Assembly (NCBI GenBank): GCA_913064945.1
Contig: CAJYAN010000017.1
Location: forward strand, 1-64,000
DNA from: an uncultured Gammaproteobacteria bacterium
GTDB taxonomy: Bacteria; Pseudomonadota; Gammaproteobacteria; UBA6429; Thiohalophilaceae
Direction of reading: 5' to 3'
DNA: 64,000 nt
Below the pieces are notes generated by a model. The model ran no database searches and was not told the origin of the DNA. It saw only the letters and a list, made by a program, of their open reading frames with translations. The translations under genes were made by a program, and so were the position numbers. Below, piece after piece: positions 1 to 64,000 of the stretch. The first letter of the stretch is position 1, and each line of letters opens with the position of its first letter.

Positions 1-61
1 CCGGCCTGCATCAAACAGGACGCCGAGCTGAGGTGCGGGCGGTGAACATTCGCTTCATAAG

Positions 62-1114
62 TCAGGGTTGTTGCTGGACCAACAGGGTCTGTGTCGGATA
101 GGCAAACTCAATGCCCTCGGCCTCAAAGCGTTCAAGGATATGCAGGTTAATTGCCTCCTGAATATTCATGTATTCGTTATAGTCCGGTCCCAGCACGAAA
201 TAGACTGTTTCAAACACCAGGGCGAAGTTACCGAAGGCCTTGAAATTGGAGCGATCAAAACGCGTCTTGGCCTGCCGTTCAATGCCCTCACGAATAATCT
301 GCGGGATTAAATTTAGTTTATCCCGTGGCGTCTGGTAGGTAACACCGATATCAAACGGTACGCGACGTTCAAACATGCGACCAAAGTTTCGGATGCGACT
401 CTTGAGTAAATCCGAATTGGAAAATATAAGTTGCTCTCCGGAGAGACTACGCAGACGAGTGGTCTTTAGTCCAACGTACTCGACTGAGCCCATCAGGTCA
501 TTGACGATCAGGAAATCACCCAGCACAAATGGTTTGTCCAGGGCAATGGAGAGCGAGGAAAACAGGTCGCCCAGAATCGTCTGCAACGCCAGGGCAACGG
601 CGATACCACCGACACCCAGACCGGCCACCAGGGCCGTAATATTGACGCCCAGGTTATCCAGCGATAGCAGGATGACCAATGCCCAAACGGTGATTCGACC
701 AATAAAATTCAGTAAATTAAGTGTGGTGACACTCGCCGGGTCTTTGGATAGTTGCTGCTGGCGGTAGCGTTCAACACTGACACCAAGGGCCGCCGCGGCC
801 CAGAGGCCCGCCTGTATTAGCAACACAATAATGGCCGCCGTATTCATCGCGGTACGCAGCTTGTCCGGCATGCTGATCGCAATGCTACCCAGAAACAGAC
901 CGAGAATCAGAATCGATAGCCACTTGGTCCGTTGGACGACGGCGGCAAGCACCGGCCAGAACGCCAGGCCGGTCTGACCCGCCAGCCGATTCAGGTGACG
1001 GCACATTACATAGCGAAGGGTCGTCACGATGACTAGCGCGGCCAGTGCAATGAGCAGAGCCGACAGCCAGCTTTGTAAGGCATTACCCGCGAATTGAGTC
1101 TGCAGTATTTCCAT
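62..1114 (-). CDS. MscS-family mechanosensitive ion channel
   Basis: Predicted small-conductance mechanosensitive channel of the inner membrane, which releases solutes on hypo-osmotic shock. The 350-residue protein has hydrophobic segments at about 15-35, 62-80, 92-110 and 133-152. The Gly/Ala-rich pore-helix region follows (GLGVGGIAVALALQTILGD, about 164-183), then the beta-domain pattern DKPFVLGDFL, and the C-terminus has the family-like FAYPTQTL. That order is typical of MscS. The ATG at 1114 has AGGATG just upstream. It stands alone at the window edge, and bases 1-61 hold nothing recognisable. The family is clear, but whether it is MscS itself or a paralogue such as YbdG or YnaI is not decided. 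Confidence 0.9.
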   Translation of the reverse strand: MEILQTQFAGNALQSWLSALLIALAALVIVTTLRYVMCRHLNRLAGQTGLAFWPVLAAVVQRTKWLSILILGLFLGSIAISMPDKLRTAMNTAAIIVLLIQAGLWAAAALGVSVERYRQQQLSKDPASVTTLNLLNFIGRITVWALVILLSLDNLGVNITALVAGLGVGGIAVALALQTILGDLFSSLSIALDKPFVLGDFLIVNDLMGSVEYVGLKTTRLRSLSGEQLIFSNSDLLKSRIRNFGRMFERRVPFDIGVTYQTPRDKLNLIPQIIREGIERQAKTRFDRSNFKAFGNFALVFETVYFVLGPDYNEYMNIQEAINLHILERFEAEGIEFAYPTQTLLVQQQP

Positions 1115-1280
1115 AGTGACATCCTGCCACTAACTCACGCTGCATTACAAACGAAAGTGTAGAATAACAGGCATATTGCCGTGATTAACAAACGTCAGGT
1201 TTGCTATGCGGTTTTATTTGCCTAAATCATCGGCCTGTACATTTTCGCAACAGCCTCGACTGGTATCACGATGCAGTCGG

Positions 1281-3182
1281 CTACCAACCACCGCCGCCGC
1301 CACCACCTGAGCCACCTCCTCCTCCACTACCGGAGGAACTGGAACTGGGTGCGCTAGCGCCCGCCGCCATCCCTGCGGCCGCCGCCACCCATGCACCGCT
1401 GGCACCCGCACCGCCAAAACTGCCACCGCCACCAGTCCAACTATGGCTGGCTGATGCGGAGGGACCTGAAGTAGCACCCTCTGTTGTGAAAGCGGTATTG
1501 TGTAGACTGTTGCTATTAGCAAAACCACGAAACCACTTTTCAATATCCTTTTCCAGTCCAAAGGCGATTAAATAGGGATACCATGCATCCTGCAATCTTG
1601 GTGCCGATGATTTTAACTCGTGTTGAAAGTAGCGGCGTGCAGAACAGAGTCGTTTACGACGCAGCACATCCTCCAGGCGAACGTTGCTGCGTGCGCTATC
1701 CAGGATGTAGGCCCATAGGCCACAAAGAATGAGGACAAACATCACTATATACCACAGCGCCGGATTACCAAGGCCACTGATAATAATACTACTCACAATG
1801 ATCACCAGGCACAGGTATAGAAATGTAACCTTAAACAAAACCCAGCGCGGCCGCTGCACTTCAATTTGCAGGCGATAACTCTTGAACAAAAATATGATAA
1901 GGCCAAACACTGCGAGGAAAATCGCGGGAATAATGAAGACCATATCATCAAGACTGCCCTTCACAAGCCCGAGGACGGCAAATACCAGTGCAGCGATGTA
2001 CGTCATAATCGTCACAATGCGTGATCGGTCCTCACCGGATTCGTATTTTTTCTTTAATCGGGAACCCTTCAGGTGATTACGCAAGTACGATGCAGGGTCA
2101 AAACCTTTTTTGCGGTAATACTTACGAATATAATCCGAATCCGTTGAAACGCCCCGAGGAAACAGCTTATTGACCACACTACGCTCCAGACGTGTTAAAT
2201 GGTCAACCTTCACCAGCAATTCCAAATGTAGTACCGGACGTTTAAATAACCAGAACCCCTTCATCTCCACATGAGACTTTAGTTTCTTCTCCTGAGTCAG
2301 ACGCGCCAGCATAGCCGAGACTTCAGCTGCCCCGGTCTCCAGATCCCAGAGGCTACCAATCTGCTCTGGTAATTCGTTAAAAACGTTGTTTGCCAACCAC
2401 TCGGTATCGATGACCGTCTCGGGCAACAGTGGGGTAAAACGTCCTTTGGAATTTTCATGCCATAACCAACGAAGCAAATACACAACAAAAAATACCAGCA
2501 ATACGGCGAGGCTGACCATGCGCCATATCATTGGTACTGGCGTGACAACCGCCGTCGGTACGCCATCTCCCCGATAGTGGAGTGTCGCCTGCAAGGCAAC
2601 GCCATGCCCAGGTGACAAGTCTTCCTTTTCTACCGTATTCGGCAGCGGTGTCGTCAAGACTTGCCAGACAGGGTCAAGCCTGAGCGTTAAATAATAATGA
2701 CGAAATTCACCCGCTCGTTCTGGAAAGGCGAAATCATGATTCAGGCGATAGTTACCATCTTTTGCCTGGAGGATGTCGCGGTAGACATATTCAAGCTCAT
2801 AGATAAGATGCTCATTGTGGAACAACGGTGCCTGCGGCAAACGACTCCGCCAGCGCAGAACATGGTTAGCCTTAAACTTGTACTGATCAATTCTGGTTAG
2901 GTCGCCAGGGTGCAGGTCGATACGTGTTGCGGTCTGTGAGTCGATACGCGATAGTCGAATTAAATCAAGGTGTTGTCCCCAACCAACGCGGAAACGGCGT
3001 TCGCCCCCGTTCCAGTTACCGTTAAAGACATAATGCTGTCGCTCCACAACATGCAGGCTGCCATCGGTACGCAATTCCGCCGCTACGTTTACAGCCTGCC
3101 AGTATAAGCTGCGAGCCTGAACAGGCGGGTTAAGGCAGAGAACAGCACTTAAAAAAAGTAATCCCGTCAGGACTTTTCGCAT
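1281..3182 (-). CDS. DUF2207 membrane protein with Gly-rich tail
   Basis: Predicted membrane protein of the DUF2207 family; the molecular role is unknown. The chosen ATG at 3182 opens a signal peptide (MRKVLTGLLFLSAVLCLNPP, cleavage near VQARS). The longer open frame to 3299 would bury it. An extracytoplasmic beta-rich domain of about 200 residues follows. Hydrophobic segments lie near 220-240, 390-410, 415-435 and 450-500. The C-terminus is a long Gly/Ser tail with runs of G ending in W, which is usual for this family and not an artefact. The gene appears monocistronic, and its tail ends about 165 bp from the MscS start. No catalytic motif was recognised. Confidence 0.85.
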   Translation of the reverse strand: MRKVLTGLLFLSAVLCLNPPVQARSLYWQAVNVAAELRTDGSLHVVERQHYVFNGNWNGGERRFRVGWGQHLDLIRLSRIDSQTATRIDLHPGDLTRIDQYKFKANHVLRWRSRLPQAPLFHNEHLIYELEYVYRDILQAKDGNYRLNHDFAFPERAGEFRHYYLTLRLDPVWQVLTTPLPNTVEKEDLSPGHGVALQATLHYRGDGVPTAVVTPVPMIWRMVSLAVLLVFFVVYLLRWLWHENSKGRFTPLLPETVIDTEWLANNVFNELPEQIGSLWDLETGAAEVSAMLARLTQEKKLKSHVEMKGFWLFKRPVLHLELLVKVDHLTRLERSVVNKLFPRGVSTDSDYIRKYYRKKGFDPASYLRNHLKGSRLKKKYESGEDRSRIVTIMTYIAALVFAVLGLVKGSLDDMVFIIPAIFLAVFGLIIFLFKSYRLQIEVQRPRWVLFKVTFLYLCLVIIVSSIIISGLGNPALWYIVMFVLILCGLWAYILDSARSNVRLEDVLRRKRLCSARRYFQHELKSSAPRLQDAWYPYLIAFGLEKDIEKWFRGFANSNSLHNTAFTTEGATSGPSASASHSWTGGGGSFGGAGASGAWVAAAAGMAAGASAPSSSSSGSGGGGGSGGGGGGGW

Positions 3183-3467
3183 ATTACCCGGTGCACAAAA
3201 AAGAGTAACCAAGACGACCTGATTGGAACTCTGCACAGACATAGCAGCCTCGTTTACTCGATTCGGACAGGATCCCTTGCCGGCATCCAGACAGTCCATA
3301 ATTTTGATAGGGTTTACGCTAGTTTAGAACACAAATTCAGTCACTTGTACTCTCCGAGTGAGTCTGTGGACTGATAGTCCTCTATATCCTGACCATCGAA
3401 AAAATTCATTAGCCACAGGGACTAACCACATCTATAGTTTGACTATATGCCAAGAGTTGGGGGTAGT

Positions 3468-3977
3468 ATGAAACGTGCAAGCTTGTTATTGACGGGTTTA
3501 TTGACCGCGATCGTTGTACCCGGAGGGCAGGCCGCTGAGGCCATCGGCTGGATAGAACATGTTCAGCTGCAGCCGCAGAATCTTGTGCTACAGGCCAAGA
3601 TCGATACCGGAGCTGATAACGCCTCGATCCATGCCGATAATATCAAGGTGTACGAGCACCAGGGTGCCAAAATGGTGAAATTCAGTATCGCCAACCAACA
3701 GGGCCAACGCGTCGATTATGAACTGCCATTGGTTCGTTACACCAGTATCAAGCGTAAGGGAGCGGCGTCATTACAACGACCCGTGGTCAGCATGAGTCTA
3801 TGCCTGGGGCACACCCTTCGGACAGTCAATATCAATCTGGCTGATCGCAAAAACTTTAAGTATCGAGTCCTGATTGGTCGCTCTTATCTCAAGGACCTGT
3901 ACCTGGTCGACTCCAGTAAACAATTCACCGCCGAACCAGATTGTCAGGGACAACTGGCGCAGAAAGTCGATCTGTAA
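3468..3977 (+). CDS. Secreted retropepsin-like protein (PF05618 type)
   Basis: Probable periplasmic protein of the RimB / so-called ATP-dependent zinc protease family, which has an aspartic-protease-like fold. The ATG at 3468 is preceded by GGGGG at good spacing and starts a signal peptide ending near GGQAAEA; the in-frame ATG at 3447 is less likely. The family signature is present: IGWIEHVQL, then AKIDTGADNASIHA with the DTGA catalytic-type motif, later the arginine/glycine-rich RPVVSMSLCLG and VLIGRSYLKD near the C-terminus. About 169 residues is close to the usual domain length. It has its own promoter region and no obvious partner. A second, distantly related DTG protein lies at 33768. 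Substrate unknown. Confidence 0.85.
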   Translation: MKRASLLLTGLLTAIVVPGGQAAEAIGWIEHVQLQPQNLVLQAKIDTGADNASIHADNIKVYEHQGAKMVKFSIANQQGQRVDYELPLVRYTSIKRKGAASLQRPVVSMSLCLGHTLRTVNINLADRKNFKYRVLIGRSYLKDLYLVDSSKQFTAEPDCQGQLAQKVDL

Positions 3978-4380
3978 GTCACAGGAAGAATTTCAGCACT
4001 GAGCCTCTGCTCGTCAGCGGCAGATCAACTTAGCCACGCTACCTGTTCGTTCCGGACCAATGACGCGTATGCCCGTCTAAGCAATACCTGAATAGGCATC
4101 CGCCTGTGATGAGATAGCAATCGCGATGACAGACGATATAGTGCGCCAGGCTGGTTCAAACCGCGTTAGTCTGGTGCAGATTCCTCGGCGCGCTATACCC
4201 CACGACTAATACGCCTTTGAGCTTAACTCCCTGCTTCATAAAGCATTCTCTTTAAAATAACTTCGTCAGCCATGTCTGGCATAAAACTTGATACAGAATG
4301 AATGCACCTGAAAAAACCGCCCTCGTGTAGTGATAAAACTCGTGCCTACTGACATCTCAATACAACCAGGAGAAACACGC
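3978..4380. other. Intergenic region, no gene recognised
   Basis: About 400 bp between the retropepsin-like gene and the small acidic ORF. No RNA gene, repeat or convincing reading frame was seen. The last 20 bases carry the ribosome binding site AGGAGA for the ORF at 4381. Confidence 0.5.
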
Positions 4381-4563
4381 ATGAATAATTCTGTCAATTA
4401 CAGCCGTTTCATCGACCTTCTGATCTCCAGCGATGATGATTATGAGCCTTATGGCATCACAACCGCGCCTGATAGCTATCGACTGACGGCCAGCTCAGCC
4501 GAGTACGAGTCGACACAAACAGCCCTTTACGATCGAGCAATGTATCTATCATACGACGATTAA
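4381..4563 (+). CDS. Small acidic hypothetical protein (60 aa)
   Basis: Not recognised. The ATG at 4381 has a strong AGGAGA ribosome binding site 8 bp upstream, the best argument that it is translated. A longer frame to 4330 has no such support. The product is very acidic and Tyr/Ser-rich (SSDDDYEPYG near residues 18-27, ending YLSYDD), with no membrane segment or cysteine. A long hairpin follows 22 bp after the stop. It could be a small regulatory or stress protein; no function is assigned. Confidence 0.5.
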   Translation: MNNSVNYSRFIDLLISSDDDYEPYGITTAPDSYRLTASSAEYESTQTALYDRAMYLSYDD

Positions 4564-4584
4564 TACCGGCAGCGCCGGCGGTGC

Positions 4585-4620
4585 AGAGGTCACACAGTCA
4601 ATCTGTGCTAACAGACCTCT
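4585..4620. repeat. Hairpin downstream of the small acidic ORF
   Basis: Inverted repeat AGAGGTC / GACCTCT with an inner CACAG / CTGTG arm, so it can fold into a long interrupted stem. No T-run follows on either strand, so it is not a clear intrinsic terminator. It could stabilise the 3' end of the short transcript or slow polymerase. Confidence 0.45.
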
Positions 4621-4740
4621 CACCCCGGCATGTTGCCTCAGCCCGTAACGTTTAAATCCACGGCAGGGAAAAAACGTTTTGTGACTATCGCCATACACGA
4701 CCATTTCACTGCATGACTTCGTCAACGGACCCTTCCAATG

Positions 4741-6333
4741 TTAGTCAGATGTAGCGGAGGTATTAAACTGATCAACCATCCGATGCAACGCTTCGGCCGT
4801 TGTGGTCAGCTCTATGACGGCATCACGAGTATTGCTCATATCACTGGCCGTGGCGACAGAGATGTCCGCGACGGCCTCAATGTTGCCACCGATTTCACGC
4901 GTAACCTGAGATTGCTGCTCAGAGGCATTGGCAATTTGCGACATCATCTCCGTCACCAGCCGCACCGACCGGTCAATCTCAGCAAGCACTTCTGCCATCT
5001 GTTGTCCATGCGCCACTCCCTGGCCAACCTCCTCACGGACGCCCGCCATCGAGGTCGTTACCTCTTCTGCATGGTGTCGAATATTTTGTACAATCGAGGA
5101 GATCTCTGTCGTCGAAGCCGTGGTTCGCTGTGAGAGTTGACGCACCTCGTCGGCAACGACGGCAAAGCCCCGACCCTGCTCTCCCGCACGGGCCGCTTCA
5201 ATCGCCGCATTCAAGGCCAGTAGATTGGTCTGTTCCGCAATGTCCAGAATGACGCCACTAACCTTCTCGATCAATACAACCGAGCTGCTTAACTCGCGCA
5301 GACGGCTTGACGAGATATCCACAACTTCATCGATACGTTTGAGGGCTGCCACCGTCTCCTGTCCAACCGCATTGCCATGACGTACCTGTTCGTGCGACCG
5401 CGTCGCCGCGTCGGCTGCATTGTTGACATTGTGTGTTGTATCACTGACCGTGGCCGCCATTTCTTCCACGGCACTACCAACCTGGAGTATGCGATCCGAC
5501 TGTAACTGTGCGTTGCCCGCAACGGCATTACTCATTTTGTCGAGCCTTTCTGCAGACTGCCAGGTTAAATCGGCGGAGGTCTGCACATCCCCGACAATCG
5601 TTTCGAAGCGTTCGACAAAATGATTAATGGTGACACTCATCTGCCCGATCTCATCACTAAATGGCCCCGGCAGGCGACAACTCAGGTCCCCCTCACTCAG
5701 ACGACGACCTGCTTCACCAATAGCCGCCAGGCGTCGACGCAGGCGACTACTAAAGACCAGTTGAAAGACAAACACCAGCGAGCCGCCAACAAGTATCGGG
5801 ACCAGTACCAGCCACAGGATCTGCGACATCGTATGGTCCATCCTCTTGCGCGCCTCCATACCCTCCTGCTGGATTTCACTCACTTGCTTATCCAGTGAAT
5901 TAACCATCGGCATGAGCTTAAGCTTGTAAAGTGCGCCGGGGATATTAAGGGCATCCTGCGGACTATCCTCCGCCATCTTAAGTGCGCCACGAAAGCCCTG
6001 CAGATAATCCTGCCATTGAGTAAATAGCGAATCGACCTTTTTACTCCTGGTCACAACGGTTACTCTGCTATCCACCACCTTGTGCATTTTGCGGATTTTT
6101 AGATCCGCGGCTGTCAGTTTGGCGCCGGTTTCCATTAATATCGGGTCCTCATGGGCAACACTTAGCGCCGCTGCCTTAAATTCTCCCAGGGTCTGTGTCA
6201 CTACCTGTCTGGACTGATAGTCTGTGAATTGCTGACGCAGCCGATTGAGATTGATGGCTGTAAACACAATAATCGCCACCATTATGACCATCGCGGCAAG
6301 GCTTAAAAGATGTAACTGGGTCTTTATTGTCAT
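4741..6333 (-). CDS. Methyl-accepting chemotaxis protein
   Basis: Transmembrane chemoreceptor feeding the CheA/CheW pathway. From the ATG at 6333 it has a first membrane segment (about 8-28), a periplasmic helical ligand domain of about 150 residues of unknown specificity, and a second membrane segment near 175-195 (ILWLVLVPILVGGSLVFVF). A HAMP region and a long signalling coiled coil follow. The hairpin tip EQTNLLALNAAIEAARAGE is the hallmark of the family. No C-terminal CheR-binding pentapeptide is seen (ends NTSATSD). It is a lone receptor gene with no che genes in the window. The upstream frame to 6381 also lacks a stop, so the start is fairly sure but not proven. Confidence 0.93.
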   Translation of the reverse strand: MTIKTQLHLLSLAAMVIMVAIIVFTAINLNRLRQQFTDYQSRQVVTQTLGEFKAAALSVAHEDPILMETGAKLTAADLKIRKMHKVVDSRVTVVTRSKKVDSLFTQWQDYLQGFRGALKMAEDSPQDALNIPGALYKLKLMPMVNSLDKQVSEIQQEGMEARKRMDHTMSQILWLVLVPILVGGSLVFVFQLVFSSRLRRRLAAIGEAGRRLSEGDLSCRLPGPFSDEIGQMSVTINHFVERFETIVGDVQTSADLTWQSAERLDKMSNAVAGNAQLQSDRILQVGSAVEEMAATVSDTTHNVNNAADAATRSHEQVRHGNAVGQETVAALKRIDEVVDISSSRLRELSSSVVLIEKVSGVILDIAEQTNLLALNAAIEAARAGEQGRGFAVVADEVRQLSQRTTASTTEISSIVQNIRHHAEEVTTSMAGVREEVGQGVAHGQQMAEVLAEIDRSVRLVTEMMSQIANASEQQSQVTREIGGNIEAVADISVATASDMSNTRDAVIELTTTAEALHRMVDQFNTSATSD

Positions 6334-6545
6334 GACTAAATTCCGGATAGAGAGGTTGATACGGCATATCATTATCGGCATAAATCATGACAGTTTTGTT
6401 ACCACCAGGGCCGCGATACAGGGCCAGTCTTCCCATGTTGTCAGTGTTCCGCAAAAGCCGACTATTCATCAGCCTCTCTCAATTGCTATCCATAGCAACA
6501 ACTCGAGAATTTTTACTTCATAAAAATGTAACGTATCATTTACTC

Positions 6546-6562
6546 TGTGACTGATTGTCACA
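6546..6562. promoter_or_regulatory. Palindrome TGTGAC-N5-GTCACA
   Basis: A perfect 6-bp inverted repeat with a 5-bp spacer lies between the photolyase stop and the chemoreceptor start, about 210 bp upstream of the latter. It resembles a CRP-type site, but TGTGA and TCACA are 7 bp apart instead of 6. An unidentified regulator is possible. Confidence 0.35.
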
Positions 6563-6636
6563 AAAGGGTAACAAAGTCCCTTACCTCTTAGGGGCTTGTC
6601 GAAAGCGGCATGGTGGTGGAAGCGGCACAGAGCAGA

Positions 6637-8070
6637 CTACTTCAGTGATTTAAATAACTGCAGGGCCCGTTGTCTTGTGGTTGTCAGATCCAGCACAGGT
6701 TCTGGATACTCCATACCGAGGCGAATACCTGCCTGTTGCAGGAGTGCACTGGGTGCTGTCCAGGGTGCGTGAATATATTTACTCGGCAGGGAACGCAATT
6801 CAGGACACCACCGTCGAATATAATCACCGCCGGCATCAAATTTCCGGCTCTGGGTAATCGGATTAAAGATTCTAAAATACGGGGCGGCATCCACTCCGCA
6901 ACCGGCGACCCACTGCCAGTTCATGGAGTTTTGTGCCAGGTCGGCATCGACCAGAGTATCCCAGAACCACTGCGCGCCCGTTTTCCAATGTAATAAACCA
7001 TTCTTAGTTAGAAACGAGGCAACGACCATCCTCACCCGGTTGTGCATATAACCACTCTGCCACAACTCACGCATACCGGCGTCGATCAGTGGATAACCGG
7101 TCAGCCCCTTTTGCCAGGCCGTGAGCAATTTCTTATCGCCACGCTTCCAGGCAAAGCGGCGAAATTTTTCCTGAAAAGGCTCATCACTGGTCAATGGATA
7201 GTGCATCAGAACATGACAGGCAAAATCACGCCATACCAGCTGACGGTTTACGGCATCCACCTCACCGGCCACAACCGGTGAGTCATTACTGACCCTGCTC
7301 AACTCATAGATAATGCGCTGTGGTGTCATTTCACCAAAGTGTAAATGTGCAGATAAATGACTGGTGGCATCCTGCCTGGGCACATCACGCTGTTCACGGT
7401 AGCGGCATAATTCTGTCTTGATAAAGGCACGTAAACGCCCATGCGCACCTGACGCTCCCGGTTGCCAATAATCACCAAAGCCATCTGCCCAGTTACCATC
7501 TGGCAAGAGACGTAGTTCTGCAATGGACAGGGATGGTTTGTCATAACGATAGACAGTCATTTTTTTCGGACGAGGAATAATCTCAGCGGGCAGGCCTCGT
7601 GCGAGACAGGCTTTATAGAATGGGGTAAAGACTTTGTAGGCCTTGTCCTGCTGGTTGAGCACACTACCGGGGACAAACAACACATTGCCCTGGCAAATCT
7701 CAAGCCTGGCACTATGCCTTGCCAGTGAAGTCTTTAATTTTGCATCCTGCGCGAGTACGGCAGGTTCGTAGACACGACTGCAGACTACCTCACGACTGCC
7801 CGTTTGCTTAACCAATTCAGGCAGGATATCGAGCGGCGAACCCGCGAAGCAGTACAGGCGTGCAGTGTATTTATCGAGTTGCGCCTGTAAGGCGGTCAGG
7901 CTGTGATGCAGCCACCAGCGACTGGCGGAACCGGCAACCCAGCCCTGACCATCGGTAGCATGAATATAGACAAAAAAAAGTGGGCACTGGCTTGTCAGGG
8001 CGTGCTGCAGTGCCGGATTGTCCTGCAGACGTAAATCATTTCGTAACCAGTAGATGATCGGCGCGCTCAC
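6637..8070 (-). CDS. phrB: Class I deoxyribodipyrimidine photolyase
   Basis: Light-dependent repair of cyclobutane pyrimidine dimers, using FAD and an antenna chromophore. The 477-residue length matches bacterial class I photolyases. The N-terminal Rossmann domain opens IIYWLRNDLRLQDNPAL. The C-terminal FAD domain includes WRDFACHVL, MRELWQSGYMHNRVRM and the FAD/substrate region DLAQNSMNWQWVAGCGVDA, followed by FNPITQSRKFD. It starts 5 bp after the stop of the RNA methyltransferase gene, so the two are probably co-transcribed. The FAD/substrate region fits a photolyase better than a DASH cryptochrome, but sequence alone cannot exclude a related cryptochrome. Confidence 0.93.
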   Translation of the reverse strand: MSAPIIYWLRNDLRLQDNPALQHALTSQCPLFFVYIHATDGQGWVAGSASRWWLHHSLTALQAQLDKYTARLYCFAGSPLDILPELVKQTGSREVVCSRVYEPAVLAQDAKLKTSLARHSARLEICQGNVLFVPGSVLNQQDKAYKVFTPFYKACLARGLPAEIIPRPKKMTVYRYDKPSLSIAELRLLPDGNWADGFGDYWQPGASGAHGRLRAFIKTELCRYREQRDVPRQDATSHLSAHLHFGEMTPQRIIYELSRVSNDSPVVAGEVDAVNRQLVWRDFACHVLMHYPLTSDEPFQEKFRRFAWKRGDKKLLTAWQKGLTGYPLIDAGMRELWQSGYMHNRVRMVVASFLTKNGLLHWKTGAQWFWDTLVDADLAQNSMNWQWVAGCGVDAAPYFRIFNPITQSRKFDAGGDYIRRWCPELRSLPSKYIHAPWTAPSALLQQAGIRLGMEYPEPVLDLTTTRQRALQLFKSLK

Positions 8071-8075
8071 CTGAT

Positions 8076-8591
8076 TTACCTTAACTTGACGGTATTATTG
8101 GTATCGCGGCTTTGTCGAATAAGTTCATTATGATCGATCGCCTGTCTCGACTTGGCCAGGCGGTCATATAGCAAGACATTCACCGTTGCCGCCAGATTCA
8201 TGCAGCCGACCGTCGGTATATAAACAACGGCGTCCGCCCGGTCAATAATCCCCTGCTCTAGCGTGCCGTCCTCGGGACCAAAAATATAAAGGGCATTCTG
8301 TGGGTGCTGATACTCAGGCAGGGCAATGGCATTTTCGGCAAGCTCGACACAGACGATCGGCAGCCTGTCCGCAGCCGCGATCAGACACTCAACCTGCGCT
8401 AATGGAATATCCTTACTGACCTTACGACTCAGCTTGGGGATCGTCGGGTTTCGCTGGAGCGCACGTGGATAACGCTCACCGGTATACACAACGCGATCAA
8501 CGCGGTAGTTCCCCGCCGCTCGCATTACCGAGGCGACGTTCAGCGGGCTCTTGGGGTTACTCAGACCAATATGGATGATTGCTTGTTTCAT
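8076..8591 (-). CDS. SPOUT (TrmH-family) RNA methyltransferase
   Basis: Probable SAM-dependent 2'-O-ribose methyltransferase acting on tRNA or rRNA. The trefoil-knot signature is present: an N-terminal HIGLSNPKSPLNVASVMRAA (Asn/Arg motif), FGPEDGTL in the middle and IPTVGCMNLAATVNVLLYD at the knot. About 171 residues is the size of single-domain SPOUT enzymes such as TrmL, but the substrate is not shown. The ATG at 8591 is preferred over the upstream GTG at 8597. It is divergent from the GST gene across about 120 bp and is the first gene of a likely two-gene operon with the photolyase. Confidence 0.88.
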   Translation of the reverse strand: MKQAIIHIGLSNPKSPLNVASVMRAAGNYRVDRVVYTGERYPRALQRNPTIPKLSRKVSKDIPLAQVECLIAAADRLPIVCVELAENAIALPEYQHPQNALYIFGPEDGTLEQGIIDRADAVVYIPTVGCMNLAATVNVLLYDRLAKSRQAIDHNELIRQSRDTNNTVKLR

Positions 8592-8710
8592 TATCACGAT
8601 TGTAATACCTTAAGCAGGTGCTGTCCCTTTTTGGGCTTACCATTCGAAAATGGCAGGCTATAACAACTGCAGCGTCAGTCACCAAACAGCTACTTACAAG
8701 GTCTCGCCAT

Positions 8711-9373
8711 ATGCAACTTGAGCTGGTCAGTTTTAAAATCTGCCCGTTTGTGCAGCGCGCGGTGATTACGCTATTATATAACGATATCCCCCACACCGTG
8801 ACTTATATTGATCTTGCCTCACCGCCGGACTGGTTCCGGACAATATCGCCACACGGTAAAGTCCCCGTATTAAAAGTCGACGAACAACATGTGATTTTCG
8901 ATTCCGCGATCATTGATGAGTTTCTAAATGAGATTTCGTCAGGCAAGCTATTACCTGATGACCCGTTGGCGCGGGCCATTGATCGCAGCTGGATCGATTT
9001 TAGCACCAGGCTTATTCTGGATTTCTCCGCTCTCATCCATGCCACGGATGCCGAGCAGTATCACCAACGAGGTAAAATCGTAAAAAGTGATTTTGAATTA
9101 CTGGAGCAACAGCTGAAACAGGGTCCATTTTTTAACACCGAAAATTTTTCGCTGGTGGATATTGCCTACGCACCATTATTTATGCGCTCCACGCTATTAA
9201 GTATGGACGATGAACTGTACCCCGCAAACCAGTACCCAAAGACGACCGCCTGGGCGAAGACCTTACTGACCATTCCACAATTAACCTCATCCGTAGTCAG
9301 CGATTTTGAGGCGATCTTCAAAGCGCATCTACAACAACAAGCCCCCTTCGTGGCCAAACACCTCAAGCTGTAA
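8711..9373 (+). CDS. Glutathione S-transferase family protein
   Basis: Cytosolic GST-like protein with an N-terminal thioredoxin-fold domain (about 1-78) and a helical C-terminal domain. The chosen ATG at 8711 begins MQLELVSFKICPFVQRAVI, which carries the CPFV active-site-like motif typical of omega/beta-like GSTs. SPHGKVPVLKV contains the conserved cis-Pro (VPVL), and DSAIIDEFL is the glutathione gamma-glutamyl binding motif. A longer frame to 8618 adds unlikely residues. It may reduce mixed disulfides or conjugate glutathione; the substrate is unknown. Convergent with the cytochrome c gene. Confidence 0.9.
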   Translation: MQLELVSFKICPFVQRAVITLLYNDIPHTVTYIDLASPPDWFRTISPHGKVPVLKVDEQHVIFDSAIIDEFLNEISSGKLLPDDPLARAIDRSWIDFSTRLILDFSALIHATDAEQYHQRGKIVKSDFELLEQQLKQGPFFNTENFSLVDIAYAPLFMRSTLLSMDDELYPANQYPKTTAWAKTLLTIPQLTSSVVSDFEAIFKAHLQQQAPFVAKHLKL

Positions 9374-9457
9374 AGCATGCCGCTCGTCAGTCGGTACCCG
9401 TCTGGCAAAAAGCCATCATCGCCCGCACTGTCCAGAAAAATTCCTTCCGCAGATTGA

Positions 9458-9500
9458 CAAGGCCGCGCAGTGGCGGCCTTGTCACCTGGCCACGCCAGGT
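9458..9500. repeat. Two adjacent hairpins between convergent genes
   Basis: CAAGGCCGC / GCGGCCTTG (9458-9481) forms a perfect 9-bp stem, and ACCTGGC / GCCAGGT (9484-9500) forms a second. They sit between the convergent GST and cytochrome genes. No T-run follows, so factor-independent termination is possible but weak. Confidence 0.4.
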
Positions 9501-9546
9501 TATCTGAAACGGCTCTGTTAGCACGCCCAGACCACGACGAGCGGGG

Positions 9547-9834
9547 TCATTTCTTAAAGTGGTAAAACTCCTTATTCAGGTATTCCACAACGTCTGTAAT
9601 ATCCTGTTTATTCCAGCTTACCTTAGCAGGTCGGGTACAGCCGCTAACCTGTCTTTGCAGACCAATAAGATTTTTTATACGCCTATCGGACCGTGAATAA
9701 ACTGTGCTGGTGTGACAGGCGGTACAGCTTTTTTCCACCAGCGCTTTACCATGCGCCACATCAGCCTGTGCCGCCATGCTGCTCAACATTAAACCTACTA
9801 TAGGCAAACCGAGTATTAATCGTCTTTTCATCAT
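9547..9834 (-). CDS. Small periplasmic c-type cytochrome
   Basis: Exported mono-heme protein of 95 residues, with a signal peptide (about 1-24, cleavage after AQA) and one heme site CTACH (37-41). The tail pattern DITDVVEYLNKEFY resembles the last helix of class I cytochromes c. No Met occurs after the signal peptide, so the usual sixth ligand is absent; Cys66, His92 or open coordination remain. It could be an electron carrier or a heme-based sensor. The gene stands alone, convergent with the GST gene. Confidence 0.85.
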   Translation of the reverse strand: MMKRRLILGLPIVGLMLSSMAAQADVAHGKALVEKSCTACHTSTVYSRSDRRIKNLIGLQRQVSGCTRPAKVSWNKQDITDVVEYLNKEFYHFKK

Positions 9835-9935
9835 CGTCTCACTTTGTTGGGTTGATAGGGGAATGATTACTAATATTTCAATGAGGATACTACGCTACTT
9901 GTTGCAAAAAACGTTAATGGCGTTACAAAACGGCA

Positions 9936-10607
9936 CTATTTTTTTCGGCTCGTAAGAAACTGTATGATCGTGTCGCTCAAGTGCTGTGCCTGCGACGTGG
10001 CAAAAATATTTTGCGCGTGGGCTCGGCCATCAAGCAGAATCAGCTGTTTGGGCTGAGGTGCCTGTGCGAACTGCTGACGTACTGTCGGCGCAAGACTCTC
10101 ATCACGGCTGGCAATATAGAGAATCGAAGCGGCCTGGAGTAACGCGGGGTGTGCGATTGGCATCGGTGACAGCAGGACAAGTTTATCAATCTCGCCCGGA
10201 CGCACTTCGGTCGCGGCCTGGCCTGCCGCACCGCCGCCCATACTGCCACCGACAACATCCACCGACGATACCCCTTGCGCGTGCAGCCAGCGCACCGCCG
10301 CAAGCACATCCTGGTCCAGGGCCCTGGAATTCCTGCCACCACGTGATTTTCCGTAACCGCGAAAATCGATCGCCAGGGCGCGATAACCCAGGTCGGCGAG
10401 ACGCCTGGCCAATGCTGCCCAACTTTTTTTGTCGAAGGCGGCGCCATGTGCGAAGACCACACCGTGCGCCCCCACGCCATACAGATCGGCATCGATGACG
10501 GCACCATCGGCCGTGGTAAAACTAACATCCTTAGGGGCTGCCGTCGCCGTCAATGTAACAGCAAACATCATCAGGACAAGCGCCAGATGTTTCACACTTG
10601 CTTTCAT
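9936..10607 (-). CDS. Secreted alpha/beta hydrolase
   Basis: Predicted serine hydrolase of the alpha/beta fold exported by a signal peptide (about 1-23, ending TATAAP). The oxyanion-side motif VVFAHGAAFD, the strand DFRGYGKS and the nucleophile elbow GGSMGGG (Ser near residue 122) are clear. A catalytic Asp is likely in LYIASRDES and the His in LLDGRAHAQNIF. At 223 residues it is a minimal hydrolase with no lid. Substrate not predictable. It ends about 50 bp before the ABC exporter region but is not clearly part of that operon. Confidence 0.85.
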   Translation of the reverse strand: MKASVKHLALVLMMFAVTLTATAAPKDVSFTTADGAVIDADLYGVGAHGVVFAHGAAFDKKSWAALARRLADLGYRALAIDFRGYGKSRGGRNSRALDQDVLAAVRWLHAQGVSSVDVVGGSMGGGAAGQAATEVRPGEIDKLVLLSPMPIAHPALLQAASILYIASRDESLAPTVRQQFAQAPQPKQLILLDGRAHAQNIFATSQAQHLSDTIIQFLTSRKK

Positions 10608-10659
10608 TCAACGACTCCCTGTTCCATGAGTGGATGCATCAGTCAGCTACGCACCACGA

Positions 10660-11421
10660 TTATTGTTTGAGGCGATAACCTGTCCTGAATATCCACCAGA
10701 CAATCAGCAGACAGATAGCGAGAAAAATCAGCACCATAAACAGACTCAAGCCTACACTTACATCGGCGACTTCAAAAAAGCTCCAGCGAAAACCGCTGAT
10801 CAGGTAGACCACCGGATTAAACAAGGTAACGGTCTGCCAGGCCGGTGGCAACATGCTGACCGAGTAAAAGCTGCCCCCCAGAAAGACCAGTGGTGTAATC
10901 ACCAGCATCGGAATTAGTTGTAGCTTTTCGAAGTTGGTGGCCCACAGACCGATAATAAAACCAAACAGGCTAAAGGAAATACAGGTCAGGATCAAAAACG
11001 CAAGCATCCAGAAGGGATGGGCTATATGTAGCGGGACGAAAAAACCCGCCGTACCCAGAATGATCAGCCCTATGATGAAGGACTTGGTCGCCGCCGCACC
11101 GACGTAACCGATGAGAATCTCGATGAAGGAAATCGGCGCCGACAACACTTCATAGATGGTGCCGGTAAACTTGGGAAAGTAAATACCAAACGAGGCATTG
11201 GCAATGCTCTGGGTCAGGATTGCCAGCATCATCAGGCCCGGCACAATAAAGGCACCGTAGGGTACGCCTTCAACAGTTTGAATGCGACCGCCGATGGCCG
11301 AACCAAAGACGACAAAATATAATGCCGTGGAGAGTACCGGCGAGGCAAAACTCTGCGCGATCGTTTCAAAGGCGCGCAACATTTCGTATTTATAAATGAC
11401 TCGAATGGCGTAGGTATTCAT
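10660..11421 (-). CDS. ABC-2 type exporter permease
   Basis: Membrane subunit of an ABC-2 exporter with six hydrophobic segments (for example around 30-50, 57-80, 103-130, 138-165, 170-190 and 225-245). The family pattern [15 protein letters not shown] and a late [12 protein letters not shown] are visible. The start codon overlaps the stop of the ATPase gene by 4 bp (ATGA), so the two are translationally coupled. It resembles YadH-type permeases. Substrate unknown; lipid, polysaccharide or drug are all possible. Confidence 0.9.
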
Positions 11422-12395
11422 GGACGGGTCTGCGTGGTTTTATTTTTGACGAGGCCAACAAAGATCTCTTCCAGTGATGTCTTGGTCGTGTGTACATCTT
11501 TGATCACCAGTCCAGATTCATTAATCGCCTGCAATAAGCTGTTAATACCGTTATCGGTATGATGTGGATCATAGGTATATGTCATACGACAGCCATCCAG
11601 CGATAAATCAAGTTTGAGCATGAGCAGCGACACGGGTAAAACTGTAATCGGCTTCTCCAGCTCAACAATAAATTGTCGTTTTCCCAGCTTTCGCATCAAG
11701 GCCTGTTTGTCATCCACCAGCAGGAGTTCGCCATGATTAATAATACCAACACGGTCCGCAATAGCCTCGGCCTCCTCGATATAATGCGTCGTTAGGATAA
11801 TCGTAACACCCGATTCGCGCAGGCGTTGAACCAGGGCCCACATGTCCTTGCGTAGCTCCACATCGACACCCGCCGTCGGTTCATCCAGGAACAGGACGCT
11901 GGGCTGGTGTGCCAGGGCTTTGGCAATCAGGACACGACGCTTCATCCCCCCCGAGAGCGACATCAGAATGCTGTTTTTCTTTTCCCACAGCGACAGGTCC
12001 TTGAGCACTTTTTCGAGATAGCCTGGATCGGGCACCTTGCCGAACAGTCCCCGGCTAAAACACAGGGTATGCCATACCTTCTCAAAGGCACCGAGGGTCA
12101 GTTCCTGTGGCACCAGGCCAATCATACGACGCGTAATACGGTAATCGGCCTCGATGTCATAGCCGCCCACAGTTATCGAACCCGTACTCGCGTTGACAAT
12201 ACCGCAAATGGTCGAGATGAGTGTCGTCTTACCAGCGCCATTGGGGCCGAGCAGCGCCAGGATCTCGCCGCGCTGGATGTCCAGACTCACGTTCTTTAAA
12301 GCCTGATAACCATTGGTATAGGTCTTGGAGACATTAGCAATGGAAACGATTGGCGACGGGACAGTCGCGTCGGCTGATTTTGGCTCTGGGTTCAT
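11418..12395 (-). CDS. ABC transporter ATPase
   Basis: Cytoplasmic ATPase that energises the adjacent permease. It has Walker [15 protein letters not shown] (about 48-61), the signature [17 protein letters not shown], Walker [13 protein letters not shown] and the switch His in [14 protein letters not shown]-terminal extension of about 85 residues beyond the nucleotide-binding domain is typical of the CcmA/YadG group. It is first in the operon and divergent from feoA across a 320-bp regulatory region. Length 325 residues. Confidence 0.92.
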
Positions 12396-12718
12396 TTAGG
12401 TGTTGTCACTCTTCTTTTTGTATCAATTCCAGGTGGCGCAACGTATGTCTCACGAATACGGTGATAACACGCAAAACGACCATGGCTACCGCGACGTGGA
12501 CGCTGTGGATTATTGCAGCGTTTGTCCCTGACGTCACGCCCGAAAGTCGCCGCGTGGGTTGCCCCTCCCTGTCTGTCCCAGCACCGATTGGCACCAGTGG
12601 GTACGGTTACACTATTTATATACATATTTTGTACCTTTTAAAAATAGGTATTGCTCAACGGATTCGCCAAGAGTATGATTGAGAATTATTATCATTAGCG
12701 ATTGGAGTACCTGCTAAC
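12396..12718. promoter_or_regulatory. Divergent promoter region, ABC exporter / feoAB
   Basis: The left part carries the 5' side of the ABC operon with no recognised operator. The right part holds the feoA promoter and Fur box described separately. No small gene was seen. Confidence 0.5.
12651..12694 (+). promoter_or_regulatory. feoAB promoter with Fur box
   Basis: TTGCTC (12651-12656), a 17-bp spacer and TATGAT (12674-12679) form a good sigma-70 promoter. Immediately after the -10, TGAGAATTATTATCA (12680-12694) matches the 7-1-7 Fur inverted repeat TGATAAT-n-ATTATCA at all but one base, and covers the expected transcription start. Repression by Fe(II)-Fur is the natural reading. Confidence 0.8.
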
Positions 12719-12997
12719 GTGTCCACCATCAAGCTTTCCTCTCTACAAATCGGAGACCGCGCCGTCATCCGTGGCATTCAGGCCGATGAAACCATTCGTC
12801 AGCGCATGGCCTCCATGGGGCTGCGCGCTGGCAGGGAAGCCTGCATTATTCGCCGGGGTCGACTGGGTGGTCCACTACACATTCGCATCGGGAGTATCAG
12901 TCTGGTGGTCCGTCGCAAGGATGCCGATCAGGTCGATGTCAGCCTGCTGGCCCACCGCGAGGATGTCAACCAGGTCGATGTTAGCCTGACGGCATGA
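12719..12997 (+). CDS. feoA: Ferrous iron transport protein A (FeoA)
   Basis: Small SH3-like cytoplasmic partner of FeoB in Fe(II) uptake. The frame starts at GTG 12719 with GGAG about 12 bp upstream. The core (about 1-72) shows the family pattern RMASMGLRAGREA and GRLGGPLHIRIGSISLVVRRKDA. The last 25 residues are an extension in which QVDVSL occurs twice, from an imperfect 32-bp duplication (12920-12951 and 12962-12993), making 92 residues instead of about 75-80. The stop overlaps the feoB ATG by 4 bp. Confidence 0.92.
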   Translation: MSTIKLSSLQIGDRAVIRGIQADETIRQRMASMGLRAGREACIIRRGRLGGPLHIRIGSISLVVRRKDADQVDVSLLAHREDVNQVDVSLTA

Positions 12998-14781
12998 AAC
13001 GTATCGCCCTGATTGGTATGCCCAATACGGGCAAGTCCACCTTATTCAATCGACTCACCGGCGCCTCCGCCCGTACCGGCAACTGGCCGGGCGTCACTGT
13101 CGACCTGCTGGCCGCCAAGATCGTTCTTGGGCCCGACATGGTGGAGTTTGTCGACCTGCCCGGTATCTATGATTTACATGGCTTCTCGGAAGACGAGCAG
13201 GTGGTGCGTCGTTTCCTGGAAAATAACCCGGTCGACCTGGTCTGCCTGATACTCAATGCCACCCAGCTGGATCACCAGCTTGGCCTCGCTGTGCAATTCA
13301 GCCAGCTGGGCTGCCACTGTGTCCTGCTATTGAATATGATGGATGAAGCCGAACAGCTAGGGGTACGCATCGATACCCAACAGCTTAGTAATGCACTGAA
13401 ATTTCCCGTCAGCCTGGTCAGCGCCAAACGCGGCCAGGGCTACCCGCAGGCCAGAGAGCTTTTGACAAAGGCCTTGCATGATGCAGTCCCCTGCGAACTC
13501 AGCAAGATCCAGAGTAAGCTGGCCCAGGATGATGTGGTTGCCGATACAGCCGAAAAATTAATGGCCCGCTCAGTCGTGATGCCCATCGTCCTGGAGCGCA
13601 AGACGACAGAACGCATCGACCGGGTCCTTTTGCATCCACTGTTCGGTCTGCCACTGTTTTTCCTCTTTATGTATCTGGTCTTCCAGGCCATTTATATGCT
13701 GGGGGCGCCACTACAGGATGGTGTGGCCTGGCTATTGGACGGATTTCGTCAGCTTGCCCTCGAACCGCTGCAACCGATACTCCCCGCTGTTGTCTTCGGT
13801 CTGCTCGTCAATGGCGTCTATGATGGTATTGCCACCGTCGCCTCTTTTGTGCCGGTCATTATTCTGTTCTTTTTTATGATGGCCCTGGTTGAAGACAGTG
13901 GCTATCTGTCACGCGCCGCCTACCTGACCGATGCCCTAATGGCCCGCCTCGGCCTGGACGGGCGTGGTTTTGTCATGTTGCTAATGGGCTTTGGTTGTAA
14001 CGTTCCTGCCCTGATGGGCACACGGGTCATGCGTAGTCGCTCCATGCGCCTGTTGAATATGCTGATCATACCTTTTTCATTGTGTTCCGCCCGTCTGCAG
14101 GTCTTTCTGTTCATGACCACTGCCCTGTTCTCACCACAAAAGGCACCCATCGTGCTGTTCAGTCTCTACCTGGTCAGTTTCGCCGCCGCCTTTGGCAGCG
14201 CCTTACTACTACGTGGCCGCCTTCGCAGTAATGAACCCTTCGTATTGGAATTACCACCGTATCGACTACCCACCTTGTTTCAAGTCATGCTCCGTGGCTG
14301 GCACGAGGTCCGGCATTTTTTACGCCGTGCCAGTAGCTTTATCATTACCGGTGTCGTCCTGGTCTGGATCCTGACACACTATCCAGAGGCCAACCCGCCC
14401 GGCGGGCCGCAAAGTCTGGCCGGTATGTTAGGCCAATGGCTGGCACCGGTGCTGGACCCCATTGGTATCGGACCGCAAATGGCCGTGGTGCTGGTGTTTG
14501 GCTTTGTCGCCAAGGAGATCGTCCTCGGCTCACTGGTCGCCATGACTGGCCTGCAAGGTGCGGCCCTGGTTGGCTATCTTGGGACAAATATGGACTGGGT
14601 ACAGGCGTATAGCTTTATGTTATTCGTGCTGTTGTATACACCGTGCCTGTCGACTGTCGCCACCATGCGTAGCGAATCAAAGAGCTGGGGGTATACGGCT
14701 TTCAGTGTCACCTGGGCACTGGGACTGGCCTGGATTGCCAGTTATGCCTTTTATCAAACGGCGCGCTATCTGGGTTATTAA
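12994..14781 (+). CDS. feoB: Ferrous iron transporter FeoB
   Basis: Inner-membrane Fe(II) transporter with an N-terminal G domain. G1 is GMPNTGKSTLFN (about 7-18), G2 has the NWPGVTVD switch pattern, G3 is DLPG and G4 is NMMD. Nucleoside-recognition/Gate membrane domains follow with motifs such as EDSGYLSRAAY and GFGCNVPALMGTR. At 595 residues it is shorter than the 773-residue E. coli protein, mainly in the spacer and the C-terminus; no FeoC gene follows. It is translationally coupled to feoA and shares its Fur-controlled promoter. Confidence 0.96.
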   Translation: MKRIALIGMPNTGKSTLFNRLTGASARTGNWPGVTVDLLAAKIVLGPDMVEFVDLPGIYDLHGFSEDEQVVRRFLENNPVDLVCLILNATQLDHQLGLAVQFSQLGCHCVLLLNMMDEAEQLGVRIDTQQLSNALKFPVSLVSAKRGQGYPQARELLTKALHDAVPCELSKIQSKLAQDDVVADTAEKLMARSVVMPIVLERKTTERIDRVLLHPLFGLPLFFLFMYLVFQAIYMLGAPLQDGVAWLLDGFRQLALEPLQPILPAVVFGLLVNGVYDGIATVASFVPVIILFFFMMALVEDSGYLSRAAYLTDALMARLGLDGRGFVMLLMGFGCNVPALMGTRVMRSRSMRLLNMLIIPFSLCSARLQVFLFMTTALFSPQKAPIVLFSLYLVSFAAAFGSALLLRGRLRSNEPFVLELPPYRLPTLFQVMLRGWHEVRHFLRRASSFIITGVVLVWILTHYPEANPPGGPQSLAGMLGQWLAPVLDPIGIGPQMAVVLVFGFVAKEIVLGSLVAMTGLQGAALVGYLGTNMDWVQAYSFMLFVLLYTPCLSTVATMRSESKSWGYTAFSVTWALGLAWIASYAFYQTARYLGY

Positions 14782-14840
14782 TCGCCGCATGACTCTGTAG
14801 AATCATCATGCTATCTTCCAGCGAATACCCGTCGTTTGTC

Positions 14841-15248
14841 CTATTGCAGTGTTTGCCCCTGCGCGCCTGTCTGCACCAGTGAGCCATGGTGTTCGATCAT
14901 TAGCCAGCCCTGATCGAATTTCTGGTAGACATTGGTCGCCAGCACAATCGTCGGAGAACTATCCCCTGTCTCAAAGGCCTCAGCGACCAGATGGACCGCC
15001 AGCGTCTCGTGCAGGGTACGCTTGACGACACTAAAGGTCAGTACAGGTCGCTGCGCATCATTAAATATATGTTGCCAGCTGCGTAATACTTTGGCATGGC
15101 CAACAATCGCACCGGAACCCGGATGCACACAGATAACATCACCCGCCGCCCAGAGCGCCGCCATAACCTCACTATCACAATGTAAAAAGGCCTCGTAATA
15201 GACGACTTCGGCTTCATCCGGCGTTTTAAGTTTGAGTTTTGCTTCCAT
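14841..15248 (-). CDS. NTF2-like (SnoaL/DUF4440-type) protein
   Basis: Small alpha+beta barrel protein of the NTF2-like superfamily. From the ATG at 15248, with GGGAG upstream, it is 135 residues: helix (DEAEVVYYEAFLHCD), HPGSGAIVGHAKVLRSW and sheet strands to VLATNVYQKFDQGWLMIEHHGSL. Such proteins are small-ligand binders or enzymes, and no catalytic residues can be named. A longer frame to 15335 has no family support. It is convergent with feoB across 60 bp. Confidence 0.8.
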   Translation of the reverse strand: MEAKLKLKTPDEAEVVYYEAFLHCDSEVMAALWAAGDVICVHPGSGAIVGHAKVLRSWQHIFNDAQRPVLTFSVVKRTLHETLAVHLVAEAFETGDSSPTIVLATNVYQKFDQGWLMIEHHGSLVQTGAQGQTLQ

Positions 15249-15397
15249 TATGCGCTCCCGGGGACACGGCATCCTTTTTATTCCATTGTCTGGTTTACAC
15301 CAGCAGTACAGTGATGATCTCACCCTAACACTCATAAAAGTTTCGATCTAGTACAGACAATGCACCACTTGCTCAGCGCATTAACGCCTGAAACAAA

Positions 15398-15421
15398 AAG
15401 GGCTGGATTGCGCCAGCCCTT
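15398..15421 (-). terminator. Intrinsic terminator of the PEBP-like gene
   Basis: Perfect 9-bp stem AAGGGCTGG / CCAGCCCTT with a 6-base loop. On the minus strand it is followed by TTTTTGTTT. It lies about 40 bp after the stop at 15460. Confidence 0.85.
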
Positions 15422-15459
15422 AAAGTACGATCAGTCGCAAAGACTTAGTGAGATGAGCA

Positions 15460-16014
15460 TCATTTGGATCGACCGTACTTCGCAGTAAAGCTTGCCTTCG
15501 CCAGCATATTCGCGTGGATCATAAATCCCGCCAGGGCGGCGGTGGCATCGGCGGGGATTGCCAGCTTGTCCGTTTTAAGTGCGTAGAGGGTAAAAATATA
15601 GCGATGTGGTTTATCCCCTTTCGGTGGACAGGGACCACCCCAGGCAGCCATACCATAATCGGTACGAACCTGTACGGCTCCCGTCGGCAGGCGGGTGCTG
15701 TTGAGTGCCCCGGCATCGGCCGGTAGTTTGTGAACGGTTGCCGGGATGTCAATCACCACCCAGTGCCACCAGCCTGAACCGGTCGGGGCATCCGGGTCGT
15801 AGACGGTTAATGCGTAACCCTTAGTAGCCTTCGGTGCGCCATTCCAGTTCAGCGCCGGCGATTTGTTATCACCGGAACAGCCAAAGCCGTTAAATTCGAA
15901 ATTTCGAGGCATCAATTGATTGGCCTTGATTTGTGGGCTCGAGAGTTTAAAACTGCCGGCATAACTTAGCGTCGACAAACTGGCTAAAACAATCGTGAGC
16001 AGTATTTTGTGCAT
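15460..16014 (-). CDS. YbhB/YbcL-type PEBP-like protein, secreted
   Basis: Phosphatidylethanolamine-binding-protein fold (Raf kinase inhibitor-like). A signal peptide (about 1-19, ending SYA) precedes the domain. Conserved pieces are FGCSGDNKSPALNW, YDPDAPTGSGWWHWVV and GPCPPKGDKPHRYIFTLYAL, which form the anion-binding pocket. GGAGG lies upstream of the ATG, and an intrinsic terminator follows. It stands alone. Bacterial members have no firmly known role. Confidence 0.92.
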   Translation of the reverse strand: MHKILLTIVLASLSTLSYAGSFKLSSPQIKANQLMPRNFEFNGFGCSGDNKSPALNWNGAPKATKGYALTVYDPDAPTGSGWWHWVVIDIPATVHKLPADAGALNSTRLPTGAVQVRTDYGMAAWGGPCPPKGDKPHRYIFTLYALKTDKLAIPADATAALAGFMIHANMLAKASFTAKYGRSK

Positions 16015-16317
16015 AGGGGGACGCCTCCATAAGATAATTTAGTATGTTGCTGTATAGTACTCTTATACTTTCATACGGTTAAGAGAATATTCGAGACATA
16101 CCCGAGACTGGCTCACTTCGTGTACGACTCCGGTGTAACACGATATACAAGACAACGCTTTTTCGAATCAACCAAAGTATTGACACGCGCATCGTCTATT
16201 GCAGAGGCTGGCTCTATTACTGGCCGCACACATTTGGAATTTTTAAGAGGCCTGATTACCTGTGCCCTTCGATAATGATTCGACGGGACACTCGAGCATG
16301 CCCCGTCGATATCTGCC
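16015..16317. other. Intergenic region, no gene recognised
   Basis: About 300 bp holding the promoter side of the PEBP-like gene and the 3' side of the small membrane protein gene. No repeat or RNA gene was seen. Confidence 0.5.
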
Positions 16318-16737
16318 TTATAACTTACGATAAACCGTACTCAGGACCACACCAAATATAAGATGTAGTACCAGTGTGATGATCGGAACCATAATACCAC
16401 TGGCGAGTTTCAGGCCAAACATACCGACCCCCATCATCGGCATCGCCACTACCATCATGACCACCCAACCGGTAAAGCCCATCGCGGCACCTCGAAACAT
16501 CGTGCTGCCCAGCGAGAGCTTGTTAAACAGGGCGGGATAAATCAGACCATAACCCACCACGCCAATCATAAAGTGTGCCAGCCAGCCCATCACTGGCTTA
16601 CCGCCCATTTTACTCGCCAGCATGGCAATCACGTTGACGTCGGGCATCATGCCCATTTTGGCCTTGATGATCATCAGTACCGATAAAACGAGGGTCGCGA
16701 CGAGACCGGCGAGTAAACCGTTGGTATAGGTTTTCAT
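16318..16737 (-). CDS. Small integral membrane protein (DUF6789-like)
   Basis: 139 residues with about four hydrophobic segments (5-24, 45-70, 80-105, 112-135), unusually rich in Met and Gly (for example VVMMVVAMPMMGVGMFGLK). The pattern matches the DUF6789 group of unknown function. A strong GGAGGA lies upstream of the ATG. No partner gene; the role is unknown. Confidence 0.75.
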   Translation of the reverse strand: MKTYTNGLLAGLVATLVLSVLMIIKAKMGMMPDVNVIAMLASKMGGKPVMGWLAHFMIGVVGYGLIYPALFNKLSLGSTMFRGAAMGFTGWVVMMVVAMPMMGVGMFGLKLASGIMVPIITLVLHLIFGVVLSTVYRKL

Positions 16738-17018
16738 TGTATTTATCCTCCAATGGACAGGTTGTTAGTTAGTTGTAAATTTTTTGCGCTTCACCTATCA
16801 GTCGCAGCAGCCGATGAAACCTTACAAAATTTATTATTGCTTATTAAAACAGCAGCTTGCGTAAAAGATAGGCGGAACACTGAGGGTAGGTCATGTGCTC
16901 GTTGGCAGGCTCAAGCAAACGTCTGATTGCTGTCATCAGGCAGTCATACAGGCATCATAGGATCACCCTCACAAACCAATCCGCAATCACTAAAGACACG
17001 AACAGGGGGGAAAATAAA

Positions 17019-18116
17019 ATGTTGAGGATTTCAAAATGGACCACTGCGGCCGTCGTTATCGCCGCCGCAACGCCGCTTATGATTCAACCGGCTATTGCCA
17101 GTAACGAGTGGTCAAAAGACTATCGCGCTGAGGTGCACCACGACAAAGACAAACACCATCACCGTCGTTTGAAAGTCGCGTTATGGGGCGATGAATTTTA
17201 TAACAGCGACCCGGCCACAAAAGCCAGTCTGGTCCAGCAGACCATTAAATCCATGAACCAGCATCACCTGGACTTTACGATCTTCGCTGGTGATACCAAA
17301 AATGGCAGCTCCCTGTGTACCGACCAGGCCATTGGCCAGGATGTTATCGATATATTTAACCGCCTTCATGTACCGACCCTGTATAGTCTGGGTGACAATG
17401 AGTGGACCGATTGTCATCGCACCAGTAATGGCAGCTACAATCCACTGGAACGTCTCGATTTTTTACGCACCACCTTTTTTAGCAAGAATACCACTCAGGG
17501 ACCGGAGCCCATCACGGTCAAGCGCCAGGGTGAGCTGGGCCAGGCCTATAGTGAAAATAGTCGCTTTGTAAAAAATAATGTCGAGTTTGTAGCCCTGCAT
17601 ATTCCTGGCAGCAATAACAATCTCGTCGCCACCGACAAGCAGTGTACCAGGAAGTCTAATCGCACTCAGGCGGATTGTGCGGCGGCCACCGCTGAATACC
17701 AGGCACGCAATCGCAAAAACATTACCTGGTTGAAGAGTGCCTTCGCCGAAGCCCGGGGCAGGCATTACGCCGGTATACTTATCAATATCCAGGCCGACAT
17801 TTTCTTTCCTTTTGAAATGAGTGACGGTGGTTATCAGGATGTCTTTCTACCACAGTTGGATGCCAACAATGGCTACGCTGATTTCTTCCATACCCTGGTA
17901 GCCGAGACACAGTCCTATACCGGTCAGGTCCTGCTGGTGCACGGTGATTCGCATTATTTTAGAATCGACAAACCCATGTTTAACCCGGATGGTCGTTTGA
18001 CGGCCAACTTTACCCGTGTCGAGGTCTTTGGTAGCAAAGATAATAGCTGGGTGGAAATGACGGTTGACCCGCAGAGTGAAAATGTTTTTTCTTTTAAACC
18101 GGTCGTCCTGAAGTAA
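17019..18116 (+). CDS. Secreted calcineurin-like metallophosphoesterase
   Basis: Exported protein of 365 residues. The ATG at 17019 has GGGGGG upstream and starts a signal peptide ending near AIAS. Metal-site motifs in order are WGDEF, FAGDTKNG, LGDNEWTD and VHGDSHYF, matching the GD-x(n)-GDx(n)-GDN[HE]-x(n)-GH-type pattern of calcineurin phosphoesterases. The usual His after the first GD is replaced (GDEF), so metal loading or activity may differ. A charged His/Lys stretch (DKDKHHHRR) follows the signal peptide. An intrinsic terminator closes the unit. Confidence 0.85.
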   Translation: MLRISKWTTAAVVIAAATPLMIQPAIASNEWSKDYRAEVHHDKDKHHHRRLKVALWGDEFYNSDPATKASLVQQTIKSMNQHHLDFTIFAGDTKNGSSLCTDQAIGQDVIDIFNRLHVPTLYSLGDNEWTDCHRTSNGSYNPLERLDFLRTTFFSKNTTQGPEPITVKRQGELGQAYSENSRFVKNNVEFVALHIPGSNNNLVATDKQCTRKSNRTQADCAAATAEYQARNRKNITWLKSAFAEARGRHYAGILINIQADIFFPFEMSDGGYQDVFLPQLDANNGYADFFHTLVAETQSYTGQVLLVHGDSHYFRIDKPMFNPDGRLTANFTRVEVFGSKDNSWVEMTVDPQSENVFSFKPVVLK

Positions 18117-18135
18117 ATAATGCGGTCTAATATAA

Positions 18136-18188
18136 CGTCGGTAAGCAACAATGATCTTCGGGGTTGCTTATCGACGCTGTTTTTTTAT
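18136..18188 (+). terminator. Intrinsic terminator of the metallophosphoesterase gene
   Basis: CGTCG-G-TAAGCAAC pairs with GTTGCTTA-T-CGACG (18136-18176; one G-T pair), followed by a T-run. Confidence 0.85.
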
Positions 18189-18217
18189 CAGGTATAGGCA
18201 CCGACGCCATCAGTGCC

Positions 18218-18802
18218 TTAGGCTGTTCCCGAAACCACAAGATCACTGACGTGATCTACATCGCGGATGATACCAGGATCATCAGTAACGACTAATTCAA
18301 GTTGCTGTTGATGGTCGGCAATAATCTGTCGTGCACCGATATCATCGTGCAGGGCAAGCAGCGCTGCCTTATAGTCCTGACAAAACCCAACCGGGTGGCC
18401 GCGTTGTTGTCCGATCACTGGCGCGACGATTGCCGCGCCCCTGCTTAACCTTGCTACCAGTCGCTGGATGGTCTGCGTTTTAAGATAGGGCATATCGGCC
18501 AGGGTAATCAGCCAGCCCGTGGCGGCTTCACTCGCCCGAACACCACAGGCAATGCTACTGCCCATACCCTGCTGTGCCTGTTCATTGACAACCACCTGCA
18601 GACCCAGTTGTTGCAGAGGCTCGCGATAAGGTAACAGCTGTTGATTGATGACGATGATCGAGTCAGGTAAAACGCTGACCAGTTGCTGCGCTGCAAGCAG
18701 CAGCATGGGGGTACCGTTTCTGACTGGATACAGCAGTTTATTGCTACCGAAGCGCCGACTGCTACCGGCGGCCAGTAATAGTCCAACAGGGAATCCACTC
18801 AT
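18218..18802 (-). CDS. mocA: MocA-like molybdenum cofactor nucleotidyltransferase
   Basis: Probably transfers CMP to molybdopterin to make the cytosine-dinucleotide form of the cofactor used by xanthine-dehydrogenase-type hydroxylases. From the ATG at 18802 it opens with the nucleotide-binding loop LLLAAGSSRRFGSNKLL and has ITLADMPYLKT, containing the metal-binding Asp. The start overlaps the XdhC stop by 4 bp. Length 194 residues is normal. It is last in the four-gene molybdenum hydroxylase operon. Assignment to MocA over MobA rests on context. Confidence 0.85.
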   Translation of the reverse strand: MSGFPVGLLLAAGSSRRFGSNKLLYPVRNGTPMLLLAAQQLVSVLPDSIIVINQQLLPYREPLQQLGLQVVVNEQAQQGMGSSIACGVRASEAATGWLITLADMPYLKTQTIQRLVARLSRGAAIVAPVIGQQRGHPVGFCQDYKAALLALHDDIGARQIIADHQQQLELVVTDDPGIIRDVDHVSDLVVSGTA

Positions 18803-19779
18803 ACGCTGCTCACTGCCTGATGTGCGACAGACTGAGCCACATTTCGTTGCCGGGTTATTTCCGCCAGGATCGATACGGCAATCTCCGGCGGGGTATGACT
18901 GCCAATCGACAGGCCGACCGGTGCGTGCAGGCGCTGCAGTTGCACAGCCGTAATCCCAAGGTCTCTGAGTCGTTGTCGACGGGCATCGCAATTGCGTTGC
19001 GAACCAATGGCACCGACATAAAAAGCCGGCGAGGTCAGGGCATCCAGCAGCGCCATGTCATCCAGTTTTGGATCATGGGTCAGAGCCAGGACAATACTCC
19101 GCGGTTGTTGTGCATACTGCTGTACCGCGTCGTCGGGCATCAGGCTTGTCAATTCAGTACCTGTTACCTGCCAGGCACCGGCATACTCCGCGCGCGGGTC
19201 ACAGACGATCACCCGATAACCCAGCATCAGGCCGAGCTGTGAAACATAGTGCGACAGATGTCCCGCACCAATTAATAGCATCTGCCATTGTGGACCAAGG
19301 ATTTTACGCACATAGCGATCTGTGTAGACAAAATCCTGTTCTGCACTGGTGCCTTGTAATGACACTTCACCGGTTTGCAGGTCCACACAACGCGCGATCA
19401 GCTCATGATGCTGTAGCGCATCCAACAGACGCTGTAGTTGTACCGCATCATGTAGTTGTTCGATGAGGAGTTCCAGTCGCCCGCCACAGGGTAGACCAAA
19501 ACGCCCGGCGTCGACGCGATCAACACCATAATCGATACACGTCGGATAGGTCTCACTGAGTTGCTTTGTACGGTAGCGTTGGACTAAATCCTCTTCCACG
19601 CAGCCACCGGACACCGAACCTGCCGTGACACCATCGTCACGCAGGATGAAAAGCGAACCGGCCGGGCGCGGTGATGAACCCCAGGTTTTTAATACCGTGA
19701 CCAGCAATACGTCGTGACCCTGTTGCAACCAGACACTCGCCGTCTGCAAAACAGCTTCATCGGTGCCGTAATCTTGCAT
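18799..19779 (-). CDS. xdhC: XdhC/CoxI-family maturation protein
   Basis: Chaperone that binds the molybdenum cofactor and delivers the sulfurated form to xanthine-dehydrogenase-type enzymes. The XdhC_CoxI N-terminal domain shows VTVLKTWGSSPRPAGS and GSVSGGCVEEDLV. The Rossmann-like C-terminal domain has LLIGAGHLSHYVSQLG and YVGAIGSQRNCDARRQRL. The frame opens at TTG 19800, directly abutting the upstream gene, but ATG 19779 with AGGGG upstream is as likely and is used here. It lies between the large subunit and mocA. Confidence 0.88.
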   Translation of the reverse strand: MQDYGTDEAVLQTASVWLQQGHDVLLVTVLKTWGSSPRPAGSLFILRDDGVTAGSVSGGCVEEDLVQRYRTKQLSETYPTCIDYGVDRVDAGRFGLPCGGRLELLIEQLHDAVQLQRLLDALQHHELIARCVDLQTGEVSLQGTSAEQDFVYTDRYVRKILGPQWQMLLIGAGHLSHYVSQLGLMLGYRVIVCDPRAEYAGAWQVTGTELTSLMPDDAVQQYAQQPRSIVLALTHDPKLDDMALLDALTSPAFYVGAIGSQRNCDARRQRLRDLGITAVQLQRLHAPVGLSIGSHTPPEIAVSILAEITRQRNVAQSVAHQAVSSV

Positions 19780-19800
19780 CCCTTCAGCTGCCCCTGACAA

Positions 19801-22005
19801 TCAGGCCGAACGTAGCGCGGTATCTTTTATCGGCAACTGGCGAATGCGTTTACCCGTTGCGGCAAAAATGGCGTTCAATACGGCGGGGGCCGCCACGGCA
19901 ATGGTCGGTTCACCAATTCCACCCCAGAAGCCGCCCGAGGGCATAACAATGACCTCAACCTTGGGCATTTCCGCGATTAGCATCGAGGGATAATTATGAA
20001 AATTGGTTTGTTCGACCGCGCCATCTTTGAGCGTACACTCATCGTAGAGCAATGCCGATAGACCAAACACAAAAGAGCCTTCTACCTGAGCCTCGATCTG
20101 TTGCGGATTGACCGCATAACCGGGGTCGGTCGCGGCGACAATACGCCGGATCCTGAGTTTGCCCTTAGCATCGACCGAGACCTCGGCACAGGCGGCGACA
20201 TAACTATCAAAGGTTTTGCATACTGACAGACCACGATACACCCCCTTAGCCGCGGGCTTACCCCAGCCGGCCTTTTTCGCCACGGCGTTTAACACGGCCA
20301 GACTCTTGGGTTGATCGGCCAGCAGCTTGCGCCGAAATTCCAGGGCATCTTTACCGGCGGCATGCGCCAGTTCATCGATAAAACACTCCAGATAGATGGC
20401 ATTCTGGTTAATGTTCACGCCACGCCAGAAGCCCGGTGGCACCGGTGGGTTACGCATGGCATGTTCGACCAGTAAGTTCGGCACCGTGTAACTGATGGCA
20501 TGCTCACCCTCGGGTAACAGCCCCTGAAAGGTAATCATGTCGGCACCATTGCTCAACCATTTGGGATTGACCGCCGCCAGAATCGACTGTCCCGAGATGC
20601 GTACATGCAAGCCGGTCAGGTTGCCGCTGGCGTCCAGGCCACCGACCAGTTTACATTTCGTGATCGGGTGGTAGTAACCGTGGGCCATATCCTCTTCACG
20701 CGTCCATAACAATTTGATCGGCGTCCCCGGTAATTGTTTGGCGATAGTTACGACCTGAGTCACGAAGTCATGAAAGCCACGTCGACCAAAGCCGCCCCCG
20801 ATGAGAAGCTTATAGACATCACACTGACTGATCGGCAGATCCGCCGCCGCGACCGCCGCCTGTAGCGCAGCGGTACCATTTTGCGTTGGGCACCAGACCT
20901 CACAGCGGTCCCTGGTCCAGCGCGCGGTAGCATTCATGGGTTCCATGCAGGCGTGGTTCTGGTACGGATAACCATAGGTGGCCTCGACGGTCTTCACCGC
21001 ACCCTGCAAGGCCTTGTTGACATCGCCGTGCTGATTACCGACAAACACGTTTTGTTTGGAAGTGAGCCCTGCCTCGAGCATTTTTTCGATCGAGGCACTG
21101 CTTAACGTAGCGTTCGGTCCGTTATCCCAGGTAATGGGTAAGGCGTCCAGGGCCGTCTTGGCCTGCCACCAGGTCTCGGCGACCACGGCAACGGCGTTGT
21201 CCTGCACGGCAACGACCTTACGCACGCCCGGCATGTTGTTGACCTTGGCGGCATCGAATGATTTAAGTTTGCCGCCGAACACCGGGCAGGCCTTGATCGC
21301 GGCATTGAGCATGCCCTCGAGCTTCAGGTCGGCACCATACACCTGCTTGCCATTGAGTTTATCAACGGTGTCGAGACGTTTAACCGGCTGGCCGATGAGC
21401 TTCCAGTCCTTCGGGTCCTTGAGCTCAACCTGATCTGGCGGAAACATTGTCGCGGCGGCGGCAGCAACCTTGCCATAGGTTGTCGACCTCCCGCTCGGTC
21501 TGTGGGTAATGACACTATTGACGGCGTGACACTCAGCCATCGGGACTTTCCATTTCTCTGCCGCGGCCTCGATCAACATCTGGCGCGCCACCGCCCCGCC
21601 TTTGCGAACGTATTGCTGACTACCACGAATACCGCGACTGCCTCCGGTTAAGAAACTGCCCCAGATGTTATCGCGGTCCAAATTTTGACCGGGAGTTGGA
21701 TACTCAGTCGTCACTTTGGCCCAGTCACACTCCAGTTCCTCCGCCACCAGTTGGGCCAGACCAGTCAGCGTGCCCTGCCCCATCTCGGAACGGGCAATTC
21801 GGATAACGACGGTATCGTCGGGTTCAATCACCACCCAGGCATTGACCTCGGGCACAGATGATGACACCGTTGGCGCAACACCGCCCGCCGCAAAGGCATT
21901 ACCACTGAAGGGCAGATACAGCCCCAGCGAAAACCCGGCACCCAGGGCGGTGCTGTGAATGAGAAATTCGCGGCGTGAAACATTGATACGCTCCTTGTCC
22001 ATCAT
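19801..22005 (-). CDS. Molybdopterin subunit, isoquinoline-1-oxidoreductase-like
   Basis: Large catalytic subunit of a molybdenum hydroxylase (IorB-like, xanthine oxidase superfamily). The N-terminus has a Tat signal ([15 protein letters not shown]), so the complex is probably exported folded to the periplasm. The cofactor and substrate domain shows [38 protein letters not shown] and the C-terminal [19 protein letters not shown] with the catalytic Glu. Length 734 residues fits IorB. It overlaps the 2Fe-2S subunit gene by 4 bp. The actual substrate (N-heterocycle, aldehyde or other) cannot be told. Confidence 0.9.
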
Positions 22006-22469
22006 GACCTCCCGCGCTTGTTAATATCGGCCGCCAGGTGAATACCACGCCGTACGCGATTAAAGGTGCCACAGCGACAGATATTGGTGATGTTGGCATC
22101 GATATCCGCGTCGCTCGGCTGGGCGTTGGTCTTTAGCAGCGCCGCCGCCGCCATGATCATGCCGGACTGACAGTAACCACACTGCGGCACATCCAGTGTC
22201 TTCCAGGCCTGCTGTATCGGGTGGTTGTTGTCCGCCGACAGTGCTTCAATAGTCACTATCGCCTTAGAAGCGGACAGTGTCGAAACCGGTACCAGACAGG
22301 AGCGCACCGCTTTACCATCAATATGTACCGTACAGGCACCGCAGAGACCTATGCCACAACTGTACTTGGTCCCCGTCAGACCCAGTTGTTCGCGCAACAC
22401 CCAGAGCAAAGGGGTCGCCCCATCAACCTCAATGTCGATGTGTTTACCGTTGATGTTGAGTTTGGCCAT
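22002..22469 (-). CDS. 2Fe-2S subunit of molybdenum hydroxylase (IorA-like)
   Basis: Electron-transfer subunit with two [2Fe-2S] clusters. The plant-type ferredoxin cluster uses [17 protein letters not shown] (Cys near 39, 44, 47), with a fourth Cys in AVRSCLV. The second cluster uses CGYCQSGM and ICRCGTF. Length 155 residues is standard. GGAGG lies 6 bp before the ATG. It is first of the operon iorA-like, iorB-like, xdhC, mocA, all overlapping or abutting. No signal peptide, consistent with co-export on the Tat signal of the large subunit. Confidence 0.92.
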
Positions 22470-22634
22470 GTGTGAACCTCCATGCTGGATGCAAAAATAG
22501 AATGTCGCTTAAAAGCACGTGTGGACGAAAGTCTACTCCTGTGACTAAGCTGATGCTACGCAACATTATTGCACAGCCTGGGCAATCAATAACGATCGCA
22601 CCCGCCCTGGCCATCGTTACTCAAGCTGGGTACA

Positions 22635-25241
22635 TTAATGCCCTTTTACCAAACTGAGTTTTACCTGATTCGGTAAGGCGCCAGGCTTATCAATCGCATA
22701 GCCCTGACCGTAGTCCACACCGATCTTCGTTAGCGCCTCCAGGACTTCGTCACCTTCGATCCACTCGGCCACGATCTGTAAATTTGCGTTATGACCGATA
22801 TGCGTCACCGCCTCAACAATGGAAGAATTCATCGGGTCTTTGAGTAAATCCTTGATAAATATACCGTCGATCTTGACATAGTCGACTGGCAGCGACTTAA
22901 GATACGAGAACGAACTCATGCCCGTACCAAAATCATCCAGGGCAAACCTGAAACCATGCTCACGGAGTTTACTGATAAATTGCGTCGCCTTCAGCAGATT
23001 GCCAACCGCGGCTGTCTCGGTAATTTCAAAACAGATATTGGCCGGGTTGAGGTGGCTCCTTTTCGTCTCGTCAATCACAAAGTCATGAAACAGGTCATCG
23101 GTAAAAATCTGCCCGGAAAGATTGATAAACGCTACTGGATGCGAATTATTTTCCAGCAAGGCTGCCTCGTTGATACGCAGATATTCAAAGACATGTGACA
23201 GGACCCAGCGGTCGATACGCGGCATCATCTCATAACGCTCCGCCGCCGGGATAAATGCATCCGGAAAAATAAGCTGATTGTTTTCATCGTAGAGTCGTAG
23301 TAGATATTCATGACAGACGTCATGGCGATCACTCGTCTGTAAGCGGCGAATACTTTGTCGATGCAGGACAAAACGATTTTCTTCCAACGCCTGATTCAGC
23401 CGTGATACCCATTGCATTTCACCGTGGCGCTGGACAAGTTCGGCATCATTATGCGTAAAGACATGCACCCGATTGCGGCCGTTCTCCTTGGCCGCGTAGC
23501 AGGCCATATCGGCTGCACTCAATAAATCAAATTTACTAAATTCATCGTCTTCCATCATCACCAGACCAATACTGGCACCTACGGTAAATTTATTGTCCAG
23601 CCAGATGAAACGAAAGGCCTTGATCGTGTCGAGCAATATCTGCGAGATCTTTTTTGCCTGATCAAGCGTAGTGTCTCGTAGAATGACACCGAACTCATCG
23701 CCGCCCAAGCGGGCGATCGTTCCATAGGGGGTAACGGCCTCCTGCAGGGTAGCGGCAAGCATGCGCAACATTTTATCGCCGGCCGCATGCCCACAGGTAT
23801 CATTAACGATCTTAAACTGATCGAGGTCAATATAAAGGAGTGCATGTTTTGACGCTGGTGCCGTTTTCTGGCTCATCAGGTCGAGCAGATTTTTTTCAAA
23901 GGCATAACGATTATCGAGCTTGGTCAGTGCATCGTGCATGGCCATAAAGTTAATCTTATCTTCAGATTCTTTACGCACCGTAATATCCTCGGCAATCCCG
24001 GCAATACGGCTGATCTCGCCACGCTCGTCACGTATCGGGTAAGCGCGAGCCAGAATCCAGCGTAGTGAACCATCACTGGAGACAAGTCGATAGAGTGGCA
24101 TTTCGACGCTGCTAAAGTCACCGTTGGATTTCCGGGTAATATCCTCGACAAGGATTTGTCTATCCTCCGCGTGGACAGACTCCAGCCAGACTGCGGGGTC
24201 TTCATATAACCGACGGCGTTCAATACCCCAGACTTTTTCGAACATCGGACTGACATAGTGAACACGACGCCAGTCCGGCGAACCGATCCAGAAGACTTCA
24301 CTAATAGTCTCCGCCAGCTGCCGAAAACGTAACTCACTCTCGGATAATTCCGCGGTCCTGACAGCGACCTGACGGCGAATGAGAATATTACTCAACATCA
24401 ACACCAGTAACACCAGGATAAACAATCCAATGGCATAACCCAGCCAAATCGGCATTTCGTCCTTACTGGAAGAAACCAACCATTTATTCAACGACTGATG
24501 ATAGGCTGATTCTGGATCCCGCTTTTGTTCCGTCAGATAACGGTCGATCATTGCGATTAGCCGTGGGTGCATGCCCTTGGGAGTGGCCATGCGAACTTCA
24601 ACCGGATTAAAGATAATGCCGGTTTCGATCACATCGTAGTTAGAGGCATTGAGCAGACTTATGACACGATTGATAACGGCAGCATCGGCCTTACCCTGTT
24701 CAACGGCCTGCAGACCGCCAATATAACTGGGGACATTAACGGCCTCAAACTTAAACTGAAAATCTTTCATCAAACGGGTGAAGACCCGGCTATGAATACT
24801 ACCACTCATCAGCGCCACACGTTTATTACGCAGGTCTTCCAGCGAGGTAAAGCTACTGGCCGGGTTGCGATAGACCACCCCCCAATTATTAATGAGTGTC
24901 TCATCGGTAAAATCAAATAGCTTGGCCCGCTCACTACTATAGGCAATACCAACGAGCAAATCGAGTTGACCGGCCTTTAACCTGGTCAACAATGTCTTCC
25001 AGGGTGCATAGACATATTTAAACTTTACGTCTTCCTTTGCCTCGATGGACTTTAACACATCGATCGAGATGCCGGCGTATTGGCCGGGCTGACTTTGAAA
25101 AACGATGGGTTTGTTATCGAAGACACCAACCTTATAGACGTGTGCGGCCGCCAGGCTGCTAGCGGGTAGCAGTATCAGGAGTAAAACCCCGAACCACGAA
25201 GTACATGTTAGCCAGCTCCGCAGGCGATCGTTATAGGCCAT
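22635..25241 (-). CDS. Periplasmic-sensor GGDEF/EAL c-di-GMP protein
   Basis: Membrane-bound signalling protein of 868 residues. Order: signal segment (about 1-31), SBP_bac_3-type periplasmic binding domain (about 35-260, KVGVFDNKPIVFQSQPGQ), membrane helix (about 268-292), PAS/PAC (about 300-425), GGDEF (about 435-595, with an intact RLGGDEFGVIL) and EAL (about 610-865). In the EAL domain the motif reads EYLLRL, so the key Glu is kept; DDFGTG and YVKIDG are also present. Both synthesis and hydrolysis of c-di-GMP are possible. The periplasmic domain suggests an amino-acid-like ligand. Monocistronic. Confidence 0.93.
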   Translation of the reverse strand: MAYNDRLRSWLTCTSWFGVLLLILLPASSLAAAHVYKVGVFDNKPIVFQSQPGQYAGISIDVLKSIEAKEDVKFKYVYAPWKTLLTRLKAGQLDLLVGIAYSSERAKLFDFTDETLINNWGVVYRNPASSFTSLEDLRNKRVALMSGSIHSRVFTRLMKDFQFKFEAVNVPSYIGGLQAVEQGKADAAVINRVISLLNASNYDVIETGIIFNPVEVRMATPKGMHPRLIAMIDRYLTEQKRDPESAYHQSLNKWLVSSSKDEMPIWLGYAIGLFILVLLVLMLSNILIRRQVAVRTAELSESELRFRQLAETISEVFWIGSPDWRRVHYVSPMFEKVWGIERRRLYEDPAVWLESVHAEDRQILVEDITRKSNGDFSSVEMPLYRLVSSDGSLRWILARAYPIRDERGEISRIAGIAEDITVRKESEDKINFMAMHDALTKLDNRYAFEKNLLDLMSQKTAPASKHALLYIDLDQFKIVNDTCGHAAGDKMLRMLAATLQEAVTPYGTIARLGGDEFGVILRDTTLDQAKKISQILLDTIKAFRFIWLDNKFTVGASIGLVMMEDDEFSKFDLLSAADMACYAAKENGRNRVHVFTHNDAELVQRHGEMQWVSRLNQALEENRFVLHRQSIRRLQTSDRHDVCHEYLLRLYDENNQLIFPDAFIPAAERYEMMPRIDRWVLSHVFEYLRINEAALLENNSHPVAFINLSGQIFTDDLFHDFVIDETKRSHLNPANICFEITETAAVGNLLKATQFISKLREHGFRFALDDFGTGMSSFSYLKSLPVDYVKIDGIFIKDLLKDPMNSSIVEAVTHIGHNANLQIVAEWIEGDEVLEALTKIGVDYGQGYAIDKPGALPNQVKLSLVKGH

Positions 25242-25632
25242 AGTGTCTCCCGTTAGTTATCTTTACTTACGCATCGCGTACGCCATATACCAGTTAGCGT
25301 AGCAAGAAAAACATTAACTCCCAAATATAAACTTAACATTCATAATCCTACACATAATAGTATTTTAAAATATGATTACTATTGCCAGTATTGTAACGAA
25401 CCAACTGACATCGATAATCTCGCTATCGTCTGAACAGGTCTGTGACACCGAGGCTGATTAAGACGTTTATACCAGTTCCCTGTCGCCGCCGCGCCAGCAG
25501 GTATTTGGTCTGCTGTGTCAGCTCAAAATCAATAAATGTCCAGCATCGCCGGCCCTGCCGTTATCCAGAGTAAAGACGGCAGGGCATCACTTTATCTTCG
25601 GGTCGAGGTATTCATCTGAGATTAAGCGGGTC
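25242..25632. other. Intergenic region with a strong hairpin
   Basis: The right-hand promoter of the GGDEF/EAL gene lies here. A perfect 10-bp stem GCCCTGCCGT / ACGGCAGGGC (25552-25585) lies about 50 bp beyond the stop of the exonuclease gene. It lacks a clear T-run on the minus strand, so a terminator role is possible but unproven. Confidence 0.5.
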
Positions 25633-26277
25633 TTAATGTGCTGCAAAATGTCGGGCTTTACCCTGTAAAAATGACGGTAGCCTGGACCTGCCAGTACGCG
25701 CAATGGCCTGCATGAGCGTAAACGGGATCTCCGCAAAATTATAATTTACCCGCAGGTCGGTCAGCATTTTCAGCCAGAGTAGCGTTGTCATCTCTGCATC
25801 CGCCAGGGCACGGTGAAAGTTTGTGTTGTCGCTCAGTTGATGCCAGGCCACCAGCGTGCCGAGTTTATGATTAGGTGCCTCCGGATATAGTCGGCGCGCG
25901 ACGAGCATGGAACAGGCAAAGTCGCCATGATAATGGCGCTGAAAATGCTGTAACTCGGCACTGAGAAAACGCCGATCGAATGCCGCATTATGCGCCACCA
26001 GGTTGAAGTCCTCGATAAAGTCCGCAAACTCCGTCATGACGACCTTGCTGGCCGGGGCCATTTTTAACAGGGCATTGGTGATACCGGTATAGCTTTCAAT
26101 AAAGACCGGCACCCGCTTACCCGGATTCATCAGACTCTGGAATCGATCCGTCACCCGCCCCTGTTCAATGCGTACAGCACCAATCTCGATAGCTCGATCA
26201 CCCGCCTGGGGTGACAGGCCGGTCGTTTCAAAGTCGAGAATAATCACTGTATCGGCACGGTCGATCTTATTTTTCAT
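25633..26277 (-). CDS. DnaQ-like DEDDh 3'-5' exonuclease
   Basis: Exonuclease of the DNA polymerase III epsilon / DEDDh family. ExoI is IILDFETTGLSP, ExoII is NAAFDRRFLSAEL and ExoIII is FHRALADAEMT, giving the D-E-D-D-H set. The ATG at 26277 is preferred; an in-frame TTG lies 6 bp upstream. About 214 residues, no UvrC or polymerase fusion, so not necessarily the replicative epsilon subunit. Monocistronic. Confidence 0.9.
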   Translation of the reverse strand: MKNKIDRADTVIILDFETTGLSPQAGDRAIEIGAVRIEQGRVTDRFQSLMNPGKRVPVFIESYTGITNALLKMAPASKVVMTEFADFIEDFNLVAHNAAFDRRFLSAELQHFQRHYHGDFACSMLVARRLYPEAPNHKLGTLVAWHQLSDNTNFHRALADAEMTTLLWLKMLTDLRVNYNFAEIPFTLMQAIARTGRSRLPSFLQGKARHFAAH

Positions 26278-26382
26278 TAGCAAGACAATGTCCGACCCGG
26301 TTTGGAGTATTCAGTAGTGCCATACTTTTTCAAGATTTTTTCTCTGCTAAAACGCGGCGAATGGTGATATCGCCACGGCGGT

Positions 26383-27060
26383 TTATCCTGCCTCAGGACG
26401 ATCCAGATGCCCTACCTTCACGAGTATTAGCGTTTCTTCTTCCACACGCGGGAAGTGTCGACTCATGTGCGGGCTGCGTATCCAGCTGCCCTCAGGGTAT
26501 TCACCGTGTTCATCGATAAACCTGCCTTTGATTACCACAATCTCTTCCCCACCCCAGTGAGTATGCGGCTGGAACACTTCATTTTCCGGCCATAAGACCA
26601 GTGCCGTGCTCTCGGTTTTGTAGGTGTAGAGTGGTAACACTTTCAGCTTGCCGATCCCCGCCTGCCAGTGTTGACTCTCAGGACGGATGACCACGTGTTG
26701 CTGATCGCCTTGCTGAAACTGGTCAAGCTTTACAAACAACGTACATCCCTGTTTGGTAAAAGGCTGATGCTGCGTCCCCGGGGGGTTACGGATATACGTG
26801 CCGGCCGGGTAATCACCGTTTTCGTCTGAGAAGACGCCATCGAGGACATAAATTTCTTCACCTTGTGGGTGTCGATGTTCGCTAAAGAATGAACCGGGTT
26901 CGAATCTGACAAAGCTCGTCGCATGACCCGATTCCGCCGCCTCACGTTCCAGCGGAATGCGCGACACGCCATCCGACGGGCTTTTTATCCAATGATGGTC
27001 TTTGGCACGGACACAGGCGGCTCGCGAAAAATCCATGTTTAAAAGACCGGCATCTTCCAT
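26383..27060 (-). CDS. Double-cupin protein (ChrR-like cupin)
   Basis: 225 residues with two cupin folds in tandem (about 40-115 and 135-215). Each has a metal-site-like set: HRHPQGEEIYVLDG in the first and HTHWGGEEIVVIKG in the second, each followed by GDYPAGTYIRNPPG or GEYPEGSWIRSPH. This is the ChrR/Cupin_7 pattern without the N-terminal zinc anti-sigma part. It starts 4 bp after the stop of the PfpI-like gene, so the pair is one operon. A role in oxidative or glyoxal stress is only an inference. Confidence 0.85.
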   Translation of the reverse strand: MEDAGLLNMDFSRAACVRAKDHHWIKSPSDGVSRIPLEREAAESGHATSFVRFEPGSFFSEHRHPQGEEIYVLDGVFSDENGDYPAGTYIRNPPGTQHQPFTKQGCTLFVKLDQFQQGDQQHVVIRPESQHWQAGIGKLKVLPLYTYKTESTALVLWPENEVFQPHTHWGGEEIVVIKGRFIDEHGEYPEGSWIRSPHMSRHFPRVEEETLILVKVGHLDRPEAG

Positions 27061-27064
27061 GTTA

Positions 27065-27730
27065 CTAACTTTGCAATAGCGTTATAACCGCATCGGCGGC
27101 ACTACCACTCGACTGTGGGTTTTGACCGGTGACCAGATTACCATCGACCACAGTATGATCGGCCCAGTCAGCCGCGGGGACAAATTCCACACCCAGTTCG
27201 CGTAGACGCGTTTCCAGCATAAACGGCATCAGTTTATCCAGTTGTACGGCACGCTCTTCGCTATCAGTAAAGGCCGTCACTCTCCTGCCCTTGAAGATCG
27301 ACACATTATCCGCAACGACCTTCACCATACAGGCTGGACCATGACATACCGCCGCTAAGGGTTTACCCGCTTGATCGATGTCACGAATCAACCGCTGCAC
27401 ATGGGGATTATCCGGCAAGTCAAACATGGTGCCATGCCCGCCGGGAAAGAATAGCGCATCAAAATCGGTCGCCTGGTAACGATCATCCAGAATGGGCAGT
27501 GCCTTTAATGCCTTCTTTGCTGCTTCATTTTCAGGTGTTGCCTCATAACCCTGCATACTATTGGCATCTAACGGGGTATCACCACCTGCCGGGCTGACGA
27601 CAGTGACGTCATAACCCTGTTGTAGAAACTTGTGATAAGGAACGGCGAATTCTTCAAACCAGATACCGGTCTGGTGATCATTATCAATATGTGCATGGCT
27701 GGTGACGATCATTAAAATACGTTTGGTCAT
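27065..27730 (-). CDS. DJ-1/PfpI-family protein (type 1 glutamine amidotransferase fold)
   Basis: 221 residues of the DJ-1/PfpI superfamily, closest in look to HchA-like members. The nucleophile elbow AVCHGPACMV places the reactive Cys, with the acidic partner in LFFPGGHGTM and the His after the Cys. Possible protein/nucleotide deglycase, glyoxalase III or chaperone; the exact activity is unknown. GGAGAT lies upstream of the ATG. First gene of an operon with the double-cupin protein. Confidence 0.88.
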   Translation of the reverse strand: MTKRILMIVTSHAHIDNDHQTGIWFEEFAVPYHKFLQQGYDVTVVSPAGGDTPLDANSMQGYEATPENEAAKKALKALPILDDRYQATDFDALFFPGGHGTMFDLPDNPHVQRLIRDIDQAGKPLAAVCHGPACMVKVVADNVSIFKGRRVTAFTDSEERAVQLDKLMPFMLETRLRELGVEFVPAADWADHTVVDGNLVTGQNPQSSGSAADAVITLLQS

Positions 27731-28278
27731 AAATATCTCCGGCGTTAATCAATGCAAAAAAAACAGTAGAACAGTATGGGGGAAGTTAAGCGAACTTAAT
27801 TTACTCCATGGAGTTTAGCCCATCCAGGAAGTCACGTGCTGACACGAGGCCCCGGCTGATTACCGATTTTATTTGTCCATTGATTATCAGGGGGCTTTAA
27901 CCACTTAAGCGCCTGCCGGAGTAGTTTCTTTAACACCCGGCATTACGCGAGCGCAATAACGAGACAGCTGAAGGTTTGTTTTGATGACGCCATTCAACCC
28001 ATAACGAAACTCCACGGTTGGATACAGATCTGCTGCGCAAGTTCAATTTAATGCGGTAACCCGTCGCGGGCGAATCGAGTGCCTGGCGTTCGCCACGACA
28101 AAGTCCTGCACAAAGCATTGCCGGTCTCACGCCGATGGCAGGCTACAGGCATAACGACCCGGGTCGACTCGGCAGGTATTCGGCGATCACAGGAAATGGA
28201 CGCGAGTTGCCGATGTGGTCGTGTCGGCTGCTGCCTTATCGGCCTGCCAGCCTGTCGGCCAGTTTGTCGCCGGTCCTA
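27731..28278. other. Intergenic region, no gene recognised
   Basis: About 550 bp between the PfpI-like gene and the TetR regulator, which are divergent. Open frames here look like chance. The TetR promoter starts at 28279. Confidence 0.45.
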
Positions 28279-28332
28279 TTGACAACTGACCAGCGGTCAT
28301 TTATTTTGCCGTAACTGACCCGGAGTCATTTA
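28279..28332 (+). promoter_or_regulatory. TetR/RND promoter with two palindromic operators
   Basis: TTGACA (28279-28284), 17 bp, TATTTT (28302-28307) forms the promoter. Site 1, AACTGACCAGCGGTCATTTA (28284-28303), fills the spacer. Site 2, AACTGACCCGGAGTCATTTA (28313-28332), covers the ribosome binding site and reaches the ATG. Both are inverted repeats and are direct repeats of each other 29 bp apart. Confidence 0.8.
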
Positions 28333-29021
28333 TGCCCAAATCCGCGCTTCGCGCCCCCCGGAACAGAGCCATTAGTGCCGAGGCCAAATTCGAACGACGC
28401 GGTCAGATCCTGCACGCTGCCGATGAGCTCCTGAAACGCCATGGTTATTCCGCTGTCTCGGTCGCCGAGGTTGCTAAACAGGCCGGTGTGGCAAAAGGCA
28501 CCGTGTATCTCTACTTCAAAACCAAGGAAGAAATCTATCTCGGCCTGCACCAGCTCTGGGTAGATCGCAGACTCGACGCCTTTGCCGCATTACTGCAGGA
28601 TAGTCGTCACTCACACAACGGTACTGCTATCGGGACGGCGATGGCAGAGGTCATGCTCTCGGATGTGCATGGTCTGGTCACCGCCTCGACCTGTCATAGT
28701 CTGATGGAGACCCAGATCGAAATAGAGGCCGCCTTCGAATTTAAACTCAAACTGGCGCAGCGCCTGGGGACGCTGGGTTGGCAGATCGAACAACACTTTC
28801 CTCATCTTACGCCGGGCTCGGGGGCCCGTTTGCTGGTACGCGCCTATGCCACGACGCTGGGCCTGTGGCAATTGATGGATACCAGCTCACGTTGGCGTGA
28901 ACTTGAAACGGCGGTAGGCCTGGAAGTGTTTAATGCCGATTTTGCCACGGAATTACGTGCCGCCATGATCGCGTTATGGCGCGGTGCCCTGGACGATCTA
29001 CCGATAAGGAAATCCAGATGA
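28332..29021 (+). CDS. TetR-family transcriptional repressor
   Basis: 229-residue regulator with an N-terminal helix-turn-helix (GYSAVSVAEVAKQAGVAKG, then TVYLYFKTKEEIYLGL) and a C-terminal ligand-binding helical domain. It is first of three genes; its stop overlaps the start of the efflux adaptor by 4 bp. The two palindromes over its own promoter argue for autorepression and control of the pump genes downstream. The inducer is unknown. Confidence 0.93.
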   Translation: MPKSALRAPRNRAISAEAKFERRGQILHAADELLKRHGYSAVSVAEVAKQAGVAKGTVYLYFKTKEEIYLGLHQLWVDRRLDAFAALLQDSRHSHNGTAIGTAMAEVMLSDVHGLVTASTCHSLMETQIEIEAAFEFKLKLAQRLGTLGWQIEQHFPHLTPGSGARLLVRAYATTLGLWQLMDTSSRWRELETAVGLEVFNADFATELRAAMIALWRGALDDLPIRKSR

Positions 29022-30133
29022 AATCGATACTCTACTGTTTATGTCTCGTCGTCACGCTGAGCGCATGCAACCAAAGCAGTGACAGGCCGGCCGAAATTCC
29101 CGCCGTCAAAACGGTCAAGGCAATCTCCGCCGATGCCGGTATGGCACTGGTCTTTGCCTCCGCGATTCAGCCGCGTTATCAGAGTCAACTGGCCTTTCGC
29201 GTCGGTGGTAAACTGTTAACGCGCGAGGCGCATCTCGGCAGCCACGTCAAACAGGGCCAGGTCCTGGCGCAACTGGACCCGGCTGATCTGAAACTGTCCG
29301 CCGCCGCGTCACAGGCACAGGTCGCCTCGGTGAAAGCCGATTACATCTATGCCAAAGCCGAGCTCGAGCGCTATAAACAATTACGCGCACAAAGTTATGT
29401 CAGCGCCGCCGCCTATGAGGTCAGGAAGAACAGCTATGACGCGGCACTGGCGAGGCTCAATGCCGCCAAAGCCCAAGCGGCCGTCAGTACACATCAGGCC
29501 GGTTACTCGAATTTAATTGCGGACTACGATGGCATCATCACCACCGTGAACGCCGATCCCGGTCAGGTCATCGCCGCTGGACAACCGATAATGACACTGG
29601 CGCGGACCGAATCACTGGATGCCGTTATCAACGTTGCTGAAAGCCAGATACAGCAAGTCCGTGCTGCCCGCTATGTCGACATCAGCCTGTGGTCGGATCC
29701 AGACAAGGTCTATCATGGACACATCCGCGAGATTGCCGGGGCAGCCGACATCGCCTCGCGTACCTACGAAGTCAAAATTCAAATCGACAAGCCGGATAAT
29801 GACCTGAAGCTGGGTATGACAGCGACCGTCGTCATGCATGGCGCTGCAGGGATCGACCGGTCCACGACGCTGATTCCCCTCACGGCACTATTGCAATCAC
29901 AGCAACAGGCCGCTGTGTACGTACTCGATGCGGACAATCGCCTGGCTGTCCGTAAGGTCAAGGTGATGCAATACCGCGAACGAGACGCCTTAATCAGTAC
30001 AGGCCTGCAACCGGGTGAACGCCTGGTGGCATTAGGGGTGCACAAGCTGCACGCCGGTGAACACGTCAGTCCCATTCCCGCTGGCAGCCTGTTTGCCAGT
30101 GATGCCAAACAAACTCCGACCAACGTGCAGTAA
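29018..30133 (+). CDS. RND efflux periplasmic adaptor, lipoprotein
   Basis: Membrane fusion protein of a tripartite RND pump. From the ATG at 29018 it starts with a lipobox (VVTLSACNQ, Cys near 18). The lipoyl/hairpin region follows (RVGGKLLTREAHLGSHVKQG, QLDPADLKL, helical hairpin about 90-165), then a beta-barrel region and ISTGLQPGERLVALGVHKLHAGEHV. 371 residues. It overlaps tetR by 4 bp and lies 4 bp before the permease. Confidence 0.92.
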   Translation: MKSILYCLCLVVTLSACNQSSDRPAEIPAVKTVKAISADAGMALVFASAIQPRYQSQLAFRVGGKLLTREAHLGSHVKQGQVLAQLDPADLKLSAAASQAQVASVKADYIYAKAELERYKQLRAQSYVSAAAYEVRKNSYDAALARLNAAKAQAAVSTHQAGYSNLIADYDGIITTVNADPGQVIAAGQPIMTLARTESLDAVINVAESQIQQVRAARYVDISLWSDPDKVYHGHIREIAGAADIASRTYEVKIQIDKPDNDLKLGMTATVVMHGAAGIDRSTTLIPLTALLQSQQQAAVYVLDADNRLAVRKVKVMQYRERDALISTGLQPGERLVALGVHKLHAGEHVSPIPAGSLFASDAKQTPTNVQ

Positions 30134-30137
30134 GCGG

Positions 30138-33100
30138 ATGTCCTTCGTTACACGTTTCAATCTTTCGGAGTGGGCGCTGCAGAATCGCGGCATTGTCCTG
30201 TATTTCATGGTGACAGTTCTGATCCTGGGCGCCATGGCCTATACCCACCTGGGCCAATCGGAAGACCCGCCATTTACCTTCAAAGTCATGCTGGTTCGCA
30301 CCGAGTGGCCGGGGGCAACCGCACGCGAAGTCGAGCAGAAAGTTACTGAAAAGATCGAACGCAAGTTGCAGGAACTCGAAGGCCTGGAGACGGTACGCAG
30401 TTTTTCCCGCCCGGGTGAATCAACGGTGTTTGTTGTTATCGATGGTGCCGTGCCACCGCAACACGTACCCGATTTGTTCTACCAGGTACGAAAAAAAGTT
30501 GGCGATATCCGTGCCCAGCTACCCGAGGGCGTACGTGGTCCGTACTTCAACGACGAGTTTGGCGATACCTTCGGCAACATTTACGCCCTCTATGGTGATG
30601 ACTTTAGCCCCGCACAACTCAAAGACTACGCCGATGAGATCCGGCGCCAGTTGTTGCGCGTAACCGATGTCGGCAAGGTCAACCTGTTCGGCGTGCAGGA
30701 CGAAAAAATATGGATCGAGGCATCGACCATAAAACTGGCCACACTGGCCATTGACCTACCGACACTGATCAATGCCATCAAGAGTCAAAATGCCATCGCC
30801 GCGGCCGGCTATTTTGAAACCCCCAGTGACCGTATCTACTTACGTGTCGATGGTGGCTTCAAGTCAGTGGATGATATTCGCAATCTTAACGTCCGCATAA
30901 ATGGTCGTATCCTTCGTATCGGTGACGTGGCTACCGTGCACCGCGATTATGCCAATCCCGCTGAACCAAAAATGCGTTTCATGGGGCATGATGCCATCGG
31001 TCTGGGGGTCTCGATGCGCGGTGGTGGCGATATCGTCAGTCTCGGTAAACATCTGGATACCGAGATCAGGCAGATTCAAAAAGTCCTGCCCGTCGGTCTG
31101 CAACTGGTACACGTCAATGACCAGCCACGCGCAGTACGTGCCTCCGTATCAGAATTTACCCGTTCCGTGACCGAGGCCGTGATCATTGTTCTGGCAGTCA
31201 GCTTTTTCAGTTTGGGCCTGCGTGCCGGTATGGTAGTGGCAATTTCGATCCCGCTAGTCCTGGCGGCCACCTTCGCACTCATGTATCAGTTTGGTGTCGG
31301 CCTGCATAAGATCTCGCTTGGCTCACTGATCCTTGCACTCGGTCTGCTGGTGGATGACGCCATCATTGCCGTGGAAATGATGATGGTCAAAATGGAACAG
31401 GGTATGGAGCGGGTCAAGGCCGCCAGCTTCGCCTACGTGAGTACCGCCTTCCCGATGCTCAGTGGCACCCTGGTGACCGCCGCCGGCTTTTTACCTATTG
31501 CCACCGCACACTCCACCACCGGCGAATACACCCGCTCAATATTTCAGGTCGTCACCATCGCCTTGCTACTGTCCTGGATTGCCGCTGTCATTGTTATCCC
31601 CTACCTGGGCTATAAGTTGTTACCGGATCACAAACCCGTCACCTCCCACGTTCCTCGACGCAGCGGTCGCTGGCACCGACTCAGTCACATTCACAGCTGG
31701 TTTCATGCCCATAGCGAGGTGTTTTACGCGCGCTTTCGTCAGGTCGTCGAGTGGTGCGTACGCCACCGGCGTATTGTCCTGCTGGCCACGGTATTGACTT
31801 TCATTGTCGCGATGTTCGGTTTTCGACTGGTGCCCGAGCAATTCTTTCCCGACTCGACACGGGTCGAGTTACTGGTGGATATGAAACTGGCGGAAGGTGC
31901 CTCGTTGAAGGCCACGGAGACTCAGGTTCACCGCATGGAAAAATTGCTCGATACGCAGCGCGACGATATCGAGAATTACGTCAGTTATGTGGGTAGCGGT
32001 AGCCCCCGTTTTTACCTGCCACTGGATCAGCAAATGCCAAGTCCCTCATTCGCGCAGTTTGTCATTACCACCAAGGGTATTAAACATCGCGAACACCTGC
32101 GCCGCAAATTGATCGCCGCCTTTGCCAACGAACAATTTCCATCATTGCGTGGCCGGGTGTTGCGTCTGGAAAATGGCCCACCGGTAGGATACCCGGTACA
32201 GTTCCGGGTCTCGGGTGAAAACCTCACCACCTTGCGTAAAATTGCCAAACAGGTGGCGGTAGTGATGCGCGCCAACCCGTATACCAATAACGTGCAGCTG
32301 GACTGGAACGAACGCTCCAAGGTCATTCGCCTGCAAATTGATCAGGCCAAGGCACGTATACTCGGTATCTCCTCGCAAGCACTCTCAAACTATCTGCATA
32401 CCGCACTCAATGGCGCGGGGATCACCTACTATCGTGAAAAGGATAAATTGATCGAGGTGAAACTGGTCGGTACCGCGCAGGAACGCAACCACCTGGCGCT
32501 GCTGGAAAATCTATCGGTCCCCACCGCATCGGGCAAGCGCGTGCCATTGGCACAGGTGGCAAAACTGCATTACGAATTCGAAGACGGCATTATCTGGCGT
32601 CGGGATCGCCTGCCCACCATTACCGTGCGGGCGGATATTTACGGCAATATCCAGGCCCCGGTGGTCAGCGCCGAGATCGAGTCAAAGCTGGCAAACATCA
32701 AAGCCAGTTTACCCAGCGGCTATTTGCTGCAAACCGGTGGTGCCGTAGAAGAAAGCGCCAAGGGTTCCAGGTCCATCGCCGCGGGTATGCCCTTATTTAT
32801 CCTGACGGTGCTGACGGTATTAATGTTTCAGTTACGCAGTTTCCAGCGCGTGTTGATGGTCGTGTTGACCGCACCATTGGGCATGATCGGCGTCACGGTG
32901 TTTCTGTTACTGTTTAATAAGCCCTTTGGCTTTGTCGCTATGCTCGGCACGATTGCCCTGTTCGGCATGATCATGCGCAACTCCGTTATCCTGATCGACC
33001 AAATCGAACAGGACATTCGGCATGGTGAAACACGCTGGAATGCCATCATTGGTGCGACCGTGCGTCGTTTCCGGCCCATTGTCCTGACGGCCATGGCCGC

Positions 33101-33266
33101 TATCCTGGCAATGATTCCATTAACCCGCAGTGCCTTTTTTGGCCCCATGGCCGTGGCCATCATGGGGGGCCTGTTTATTGCCACCGTACTAACGCTATTC
33201 TTCTTACCGGCGCTCTACGCCGCCTGGTTTCGCGTCCGGCAGGACGAAGCGCCGCAAACTCCTTGA
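30138..33266 (+). CDS. RND efflux permease (AcrB-like superfamily)
   Basis: Inner-membrane proton-driven pump of 1042 residues. Twelve membrane helices can be seen, with large periplasmic loops after TM1 and TM7. The start MSFVTRFNLSEWALQN is typical of the group that pairs with TetR and an adaptor. TM4 has LALGLLVDDAIIAVEMMM with the proton-relay Asp pair. Late motifs are AMLGTIALFGMIMRNSVILIDQI and PLTRSAFFGPMAVAIMGG. The frame is open further left (to 30057) within the adaptor gene, but the ATG at 30138 fits the family. No outer-membrane channel gene follows, so a TolC elsewhere is expected. Confidence 0.94.
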   Translation: MSFVTRFNLSEWALQNRGIVLYFMVTVLILGAMAYTHLGQSEDPPFTFKVMLVRTEWPGATAREVEQKVTEKIERKLQELEGLETVRSFSRPGESTVFVVIDGAVPPQHVPDLFYQVRKKVGDIRAQLPEGVRGPYFNDEFGDTFGNIYALYGDDFSPAQLKDYADEIRRQLLRVTDVGKVNLFGVQDEKIWIEASTIKLATLAIDLPTLINAIKSQNAIAAAGYFETPSDRIYLRVDGGFKSVDDIRNLNVRINGRILRIGDVATVHRDYANPAEPKMRFMGHDAIGLGVSMRGGGDIVSLGKHLDTEIRQIQKVLPVGLQLVHVNDQPRAVRASVSEFTRSVTEAVIIVLAVSFFSLGLRAGMVVAISIPLVLAATFALMYQFGVGLHKISLGSLILALGLLVDDAIIAVEMMMVKMEQGMERVKAASFAYVSTAFPMLSGTLVTAAGFLPIATAHSTTGEYTRSIFQVVTIALLLSWIAAVIVIPYLGYKLLPDHKPVTSHVPRRSGRWHRLSHIHSWFHAHSEVFYARFRQVVEWCVRHRRIVLLATVLTFIVAMFGFRLVPEQFFPDSTRVELLVDMKLAEGASLKATETQVHRMEKLLDTQRDDIENYVSYVGSGSPRFYLPLDQQMPSPSFAQFVITTKGIKHREHLRRKLIAAFANEQFPSLRGRVLRLENGPPVGYPVQFRVSGENLTTLRKIAKQVAVVMRANPYTNNVQLDWNERSKVIRLQIDQAKARILGISSQALSNYLHTALNGAGITYYREKDKLIEVKLVGTAQERNHLALLENLSVPTASGKRVPLAQVAKLHYEFEDGIIWRRDRLPTITVRADIYGNIQAPVVSAEIESKLANIKASLPSGYLLQTGGAVEESAKGSRSIAAGMPLFILTVLTVLMFQLRSFQRVLMVVLTAPLGMIGVTVFLLLFNKPFGFVAMLGTIALFGMIMRNSVILIDQIEQDIRHGETRWNAIIGATVRRFRPIVLTAMAAILAMIPLTRSAFFGPMAVAIMGGLFIATVLTLFFLPALYAAWFRVRQDEAPQTP

Positions 33267-33767
33267 TAGTCATGACGGTAGTGATAGCAGTTACGGATCA
33301 GTCTCGTCAGCTTGCCTAATCGCAACCCCCATCACAATGTCCACGACGGGCAAGACCTTCATCGTCATCGGTAAAAGACACGGCAAAACCGCTGGCATTG
33401 ACATCAGCGGAATCAAAACCGGCCCGCAGACGACATCTGGATCTGGCATCGTCATTCTGGAAGCCGACGATTGGCTGCATCACTTTGTGGTGAGTAGTGG
33501 GTTCATCATCGACACCTCGGCTCTACAAGCCACAATACCGATATAATAACCTGCACTGCAACTAGCCAGGCCGGGCTGGACTATTCACACGCCGGTAGCG
33601 GTAAGCCTGATCTGAGACAATCAAGGCATGGTCATTAACCCGTCACGGGTCTAAATTTAAAGTTTTGCGCGGCGCTGCCGAAATGATCAGGTAATCACCG
33701 TAAATTATCCGGGCGAGCAGCCTGCTCAATTAAAGCGACACGAATACACAGGTGCATCAAACTGCGA
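33267..33767. other. Intergenic region with a possible H-type-lectin remnant
   Basis: Contains the minus-strand fragment described at 33316-33522 and a small perfect hairpin ACCCG-TCA-CGGGT (33638-33650). The open frame on the plus strand here (33337-33546) has no ribosome site or family match. Confidence 0.4.
33316..33522 (-). pseudogene. Possible H-type lectin domain fragment
   Basis: A minus-strand frame open for 68 codons with no good start codon near its 5' end. It contains VMQPIVGFQNDDA, RLRAGFDSADVNASGFAVSF, then TDDDEG. The spacing of VGF, R-L and V-ASGF resembles the H-type lectin fold. It could be a decayed gene end or chance. A weak call. Confidence 0.25.
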
Positions 33768-34229
33768 ATGAAAATATTCTTATTTATATTATGTGTTCTT
33801 GCCGCACCGCCGTTATTCGCCGGGCAAAACGAGACTACTGTGCCCATCTTTAAAAACGGGGCCTCCACCTTTTACCTGAAAGGTCAGCTGGGCGATATGG
33901 ACTCAGCAAACTTTATGGTGGACACCGGGTCCGGCTATTTAGTCATCAACCAGGAATCACTGGCACAACTAAAGAAAAAGGGTCAGGCGGAATATGTGAA
34001 AGATATCAGGGGGATCATGGCCAATGGCAAGAAATTCCTGGTGCCGGTATGGCGTATAGCCAAACTCACTATCAACAAACAATGTGTCTTACGCAACATC
34101 GACGCGGCGATCTTTCCAGGTAAAACCCGACAGATTCTCGGTCTATCGGCATTAACCAAGGCAGCGCCGTTTAGCCTGTCAATTGACCCGCCGCAAATTG
34201 TCCTGAGCAATTGCGCGCAGGCCTCCTAG
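33768..34229 (+). CDS. Secreted retropepsin-like aspartic protease
   Basis: 153 residues with a signal peptide (about 1-18, ending LFAG). The core shows FYLKGQLGDMDSANFMVDTGSG with the catalytic-type DTGS (Asp near residue 48), then MANGKKFLVPVWRIAKL and a family-like ILGLSAL. This fits the clan AA single-lobe proteases that act as dimers. The ribosome site is weak. A strong hairpin pair follows, convergent with the EF-hand gene. Substrate unknown. Confidence 0.8.
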   Translation: MKIFLFILCVLAAPPLFAGQNETTVPIFKNGASTFYLKGQLGDMDSANFMVDTGSGYLVINQESLAQLKKKGQAEYVKDIRGIMANGKKFLVPVWRIAKLTINKQCVLRNIDAAIFPGKTRQILGLSALTKAAPFSLSIDPPQIVLSNCAQAS

Positions 34230-34249
34230 TTCACGCGGCCCGGTCAGAC

Positions 34250-34284
34250 AAAAAAGACGACGAGCTCTTTTGAAGCTCGCCGCC
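34250..34284 (-). terminator. Intrinsic terminator of the EF-hand gene
   Basis: An 11-bp stem built on CGAGCT / AGCTCG (two G-T pairs) with a 7-base loop; on the minus strand it is followed by TTTTTT. Confidence 0.8.
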
Positions 34285-34319
34285 ATTTCCACCAGTCAAA
34301 AATGGCGGGACTTATTTTT
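34280..34319 (+). terminator. Possible terminator of the retropepsin-like gene
   Basis: Perfect 9-bp stem CCGCCATTT / AAATGGCGG followed on the plus strand by GACTTATTTTT. It shares five bases with the minus-strand terminator, so the two can work as a bidirectional unit. Confidence 0.6.
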
Positions 34320-34342
34320 CGAAAGTTCTAAGCGACGATAGT

Positions 34343-34609
34343 CTATTTCATCATTTTCTTTGACATCATGTCTTCTTCGAAGGCACTGAACTCTGACTCT
34401 TCAATTTTACCGTCCTTGTTGGCATCAGTTGTACTCCATTTTTGCATCAACTGGGCGTGTGATTTGGCTTCAGCCTGGCTGATATAACCATCATGATTTG
34501 TATCGAGCTTGTTAAACTTTTCCTGTGTCGTCGCTGAATAGCCCTCGGCATTAGCACTCAGTGGGAGTAAAACGACAGCGACAGCCAGTAAAATTCCATT
34601 GGTTTTCAT
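34343..34609 (-). CDS. Secreted EF-hand calcium-binding protein
   Basis: 88 residues with a signal peptide (about 1-21, ending ANAEG). Two EF-hand loops are present: DTNHDGYISQAE (about 37-48) and DANKDGKIEESE (about 61-72), both with the D-x-N-x-D-G pattern. Probably a periplasmic calcium-binding or sensing protein. The C-terminus is Met/Lys-rich. Intrinsic terminator downstream. Confidence 0.9.
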   Translation of the reverse strand: MKTNGILLAVAVVLLPLSANAEGYSATTQEKFNKLDTNHDGYISQAEAKSHAQLMQKWSTTDANKDGKIEESEFSAFEEDMMSKKMMK

Positions 34610-35150
34610 GATACTTCTCCTTGTAGATTGATTTAAAACAGCCGCCTGGCCGTGTCAACGATAATAGACGTTTGGCTTGATAAAGCACCTCACTAAAAGA
34701 CAATGGCCTCTGAATTTCTGCCTATGACAGTAGCCAGCGCACTAGCATTATAGTCGATTATTTTTTTTGTGTTGGGCGCTACGACACACTTCATTTAACA
34801 TAACCGTATGTTAGTGAAATTTTTACGTCGGTTTATCCCGCGAATAATACGTAGTATCCCCTGTCACCCTCAACGACGTGACGCCATACCCGGATCCAGA
34901 GGGCTGATGATGGATGACACAATCCACCGCTGGAAAATGCGCCTCACCGGAGCAACGAGGCACAATATTACTCTTCAGATCACACGGGTTGTCGGCGTCT
35001 TCAGTACATCACCTTTTTTGCGTAGTGCGACGCCGGGGCGACTGCCTCGATAAATAAATTTTTTGTCTAGCGTTGCCGATGAAGGCGCCGAATCCTAAAC
35101 CCTGCCCGACAACCCAGGACAGAATGATCGCCTCCCGAAACCGGGGGAAA
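34610..35150. other. Intergenic region, no gene recognised
   Basis: About 540 bp. The frame of the DUF2235 gene stays open for 48 codons beyond its stop codon at 35151, but nothing in it could be recognised. No repeat or RNA gene. Confidence 0.4.
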
Positions 35151-36326
35151 TCATATCACCGAGATCGTGTCATTCCTGTCGACCAGATTCACCGGTCGGT
35201 AGGCCGGCATTTTTTGCATACGTTCGTATACCGTGGCATGAATCTCTGCGTCTGCCGGAATGGGCCGGGGCCGCGAGCCAGGTGATAAATCCCAGCGCCG
35301 GACAAATTGCCCGCTGGCCTCATCGCGGACCCAGTAGCGACGCGGTATCCACTGCATTAACTTCCAGAAAAGCCTATCCAGCTCGTTGTGCATTTTCCCA
35401 CACGGGTCGGGACCGGCCAGATCTTTTTCGCTATCCACCTCAGGAAATACCGTCGCCAATTGTGCCTCGTCAATGGCCAAACCCGCGCTCCGCGCCTCAC
35501 CCAGCATCCACTCCAGGGTGATCTTGGCCAGGCCACTTTCACGCTCCTCATAACCACCACCGACATCGGCGTGCACACCGGCAAACCAGACCTGCCGGGC
35601 GTCTGTGGTCTGCTTTGAGCTGGCCCATAAATTAGTGCGGAAAAATTTACGCTTCTCATCAATGGAAATGGCGTGCCGCAACGTCCTGACACTGGGATTC
35701 CAGCGTGTATGTGGTAGCTTATAAGGGTCAAAAATCGTCCCCACACTGGAGACCGTATCCCAGACGCCTAGAAAATGGACCTCCGGACTAAGACAAAAGA
35801 CGCGCTTGAAGTCGTCACAGATTGACAGCTTCAGGCGTTGCCTCTGCCCGGTACGCTGTTCCAGCTTATCATTGGCTTTCTTGGCCTGACTCGCCTCTGA
35901 CTCGAAGAGTTTAATGGCATAGGGCACCAGGTTGGTGTTTTTGGTATGCATCAGGCCACAGACATGAATCAGCGCCGCCAGGGCACGTGCCGTATAGGCA
36001 CCGCGACTAAAACCAAACAGGTAGATGCGATCGCCCCGCCGGTAGTGTTCTACCAGAAACTCATAACACACCGCCAGGTTTTGTGAAAAACCAAAGCCAA
36101 AGGCCGAGCCCATGATCTTCGTCAGCCATTTCGTTAATGGAGTCCATGCACCAGGGGCAGGAAACGTACCAAGTCCGGGTTCGTAAAAGACGACCTGCTG
36201 CTCGTCACGTTTGAGTGCCAGCGAAAGCAGACGTACTACGTTGGTGTTATTTTCGCCAAACTCGTTGTTGGTACCGTCACAACAAACGACCAGATTCCTG
36301 CCTTGCGATTCACTACCCTGTGACAT
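35151..36326 (-). CDS. DUF2235 (Tle1-like) alpha/beta hydrolase
   Basis: 391-residue alpha/beta hydrolase of the DUF2235 family, which includes the type VI secretion phospholipase effectors Tle1. It opens with RNLVVCCDGTNNEFGENNTNVVRL, then VFYEPGLGT. The nucleophile elbow is GFSRGAYTARALAALIH (Ser near 105), and the catalytic acid probably lies in WFAGVHADVGGGY, which also carries a conserved His. No vgrG, PAAR or immunity gene is adjacent, so it may be a housekeeping lipase rather than an effector. Divergent from the aldo-keto reductase. Confidence 0.85.
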   Translation of the reverse strand: MSQGSESQGRNLVVCCDGTNNEFGENNTNVVRLLSLALKRDEQQVVFYEPGLGTFPAPGAWTPLTKWLTKIMGSAFGFGFSQNLAVCYEFLVEHYRRGDRIYLFGFSRGAYTARALAALIHVCGLMHTKNTNLVPYAIKLFESEASQAKKANDKLEQRTGQRQRLKLSICDDFKRVFCLSPEVHFLGVWDTVSSVGTIFDPYKLPHTRWNPSVRTLRHAISIDEKRKFFRTNLWASSKQTTDARQVWFAGVHADVGGGYEERESGLAKITLEWMLGEARSAGLAIDEAQLATVFPEVDSEKDLAGPDPCGKMHNELDRLFWKLMQWIPRRYWVRDEASGQFVRRWDLSPGSRPRPIPADAEIHATVYERMQKMPAYRPVNLVDRNDTISVI

Positions 36327-36545
36327 GCGGTATTTCCTTTGCTGATGATGCTTCTGTAATGCCCTTCGCCATGAATGCTGACGCGCTATTTAGTTCGGTA
36401 CTGCGGCAAGAACCAGCATATAACATTCTGCTTAATTTAATCCAGTGCTGCCCAGTCGTCACAAACCATCACTAACTGACCATTGATCTCGCATCGCAAT
36501 GTTTTTATGCTGTTAATCTTGATAGCTAACGCTGGAATCATCATT

Positions 36546-37583
36546 ATGGAATATCGAACCTTAGGTCGAACCGATTTACAAATTAGCGCCATTGGTCTCG
36601 GCACTATGACCTGGGGTTTTCAGAACACCCAGGAGGAAGGCTTTGCACAAATGGATTATGCACTCGAACATGGCATCAATTTTTTTGACACCGCCGAGAT
36701 GTATGCCATACCACCAACCGCAAAAACCTTTGGCAGCACAGAAACGATTATCGGTAACTGGTTTGCCGCCCGTAATACACGTAACAAGGTGATCCTGGCG
36801 AGTAAAATAACCGGTCCCGGCTTAGCCTGGATCAGAAACGGTGCCAGCATCAACAAAAAAAACATTCAGCTGGCACTGGAAGACAGTCTGACAAGACTGC
36901 AAACCGACTATATCGACCTTTATCAATTGCATTGGCCCAACCGGGGCTCTTATCACTTTGGTAACACCTGGAACTATGCACCAAAGTTTGATGTGCAACA
37001 GGAACGGGATAATTTTCTCGAAGTGCTCCATACCCTGCAGGCGATGACCCTGGCCGGTAAAATCCGCCACTTCGGTTTATCAAACGAAACCTCCTGGGGC
37101 ATCAGCCGCTGGCTGCAATTGGCCGAACAACATCAGCTACCGCGTGCGGTCTCGATTCAAAATGAATATTCACTGCTGTGTCGTCACTTTGAACCGGATC
37201 TCAGTGAAATTGCCCTGAATGAAGACTGTGGCCTGCTCGCCTGGTCTCCCCTGTCTCGCGGCATGCTGAGTGGAAAATACCTCAAGGGTGCCCGTCCCGA
37301 GGGCGCACGTCTGACCATTGAAACGCGGCCCGAACACCGTGTCGGTGCCATCACCGATGCTGCGATTACAGGCTATCTCGATCTTGCCGGGCGCCATGGA
37401 CTGGATGTCTGTCAAATGGCCATTGCCTTCGTCAATCGCAAACCCTTTGTCAGCTCAACACTGATTGGGGCCACGAACATGACACAATTAAAAACCAATA
37501 TCGAGGCCATCTCCCTGACCTTATCCGATGAGGTCCTGAGCGAGATCGAGGCCATCCGGCACCAATACCCGATGCCGTATTAA
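36546..37583 (+). CDS. Aldo-keto reductase (Tas-like)
   Basis: NADPH-dependent oxidoreductase, 345 residues, very like E. coli Tas. The ATG at 36546 gives MEYRTLGRTDLQISAIGLGT. The tetrad is visible as FDTAEMY (Asp, Tyr), LASKITGP (Lys) and LYQLHWPN (His). SIQNEYSLLCR, WSPLSRGMLSGKY and STLIGATNMTQL mark the cofactor-binding end. The frame stays open upstream to 36483, but that part does not fit. Physiological substrate unknown. Confidence 0.92.
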   Translation: MEYRTLGRTDLQISAIGLGTMTWGFQNTQEEGFAQMDYALEHGINFFDTAEMYAIPPTAKTFGSTETIIGNWFAARNTRNKVILASKITGPGLAWIRNGASINKKNIQLALEDSLTRLQTDYIDLYQLHWPNRGSYHFGNTWNYAPKFDVQQERDNFLEVLHTLQAMTLAGKIRHFGLSNETSWGISRWLQLAEQHQLPRAVSIQNEYSLLCRHFEPDLSEIALNEDCGLLAWSPLSRGMLSGKYLKGARPEGARLTIETRPEHRVGAITDAAITGYLDLAGRHGLDVCQMAIAFVNRKPFVSSTLIGATNMTQLKTNIEAISLTLSDEVLSEIEAIRHQYPMPY

Positions 37584-37625
37584 GCAACGGGTCTCACTGA
37601 ATTTTATCGACATGCCCCCGCGGCA

Positions 37626-40600
37626 TTAAAGCCGCGCCGCTTGCTGCTCGAGTTTCTTGCTGGAGACCGGCAGCGATGTCCTGAGCTCCTGTGCGAACAG
37701 AGACACACGCATTTCCTCCACCATCCAGCGATAGGTCTGCCACTCCGGGCCGAGTGTTTGTGCCGGTGTATCACCAAGCTGCTGATACACCCGGTTCCAG
37801 TGCTTTTGTACTTCTGCCTGACGCTGTTTATCCGCCGCCAGCGAACGCTCTATTTTATTCAGTCGCAGATTAATGGCCTGCAGATAACGTGGCAGGTGTT
37901 GCAACCATGGCCGTGGTGTGGCGCTAAAAAAGCCCGCATAGACCAGACAGCCCAGTTGCTGGCGAATATCCTTGACGGCGTCAAACCAGGTCAGTGGAAT
38001 CTTGCCCTGTAGACGTTTGGCGACTTGATGATATTGATTGAGGATCTCATACAGCAGGTCACAGGTTTGATTCGCGACATTCACCAGTTTCTGTTTGGCA
38101 TCAGCGGCAAGGCGATTAAACATTGCCTCGTCACGGATATCGTCAACCTCGGCCAACAGGGCATCATCAATAATGGCGTCTTCCAGGTCCTGCAGCAGAT
38201 GTTGCTTATTACCGATGGAGGTGTAATACAGCTGTATCTTGTCCAGGTGGCGCAGGTTCTTACGCACATACTTCATTTCGTGCCGGGCGATTAATCTGAA
38301 CAGACGACGCAGCCCCGCGTGCTGATGTGCCCGCGCCTGAGTTTGATCCTGAAACAGGCGCACCGAGACACTCTCGCCGTCATCACGATCATCAACAATG
38401 GCCGGGTACAGGCGGATCGTTAAGCCATGTTGTTGCAGTTCAACAACTTCCTCTAGCGTTCCAAAGTCCCATTGCGTCACATGCTGTTTTTCAATGTCCG
38501 AGGTGGGCAGTTCGGACAACACCGCCGTACTCAAGTCAGCTAGCGCCTGCTGTAAACGCGTCAGGTCACGACCGACACCCAGCACCTGGTTATCCGGATC
38601 AACGACACGGAAGTTCATGGCATAAAAGTCCGGCAGGTTGTCCCGTTGCCAGGCATCGCTGTCAATCGAGGTACCACTGAACTTTTGCATGTACGCCGTC
38701 AGGCTGTCGATCAACGGCAGGTTGTGGTCATACCCCGAGGCCAGAAAGCTATCCGCATAATCCGGCACCGGGACAAACAACTTGCGTAGTGTCTTGGGTA
38801 GACACTTGATCAGTGCAATGACCTTGTCGCGCAACAGACCGGGGACAAGATAGTCAAACGACGTTGCCTGTAACTGGCCCAGAATCGCCAACGGCACAAC
38901 CACCGTCACACCGTCTTCGACATGGCCGGGTTCAAAGTGATAATCCAGTGGCAGCGTGACACCATTGAGTTCCATGCTACCGGGGAACTGCGCCTCGTTA
39001 ATATGTTCCGCCTCGTGACGCATCAAGGCTTCTTTTTGCAGGAATAGAATTTCCGGCTGGCTTTGCTGTACGGTCTTGAGCCATTTTTCAAAGGCCTTGC
39101 CATTATATATATCAGCAGGGATGCGCATATCGTAAAATTCAAATAGCGCCTGTTCATCGACCAGAATATCCCGACGCCGACCCTTGTCTTCCAGCGACTC
39201 AATCTCGGCGATCACCGACTGGTTATATTTAAAAAAAGACGCCCGGGTTTCAATGTCACCCTGCACCAGGGCCTCGCGAATAAAGATCTCGCGCGACAAT
39301 ACCGGATCAATGGGACCATAGTTGATACGCCGTTTCGGACATACCGTAATGCCATACAGGGTGGTGCGTTCATAGGCCGAGACCTGGGCCGGTTTTTTTT
39401 GCCAATGAGGTTCCGAGTAACTGCGCTTGAGCAAATGCGCGGCGAGGTCTTCAATCCATTGCGGGTCGATGCGTGCGACCATACGCCCATACAACCTGGT
39501 GGTTTCCACCAGCTCGGCACACATAATCCACCTGGGGGGCTTCTTCGCCTGCCACGAACCCGGGTGGATCACAAAGCGAATATTGCGCGCACCGAAATAC
39601 TCATTGCCTTCGACAGACTTGTTGCCAATATTACCCAACAGGCCGGACAACAGTACCTTATGGATATCGTCATCACCGGCCTCGGTGGTATTGAGCTTCA
39701 CGCCCTGTTCCTTGAACAGCGTAAAAATCTGCTGGTAAATATCACGCCACTCCTGCATGCGATTGTAGGAGAGAAAATGCTGCTGGCAAAACTTGCGAAG
39801 TTTATTCTGGCTCAGGTGTTTGCGCTGTTCTTCAAAGAGATGCCACAGCTTGAGGTAAAACAGGAAGTCAGACTTTTGCTCGGCCTGCTTCTGCCTCGCC
39901 TGTTGTTCAGCATTCTCTGCCTCGGGTGGTCGCAGGATCAGCCGGTGTTTTTCATCGGCCTGTTGCTGTTTGTCGGCCGGCCGCTCCCGCGGGTCCTGTA
40001 CACTCAGGGCGCTGCCGATGATCAACAACTCCTGCAGGCAAGCCGACTGCCGCGCCGCGAGCAACATACGACCAATCTTCGGGTCCACGGGCAGGCGGGA
40101 AAGTTCTTTACCCAACGCGGTGATGGTATTGCGTGCATCGACCGCACCCAACTCGTGCAGTAACTTATAACCATCCTTGATGTAACGTGCGTCCGGTGGT
40201 TCGATAAAGGGGAAGTCGTCAATATGCCCGAGGCGTAAAAGCGCCATTTGCAAAATGACGGCCGCGAGATTCGTACGCTTGATCTCCGGCTCAGTAAACT
40301 CAGGTCGATTATTAAAATCCTCTGCCGAGTACAGGCGAATACACACACCCTCACTGATGCGGCCACAACGTCCCTTACGCTGATTGGCGCTGGATTGCGA
40401 CACCGGCTCAATGGGCAGGCGCTGAATTTTGCTGCGATAACTGTAACGACTGATGCGGACCGTACCGGTATCGATCACATAATGAATACCGGGTACCGTC
40501 AACGAGGTCTCGGCGACATTGGTCGCCAGCACAATACGCCGATGCTTTGCCGGGCTAAAGACGCGGTTTTGTTCCGCGCCACTGAGGCGGGCGTATAACG

Positions 40601-41615
40601 GCAGGATCTCGGTCTGTGGCGGATGATGTTTACGCAGTGACTCGGCCGCATCACGGATCTCACGTTCACCACTGAAAAAGATCAGGATATGGCCCGGGCT
40701 TTTTCCCTGTGCACGATCAATTGCCGCCAGTTCATCCACGGCTTCAAGGATCGCCTGTTGTATGTCACGTGGAGCTGTATCGTTTTCGTTGCCGGTATTT
40801 TTATTATCCGACGTATCATCTAACAGGGGCCGATAACGTACCTCGACCGGATACGTCCGCCCCGAGACCTCGATCACCGGTGCGTTATCAAAATGACGCG
40901 AAAAGCGTTCGGTATCGATAGTCGCCGAGGTAATAATCACCTTCAGATCAGGCCGCTTCGGTAACAGGTGTTTGAGATAGCCCAGCAGAAAATCAATATT
41001 CAGACTGCGTTCGTGGGCCTCATCAATAATCAGTGTGTCATAATCATTCAGAAAACGATCGCCCTGGATCTCAGCCAGCAAAATACCGTCCGTCATTAAT
41101 TTCAGGTACGTCTTCGGCCCAACCTGATCCTTGAAACGAACCTTGTAACCCACCGTGGCACCGACTTCGGTCTGTAACTCCTCAGCAATACGATTGGCGA
41201 TGCTGCGCGCCGCCAGACGTCGTGGCTGCGTATGACCAATCATACCCGCGACACCACGCCCCAGTTCCAGACAGATCTTGGGTAACTGGGTCGTCTTGCC
41301 CGAACCCGTTTCACCGGCAACGATCACGACCTGATGCTTTTCAATCGCCTCGCGTATCTCACCACGACGCTCGCTGACCGGCAGGTTCGCGGGGAAGCTC
41401 GGTTGTGGCAGACCCGCCAGGCGCGCGGCGCGCCGCGACACCGAGGCCTCGATATCCGCAGTCAGTTTCTGCAACTTCGGATCATTTGAGTCTGACTGGC
41501 GCATAGACTGCTGATAATGCTTTAAGCGGCGGCGCAAGCGAAATTGGTCACGTCGCAGACACTCGGTAATCAAGTCAGAGAGCGATTCTGTCATCGATGT
41601 CGGGGGAGCTTTCAT
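37626..41615 (-). CDS. hrpA: ATP-dependent RNA helicase HrpA
   Basis: DEAH-box RNA helicase of 1329 residues, close to the E. coli length of 1300. Walker A GETGSGKTTQLPK (about 100-112), DEAHERS, SATIDTERF, motif V LATNVAETSLT and motif VI QRKGRCGR are intact. The HA2 and OB regions and the long HrpA-specific C-terminal DUF3418 region follow. The protein rescues stalled ribosomes and processes mRNA in E. coli. ATG at 41615 or 41594; the first is used. Monocistronic and convergent with the aldo-keto reductase. Confidence 0.97.
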   Translation of the reverse strand: MKAPPTSMTESLSDLITECLRRDQFRLRRRLKHYQQSMRQSDSNDPKLQKLTADIEASVSRRAARLAGLPQPSFPANLPVSERRGEIREAIEKHQVVIVAGETGSGKTTQLPKICLELGRGVAGMIGHTQPRRLAARSIANRIAEELQTEVGATVGYKVRFKDQVGPKTYLKLMTDGILLAEIQGDRFLNDYDTLIIDEAHERSLNIDFLLGYLKHLLPKRPDLKVIITSATIDTERFSRHFDNAPVIEVSGRTYPVEVRYRPLLDDTSDNKNTGNENDTAPRDIQQAILEAVDELAAIDRAQGKSPGHILIFFSGEREIRDAAESLRKHHPPQTEILPLYARLSGAEQNRVFSPAKHRRIVLATNVAETSLTVPGIHYVIDTGTVRISRYSYRSKIQRLPIEPVSQSSANQRKGRCGRISEGVCIRLYSAEDFNNRPEFTEPEIKRTNLAAVILQMALLRLGHIDDFPFIEPPDARYIKDGYKLLHELGAVDARNTITALGKELSRLPVDPKIGRMLLAARQSACLQELLIIGSALSVQDPRERPADKQQQADEKHRLILRPPEAENAEQQARQKQAEQKSDFLFYLKLWHLFEEQRKHLSQNKLRKFCQQHFLSYNRMQEWRDIYQQIFTLFKEQGVKLNTTEAGDDDIHKVLLSGLLGNIGNKSVEGNEYFGARNIRFVIHPGSWQAKKPPRWIMCAELVETTRLYGRMVARIDPQWIEDLAAHLLKRSYSEPHWQKKPAQVSAYERTTLYGITVCPKRRINYGPIDPVLSREIFIREALVQGDIETRASFFKYNQSVIAEIESLEDKGRRRDILVDEQALFEFYDMRIPADIYNGKAFEKWLKTVQQSQPEILFLQKEALMRHEAEHINEAQFPGSMELNGVTLPLDYHFEPGHVEDGVTVVVPLAILGQLQATSFDYLVPGLLRDKVIALIKCLPKTLRKLFVPVPDYADSFLASGYDHNLPLIDSLTAYMQKFSGTSIDSDAWQRDNLPDFYAMNFRVVDPDNQVLGVGRDLTRLQQALADLSTAVLSELPTSDIEKQHVTQWDFGTLEEVVELQQHGLTIRLYPAIVDDRDDGESVSVRLFQDQTQARAHQHAGLRRLFRLIARHEMKYVRKNLRHLDKIQLYYTSIGNKQHLLQDLEDAIIDDALLAEVDDIRDEAMFNRLAADAKQKLVNVANQTCDLLYEILNQYHQVAKRLQGKIPLTWFDAVKDIRQQLGCLVYAGFFSATPRPWLQHLPRYLQAINLRLNKIERSLAADKQRQAEVQKHWNRVYQQLGDTPAQTLGPEWQTYRWMVEEMRVSLFAQELRTSLPVSSKKLEQQAARL

Positions 41616-42238
41616 CCAGGGCGTACCGGGTATTCAACCAAAGGGCAAATTCGTGTGGGGGTTAGTTTACGTTAAATCACTGCAGCTTGTCCCGCGGCGA
41701 TCCTTGTAGAATTGAATGCCCCGGTCATACAACGTCGCGTCGACGAATCAGATTTCCCCGTCCAAATGCCACCATCGTACACCTGACTCAGAGTGCCCCA
41801 TCTAATTTTAGTCATCGAACTCTGTGAGGCGACGCTACAAATGACAATTTTCCAGTGCTGACGTAACAATCTCGATAATATTCTACGCGTCATGATATTG
41901 CGTTAGTTACCGCAGGGTATCCTTCAGGGGCCTCCCCCCTGCACAATGACGGGCTTTTTTCACTGTGTTTAAGCTGATATGTAACGAACTCACTGCTTGT
42001 AATCATAGTTTCATCGGGATACTTCAGCGTTTTACTCTACTGCATGAGAATACTGCTAACAGTCTGTGGCGTCACGACGATAGACCGCCTCACCGCGGTG
42101 CTGCGGCAGTCGCTTCTTCAGTTCTTTTTGGACGTATTTTGAAGGCATAGCCAGAAGTTTCGACCGTGGCTCGCCTCCCGCCACGATATTCAAGCTGTTT
42201 GTCATCATACTGCAACATGACACAGGCAAGGTGCGTGC
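41616..42238. other. Intergenic region with MITE-like repeat
   Basis: About 620 bp between hrpA and the glycosyltransferase gene. A 140-bp repeat copy fills 41811-41951. The rest shows no gene. Confidence 0.5.
41811..41951. repeat. MITE-like palindromic element, copy 1
   Basis: Related to 55855-55990. Shared blocks in order: TGACG(T/C)-caatctcg, then TTAGTTACCGCAGGGTATCC in this copy versus TCAGTTACCGGAGGGTATCC, and a GCAATGA-like right end (CACAATGACG). A GC-rich stem CAGGGG/CCCCTG and CTTTTTT follow on the plus strand. Confidence 0.6.
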
Positions 42239-42307
42239 GTGAAGTCTAATGTTACAAGCTGTCGCTCACCTCAGACACCGAATGGGCGAGCCCCCTATTC
42301 TCAGACC

Positions 42308-44137
42308 ATGCCCCGCGTCAAGTCTCGCGCGCTATTCGGTGTCAGCTCGCTGGGGCTGGGCCATGCCACGCGCAGCCTGGTGGTGATACGCGAATATCTG
42401 CGCCTCGGCTACGCAATCACCGTGGTCTCGACCGGTAATGCCCTCACATTTCTTCGCCTGGAACTGGCAGGTGAGGTTCAGGTGGAATACCGTGACATGC
42501 CGGACTATCCGCCGCTGGAGCGTGGCAGCGGCTGGCGTCTGTACTGGTACCTGTTCCTCGACCTGTTGGCAACCTGGCGTATTATTCGCGATGAACATCG
42601 CATAGTGCAGACAATAGCGGCGGAGTACGATTTCATTTTCAGTGACGGCAAATATGGTTTCCACAGCCCCTGGACACCTTCCTTTATTCTCTCTCACCAG
42701 ATCGCCTTCGTACCGCCGAAGTGGCTACGCGAGGCTTCCTGGCTGACCGAAAAAACCAATATCGCGGCGCTGAGAAAATTCGACCTGTTATTTATTCCAG
42801 ACTATTTCGGGCCGAGCATGAACCTGGCCGGTAACCTGTCGCACTCCCGCCGCCTGTATCGATGTCCGCACCGTTATGTCGGCATCCTCTCTTCATATCA
42901 ACACCTGGGGCTGAAACAGGATATCGATTACCTGTTTGTGATCAGCGGCTACCTGCTGGAGCATAAAGGTTCCTTTGTCCGCGACCTGCTGGAGCAGGCG
43001 AACAAACTGGCCGGCAATAAGGTCTTCGTGCTGGGCAATGCCGACGATGACGAGGCCGAATATGCCCGCTACCGCAACGACACGTTACAGATCTATAACA
43101 TTGCGGTCGGTGATGTGCGCCAGCAACTGTTCAACCGGGCCAAGGTGATTATCTCGCGCGCTGGCTATACCACCATGATGGACCTGGCGGAACACGACAA
43201 GCGCGCACTTCTGATCCCGACACCAAACCAGAGCGAGCAGGAATACCTCGCCGCCTACCTTGGCGATCAAAATTATTACGTGGCGCGACGACAGAATGAG
43301 AAATTTGAACTGGCGCAAGCACTGCAGGCCAGCGAACAGACACGCCGGTTCGAGCCCCCCTGGAAGACGACAGCGTCACTGCGCCGCATCTCCGAGTGTA
43401 TCGATGAACTGACACGCCAGCATTTTATTTCCATTATTGTACCGGCCTATAACGAAGAGACAGAAATCGAGGCGACACTGCAACACCTGCTGGCGCAGCG
43501 CTATCCAGACGACCGTTATGAAGTCATACTGGTGGATAATGGCTCCAGCGATGCGACGCTGGCGATCGCGAAACGGGTCGCGCAACAATGCACTGACGTA
43601 CGCCTGCGCATTGTGGAGCATCACGAAGGCGGGGTATCGCGCGCCAAGAACGTCGGCCTGGACAAGCTGGCAGTAGCATCGGAGTGGGTCGTGTTCTGCG
43701 ATGCCGATACCCGGCTGGCACGCAATTTTCTGCCACAGCTCAACACCTGGCTTAACCGGCACGGTGATGACAGTCTGAGTGTCGGCACGACCAGTGTACG
43801 CCCGGCAGCGGATTGCGGCGTCTATGGCCATGCCTGGTTCCGCGCCTACGATGTCATCCATCGCCTGACCCGAACCTCGTTCTCGATCCAGGTCGCGCGC
43901 AGCCAGATCGCCCGCGGCGTACGCTTTCGTGAAGACCTGAACTTTGCCGAGGACCTGAACTTTATCCAGGAATGTCGACGCTACGGTCGCTTCTTTTTCG
44001 TACCGACCGATCAGGTCAGTACCTCAACGCGGCGCTTCGATTCGATCGGCTACCTGCGCCTCGGCCTACGCTGGAGTATCGAAGCGCTCTTACCCACTCG
44101 CTTCAAGATTAACCGGAAATACGATGTCATTCGTTAA
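42308..44137 (+). CDS. Two-domain glycosyltransferase (GT-B plus GT2)
   Basis: About 610 residues made of two glycosyltransferase-like halves. The N-terminal half (about 1-365) looks like a GT-B/MurG-like domain, with GVSSLGLGHATRSLVV as glycine-rich start and VIISRAGYTTMMDLAEHDKRALLIP near its donor site. The C-terminal half (about 370-610) is a GT2/GT-A domain: ISIIVPAYNEE, VDNGSSDATL, ARNVG-like RAKNVGLD, and the DxD-type FCDADTR. No membrane segment. The ATG at 42308 begins at the conserved fold; a GTG at 42239 with AAGG upstream is an alternative start. It overlaps the DedA gene by 14 bp. Substrate unknown; a glycolipid or surface glycan is likely. Confidence 0.85.
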   Translation: MPRVKSRALFGVSSLGLGHATRSLVVIREYLRLGYAITVVSTGNALTFLRLELAGEVQVEYRDMPDYPPLERGSGWRLYWYLFLDLLATWRIIRDEHRIVQTIAAEYDFIFSDGKYGFHSPWTPSFILSHQIAFVPPKWLREASWLTEKTNIAALRKFDLLFIPDYFGPSMNLAGNLSHSRRLYRCPHRYVGILSSYQHLGLKQDIDYLFVISGYLLEHKGSFVRDLLEQANKLAGNKVFVLGNADDDEAEYARYRNDTLQIYNIAVGDVRQQLFNRAKVIISRAGYTTMMDLAEHDKRALLIPTPNQSEQEYLAAYLGDQNYYVARRQNEKFELAQALQASEQTRRFEPPWKTTASLRRISECIDELTRQHFISIIVPAYNEETEIEATLQHLLAQRYPDDRYEVILVDNGSSDATLAIAKRVAQQCTDVRLRIVEHHEGGVSRAKNVGLDKLAVASEWVVFCDADTRLARNFLPQLNTWLNRHGDDSLSVGTTSVRPAADCGVYGHAWFRAYDVIHRLTRTSFSIQVARSQIARGVRFREDLNFAEDLNFIQECRRYGRFFFVPTDQVSTSTRRFDSIGYLRLGLRWSIEALLPTRFKINRKYDVIR

Positions 44138-44783
44138 TCTTACCGCCCTCGATCAAATGGTCACCCTCCTCGGTGGGCACGACCGTCTGGCCTATGCTGT
44201 CCTGTTTCTGGGTTCTTTTTTTGAGACCTTCATCCCGTTTTCGTTATTCGTACTGGGCGAACTCTTTTTCTTCGCCGGTGCCATGCTGGCCGGCATGCAC
44301 ATCCTGAATGTCTGGATAGTCCTGACGGTACTCTACGCCGGTGGAATACTCGGTGACAATGCGAGCTATTGGCTGGGCCGGCACTTTGGCACGTCGCTGT
44401 TCGAACGTCTGGCGCGCCTGCCGTTAGTCGGACGCCTGGCACATATCGACAATTATGATCGAGGCAGGGAATTCTTCGAGCGACGCGGTGCGATCGCCGT
44501 GTTCGCGGCACGCCTCAGCGGACCGTTGTCCTGGGTGATGCCGACCATGGCTGGCATGTTCAGACTGGACTACACCACTTTTATACGTTTTAACACGCTC
44601 GGCGTGATCATCGGCATCGGCCAGTTTATCGTCGTCGGCTATTTCTTTGCCGCGTCACTGCCGACTATTGCCGACTTTGTTGCACATTACGCTACCCACC
44701 TTTTTTCTCTGCTCCTGCTCGCCTCGCTCGGGCTGGCTGTTGGATACTGGCGGATAAAACGCCGGGCACAGAGCTTGTCTTGA
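44124..44783 (+). CDS. DedA/VTT-family membrane protein
   Basis: Integral inner-membrane protein of the DedA (SNARE-associated, VTT) family, 219 residues. Family motifs: FFETFIPFSLFVLGELFFFAG near the N-terminus, GDNASYWLGRHFG, and FAARLSGPLSWVMPTMAGMF with the conserved Arg. Members are linked to lipid-carrier flipping (for example undecaprenyl phosphate), which suits the overlapping glycosyltransferase gene. Last gene of the pair. Confidence 0.9.
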   Translation: MSFVNLTALDQMVTLLGGHDRLAYAVLFLGSFFETFIPFSLFVLGELFFFAGAMLAGMHILNVWIVLTVLYAGGILGDNASYWLGRHFGTSLFERLARLPLVGRLAHIDNYDRGREFFERRGAIAVFAARLSGPLSWVMPTMAGMFRLDYTTFIRFNTLGVIIGIGQFIVVGYFFAASLPTIADFVAHYATHLFSLLLLASLGLAVGYWRIKRRAQSLS

Positions 44784-45106
44784 ACCACCAGGCCAGCCTT
44801 AAGGTAGCAAACGATATTCCCGGGGGATAAGTCTTTCCCGCAACAAACAGCCGGTAACGGTTGCTGTCTTCGGAATCAACGTTGGCGAGCACCAACGAAT
44901 AACGTTTCGAGATACGCCGCCGAAGTAAATTATTTACACATGATATTAAACGACTGTAACCCGCACAAGCCATCACCGGTTCGCACTACCAGCAACTTCC
45001 TGTCGGCTCGTCGCAAGCCAGTCAGGCCGGATAACCGATGCATACATTTACTGGCGAAGTCGATCACACTTGCCTCGATAAACTTTTGGCAATGCACAGA
45101 CCATTA
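44784..45106. other. Intergenic region, no gene recognised
   Basis: About 320 bp convergent space between DedA and the small gene at 45107. No terminator or RNA gene stands out. Confidence 0.45.
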
Positions 45107-45283
45107 CTATAGGCCTATATAGTGCGTGATTATCTTGAATGGCCAGATCTTTTCCCATAAAAAATGCTCAACGGGAAATCCCAGGGTTAAGCCTATCCAG
45201 AAGCTGACCGATAGCAGGACTGTTTTAGATTTATGGTAGCACTTGACAATAAAACCGTTTTCGTCGATATGCGTATGAAACAT
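45107..45283 (-). CDS. Small conserved-looking protein (58 aa)
   Basis: ATG at 45283, stop at 45107-45109, 58 codons. AAGGGAG lies 6 bp before the ATG. The sequence opens MFHTHIDENGFIVKCYHKSK, has one hydrophobic stretch (LLSVSFWIGLTLGFP, about 23-37) and ends in WEKIWPFKIITHYIGL. The balance of residues, the strong ribosome site and the PVEHFLWEK-type motif make it look like a genuine short protein of proteobacteria, though no family is named here. A peripheral membrane or single-pass location is possible. It lies downstream of the sigma-54 activator on the same strand. Confidence 0.6.
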   Translation of the reverse strand: MFHTHIDENGFIVKCYHKSKTVLLSVSFWIGLTLGFPVEHFLWEKIWPFKIITHYIGL

Positions 45284-45403
45284 TTCACGCTCCCTTCATA
45301 CTAAGCATTGAATCAATACCCGGCGTGTGTTCACTATTGAATAAACCGTCGGCGCACACCTGTGACCCGGGGCCTGCGATGTCTCTTTATTCGTACCGGC
45401 CAC

Positions 45404-46984
45404 CTAGATATCCGTCCCGGGTCGATAATGATTGGGATCAATACTGTGCAAATTAATTTTCTGATGGATTGCCCGTGGAGTAAGCCCTAATGACTTCGCA
45501 ACGGCACAAATATTTCCCCGAAAATGGCTAAGTGCCTCTTTAAGAAATAGTGCCTCCGCCTGATGTTTCACTTCCTTGAGGGTCAGGCCAGGGGCCTGTC
45601 CACTACCGGCCGGTGCATTGGCCTGATTGATTGGTAGCAACAGGTCAGACAGTAGAGGCGTGGCCGAAAACAGAAACGAACGTTCCAGTACGTTCTCCAG
45701 TTCACGTATGTTGCCGGGCCATTCATATTGCATCACCTGTGCTATCGCCGTTTCGCTTAATGGGTTTGCGGCCTTTTTGTACTTTATGGAGAGTTGACCA
45801 AGAATGTGATCGACAAGTGGCAAAATATCTTCGCGTCGTTCACGCAGTGGAGGGAGAAAAATCGGCACCACGTTTATTCGATAATAAAGGTCGGTTCGGA
45901 AACTTCCGTTGGCAATGAACTTATCCAGACGCATACTGGCCGCCGCGATTATGCGGACATCCGCCGACAGGCGCTGTTTACCACCGACACGTTCGAACTC
46001 ACCATCCTGGAGTACTCGCAAAAGTCGCACTTGCGTGGCGAGTGGTAGCGAATCAATTTCGTCAAGGAAGAGACTTCCTGCCTCGGCTTGCTCAAATAGT
46101 CCATGGTGTACTTCATAGGCGCCGGTAAAGGCACCGCGTTCGTGTCCGAAGAGTGTTGTCTCAACCAGGTTTTCGGGGATAGCACCACAATTAACCGCGA
46201 TGAAATTTTTGCTTCTGCGTTCACTCGATGCGTGGATACGACGCGCGATCACCTCTTTGCCCACGCCGGTCTCACCGGTAATCAAAACACTGGCGGTGGT
46301 AGGTGCCACGACCTTGACTGTTTCCAATGCCTTAAGCATTGCCTCCGACCTGGCGATAATAAGTGGTTTATCGGCTTCTTCCGGTTCGCCGCCACCACAC
46401 CATGCCCGCCCCTGATGGGCATCTTCGGTAATGTGAGCTTCGACAGTCGTTGCCCGCCCGCGGATGACTCCCTGTTCCCGGTGATATTCATCGCCCTCGA
46501 GCGCCGCGGCCTGGTCGAGGTCTGTGTAGATACGTGCTTCGCAGATACGGTCTCCCAGCGCGATGCGTTTGTCCAGAATCACCTTTGCATAGCCGAAGTT
46601 ACGTGCAGCAATCCCGCCGAAGAGACTGGACGTCATTTTACACAGTTCCGGGGCCTGCATGACGGCCTCGCCAAAAGGGCAGCGCGTATTGACGACACGC
46701 ACCATGCCGGGCTCGCTTGAGGTGCGCGAAAAGTTTCCACCGATCTTATTCTTGATCTCAACAATCATGTCGGCGTACTGGTCGTGACTCAGGGGTCCAT
46801 CCTGTTCCGATTTTTGGCGGTAGGCTGTCTCAAAACAGCCACTCGCCGTAAGTCCAAGCTGTTCGATATAGCAATGGTCGTCAGCTTTGCCGTCCCCCAT
46901 ATTTTTGCTGACTTCGAGACTCTGGGTAACAAAGGTTTGTAAAAACAAAATGGGGCTAAGGTGAGAAAAAAGTTTATCGGTCAT
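45404..46984 (-). CDS. Sigma-54-dependent transcriptional activator
   Basis: Bacterial enhancer-binding protein of 526 residues. The N-terminal sensory domain (about 1-180) resembles the methanogen-output-domain-1 type (VNTRCPFGEAV, LCKMTSSLFGGIAARNF). AAA+ domain (about 210-440): Walker A GETGVGKEVIARRIH, the sigma-54 contact GAFTGA, and LFLDEIDSLPL. C-terminal Fis-type helix-turn-helix (VAKSLGLTPRAIHQKI). No receiver domain, so it is ligand- or partner-controlled. Directly upstream on the same strand lie a zinc-ribbon gene and a carbonic anhydrase gene with a sigma-54 promoter. Confidence 0.92.
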   Translation of the reverse strand: MTDKLFSHLSPILFLQTFVTQSLEVSKNMGDGKADDHCYIEQLGLTASGCFETAYRQKSEQDGPLSHDQYADMIVEIKNKIGGNFSRTSSEPGMVRVVNTRCPFGEAVMQAPELCKMTSSLFGGIAARNFGYAKVILDKRIALGDRICEARIYTDLDQAAALEGDEYHREQGVIRGRATTVEAHITEDAHQGRAWCGGGEPEEADKPLIIARSEAMLKALETVKVVAPTTASVLITGETGVGKEVIARRIHASSERRSKNFIAVNCGAIPENLVETTLFGHERGAFTGAYEVHHGLFEQAEAGSLFLDEIDSLPLATQVRLLRVLQDGEFERVGGKQRLSADVRIIAAASMRLDKFIANGSFRTDLYYRINVVPIFLPPLRERREDILPLVDHILGQLSIKYKKAANPLSETAIAQVMQYEWPGNIRELENVLERSFLFSATPLLSDLLLPINQANAPAGSGQAPGLTLKEVKHQAEALFLKEALSHFRGNICAVAKSLGLTPRAIHQKINLHSIDPNHYRPGTDI

Positions 46985-47093
46985 CGTTATTCTCCTCCAA
47001 TCCGATACGATTGTCGCCTGTTTGACGCGAGACTTAGACCGAGCAAGGCCCCGCTAAGTTATGGCCTAGGTTACACCAAAAAATTGATCAGGT

Positions 47094-47345
47094 TTACGAA
47101 TGTTGCTGTTGACCACAGCCGCAGCCAGGTCCATGCACATGCTTTTTCTGACCGGGTTTTGGCTCGAGTGAGCGCATGGCCAGATCACGACCCCGCGCCA
47201 TTGCCCCATGCATCGCGGGGGCCGATAGAATCAGCTTTACTGCCGCCCCGCCACAAAGCGGACAGCACGGACTGTCGGCATTCATCGCATGACGTGACTC
47301 AAATTTCAGTTTGCACTGCGTGCAGCAATAATCATATGTTGGCAT
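47094..47345 (-). CDS. FmdB-type zinc ribbon protein
   Basis: 83 residues from the ATG at 47345 (AAGGTG upstream). The FmdB/CxxC zinc ribbon opens MPTYDYCCTQC, with the second pair in CCPLCGG. The C-terminus has HGPGCGCGQQQHS, an extra Cys/His cluster. Such proteins are often regulators or small chaperones. It sits between the carbonic anhydrase and the sigma-54 activator on one strand. Function unknown. Confidence 0.85.
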   Translation of the reverse strand: MPTYDYCCTQCKLKFESRHAMNADSPCCPLCGGAAVKLILSAPAMHGAMARGRDLAMRSLEPKPGQKKHVHGPGCGCGQQQHS

Positions 47346-47387
47346 TTGGAACACCTTTTTTAGCTGGATACACTTACCAAAGTCAAA

Positions 47388-47419
47388 GACGTGGACACCA
47401 GTGCCCTGGCGACCACGTC
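47388..47419 (-). repeat. Interrupted hairpin between carbonic anhydrase and zinc-ribbon genes
   Basis: Outer stem GACGTGG / CCACGTC with an inner GCCA...TGGT arm, 20 bp downstream of the carbonic anhydrase stop. On the minus strand it is followed by TTTGACTTTGG, so it may be a weak terminator or attenuator. Confidence 0.45.
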
Positions 47420-47438
47420 TCGTGATTAGCGAGTAGAC

Positions 47439-48092
47439 TTAGCGCCAACGTGGCGGTTGTTGACCTTTAACGCCAAACTGCGCTGATGTGACATCGGTTC
47501 TTGCCCGCTTTTCTGTGTCACGTGTCGGGGCTCTCAATCGACGCGTCTCGACCTCCCAGACCCAGCCACTGATAACCACATCTTTTGGAATAAGCGGGTG
47601 ATTTTTAAATGTCTCTACCGTCTTCATACAGGTTTCATCCACGTCATCCATCATTCCGATCCACTTGGCAAACGCGCCCTTCTCCAGTTTCAGCTCTGGT
47701 AACGTCGGATCCATCGCTAGATTTGCGGTATCAACCCCCTTGTCCTGTAGCATTTTTTCCAGGTCGGCCGCATTCGCAGACAACATACCGCACTGTGTAT
47801 GCTGCACGATGACAATTTCCTTGGTGCCAAAAAAATTACACGTTAGCATTGCAGATCGAATGGCATCATCGGTGACAATACCTCCGGCATTACGAAAACA
47901 ATGTGCATCACCACCGCCGGCAGGCGTATCGACGTTGATACCAAGTGCCTCATCGACCGGCAGGCGTTCGTCCATACAGGCAAGAACCCATAAACTCCGG
48001 TTGTTGTGCCCATCCGGTCCGTAACGGCGACGTTGTGCCCAATGGTCATAGGCGGCGACGTTGCTACTAAGTTGCTCTTTGAGAGTCGTCAT
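47439..48092 (-). CDS. Beta-class carbonic anhydrase
   Basis: Interconverts CO2 and bicarbonate with zinc. From the ATG at 48092 (GAGGAG upstream), 217 residues. Zinc and catalytic residues: C39-x-D41-x-R43 (LACMDERLP), then H98 and C101 in IVQHTQCGM. That is the complete beta-CA set with the Asp-Arg dyad. The GTG/ATG extension to 48191 is not needed. First gene in a possible operon with the FmdB-type protein and the sigma-54 activator. A sigma-54 promoter lies about 110 bp upstream. Confidence 0.92.
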   Translation of the reverse strand: MTTLKEQLSSNVAAYDHWAQRRRYGPDGHNNRSLWVLACMDERLPVDEALGINVDTPAGGGDAHCFRNAGGIVTDDAIRSAMLTCNFFGTKEIVIVQHTQCGMLSANAADLEKMLQDKGVDTANLAMDPTLPELKLEKGAFAKWIGMMDDVDETCMKTVETFKNHPLIPKDVVISGWVWEVETRRLRAPTRDTEKRARTDVTSAQFGVKGQQPPRWR

Positions 48093-48678
48093 TTTAAATC
48101 TCCTCAGTAATATTGTTATTCGCACCCCGTGCCTGACCCACCATTTCGAGCGACGGCCTGGGGACGATTGAAACGGAGTTTTTCCCCGCACAATGGCTTA
48201 GCAAGGCACATGCCAGAAATTATTGCTATAAAATACAATACGTTACGATTTTGCGATGCTTTATTATTTGCTGAGTTTTTCAGACTGAAATTCCATTTTG
48301 AACATAACTTCTTGATAAATATAATGAATAAAGCAATGAAAGAACACTTCGCAGTGGGAAGTGGAAGTCTCGTTTATAATGGATTTTACGGTCGGCCTCA
48401 GGTACGAGCCGGGCCAGAGACAGGTCGATACCCCACAATTATGCCTTGCAGGGTCACAGCCGAGACCATCGCCGTCGTTCACTCTATCGACCGCACCGGG
48501 TCTCACAATGCTGTTCGCTCGTGTCACCATCCGTCCTGATCGTAGCAACGGTCTTGATCCCATGGAGAAGGACCAGGCAATCATAGTTACTGTTTTAAAT
48601 GCGATGCATTGATAGCGTCGCAAGACCATAATACGCTAACACACTCTCACGGCAGCCTGACTCCATCACTGTTTTGCA
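48093..48678. other. Upstream region of carbonic anhydrase, no gene recognised
   Basis: About 590 bp. The left quarter holds the sigma-54 promoter. No enhancer palindrome could be picked out in the rest, though an enhancer site is expected within it. Confidence 0.45.
48200..48215 (-). promoter_or_regulatory. Sigma-54 promoter of carbonic anhydrase
   Basis: Minus strand TGGCATGTGCCTTGCT: TGGCAYG-N4-TTGCW with GG and GC exactly 10 bp apart, matching the -24/-12 consensus. The predicted start is near 48189, leaving a 5' leader of about 100 bases. Confidence 0.75.
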
Positions 48679-50160
48679 CTAGAGGTAAGGCGTCAGTAAC
48701 CAACACAGGGCATCGCGGATACGTACGGTGAGGGCCCGGCTATCCACTTCCTGCAGTGACGTCGCCACCAGGTCACGCCGGATGGCCTGTGCGTACGTTT
48801 CCAGCTGCGTGGCAAACTCAGCGCAAAACACTTCGAGGTTTAATTCAAAATTAAGTCGCAGGCTACGCGGGTCGAGATTCGCTGAGCCAAGCTGCGCGTA
48901 GACGCCGTCGACCACAAACAACTTGGTATGTGCAAAGGGGGCAGGTTGATAGTAGACCTTTACTTTATGTTGCAGCAGCTCCCACAACAGGTTCCGTGTC
49001 GCCCAGTCGACAAAACGTAAGTTACTCCTGCGCGGCAGGATAATGACTACCTCGACACCACGCAGCGCTGCCGATTGCAGACTGGCAATCATCTCGCGCG
49101 ATGGCAAAAAATAGGGCGTTATCATGGTTACCGAATGCTGCGCGGCAGAAATCGCGCCCATCATAATCAACGAAATTTTATCCAGGTCTTCATTGGGGCC
49201 ATCACTAATACAGCGACAAAAACTTTTTCCCGGCGAGACACTCTCTCCCTCGGCAAGCGTCAGCGCTTCGCCACTTGCAAAACGCCAGTCTTCGGCAAAC
49301 ACAGCCTGCAGTTGTCTCAGCACAGGCCCCTCGACACGAAAGTGAAGATCTACTGTCCGCCCCGCCGCGATAGATGCGACCAGATGTCTAACGCCGATGT
49401 TCATGCCACCGGTAAAACCTCGCTGTCCATCCACCACCAGAATTTTTCGGTGGTTGCGTAAATTGATGGAAAATGATGGCGGCCATAATTTCGGCGGCAG
49501 AAAACGGGCCACCTGTATGCCAGCTCGACACAGGGTACGACTCATTCGTGGCCAGGAGTAGAGATCGCCAATGCCATCGACGATCACCCGCACATCCACG
49601 CCGCGTTGCCGGGCAGCGGTCAGTGCCGTCACAAAGGCCGCGCCAATCTCATCGGACTCAAAGAGATACGAGATCAACCACACCTGATGTTGTGCCTGAT
49701 TGATTGCTGCCAGCATCGCCGGGTAAGCCTGTTCACCATTTTGTAAGAGCTCGATCCGGTTACCTGGCGTCAGCGTCCGCGATGTCACATGGTTCGAGAC
49801 CCGGGCGAAAGCCGTTAAATTTTGTCCCAGTTCCTGCGCCAGTGTTGTCGGCTCAATCCCGCTCAGACCTCTTTCGTAACCGACGTGAATATGAAATGCA
49901 CGCCGTTGTGCAAATTCCCGCCCCCGGGTGCGAATGCGATTAATGCCAAACATGTAATAGGCGAAAGGCCCGACAATGGGGAAAAAGAGGCACACCGAGA
50001 CCCAGCCCAGTGCGGCCCGTGAATCGCGTTTATAGAGCATGGCATGTAGCGCCGCTAATGGCGCCAGAACGGAGTGAATGGCAACGCCTATCCAGTTCCA
50101 GGGCAGGGAATGCAGGCCCGTGCCAAGATAGGTCATGATGGGGGTGAGGTCTACGTCCAT
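48679..50160 (-). CDS. cls: Cardiolipin synthase / phospholipase D family
   Basis: Inner-membrane phospholipid enzyme of 493 residues. Two N-terminal membrane segments (about 20-40 and 48-70, GPFAYYMFGINRI) are typical of ClsA. Two PLD motifs: NHRKILVVDGQRGFTGG (about 230) and HTKLFVVDGVYAQLGSANLD (about 408), both with H-x-K-x4-D. They fit cardiolipin synthesis from two phosphatidylglycerols. The gene stands alone. Related PLD proteins exist, but the membrane anchor argues for Cls. Confidence 0.92.
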   Translation of the reverse strand: MDVDLTPIMTYLGTGLHSLPWNWIGVAIHSVLAPLAALHAMLYKRDSRAALGWVSVCLFFPIVGPFAYYMFGINRIRTRGREFAQRRAFHIHVGYERGLSGIEPTTLAQELGQNLTAFARVSNHVTSRTLTPGNRIELLQNGEQAYPAMLAAINQAQHQVWLISYLFESDEIGAAFVTALTAARQRGVDVRVIVDGIGDLYSWPRMSRTLCRAGIQVARFLPPKLWPPSFSINLRNHRKILVVDGQRGFTGGMNIGVRHLVASIAAGRTVDLHFRVEGPVLRQLQAVFAEDWRFASGEALTLAEGESVSPGKSFCRCISDGPNEDLDKISLIMMGAISAAQHSVTMITPYFLPSREMIASLQSAALRGVEVVIILPRRSNLRFVDWATRNLLWELLQHKVKVYYQPAPFAHTKLFVVDGVYAQLGSANLDPRSLRLNFELNLEVFCAEFATQLETYAQAIRRDLVATSLQEVDSRALTVRIRDALCWLLTPYL

Positions 50161-50210
50161 AGACTTATCACGGCGTAACGTAAAAAAGTCACTTGATCGA
50201 TTCTGCCAGC

Positions 50211-50750
50211 CTAACCGGCATCCTGTAACACCTGCCAGCTAATATCACACTCACCGGCCTCGGTGGCGACGTAGGCTGAGTCACCGGTAATGCTTACTGA
50301 GATATCCATGGTACGCTGGACCATCGCGGCCAGGGCCTCGATCACCGGCCATTCAAACTGGTAAACCGATACCGGCAGTCGGCTCACTTTATTCTGTACC
50401 TGCTGCCACCAGACATCGGCCCTGGCGTTAAAGCAATAAACCTTCACAGACTTCGCCAGGTGACTGGCCTTTTTCATCCGTTCCTGCGCCGGTTCACCCA
50501 CATCGATCCATAACAGGATCTGATCATCCATGGCGTGATGCCAGATCGCCGGTTCGTCGGCCTCGCTCAGGCCTTTACTAAAGACCAGGCCTTCGCCCGC
50601 ATTGATGCAATACGCCAGCACCCGGGCCATCATGCGTTCCAGGGTCTCGGAGGGGTGTTGCGCGAGGGTTAAGTTCAGCGAGTCGTAATACTGACGATTC
50701 AGATCCGACAGCGCAATTCGTAGTTTGTAGATGGTGGGTTTCAGTGCCAC
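50211..50750 (-). CDS. yaeQ: YaeQ family protein
   Basis: 179-residue protein of the YaeQ family, which has a PD-(D/E)XK-like fold but unclear function. GTG at 50750 is preferred because it begins VALKPTIYKLRIALSDLNRQ, as the family does, and GAGG lies upstream. The longer frame to 50885 is a less likely start. Core: HPSETLERMMARVLAYC, LWIDVGEPAQERMKKAS, and a C-terminal VYVATEAGECDISW-like end. Monocistronic. Confidence 0.9.
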   Translation of the reverse strand: MALKPTIYKLRIALSDLNRQYYDSLNLTLAQHPSETLERMMARVLAYCINAGEGLVFSKGLSEADEPAIWHHAMDDQILLWIDVGEPAQERMKKASHLAKSVKVYCFNARADVWWQQVQNKVSRLPVSVYQFEWPVIEALAAMVQRTMDISVSITGDSAYVATEAGECDISWQVLQDAG

Positions 50751-51074
50751 ACGGAGCCTCTTCGCGTTGCGTCTATTCAGTATCGTACAGCGTAGCACGT
50801 TGTCGATCAGAATAGGTCCAAACCTTAATTGACTCAGGTGCGATAAAATACGCCTCGCGGCATGCCCGAAATAGTCCCCGATCACCCTCGCGTCGATCGG
50901 TCACCGAGGTCCCCCGCAAGGTCTAAGCAAACACCTGCGATTAAACGACGCCTGGCTCACCGCCTTGTCAAAATACCGCTATTGCGTGACCGCAAACCCG
51001 GCTAAGGCAATCTCACCGAACAAAGCCACCGTATGCGATGCGATCTCGTGACGCGGCATTGACATGAGCGCGAC
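50751..51074. other. Intergenic region, no gene recognised
   Basis: About 320 bp with the promoter side of yaeQ. No repeat or RNA gene. Confidence 0.45.
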
Positions 51075-51302
51075 CTACGTCGCCGGGTTCTGGTTGTAAC
51101 TTGTAAGTCGCTGCAAAATGAGTTGCAGCTCCAGCTCACTGATATTGATGTGTTCCACCACACGCCCATACAGCATTACCGTCGGGACATTGCGCCCGCC
51201 ACGTTCTTTCTGGATTTGATCGATGCAATACAGGACAAGCCGCTCCTTTCGCGTCAGACCATCACGAACATCGGGGAGATTATCCAGGTCATCGCTTGTC
51301 AT
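51075..51302 (-). CDS. Small hypothetical protein (75 aa)
   Basis: Not recognised. GGGGTG lies upstream of the ATG. The product is soluble and mostly helical by look (LTRKERLVLYCIDQIQKERG, then HINISELELQLILQRL). It resembles small winged-helix-like proteins in pattern but shows no clear motif. Downstream on the same strand is nothing; the monooxygenase gene upstream at 51405 could be in the same transcript. Confidence 0.55.
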   Translation of the reverse strand: MTSDDLDNLPDVRDGLTRKERLVLYCIDQIQKERGGRNVPTVMLYGRVVEHINISELELQLILQRLTSYNQNPAT

Positions 51303-51404
51303 CGAGACACCCCGCCACGTCTACCGGCCTCGACTGCAGACGGGGATTCAGGTAAGGGGATGTTACACATCAGGCCATGATAAAAAATCATTGCGGGGTC
51401 TTAT

Positions 51405-51713
51405 TTAATTTGCTTCAGCCGCAATAACGACCTCGTGCATTTCCAGTTTACCCTCTCCGTCAAACGCCTCCCCTGGCATGGGGTTACTGTGTGCCAGCTT
51501 GAAATCCTCGCCGCCGACCCAGGCGTCAAAGGAGGCCTTGTCCCGCCAGGTGGTTAACACGACATAAGGCACACCTTCACTAACAGGTTTGAGAATTTGC
51601 ATGCTGACAAAGCCAGGCTGCTTGTCGATCTGGCCGGCACGCTGACGAAAGCGTTCTTCAAAGGTGTCTTCCCAGCCGGAGGCGACGGGGACTCGATTGG
51701 CGACGATGAACAT
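51405..51713 (-). CDS. ABM-fold monooxygenase (heme-degrading IsdG-like)
   Basis: 102-residue ABM-domain protein. The pattern FIVANRVPVASGWEDTFEERF, then KQPGFVSMQIL and VLTTWRDKASFDAWVGGEDF with HS, is that of HmoA/IsdG-like heme-degrading enzymes, which act as dimers; Asn6 and the Trp in TTW are typical. Other ABM enzymes are possible. It lies well away from the feo genes. Confidence 0.8.
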   Translation of the reverse strand: MFIVANRVPVASGWEDTFEERFRQRAGQIDKQPGFVSMQILKPVSEGVPYVVLTTWRDKASFDAWVGGEDFKLAHSNPMPGEAFDGEGKLEMHEVVIAAEAN

Positions 51714-52672
51714 ATTGATGACTCCATGGTTGATTTGCCGACATAAGGGCGGGTTGGCAAACCATAATGTACATAATTCACAAGTGCTACCGCCATTTTT
51801 TTGTCAACAACCTATTAAATCAATAACGCACTATATTTACTTAATGTGTTTTTGAAAAATTTCTAGTCGAAGTTTAAAGCTTACTTGCTCAACGAATTTC
51901 AACGAAGGTTCAATATCGGCATTTTCAAGTCATAACTGTAATATTTCTTCGCGGCGTTCAAGCCGACACCATCCACATAAACAACTCATTGAACGAACGG
52001 GTATTCATGGTTGAGCATTACCAGTTGTTGAGTCTATCCAACACAAATTTTATTTCCGCATCACTGGCCTGATTAAAGTTGATTACCTTGAGAGAGGGTT
52101 AACGAATCAGACCAGTCTTGCTCTCGTTTATATCACGTTCCTGGATTGTATAATGATGCGCAAAATAAATTTTGGTGTTCAAGTATATTACGATGGTTAT
52201 ATGGCGTATAACCTCAAAGGCGTAGTCCAAACTGATTGTCTTTGCTTCATCTCTTCGAAACTTCATACCGCTGATTACTGCCTCTTCGAGCGGGTCGGCT
52301 CGCTTACCCATTCGCCGCACAACAATAATATAAAGCCCCTTATGTTCAACCATGGTCAGATGCGCGCTCTGTAAGCTCTCGACACTCCGTAGATGGGCTG
52401 CGCCAATTAGCCCCTCTAATCAGCTGGCGATACCCTACTTTCACTAGCATATAAATTTGGAATCGTCGTTCACCGTCAGCTGGGTGTAGCTCATATTTGC
52501 TGCATATCCCGGCCGAGAGGAGTACAGACTCTACCAGCTGATCATCTTACTACCACTTACATTTATTGTGCAAAACCGACAGTTATGAACTGTTATATAA
52601 TTAAATTTACAGACTCCATGCAAGGGTTCCTTGTTCATAAAAAATTGCCCTCCATTTTAGTTAAAGTTCAGC
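51714..52672. other. AT-rich intergenic region, possible decayed gene
   Basis: About 960 bp. On the minus strand, a frame 52353-52099 ends at TAA, and the same frame stays open after that stop for 23 codons ending LKVINFNQASDAEIKFVLDR. That may be a gene broken by a stop codon or chance. No family was recognised. Confidence 0.35.
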
Positions 52673-53056
52673 TCATTTTACTTCATTCACTAATTGTTTA
52701 ATTTTAGTTTCAACACTATTGGCATTAAAAGGTTTCGCGATAAAATCTTTTGCACCTGCACTCATCGCTTGCTTCACTCTATCCATCGTTGACTCACCAC
52801 TTATCATGATAATTTCACAATCAGGAAGTTTATTTTTAATGATCGGAATTGAACTTATACCATCTGCGTCAGGTAGATTGATATCAAGAAAAATTAAATC
52901 GTATTTACGCAAACTTAATAACTTAATCGCTTTTTCAAAAGTACCTATTTCTTCAATATTTTCTATGCTGGCGGCACGAAGCATTATACGCAAATAAGAA
53001 CGCATCATGTCATCGTCATCTATGATTAAAACATGAAGATATTTGTTATCAGACAC
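52673..53056 (-). CDS. Single-domain CheY-like response regulator
   Basis: 127 residues, a stand-alone receiver domain. Acidic pocket DDDDM near residues 13-17, phosphoacceptor Asp in LIFLDINLPDADG (near 58), Ser/Thr in IMISGEST and Lys in FIAKPFN. It starts at GTG 53056 with no strong ribosome site. The region is AT-rich. No histidine kinase is adjacent; its partner is elsewhere, possibly the chemotaxis or c-di-GMP network. Confidence 0.9.
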   Translation of the reverse strand: MSDNKYLHVLIIDDDDMMRSYLRIMLRAASIENIEEIGTFEKAIKLLSLRKYDLIFLDINLPDADGISSIPIIKNKLPDCEIIMISGESTMDRVKQAMSAGAKDFIAKPFNANSVETKIKQLVNEVK

Positions 53057-53138
53057 TAAAATTTAATCCGTATTAGTTTAAAAAAATTTATTGCTAATAA
53101 TTATTCATAGCCCTTCACATACTCTATATTAAACACAG

Positions 53139-53188
53139 TTTAGCCTTTTATTTTATTATTTCAATGGCTTCGTGGGGCAGACCCCGCT
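53139..53188. repeat. REP-like repeat, copy 1
   Basis: TTTAGCCTTTTATTTTATTA-like AT stretch followed by CGTGGGGCAGACCCCGCT (53171-53188), which folds as GGGG-CAGA-CCCC. The whole block is near-identical to 58315-58362. The same palindrome core recurs at 59921, 60520 and 62062. Confidence 0.75.
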
Positions 53189-53310
53189 CCGTATCGCGGA
53201 TAACATCAAACATCAGAATCTAAGTAGTGATCGTAGTGTGCATATTGTCATTGGAAATTACACAGTTTTGAGATGTTAACTACTTGCTTACAAAAAACTC
53301 AGTATTTCAG

Positions 53311-55053
53311 TTAGGAAGAGCAACTTAAATGTGACACGCCACCCACCTCACTGAACTCAGACGGCTTCAGCCTGTAGTATTTCGCTTCCACTGCTTTGCT
53401 CTGCTCCGCGTAAGGCTGCGTCATAACCTCCTGCAGTTCTCTTAACAAATCGTAGTGACCCGCGGCCGCCTGCTGATAAGCCGGTGCCAGCAACCACTCG
53501 CGCAGACTGTATTTTGGGTTAACGTGTTTCATTTGTTCAGAAATATCGACAGGCGCGCGTGATGTATCGGTCATCAGCGTTTTCCATTTGGTCAGCCACT
53601 CAGACCAACGCTTGTCCAAGTCTTCATTCACATTAGTGTAGAAGCTTTTTTTCAGCGGCGTAATATTATCCGGTATCGATGAGAGCTCGCGGAAGAAAAT
53701 GGTGTAATCAACCGACGTTTGCATCATAAGATTGGCGAGTTCACCAAACAACTCAGCATTAAACGTCGCCAGACCAAGTTTCGCCGCAAACATCTTTTCC
53801 ATTGCTTCTTGCATTATGTTTGCAAAGCCACTTCGAATCTCGTCAAGCTGTTGTAAAGACTCAGGATACATCTCCAGCAATGGCTGCAACGCGGTACAGA
53901 ACATCTCGAAGTTGCGTTCCGCGGCGACGGGTTGATTGAAAAACGCGAAATGTTCCCCACCCCCCGTCCAGGGTTGGTAGTAAGGATCAAAAATCTCAAT
54001 GAATCCAAAGGGACCGTAATCCAGGGTAAAGCCACCGGCGGCACAATTATCACTGTTGAAGTTGCCCTGGCAATAACCGACACGGATCCAGTTTGCCACC
54101 AGCGAAGTCAAACGGCCGCGAAACGCCCGCGCGAGCGACACGACTTTTTCAGCCGTGCTGAGCGTCTTGTCGATAACGTCCCCATACATATCCGGGTACT
54201 CACGATCGATCAGGTGCAAGACAACCGTCTCGAGTTCCGCCATGGCATTAGGGTGTGCCTGCTTGCGGGCGCGACGGCCAAACAACTCAATCTGCCCAAC
54301 GCGAAGGAACGACGGTGCGACGCGCGTCGAGATTGCCACCGCCTCCGATACCAGCCTGTCGGGGTCCCACGAGCGCGAGCCTTCTGAATACCAGGGTCGC
54401 TGGACCTTCTCGGTTTTCGAGACGTACAAACTCAAAGACCGCGACGTTGGCACGCCGAGCGCATGCATGTGCTCCTGTGCCAGGAACTCCCGCACACTCG
54501 AGCGCAACACGGCGCGACCATCCGCGCCACGGCAGTAGGGAGTGGGACCGCCGCCTTTGAGCTGCATTTCCCAGCGTCGACCCCCATTCCGATCAAGGCT
54601 CCGATCAGGGATCACCGCCTCAAGCACAGAAATGGCGCGACCATCACCATAGCCGTTGCCGGTTTGGAACGGGCACTGTTGGTAGTACTCGGTGCCGAAA
54701 ATCGAAAGTGCATAACCCGTCGCCCACCCCAGCTTGCGCATCGGCGCCGGCACCTGCGAGAGGTCACCGCTGAACACCCTCATGAAATCGGGTGACGTTG
54801 CCAGACTATCGGCCAGGCCCAGTTCATGGAAAAAGACTTTACTGTGCGCGACATACTCGGGCGCTTCGATTGGCGTGGGTTTAACGGGAACATAGTGGCC
54901 CGTGAAGACCTGGCGTGGTGCATGATCAACACCACTTTCCGTCGCGTCAGGATCGCAGTTGAGCGTATCCAGGAGCGAATAATCTGCTAATTTAGCGAGA
55001 TCGTCTAACGTCGAGATGGTTGGCGCAGGTTCCTGGGATAGTTTACTTTTCAT
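53311..55053 (-). CDS. selO: SelO/YdiU protein AMPylase
   Basis: Pseudokinase-fold protein that transfers AMP to Ser/Thr/Tyr of target proteins, known from E. coli YdiU in redox stress. 580 residues. Landmarks: [80 protein letters not shown] and FDPYYQPW. The tail ends LSCSS; the Cys sits where eukaryotic SelO has selenocysteine, as is usual in bacteria. Monocistronic. Confidence 0.95.
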
Positions 55054-55249
55054 AGGGTAATTACAAACATTTTAATCTGGGCTTAAAGGTGACATGCAAA
55101 CGGATGTGTTGTGAATAAGACTACACGTCAAGACACTGGTTCAAAAGGAAATAGTATCAGAAAACAAGAGACGCTAGGCATCAAAAATCGACACCCACTG
55201 CGCCGTTTTTAGTCCCTGGGACAACCGAGTGACCAGCACACCCCAGTGT

Positions 55250-55291
55250 CAGGAAATACTTAATGGAACCCGAAGGGGTTCTAAGTGCTGA
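55250..55291. repeat. Palindromic repeat E, copy 1
   Basis: ACTT-aat-GGAACCC-gaa-GGGGTTC-t-AAGT, an interrupted inverted repeat. Nearly the same sequence is at 57383-57424 (most of 42 positions agree by eye). Confidence 0.65.
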
Positions 55292-55342
55292 GCCAGACCG
55301 AGCCCCACAAAATATAACCACTGGGCATAGCGATGAAATACC

Positions 55343-55400
55343 GAAAAATGACTATATTTTAGTGTGGACGTAGCAATCTCGTGTACAAAATGCACTACGC
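55343..55400. repeat. Partial MITE-like element, copy 3
   Basis: AAAAATGACTATATTTTAGT and gGACGTAGCAATCTC match the left half of 55855-55990. It lies directly upstream of the gene at 55427, so it may supply part of its promoter region. Confidence 0.55.
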
Positions 55401-55426
55401 CACCTTTAGTTACACAGGAGCACCCG

Positions 55427-55750
55427 ATGAATCGAATGAAACAGTTAATCAGTCAATGGACAGGCACGACTCGTACCGGACTAACCACCGAAGCCGTGAC
55501 TATTCAACTCAATGCATATGACCATGCACGTATCAGGGCATTGACGGAACTTTTCCCCGCGCACAATTCACAGCAAATACTGACTGAGCTAATCTCTACC
55601 GCGCTAGATGAAATTGAGGAAGCGTTTCCCTATATCGAAGGCGATGAGATTATCGCTGAAGATGAATTTGGTGATCCCATCTATGCAGATGTTGGTATAA
55701 CCCCAAGGTTTATGGAGCTGACAAAAAAATATGCATCCTCGATGAAGTGA
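55427..55750 (+). CDS. Small acidic conserved hypothetical protein (107 aa)
   Basis: ATG at 55427 with AGGAG upstream. The sequence has LTTEAVTIQLNAYDHARIRA, a middle helix (QQILTELISTALDEIEEAFP) and an acidic end ending DEFGDPIYADVGITPRFMEL. This pattern is reminiscent of a widespread short gammaproteobacterial protein sometimes labelled a pilus-related component, but the name is uncertain. Soluble, no cysteine. No operon partner. Confidence 0.7.
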   Translation: MNRMKQLISQWTGTTRTGLTTEAVTIQLNAYDHARIRALTELFPAHNSQQILTELISTALDEIEEAFPYIEGDEIIAEDEFGDPIYADVGITPRFMELTKKYASSMK

Positions 55751-55854
55751 GAAGGCAGGTGACAGAAAACAATTCACACTTTTCATCAATAGCACTTATA
55801 TTAGAAATAAATGGTCTCTGGCACGGACCGATCCTCTTAGAGTTTTAGCAACGG

Positions 55855-55990
55855 GTCATTGCGAGGACACACTGAAAAATGACTATATATCAGTATTGAC
55901 GTGGCAATCTTGCGAATATACCGTGCGACGCGAGATTGCGTCAGTTACCGGAGGGTATCCTTTAGGGCGCTTCACTCCATCGCAATGAAG
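55855..55990. repeat. MITE-like palindromic element, copy 2
   Basis: 136-bp element with perfect 9-bp terminal inverted repeats TCATTGCGA (55856-55864) and TCGCAATGA (55980-55988). The inner part contains gTGACGTGGCAATCT and CGAGATTGCGTCAG, another inverted pair. No coding capacity. Related to 41811-41951 and 55343-55400. Confidence 0.7.
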
Positions 55991-56209
55991 AGTTTATTGC
56001 GTGATGCTTGAGTCCATATCCCCATAACAACTTGTTTCTGATCACTATTTTCTGGGAATAGCTCAGGGTCTAAACCTGACCGATCCAGGCAGTTATTCAG
56101 CCTTCATATGAAGCTTAGTTGCTCACGAAAAAAGTACTACGACCCCTTTAGTTCTAGCTCCAGACTTTGTTTACAATCTCAGAAGCACTCATACTGTCTA
56201 TATCTCTTC
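55991..56209. other. Intergenic region after the MITE-like element
   Basis: No gene or additional repeat recognised; the HEPN gene ends at 56210. Confidence 0.4.
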
Positions 56210-56656
56210 TTATTCCAGTAACTCTGGTTTATTTTCATTTAGCCAGGCATTCACATCCTGCAATAAGCTTCCGGCATGTTTTACACATTCATCAACAGCA
56301 CTGGCAGGAACAATATCACCCGAATAATCAGCGACATTGCGCTGTTTTCTCAACGCATCTAGTACTATTACTGTTTGTTTATCCAAACCAATAGTCTGGC
56401 TAAGCGTCTGAATCATTGTCATATGATGGCCGGGTTTACTTGTTAAAGTTCGATAACCATTGGCCTGCAAAGCCGCATTTGATAATTGCATTATCGCTTT
56501 GTAAGCCGCATCAAATCGATTCTCTGAACTTATTTCCATAACATGTGAATCAGATATATTTCGTTCTGAAGCATCTAGTAATCGTTTAATAGTGGTTGAA
56601 TCAGGTTCAACTTTTTCCAGACTAATCCCTCTCAAGTTTTCCAAACTCATTGCCAT
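56210..56656 (-). CDS. HEPN-domain protein (toxin of MNT-HEPN pair)
   Basis: 148 residues, all-alpha HEPN-like protein. The conserved motif region is ALRKQRNVADYSGD (about 101-114), with an Arg and acidic/aromatic cluster as in MNT-linked HEPN toxins (R-x4-6-H replaced by RN-VADY). HEPN toxins of this kind are RNases, inactivated by AMPylation from the paired nucleotidyltransferase. The gene overlaps the partner by 35 bp and has GGGGG at the start. Catalytic His not evident, so it may differ from canonical toxins. Confidence 0.78.
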   Translation of the reverse strand: MAMSLENLRGISLEKVEPDSTTIKRLLDASERNISDSHVMEISSENRFDAAYKAIMQLSNAALQANGYRTLTSKPGHHMTMIQTLSQTIGLDKQTVIVLDALRKQRNVADYSGDIVPASAVDECVKHAGSLLQDVNAWLNENKPELLE

Positions 56657-57224
56657 CCCCCATCACATCCATACGTGGTTTATTTAAAATTTCTTTAATA
56701 AAAGCATCATCACTCTTTAGGCGCTGCATCCATTCATCCTTATGAAATATTTTCGGGTTAATTTCACGCCCCAATTTTTCCTGTACTGGATAAAGCAAAG
56801 CAACAACTTCAGAAAAACCAGCTTCGCCAATAATCATCAAATCAATATCACTTAATGAAGTTTCCTTACCACTCGCGACAGAACCGAAAATAAAAGCCCA
56901 ATTAACCTGTTCAGTTAAGGAAGACAAATCCTCTCGGATAACATCTGCAATACCAAAAGTTTTCTTCACAATACCCAACAACTCTTTATATACGGGGCAT
57001 TGCTTATTGGCCTGATAATGGAGCTGATTCCCCTCCCGGCTTAACTCCAACAACCCGGCGGATACCAGGCGCTCCAATTCACGGCTTACCGTGCCACGAC
57101 CCATATCAGCCCGGCGGACTATTTCATTGGTATAAAAACTTTTGTCTGGCGAGCCATAAAGTAACCCCAAAACCCGCTGCTGGGTTTTAGTAAATAAAGC
57201 ATCACCAATGCTGGTTGATATCAT
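56622..57224 (-). CDS. MNT nucleotidyltransferase with N-terminal winged helix
   Basis: 200 residues. N-terminal winged helix (about 8-75, RADMGRGTVSRELERLVSAG) followed by a minimal nucleotidyltransferase domain: FIFGSVASGK (G114-S115) and DIDLMII (D126 and D128). The fusion of a DNA-binding head to MNT suggests it is antitoxin and autorepressor in one. Two palindromes lie over its promoter. It is upstream of the HEPN gene with 35 bp overlap, the standard MNT-HEPN order. Confidence 0.85.
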   Translation of the reverse strand: MISTSIGDALFTKTQQRVLGLLYGSPDKSFYTNEIVRRADMGRGTVSRELERLVSAGLLELSREGNQLHYQANKQCPVYKELLGIVKKTFGIADVIREDLSSLTEQVNWAFIFGSVASGKETSLSDIDLMIIGEAGFSEVVALLYPVQEKLGREINPKIFHKDEWMQRLKSDDAFIKEILNKPRMDVMGDGNEFGKLERD

Positions 57225-57240
57225 CTCTCTGACTCGAAAT

Positions 57241-57285
57241 AAGACCCAATTTGGGTACTATAGACCCCATTTTGGGTCTTTTCAA
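57241..57285 (-). promoter_or_regulatory. MNT-HEPN promoter with paired operators
   Basis: Minus strand TTGAAA (57285-57280), 17 bp, TATAGT (57262-57257). Proximal operator AAGACCCAATTTGGGT (57241-57256) and distal operator ACCCCATTTTGGGTCTT (57264-57280) are inverted copies of AAGACCCAAWWTGGGT. The distal copy fills the spacer, and the proximal one covers the expected start. This suits autorepression by the winged-helix MNT protein. Confidence 0.78.
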
Positions 57286-57382
57286 GCTATTAGCGATTAC
57301 TCAGATGAGTATTTTGTTATTGCTTCTTCAAGTGCCAGTCGGTGATCGCCATAACCCACTCCATCATGACCATAGCGAAGTT

Positions 57383-57424
57383 CAGGAAATACTTGACGAA
57401 ACCCGAAGGGGTGCTAAGTGCTGA
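57383..57424. repeat. Palindromic repeat E, copy 2
   Basis: ACTT-gac-GAAACCC-gaa-GGGGTGC-t-AAGT. Nearly the same as 55250-55291. It lies just 3' of the intact-length RAYT gene, a position where REP-type sequences are expected. Confidence 0.65.
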
Positions 57425-57456
57425 CCTTGCCCCTTTTGGTTCGAGTCCATTAGTTT

Positions 57457-58244
57457 TTACTGATTAAAGGGTAAATAAATCTCATCGGGTTCTCGTAGCA
57501 CATGTGCATCACTGGCCTCTGCAATATCCCGATACTGTGCTTTAAATCCAAGGCCAGCCTTAACTCCTTGTACAAAATCACTACCACCAATAGCAATACT
57601 CTGTGTCCAGGCAGCATCTCGTTGTATTTCACCAGACGCAAGTGCTGCTTCAACCCAATGGCGGTGCAGGTCTTGCACCTGATAAAATTCAGTCATGCCT
57701 AACAACCCAAGCAACTTTTGTTGATCAATAATCGCATAGCGCTCAGGCGGGGCCTGGATTTCACGAAAGCCACAGGTATCCCAATCCGCCGGATGTTTAA
57801 CAACCCCTGCCCTTACCATATTCAGATCAATGTAGACCATACAACGTGCCAGGTACTCGTCCGTATCGACTGCCGTCGCATGATAACGGTCTTCCCAATA
57901 GGCACCTTTGCGCCTCTTTCTTTGGTTGTATTCCTGTGCCGTACGACCGGCGATGAGTTGCATGCTTTGAGCGATTTCACCCTTGCCCCGGTCATGTACG
58001 AGTAAATGAATATGATTGGAAGTCACAACGTAGTTCAACACACAAAGGCCATAACGTTTCTTTGCCTCAAACAACCAATTGCGCCAACGCTGGCGGTCTT
58101 TGGTAAATTTGAGCAGGAATTCTTTCTGGTGACAGCGGAGTGTTTTGCACATGGATGTGCTTATGCCGCGAAGCCCATGGACGGGCGAGAGTGGCGCATA
58201 TGCCAGATGTGGCCGGGGATAAAGTATCGATTCGCACGCGGCAT
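57457..58244 (-). pseudogene. REP-associated tyrosine transposase (RAYT), 5' interrupted
   Basis: Y1-type transposase of the RAYT/IS200-like family. Catalytic parts are intact: TSNHIHLLV (HxH) and the Tyr in GRTAQEYNQR. The natural start is ATG 58244 after AAGGAGGA, giving MPRANRYFIPGHIWHM, the usual RAYT opening, but this frame meets TAA at 58163-58161. The open frame carrying the catalytic part starts at 58278 and is shifted relative to it. From ATG 58244 to the codon for the conserved Cys (58134) is 110 bp, whereas an intact gene would need 57, so 53 bp are extra. The insertion is the repeat at 58138-58192. Translation of the catalytic part from an inner start (for example ATG in MCKTLRCHQK) remains possible. 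Confidence 0.75.
58138..58192. repeat. Double-hairpin insertion within RAYT copy A
   Basis: Plus strand GCACATGGATGTGC (hairpin 1), linker TTATGCCGCGAA, then GCCCATGGACGGGC (hairpin 2). Possible 5-bp flanking duplication GAGTG at both ends. Structure is like the insert at 59931-59982 and 60530-60581, with different stems and the same ATGGA loop centres. Confidence 0.65.
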
Positions 58245-58278
58245 AGCGCTTCCTCCTTAAAGCTATCATTTCATCCAT

Positions 58279-58362
58279 GAAATGAGCCGTTTAAGCCTCT
58301 ATTTGGCCTATATTTTAGCCTTTTATTTTATTATTTCAATGACTTGCGTGGGGCAGACCCCG
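58279..58362. repeat. AT-rich tail plus REP-like palindrome, copy 2
   Basis: The region upstream of RAYT copy A ends in GCGTGGGGCAGACCCCG (58346-58362). The AT-rich stretch from 58315 matches 53139 and 60494. In copy B the equivalent place carries an insertion. Confidence 0.7.
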
Positions 58363-58489
58363 GCATGTTCGAAGCGTCGAATAATTGCTTATATGGCATC
58401 AATACGTAATCGATTTAATTCGTTACGTACGTCCGACTTGGTACAGCACCTTATTAGAAAGAATCGCTCTCTGACCCGGGTTTTTTCAC

Positions 58490-59194
58490 TCATCTTAATT
58501 CAGCTATTTCTTTAATCGTGTTTAATATTATTGGTACGCGTGAAGGACTTGTATCACCTGTGGGTAAATGACCCGGGACTGCATCAATAAACCGATTCTC
58601 ATTCAGCAAAGCAAGGAAACGTGCAGATAGTTCATGCACAAGTGCTGGATCAGCTTGCCTCACCTCATTCAGTATTTCAGGCCTACCATCTAACACAGCA
58701 ACGATATCTTCAATATCATGGCTCATCAGATAATCGCCATTACCTCTACCATCAAACGCTTCAAGCTTGGTAATAAGAAAATATGGTGCTGATACTATCT
58801 GAATCACATTCCCATTTGGCAATGCCATGTTCTCAGAATGTTGCATTGCAGGTGCATACCATCTATTGCCAAATCCCAAAACGCTTATATCTGTTGGCAT
58901 TACATCCAGGATTACTCTATCAGTGATCCATCGGCAGATAGGCGCATCATCGCTGATGTCTTCTTTAAAACCTAAATCGCGTAATTTTTCAGACAAGCGA
59001 TAATATTCACTATGCGAAACGACCTGCACGATGGCATCTACATCCCGAGTCGCCCTGATTGGTGGTGCAGCAGGATCTGTGATTAACAATCCAGTTGCAC
59101 AACCGCCTAAAAACACCATTTCATCTGCTAATACACCAAGCTGATCAACGGCTAACATTAAAATCTCTAAATTGGGATTTTGCGCCCTAGTCAT
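58490..59194 (-). CDS. AbiEii-like nucleotidyltransferase
   Basis: About 234 residues with nucleotidyltransferase motifs: FLGGCATGLL (GG near 30), RATRDVDAIV (D51 and D53), a third acidic site in VILDVMPTD (about D97) and a late TKLEAFDGRG...SHDIEDIV, the K...R...D-x-x-D pattern of AbiEii/AbiGii-type enzymes. In such systems the enzyme is a toxin that blocks translation or tRNA. The ATG at 59194 overlaps the HTH gene by 8 bp; a TTG lies at 59203. Paired with the HTH gene upstream. Not canonical AbiE by the partner. Confidence 0.78.
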   Translation of the reverse strand: MTRAQNPNLEILMLAVDQLGVLADEMVFLGGCATGLLITDPAAPPIRATRDVDAIVQVVSHSEYYRLSEKLRDLGFKEDISDDAPICRWITDRVILDVMPTDISVLGFGNRWYAPAMQHSENMALPNGNVIQIVSAPYFLITKLEAFDGRGNGDYLMSHDIEDIVAVLDGRPEILNEVRQADPALVHELSARFLALLNENRFIDAVPGHLPTGDTSPSRVPIILNTIKEIAELR

Positions 59195-59708
59195 ACTGTT
59201 CAAATCTCTTTTTCAATTCCTTTTTGGCAATATCACGTTCCCGTGCACGTCCCCCACGAATAGCATCCACTAGAGCGAGTAACTCGTAGAGCTTCGGGTC
59301 ATTCTTCGCAGCAACGGGTACTGACTTATATAAAGGTGAAAATGATTCACCTCGCACTTTCCCCTCTGGATCCGGCCAAACTGGAGGTGGTTCATTATCT
59401 GCCACAAACCAGGAATCCATAGGTGCAGATGCGTATGCAGTAGGCATACCACGGTCTAACCCACCCCGTTCTGGGACAAAAACATACTGAATGCCGTGAA
59501 ACAAGAAATCTTCCAAATTCCTAATATTTGACCAAATATTTTCGCCCTCTTTAATCGCAAGTCTTGCGGCAAGCGCACGTTGCGCCGCTGCATGTACTTC
59601 TGAAGGGCTCATACCCAGCTCAACTGCTATCTTATTGAACGACCACGGTTTTTTCCCCATGGCGACCAGTTTCAATAAAAATAGAATGTCTTGTGGTTTT
59701 AAGTTCAT
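59187..59708 (-). CDS. HTH-domain protein paired with nucleotidyltransferase
   Basis: 173 residues. N-terminal helix-turn-helix/winged-helix (about 5-60; WSFNKIAVELGMSPSEVHAA), then a middle region (NLEDFLFHGIQYVFVPERGG) and a charged C-terminus. Does not look like AbiEi by eye. It is first in a two-gene unit with the nucleotidyltransferase, overlapping it, the layout of type II/IV toxin-antitoxin systems. A near-perfect dyad 6 bp upstream of the ATG suggests autorepression. Function in defence or plasmid-like stability is inference. Confidence 0.72.
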   Translation of the reverse strand: MNLKPQDILFLLKLVAMGKKPWSFNKIAVELGMSPSEVHAAAQRALAARLAIKEGENIWSNIRNLEDFLFHGIQYVFVPERGGLDRGMPTAYASAPMDSWFVADNEPPPVWPDPEGKVRGESFSPLYKSVPVAAKNDPKLYELLALVDAIRGGRARERDIAKKELKKRFEQYD

Positions 59709-59713
59709 CTAAA

Positions 59714-59768
59714 TATTCTCTGTTCGCGATTCGCGAATAAAGAATAGCAATTACTCATCCAAAGTCAA
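59714..59768 (-). promoter_or_regulatory. Nested palindrome and promoter of the HTH/nucleotidyltransferase unit
   Basis: TTCGCGATTCGCGAA (59723-59737) is a perfect 7-1-7 inverted repeat. Outer arms TATTCT (59714-59719) and AGAATA (59741-59746) pair symmetrically at 3 bp from the inner one. Promoter on the minus strand: TTGACT (59768-59763), 16 bp, TATTCT (59746-59741). The dyad covers the -10 and start. Confidence 0.8.
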
Positions 59769-59920
59769 GCGGTCAATAAAAAGCGCCGGTATCTCAGGTG
59801 CGGTCCCGTAGCTCCATACCAGAGGAGGTTTACCCAGAACCTTTCTATGAACGTGCAAAGCCTATAGGTCGATTATTTTACATTTTATCCACATGATATG
59901 GCCTCATGTCGAGGTTATAT

Positions 59921-59995
59921 GACTTGCGTGGGTTTTGTACATGGATGTACTTATGCAGCGTGTATATGGATATACATACGCTGTCAGACCCCGCT
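59921..59995. repeat. REP palindrome with double-hairpin insert, left copy
   Basis: 75 bp. The REP core CTTGCGTGGG...CAGACCCCGCT is split by about 52 bp containing GTACATGGATGTAC, TTATGCAGCG and TGTATATGGATATACA. Identical at all 75 positions by eye to 60520-60594, in the same direction. Confidence 0.85.
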
Positions 59996-60423
59996 CATAT
60001 CCAGATCAATGTAGACCATACAGCGTGCCAGGTACTCGTCCGTATCGACTGCCGTCGCATGATAGCGGTCTTCCCAATAGGCACCTTTGCGCCTCTTTCT
60101 TTGGTTGTATTCCTGTGCCGTACGACCGGCGATGAGTTGCATGCTTTGAGCGATTTCACCCTTGCCCCGGTCATGCACAAGTAAATGAATATGATTGGAA
60201 GTCACAACGTAGTTCAACACACAAAGGCCATAACGTTTCTTGGCCTCAAACAACCAATTGCGCCAACGCTGGCGGTCTTTGGTAAATTTGAGCAGGAATT
60301 CTTTCTGGTGACAGCGGAGTGTTTTGCACATGGATGTGCTTATGCCGCGAAGCCCATGGACGGGCGAGAGTGGCGCATATGCCAGATGTGGCCGGGGATA
60401 AAGTGTCGATTCGCACGCGGCAT
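59996..60423 (-). pseudogene. Truncated RAYT copy B
   Basis: Near-identical to the first part of RAYT copy A (ATG 60423, TAA at 60340-60342, then the catalytic frame with HxH and Tyr). It ends abruptly after the equivalent of MVYIDL, where it joins the left 75-bp repeat. It carries the same double-hairpin insertion (60318-60371), so the insertion is older than the duplication. The C-terminal third is lost. Confidence 0.85.
60318..60371. repeat. Double-hairpin insertion within RAYT copy B
   Basis: Same insertion as 58138-58192, same stems and position. Confidence 0.65.
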
Positions 60424-60519
60424 AGCGCTTCCTCCTTAAAGCTATCATTTCATCCATGAAATGGGCCGTTTAAGCCTCTATTTGGCCTATATTTTAGCCT
60501 TTTATTTTATTATTTCAAT

Positions 60520-60594
60520 GACTTGCGTGGGTTTTGTACATGGATGTACTTATGCAGCGTGTATATGGATATACATACGCTGTCAGACCCCGCT
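60520..60594. repeat. REP palindrome with double-hairpin insert, right copy
   Basis: Identical to 59921-59995, so RAYT copy B is enclosed by direct repeats of 75 bp. The AT-rich leader to its left matches that next to copy A and at 53139. Confidence 0.85.
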
Positions 60595-60769
60595 TATCCT
60601 CCCCAGTTAAAATAAACCCATACTATAGCAATCGAACCAAGCAAAGGATTAGATGCTCGCTCATATAATGTTGCTTTTAGTGATTTCGTAAATTCTTGAA
60701 ACATTCAAACTACCTTTTGTAACACACAGATATTTCGACTTTAGTACAGTAATCGAATGCTTTTTTAGC

Positions 60770-62050
60770 TTAGTCGTCATCAGTAGATGCTTTATCTTCA
60801 TAGTCTTCTATAACGCCATCCAACATGCGCGACAGATGATCTAACTCAGATATCGTTCTAATACTATCGTATGATAAATAGGTGCACATTTCAGACAGTG
60901 CACGCCCCTCCAAAAGTGAAAAAACTGGTCGACGTATCTCCTGCAGTACTTTGTCATGCCGTGACTCATCAGCAACAATATGCAACTTAATATTGATATT
61001 AGGTTGCAGTGCAACGAGGTCAGCCATTCTCAACAGCCCTGAGTAGACCGAAGTCGTATGCTCCACTTCAAATGCACGTACTATCGTTTTTTTCTTAACC
61101 CATAGAACATCAATTTGCTCAATTGTTTTCATGATGGTTGAGGTATACCCCAATGGTAATTCCTCTAACAAATTATCATTCGGCGTCCAAGCTTTAAGCA
61201 CACGACCACGATCTGCTCTAGGCAGCCAAATATGAAAACCCATAACTGTGCCAATTTTTGCAATTAATGCCTGTATCTGCATCGAATCACTAATAGATTC
61301 ATCAGGACCAACTTGTTCAGCATCATCTTCTGTAGGCACAGTCACACTAATATCTTTTTCTGGCCGTTTAATGGTGTGTTCGCCTTTCCAAAGTGGTTTC
61401 ATGTATGGCGAATAGCAGAATACTGAGATTGTTCTAGCTGAACCTTCCAACCCAGATTCACGTAGACTATCTAGCAGCATTTTATTTGTTATTACTATTT
61501 TTGTACCGACAGACGCATCATCCCAATCAAAAGGTGTATGCAAACCTAAGAAGTCAATTAGTGACCGACGGTCATTAAGTGAAATAACTGAAAGATTATT
61601 TGTCGGATCATAAGCGGCCAAAAAAGCACCTACGGCATTACCACTAGGGCCAGTAAGATTATTCCTGTTACCCTCATTCATTTTGTACAGTTCATCGATA
61701 AGGCTTATTTTCTTCTCTGGGTTTTTCTCTTCTAAGATATTGATTAGAAGAGAGCCGAGTTTTTTATCAGAATGGAATTGATTAAACATTCTGCGCCAGG
61801 CACCTTGTGGGATCATAGCGCGAGCAACTGCCTGACTTCCTTTTGTGTTACCTTTACCGTTTCTGTCTAAAATCTTGATTATTTCATCACATTCCTCATC
61901 TGATATCGGGCTTTTGGCGTCAGACATAACACGTTTGTTAAGAAAGTCTTGTACCTGGCGACTTTGCTTACTCCAAAGACAATCCATTTCTTTTGAATCA
62001 TATTTAGATAGGAATTGCGCAATCTGTGTAGATATATTTGGATTAGTCAC
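60770..62050 (-). CDS. Possible PD-(D/E)XK nuclease-like protein
   Basis: 426 residues starting at GTG 62050 with GAGGAA before it. The N-terminal half is helical and unrecognised. The C-terminal part (about 260-380) reads like a restriction-nuclease fold: GFHIWLPRADRGR, IDVLW (D314) and VRAFEVEHTTSVYSGLLRMADL (E328, E330). E-V-E replaces the usual D/E-x-K, so activity is uncertain. It lies next to hsdR on the same strand, separated by a REP-like copy. It could be an accessory restriction or defence protein. Confidence 0.6.
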   Translation of the reverse strand: MTNPNISTQIAQFLSKYDSKEMDCLWSKQSRQVQDFLNKRVMSDAKSPISDEECDEIIKILDRNGKGNTKGSQAVARAMIPQGAWRRMFNQFHSDKKLGSLLINILEEKNPEKKISLIDELYKMNEGNRNNLTGPSGNAVGAFLAAYDPTNNLSVISLNDRRSLIDFLGLHTPFDWDDASVGTKIVITNKMLLDSLRESGLEGSARTISVFCYSPYMKPLWKGEHTIKRPEKDISVTVPTEDDAEQVGPDESISDSMQIQALIAKIGTVMGFHIWLPRADRGRVLKAWTPNDNLLEELPLGYTSTIMKTIEQIDVLWVKKKTIVRAFEVEHTTSVYSGLLRMADLVALQPNINIKLHIVADESRHDKVLQEIRRPVFSLLEGRALSEMCTYLSYDSIRTISELDHLSRMLDGVIEDYEDKASTDDD

Positions 62051-62061
62051 TAAAGTTCCTC

Positions 62062-62084
62062 ACTTGCGTGGGACAGACTCCGCT
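62062..62084. repeat. REP-like palindrome, copy 5
   Basis: ACTTGCGTGGGACAGACTCC then GCT: a variant of the REP core, sitting directly upstream of the ribosome site of the gene at 62050. Confidence 0.65.
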
Positions 62085-62155
62085 CATCGCAGGTTGTAAT
62101 CCCACCAACATTTTTTGTAGTTAAGTATACTGTCCCCAGAATTTCCACTATTAGT

Positions 62156-64000
62156 CTATTCAACTGACCAAGCATTAGATAATACTTCGGCCTGTTTCAA
62201 TACCAGTTCTACTGCTTCAGTTGTTTTATCCGGTGGATATTTATATCGTCTTAATAAGATACGCACCATATTACGTAGTTTGGCTCGAACACTATCTCGA
62301 ACCTGCCAATCTACAGTGGTACTGGCTCGCAGCTTATCCACCAACTCATGGGCGATTTTCTTGAGGATCTCATCACCCAGCTCACGCACTGCGCTCTCAT
62401 TATTGGCCAGAGCATCATAGAAGGCTAATTCATCTTGATTGAGCCCGAGGTCTTCGTGGCGCTTCATGGCCTCCTGAAAGTCTTTGGCCATTTGAATGAG
62501 CTCTTCAATGACCTGGGCGGTTTCGATAGCGCGGTTACGGTACTTGCGAAGAGTCTCTAGCAGACGGTCTCTGTAGTTCTTTTCCTGAACGACGTTGTTT
62601 CGGGTATGGCTACGGATTTCATCGCGCAGGAGCTTTTCCAGGAGCTCTACGGCGAAGTTACGATCTTTCATATTGCGTACGTCTTCCATGAAGGCATCGT
62701 CAAGCAGTCCGATATTAGGTTTCTCTAACCCCGCCAGTTTAAAGATGTCTTCTACGCCTTCGGATATGACGGCCTGGTCGAGGATTTGCTTCAGAATGGA
62801 GTTTTTCTCTTCTTCGGTACGCTTTTGATCAACCGTAGTAGCTTTTGTGATTACTGCCTTCACTGCTGAGAAAAAGGCTATTTCCTTCTTGTACTCGTGG
62901 GCCTCATCTAGCGTTCCACAGAGTGAAAAGGCCTTGGTAATCGCCAATACAGTATCCATGAACCGTTTTTTACCGTCTTCGAGTCCTAAGATATGGTTAG
63001 CAGTCGGGATAAGCAGGTGTGTGGCCTTGGTAGCGTACTCGCTGTAATCAAAGCCCTGTAACATGCCACGAATCACATCAACCTTCTCGACCAATATCGA
63101 AAGCGCTTCAGATGCCAGATTGGTGAGATTCCCCTTACCTTTGGAATCAGTGTACGTTTTTAGGGCTTGTTTCAGTTCATTGCCAATACCGATGTAATCC
63201 ACAACTACGCCACCCGTCTTATTCTTAAACACCCGATTAACACGGGCGATGGCCTGCATCAAGTTGTGGCTACGCATGGGTTTGTCGATATACATGGTGT
63301 GGGCACAGGGGGCATCAAAGCCGGTGAGCCACATATCGCGGACAATGACCAGTTTGAGTGGGTCATTAGGATCTTTAAAGCGCCGTTCCAGACGTTTCTT
63401 CTGCATTTTGTTGTAGTTATGCGTCTGTAACAATGGTTTGTCTGAGGCCGAGGCCGTCATAATCACCTTGATAGCACCTTTATCAATATCTGTATCGTGC
63501 CACTCAGGCCGTAAGGCAGTAATCGCGTTATACAAGTGGGCGCAGATGTCGCGGCTCATGGCCACGATCATGCCCTTGCCTTCAATGGTGGCGTTACGCT
63601 CTTCAAAGTGATGCACCAGGTCTGCGGCCACTTCTTTAATCCGCGGTTCTGCGCCGACCAGTTTTTCCAGTGCCGCCCATTTGCTCTTGGTCTTTTCTCG
63701 CGCACCGAGGTCTTCTTCATCCTCCATGACCTCATCGACCTCTTCATTGAGTTTTTCGATTTCGGCCTGGTTGATGTCGAGCTTGGCTAAGCGACTCTCA
63801 TAGTAAATGGGTACGGTCGCGCCATCGTCCACAGCATCCTGAATATCATAGATACTGACATAATCACCAAACACAGCACGTGTGTCCTTGTCTTCCGTGG
63901 CAATGGGTGTGCCGGTAAAGCCAATAAACGAGGCCATGGGTAAAGCATCACGCAAATGCTTGGCATAGCCGAACTTGTATTGTCCGGTCTTTTTATCCAA
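62156..64000 (-). CDS. hsdR: Type I restriction enzyme HsdR, partial (C-terminal part)
   Basis: The 3' 614 codons of the restriction subunit; the gene continues beyond the window. Helicase motif III FTGTPIA (about 27-33) opens the seen part, followed by [32 protein letters not shown] and motif [12 protein letters not shown]. The C-terminal helical region (DUF3387) ends SNAWSVE. The nuclease and Walker motifs should lie off-window. HsdM and HsdS are expected further right. The gene precedes the possible nuclease gene by 105 bp. Confidence 0.93.

Follow-up and report, generated by a model that had tools for sequence, protein, structure and literature searches.

The window, the 64,000-nucleotide stretch of gammaproteobacterial DNA analysed here, carries a RAYT gene (Y1/HUH transposase) at 57457..58244 on the minus strand that is interrupted after codon 15-16. 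Its native start, ATG 58244, has a well-placed ribosome-binding site, AAGGAGGA (58251..58258, minus strand), that is conserved in close relatives. The frame opened by this ATG begins with MPRANRYFIPGHIWHMRHSRPSMGFAA and, as the initial annotation had noticed, runs into a stop: it ends after 27 codons at TAA 58163-58161, within the linker of the inserted unit described below. The catalytic part is in another frame (58137-57460), where it picks up at RCHQKEF (CGC at 58137), reads RCHQKEFLLKF onward without an internal stop, and remains open to 57457. The protein is a Y1_Tnp family member with HUH (PF01797 in Pfam, E 1.8e-11), and the NHIHLLV and YIDLNMVRAG stretches of the conserved RAYT core are kept in 13 aligned proteins; the catalytic Tyr is presumably the one typical of the family. 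With its disrupted N-terminus, the protein scores 65.4 bits (E 4.9e-18) against the NCBIfam RAYT model NF047646, below the curated cut-off of 80 bits. None of its close homologues elsewhere in its own genome is intact, the only close copy having the same insert, and the remaining homologues reach at most 31% identity over the matched part. A further RAYT in the same genome (G000:C19:18159-18611) matches the family strongly and contains an internal TAG.

A cognate repeat flanks the gene. The RAYT-associated terminal REP, upstream at 58343..58363 (minus strand), is empty and reads GGGGTCTG-CCCCACGCAAG, and further empty copies occur in the window near 53 and 62 kb (53167-53187 and 62063-62083). 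Just 5′ of the RAYT ribosome-binding site, a 20-nt leader palindrome, TCATTTCATGGATGAAATGA (58266..58285, minus strand), has a core, CATGGATG, that is the reverse complement of the CATCCATG core of the inserted unit; a near-identical leader is found in a relative, G038 (locus L024).

RAYT sequences were gathered from the family (40 genomes) and from the class (369 genomes). In all 12 relatives readable with full N-termini, exactly 18 codons lead from the start to the invariant Arg-Cys-His, i.e., 54 bp versus 107 bp in the window, and the net excess of 53 bp bears out the earlier estimate. The search for empty sites that had been suggested thus succeeded, as these 12 intact relatives, from both in and out of the family, all have an unoccupied site. 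The inserted 53 bp correspond to 58197-58145, or to the same segment shifted by 1 bp, the exact joint being ambiguous because of a run of A's, and the unit itself is 58195-58143. Removal of the insert restores the codons ATA/ATG ACA CTC CGC TGT (I/M-T-L-R-C-H), which keeps a Thr shared by every relative. The best fit is therefore a clean insertion that neither duplicated nor removed any bases.

The unit found in the RAYT gene (58143..58195, minus strand; covariance model R1) folds as two hairpins, and the two palindromes with their TTATGCCGCG joint are as first described. From 5′ to 3′ on the minus strand, it consists of HP1 (58195-58165), the linker ATAA (58164-58161), HP2 (58160-58147) and AAAA (58146-58143). 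It scores 76.4 bits (E 5.5e-16) with R1, this copy being part of the training set of the model, and a second variant, nested in REPs and absent from the training set, scores 47.5 bits (E 2.8e-9). The core pattern was expected 0.00 times in shuffled windows; hence, the unit is not a chance occurrence. The initial annotation had advised searching the genome for the 53-bp sequence. Pattern and model searches of the 3.2-Mb genome gave four clear copies, and the four matches to the pattern GCATAAG-nn-CATCCATG-nn-CAAAA all fall inside the window: the unit in the RAYT gene, its counterpart in a truncated second copy of that gene, and two of the second variant in REP loops.

Beyond this genome, a search through 84,980 species genomes identified at least 80 loci with the core pattern, almost all of them gammaproteobacterial. 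Their alignment defines a 53-nt unit made of HP1 (base GCCGC/GCGGC, with a TCCA-type loop), ATAA, HP2 (GnnCATCCATGnnC) and AAAA. Its stems covary, with 97.7% of cells paired and 40 two-sided changes versus 0 to 3 in slid controls, in a sample chosen by a pattern in which part of HP2 is set and its two variable positions and HP1 are free. The unit in the RAYT gene has this architecture, these stems and the conserved CATCCATG core, and thus belongs to the family. Using the covariance model, we detected units in 73 of the 369 class-mates; with 15 candidates scored per genome, several class-mates contain at least 15. Units occur head to tail with an exact 53-nt period at G163:C1:1269415-1269520, G163:C1:367980-368085 and G082:C4:102675-102780, and such tiling is also seen in loci L071 and L081. 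Eight unit-bearing loci, searched against Rfam down to E 1, matched no family at gathering score, the 171-bp region had no match in the plasmid collection, the core pattern was absent from viral contigs, and queries by sequence fragments or by description returned no account of the family in the searchable, non-subscription literature. The family thus looks undescribed, though the general kind, small palindromic non-autonomous repeats, is known. A match in Treponema (L065) has no HP1 and was set aside as probably due to chance. A metagenome-assembled genome labelled Riflebacteria contains many units with a different HP1 (L087, L098, L106, L107, L115 and L123), which reflects either horizontal spread or contamination of that assembly.

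These data show that the insertion of a distinct, widespread repeat into the RAYT gene is real. As the gene is split by a repeat of a widespread family, one sort of mobile DNA has landed within another. The suggestion of a second, distinct mobile repeat is thereby upheld, given a family of its own, unlike the REP of the RAYT, and relatives with an unoccupied site.

The observation of an interrupted gene was confirmed; what had been overlooked is a second, 3′-truncated RAYT copy (59996..60531, minus strand), 98.5% identical to the first and carrying the same unit at 60374-60322. It ends abruptly after YIDLDM and has filled REPs on both sides. The whole segment (59919-60594, minus strand) resembles a cassette, with the truncated RAYT between direct repeats of about 77 bp. 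The two copies, which differ at eight sites, have the insert in common, so that insertion most likely predates the duplication, which is the simplest order of events. Six substitutions separate the two insert-bearing copies over the 106 codons of the catalytic part; five are silent, and the one replacement lies beside the truncation point. If 0.21 to 0.34 of changes are silent under neutrality, the probability that at least five out of six are silent is about 0.002 to 0.02. This bias hints that the catalytic frame may still have been selected after the insertion, on the evidence of six changes, which are few and could also reflect gene conversion.

Because of the insert, the native start no longer leads into the catalytic frame. 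Since translation from the conserved ribosome-binding site ends after 27 codons, we think that the RAYT has probably lost all or most of its activity, although some translation may still restart. The modelled structure of the intact G038 protein (pLDDT 83 overall) has its first strand, beta-1, at residues 13 to 19. An in-frame ATG at 58152, in the HP2 loop and 8 nt past the stop TAA, could restart translation and give some N-terminally truncated product; this predicted protein (pLDDT 75) lacks the first strand and begins with 11 disordered residues. In the 273-codon frame that starts at ATG 58278, partly unit-encoded residues replace the first strand, and no ribosome-binding site is visible.

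Possibly, though with less than even odds, the interrupted RAYT still works, through a 27-codon leader followed by a catalytic protein that is re-initiated at ATG 58152 or started upstream at ATG 58278, and the unit tunes RAYT activity down. From ATG 58278 onward the catalytic frame runs without a stop, the unit itself supplies a stop and a closely following restart, the divergence of the two insert-bearing copies is biased toward silent changes, and the second copy arose after the insertion, all of which speak for residual function. On the other hand, the strong conserved ribosome-binding site serves ATG 58244 only, and none is evident at either alternative start; the fold loses its first beta strand or has it replaced, the model of the truncated protein is weaker than that of the intact one, and the selection signal is thin. 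The earlier statement that the insertion breaks the protein thus holds for the native start, which is cut off, and for the first beta strand, which is lost; it holds less well for the catalytic frame, which is open and has diverged mostly silently. Given five silent changes versus one replacement, "broken" is likely rather than proven. Self-regulation, which the initial annotation had also raised, is conjectural.

The two copies of the second variant place the family in another component of the RAYT system. The filled REP on the 5′ side of the second RAYT copy (60518..60594, minus strand) reads AGCGGGGTCTG-unit-CCCACGCAAGTCAT, with the variant unit at 60583-60532, and that on the 3′ side (59919..59996, minus strand) contains the one at 59984-59933. 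Both thus hold the same variant unit in the REP loop, and comparison of filled with empty RAYT REPs in the window reveals no duplication. In genome G364, both REPs flanking a RAYT are filled with the unit; the upstream one, of the GTAG type, has an empty syntenic counterpart (GGCGGACATG-GTCCGCC) in the genus-mate G266. This filled-empty pair was read by eye because automatic alignment misplaced the gap. Units within the hairpin loops of other units were also recognized by eye in loci L206, L209 and L219. Outer stems of at least 7 surround 4 of the 65 units checked, window copies included, versus 20 of 3190 shuffled pairs, and this excess is limited to a few REP-nested cases. Nesting of the unit is therefore real and concerns a minority of copies. 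Outer stems as a general feature of the units were rejected, as the 80-locus sample did not exceed shuffled controls, the REP-nested cases apart.

A terminator-like hairpin directly follows 39 of 81 units, versus 16 of 1620 random positions. Among loci L046 to L125, such hairpins adjoin the AAAA side of about half of the units; therefore, when read on the other strand, these units start immediately past a terminator T-tract, as is clear in L156.

It is improbable that the insert is the RAYT's own REP, placed by the RAYT into its own gene. REPs are believed to be moved by RAYTs, and a RAYT (E ≤1e-10) is present in 63 of the 73 unit-carrying genomes versus 162 of the 296 others (odds ratio 5.2, P 2e-7, from raw counts uncorrected for phylogeny, genome size or completeness). 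However, the terminal repeat of this RAYT, GGGGTCTG-CCCC, is unlike the unit, so that the idea of a hairpin pair entering its own gene finds no support if the RAYT's own REP was meant. REPs are single imperfect palindromes with a GTAG or CGTC tag, whereas the unit, with its consensus GCCGCTCTCGCACATCCATGTGCTCCGCGGCATAAG-HP2-AAAA, has neither tag and consists of two hairpins in direct orientation. Furthermore, a RAYT lies close by at only 1 of 80 unit loci, and no RAYT was detectable in 10 of the 73 unit-carrying genomes, including G177, which is 100% complete and has nine units. An own REP as the insert was rejected on sequence.

Less probable still is a DDE-type MITE with a short target duplication, a reading that rests on the presence of CACTC on both sides of the insert, taken earlier as a 5-bp target duplication (CACTC/GAGTG). 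The left CACTC belongs to the unit, which begins with it (consensus GCCGCTCTCG), and an unrelated unit copy in L122 likewise reads GCCACTCTCG and lacks a CACTC on the right-hand side. As filled and empty REPs differ without duplication and the unit lacks terminal inverted repeats, the MITE reading is refuted on present data. The least credible account is an assembly error, which near-identical RAYT copies 2 kb apart can provoke, or an ancestral feature of the RAYT lineage, against which stand the eight differences between copies that have a common insert, its absence from intact relatives within and beyond the family, and the unit copies in many genomes.

The best explanation, to which we assign a probability of roughly 75%, is that a non-autonomous hairpin repeat that favors other hairpins inserted into the RAYT gene and crippled it or strongly reduced its activity. 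A 53-nt HP1-ATAA-HP2-AAAA repeat would have inserted into codons 16-17, and the RAYT would have been inactivated or strongly reduced as a result. The family would spread as single-stranded hairpins with a preference for hairpin targets, namely REP loops, loops of its own units and the base of terminators. Three observations fit this explanation less well: within the RAYT gene the unit did not enter any clear hairpin loop, with only a weak 4-bp hairpin 4 nt away; the silent-biased divergence of the insert-bearing copies hints at continued selection on the catalytic frame; and the excess of outer stems over shuffled controls is confined to a few REP-nested units.

The unit makes no protein; therefore, some enzyme presumably acts in trans. 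The leading suspect is a RAYT or another HUH transposase, and the carriers without a RAYT, together with the scarcity of RAYT genes near unit loci, keep the RAYT a suspect, not a proven mobilizer. More speculatively, and rather unlikely in our estimation, the unit would be a single-stranded DNA parasite that seeks out hairpins, is moved in trans by RAYT-type enzymes, rides composite REPs, and here silences or tunes its own transposase. If so, it nests in REP loops and has hit the very transposase on which it depends.

Several known systems resemble parts of this one. Many units adjoin terminators, like group IIC introns, which sit just past the T-tract of intrinsic terminators; unlike those introns, the 53 nt contain no ribozyme or reverse transcriptase. 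The mitochondrial double-hairpin elements of Allomyces are two-hairpin mobile units that can land in genes, alike in architecture and different in lineage and sequence. Like REPs, REPINs and BIMEs, the units are small dispersed palindromes, non-coding, mostly intergenic and gammaproteobacterial. In contrast to these repeats, which are mobilized by RAYTs (Nunvar 2010, PMC2817692; Bertels and Rainey 2011, PMC3116915), the units have no GTAG/GTGG head, are made of two different hairpins in direct rather than inverted arrangement, tile head to tail at 53 nt, rarely lie beside a RAYT gene and can occupy REP loops. CGTC- or GTAG-tagged REPs inside larger palindromes and REPs that interrupt genes have been described (Di Nocera 2013, PMC3733652), whereas at this locus the REP itself serves as the host palindrome, and what nests in it is a double hairpin without a tag. 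The same study reports TIRYTs, RAYT-like genes flanked by other terminal repeats with a GGGGWSAS motif (PMC3733652), which is close to the GGGGTCTG of the RAYT in the window. Rickettsia palindromic elements, as that article cites them (PMC3733652), encode amino acids within the host protein; on that account the unit is similar in being a palindromic repeat in a coding gene and differs in that its insertion shifts the frame.

Small palindromic repeats are abundant in bacteria, and a mobilizer is known for only a minority of them. At this locus, one repeat family occupies both the gene of a repeat-moving transposase and the terminal repeat of that transposase. The wider family, present in 73 of the 369 sampled class-mates and without a match in Rfam, offers natural pairs of filled and empty sites and suggests a preference for hairpin targets that is directly testable. 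Its nesting in REPs and its adjacency to terminators are of specialist interest. At two further loci, the units stand within longer palindromes, as if these were REPs with the unit as their loop: GTAGGTTCGAA...TTCGAACCTAC in L013 (genome G007), and GTCAGACT...AGTCTGAC, followed by CTAC, in L014 (genome G011).
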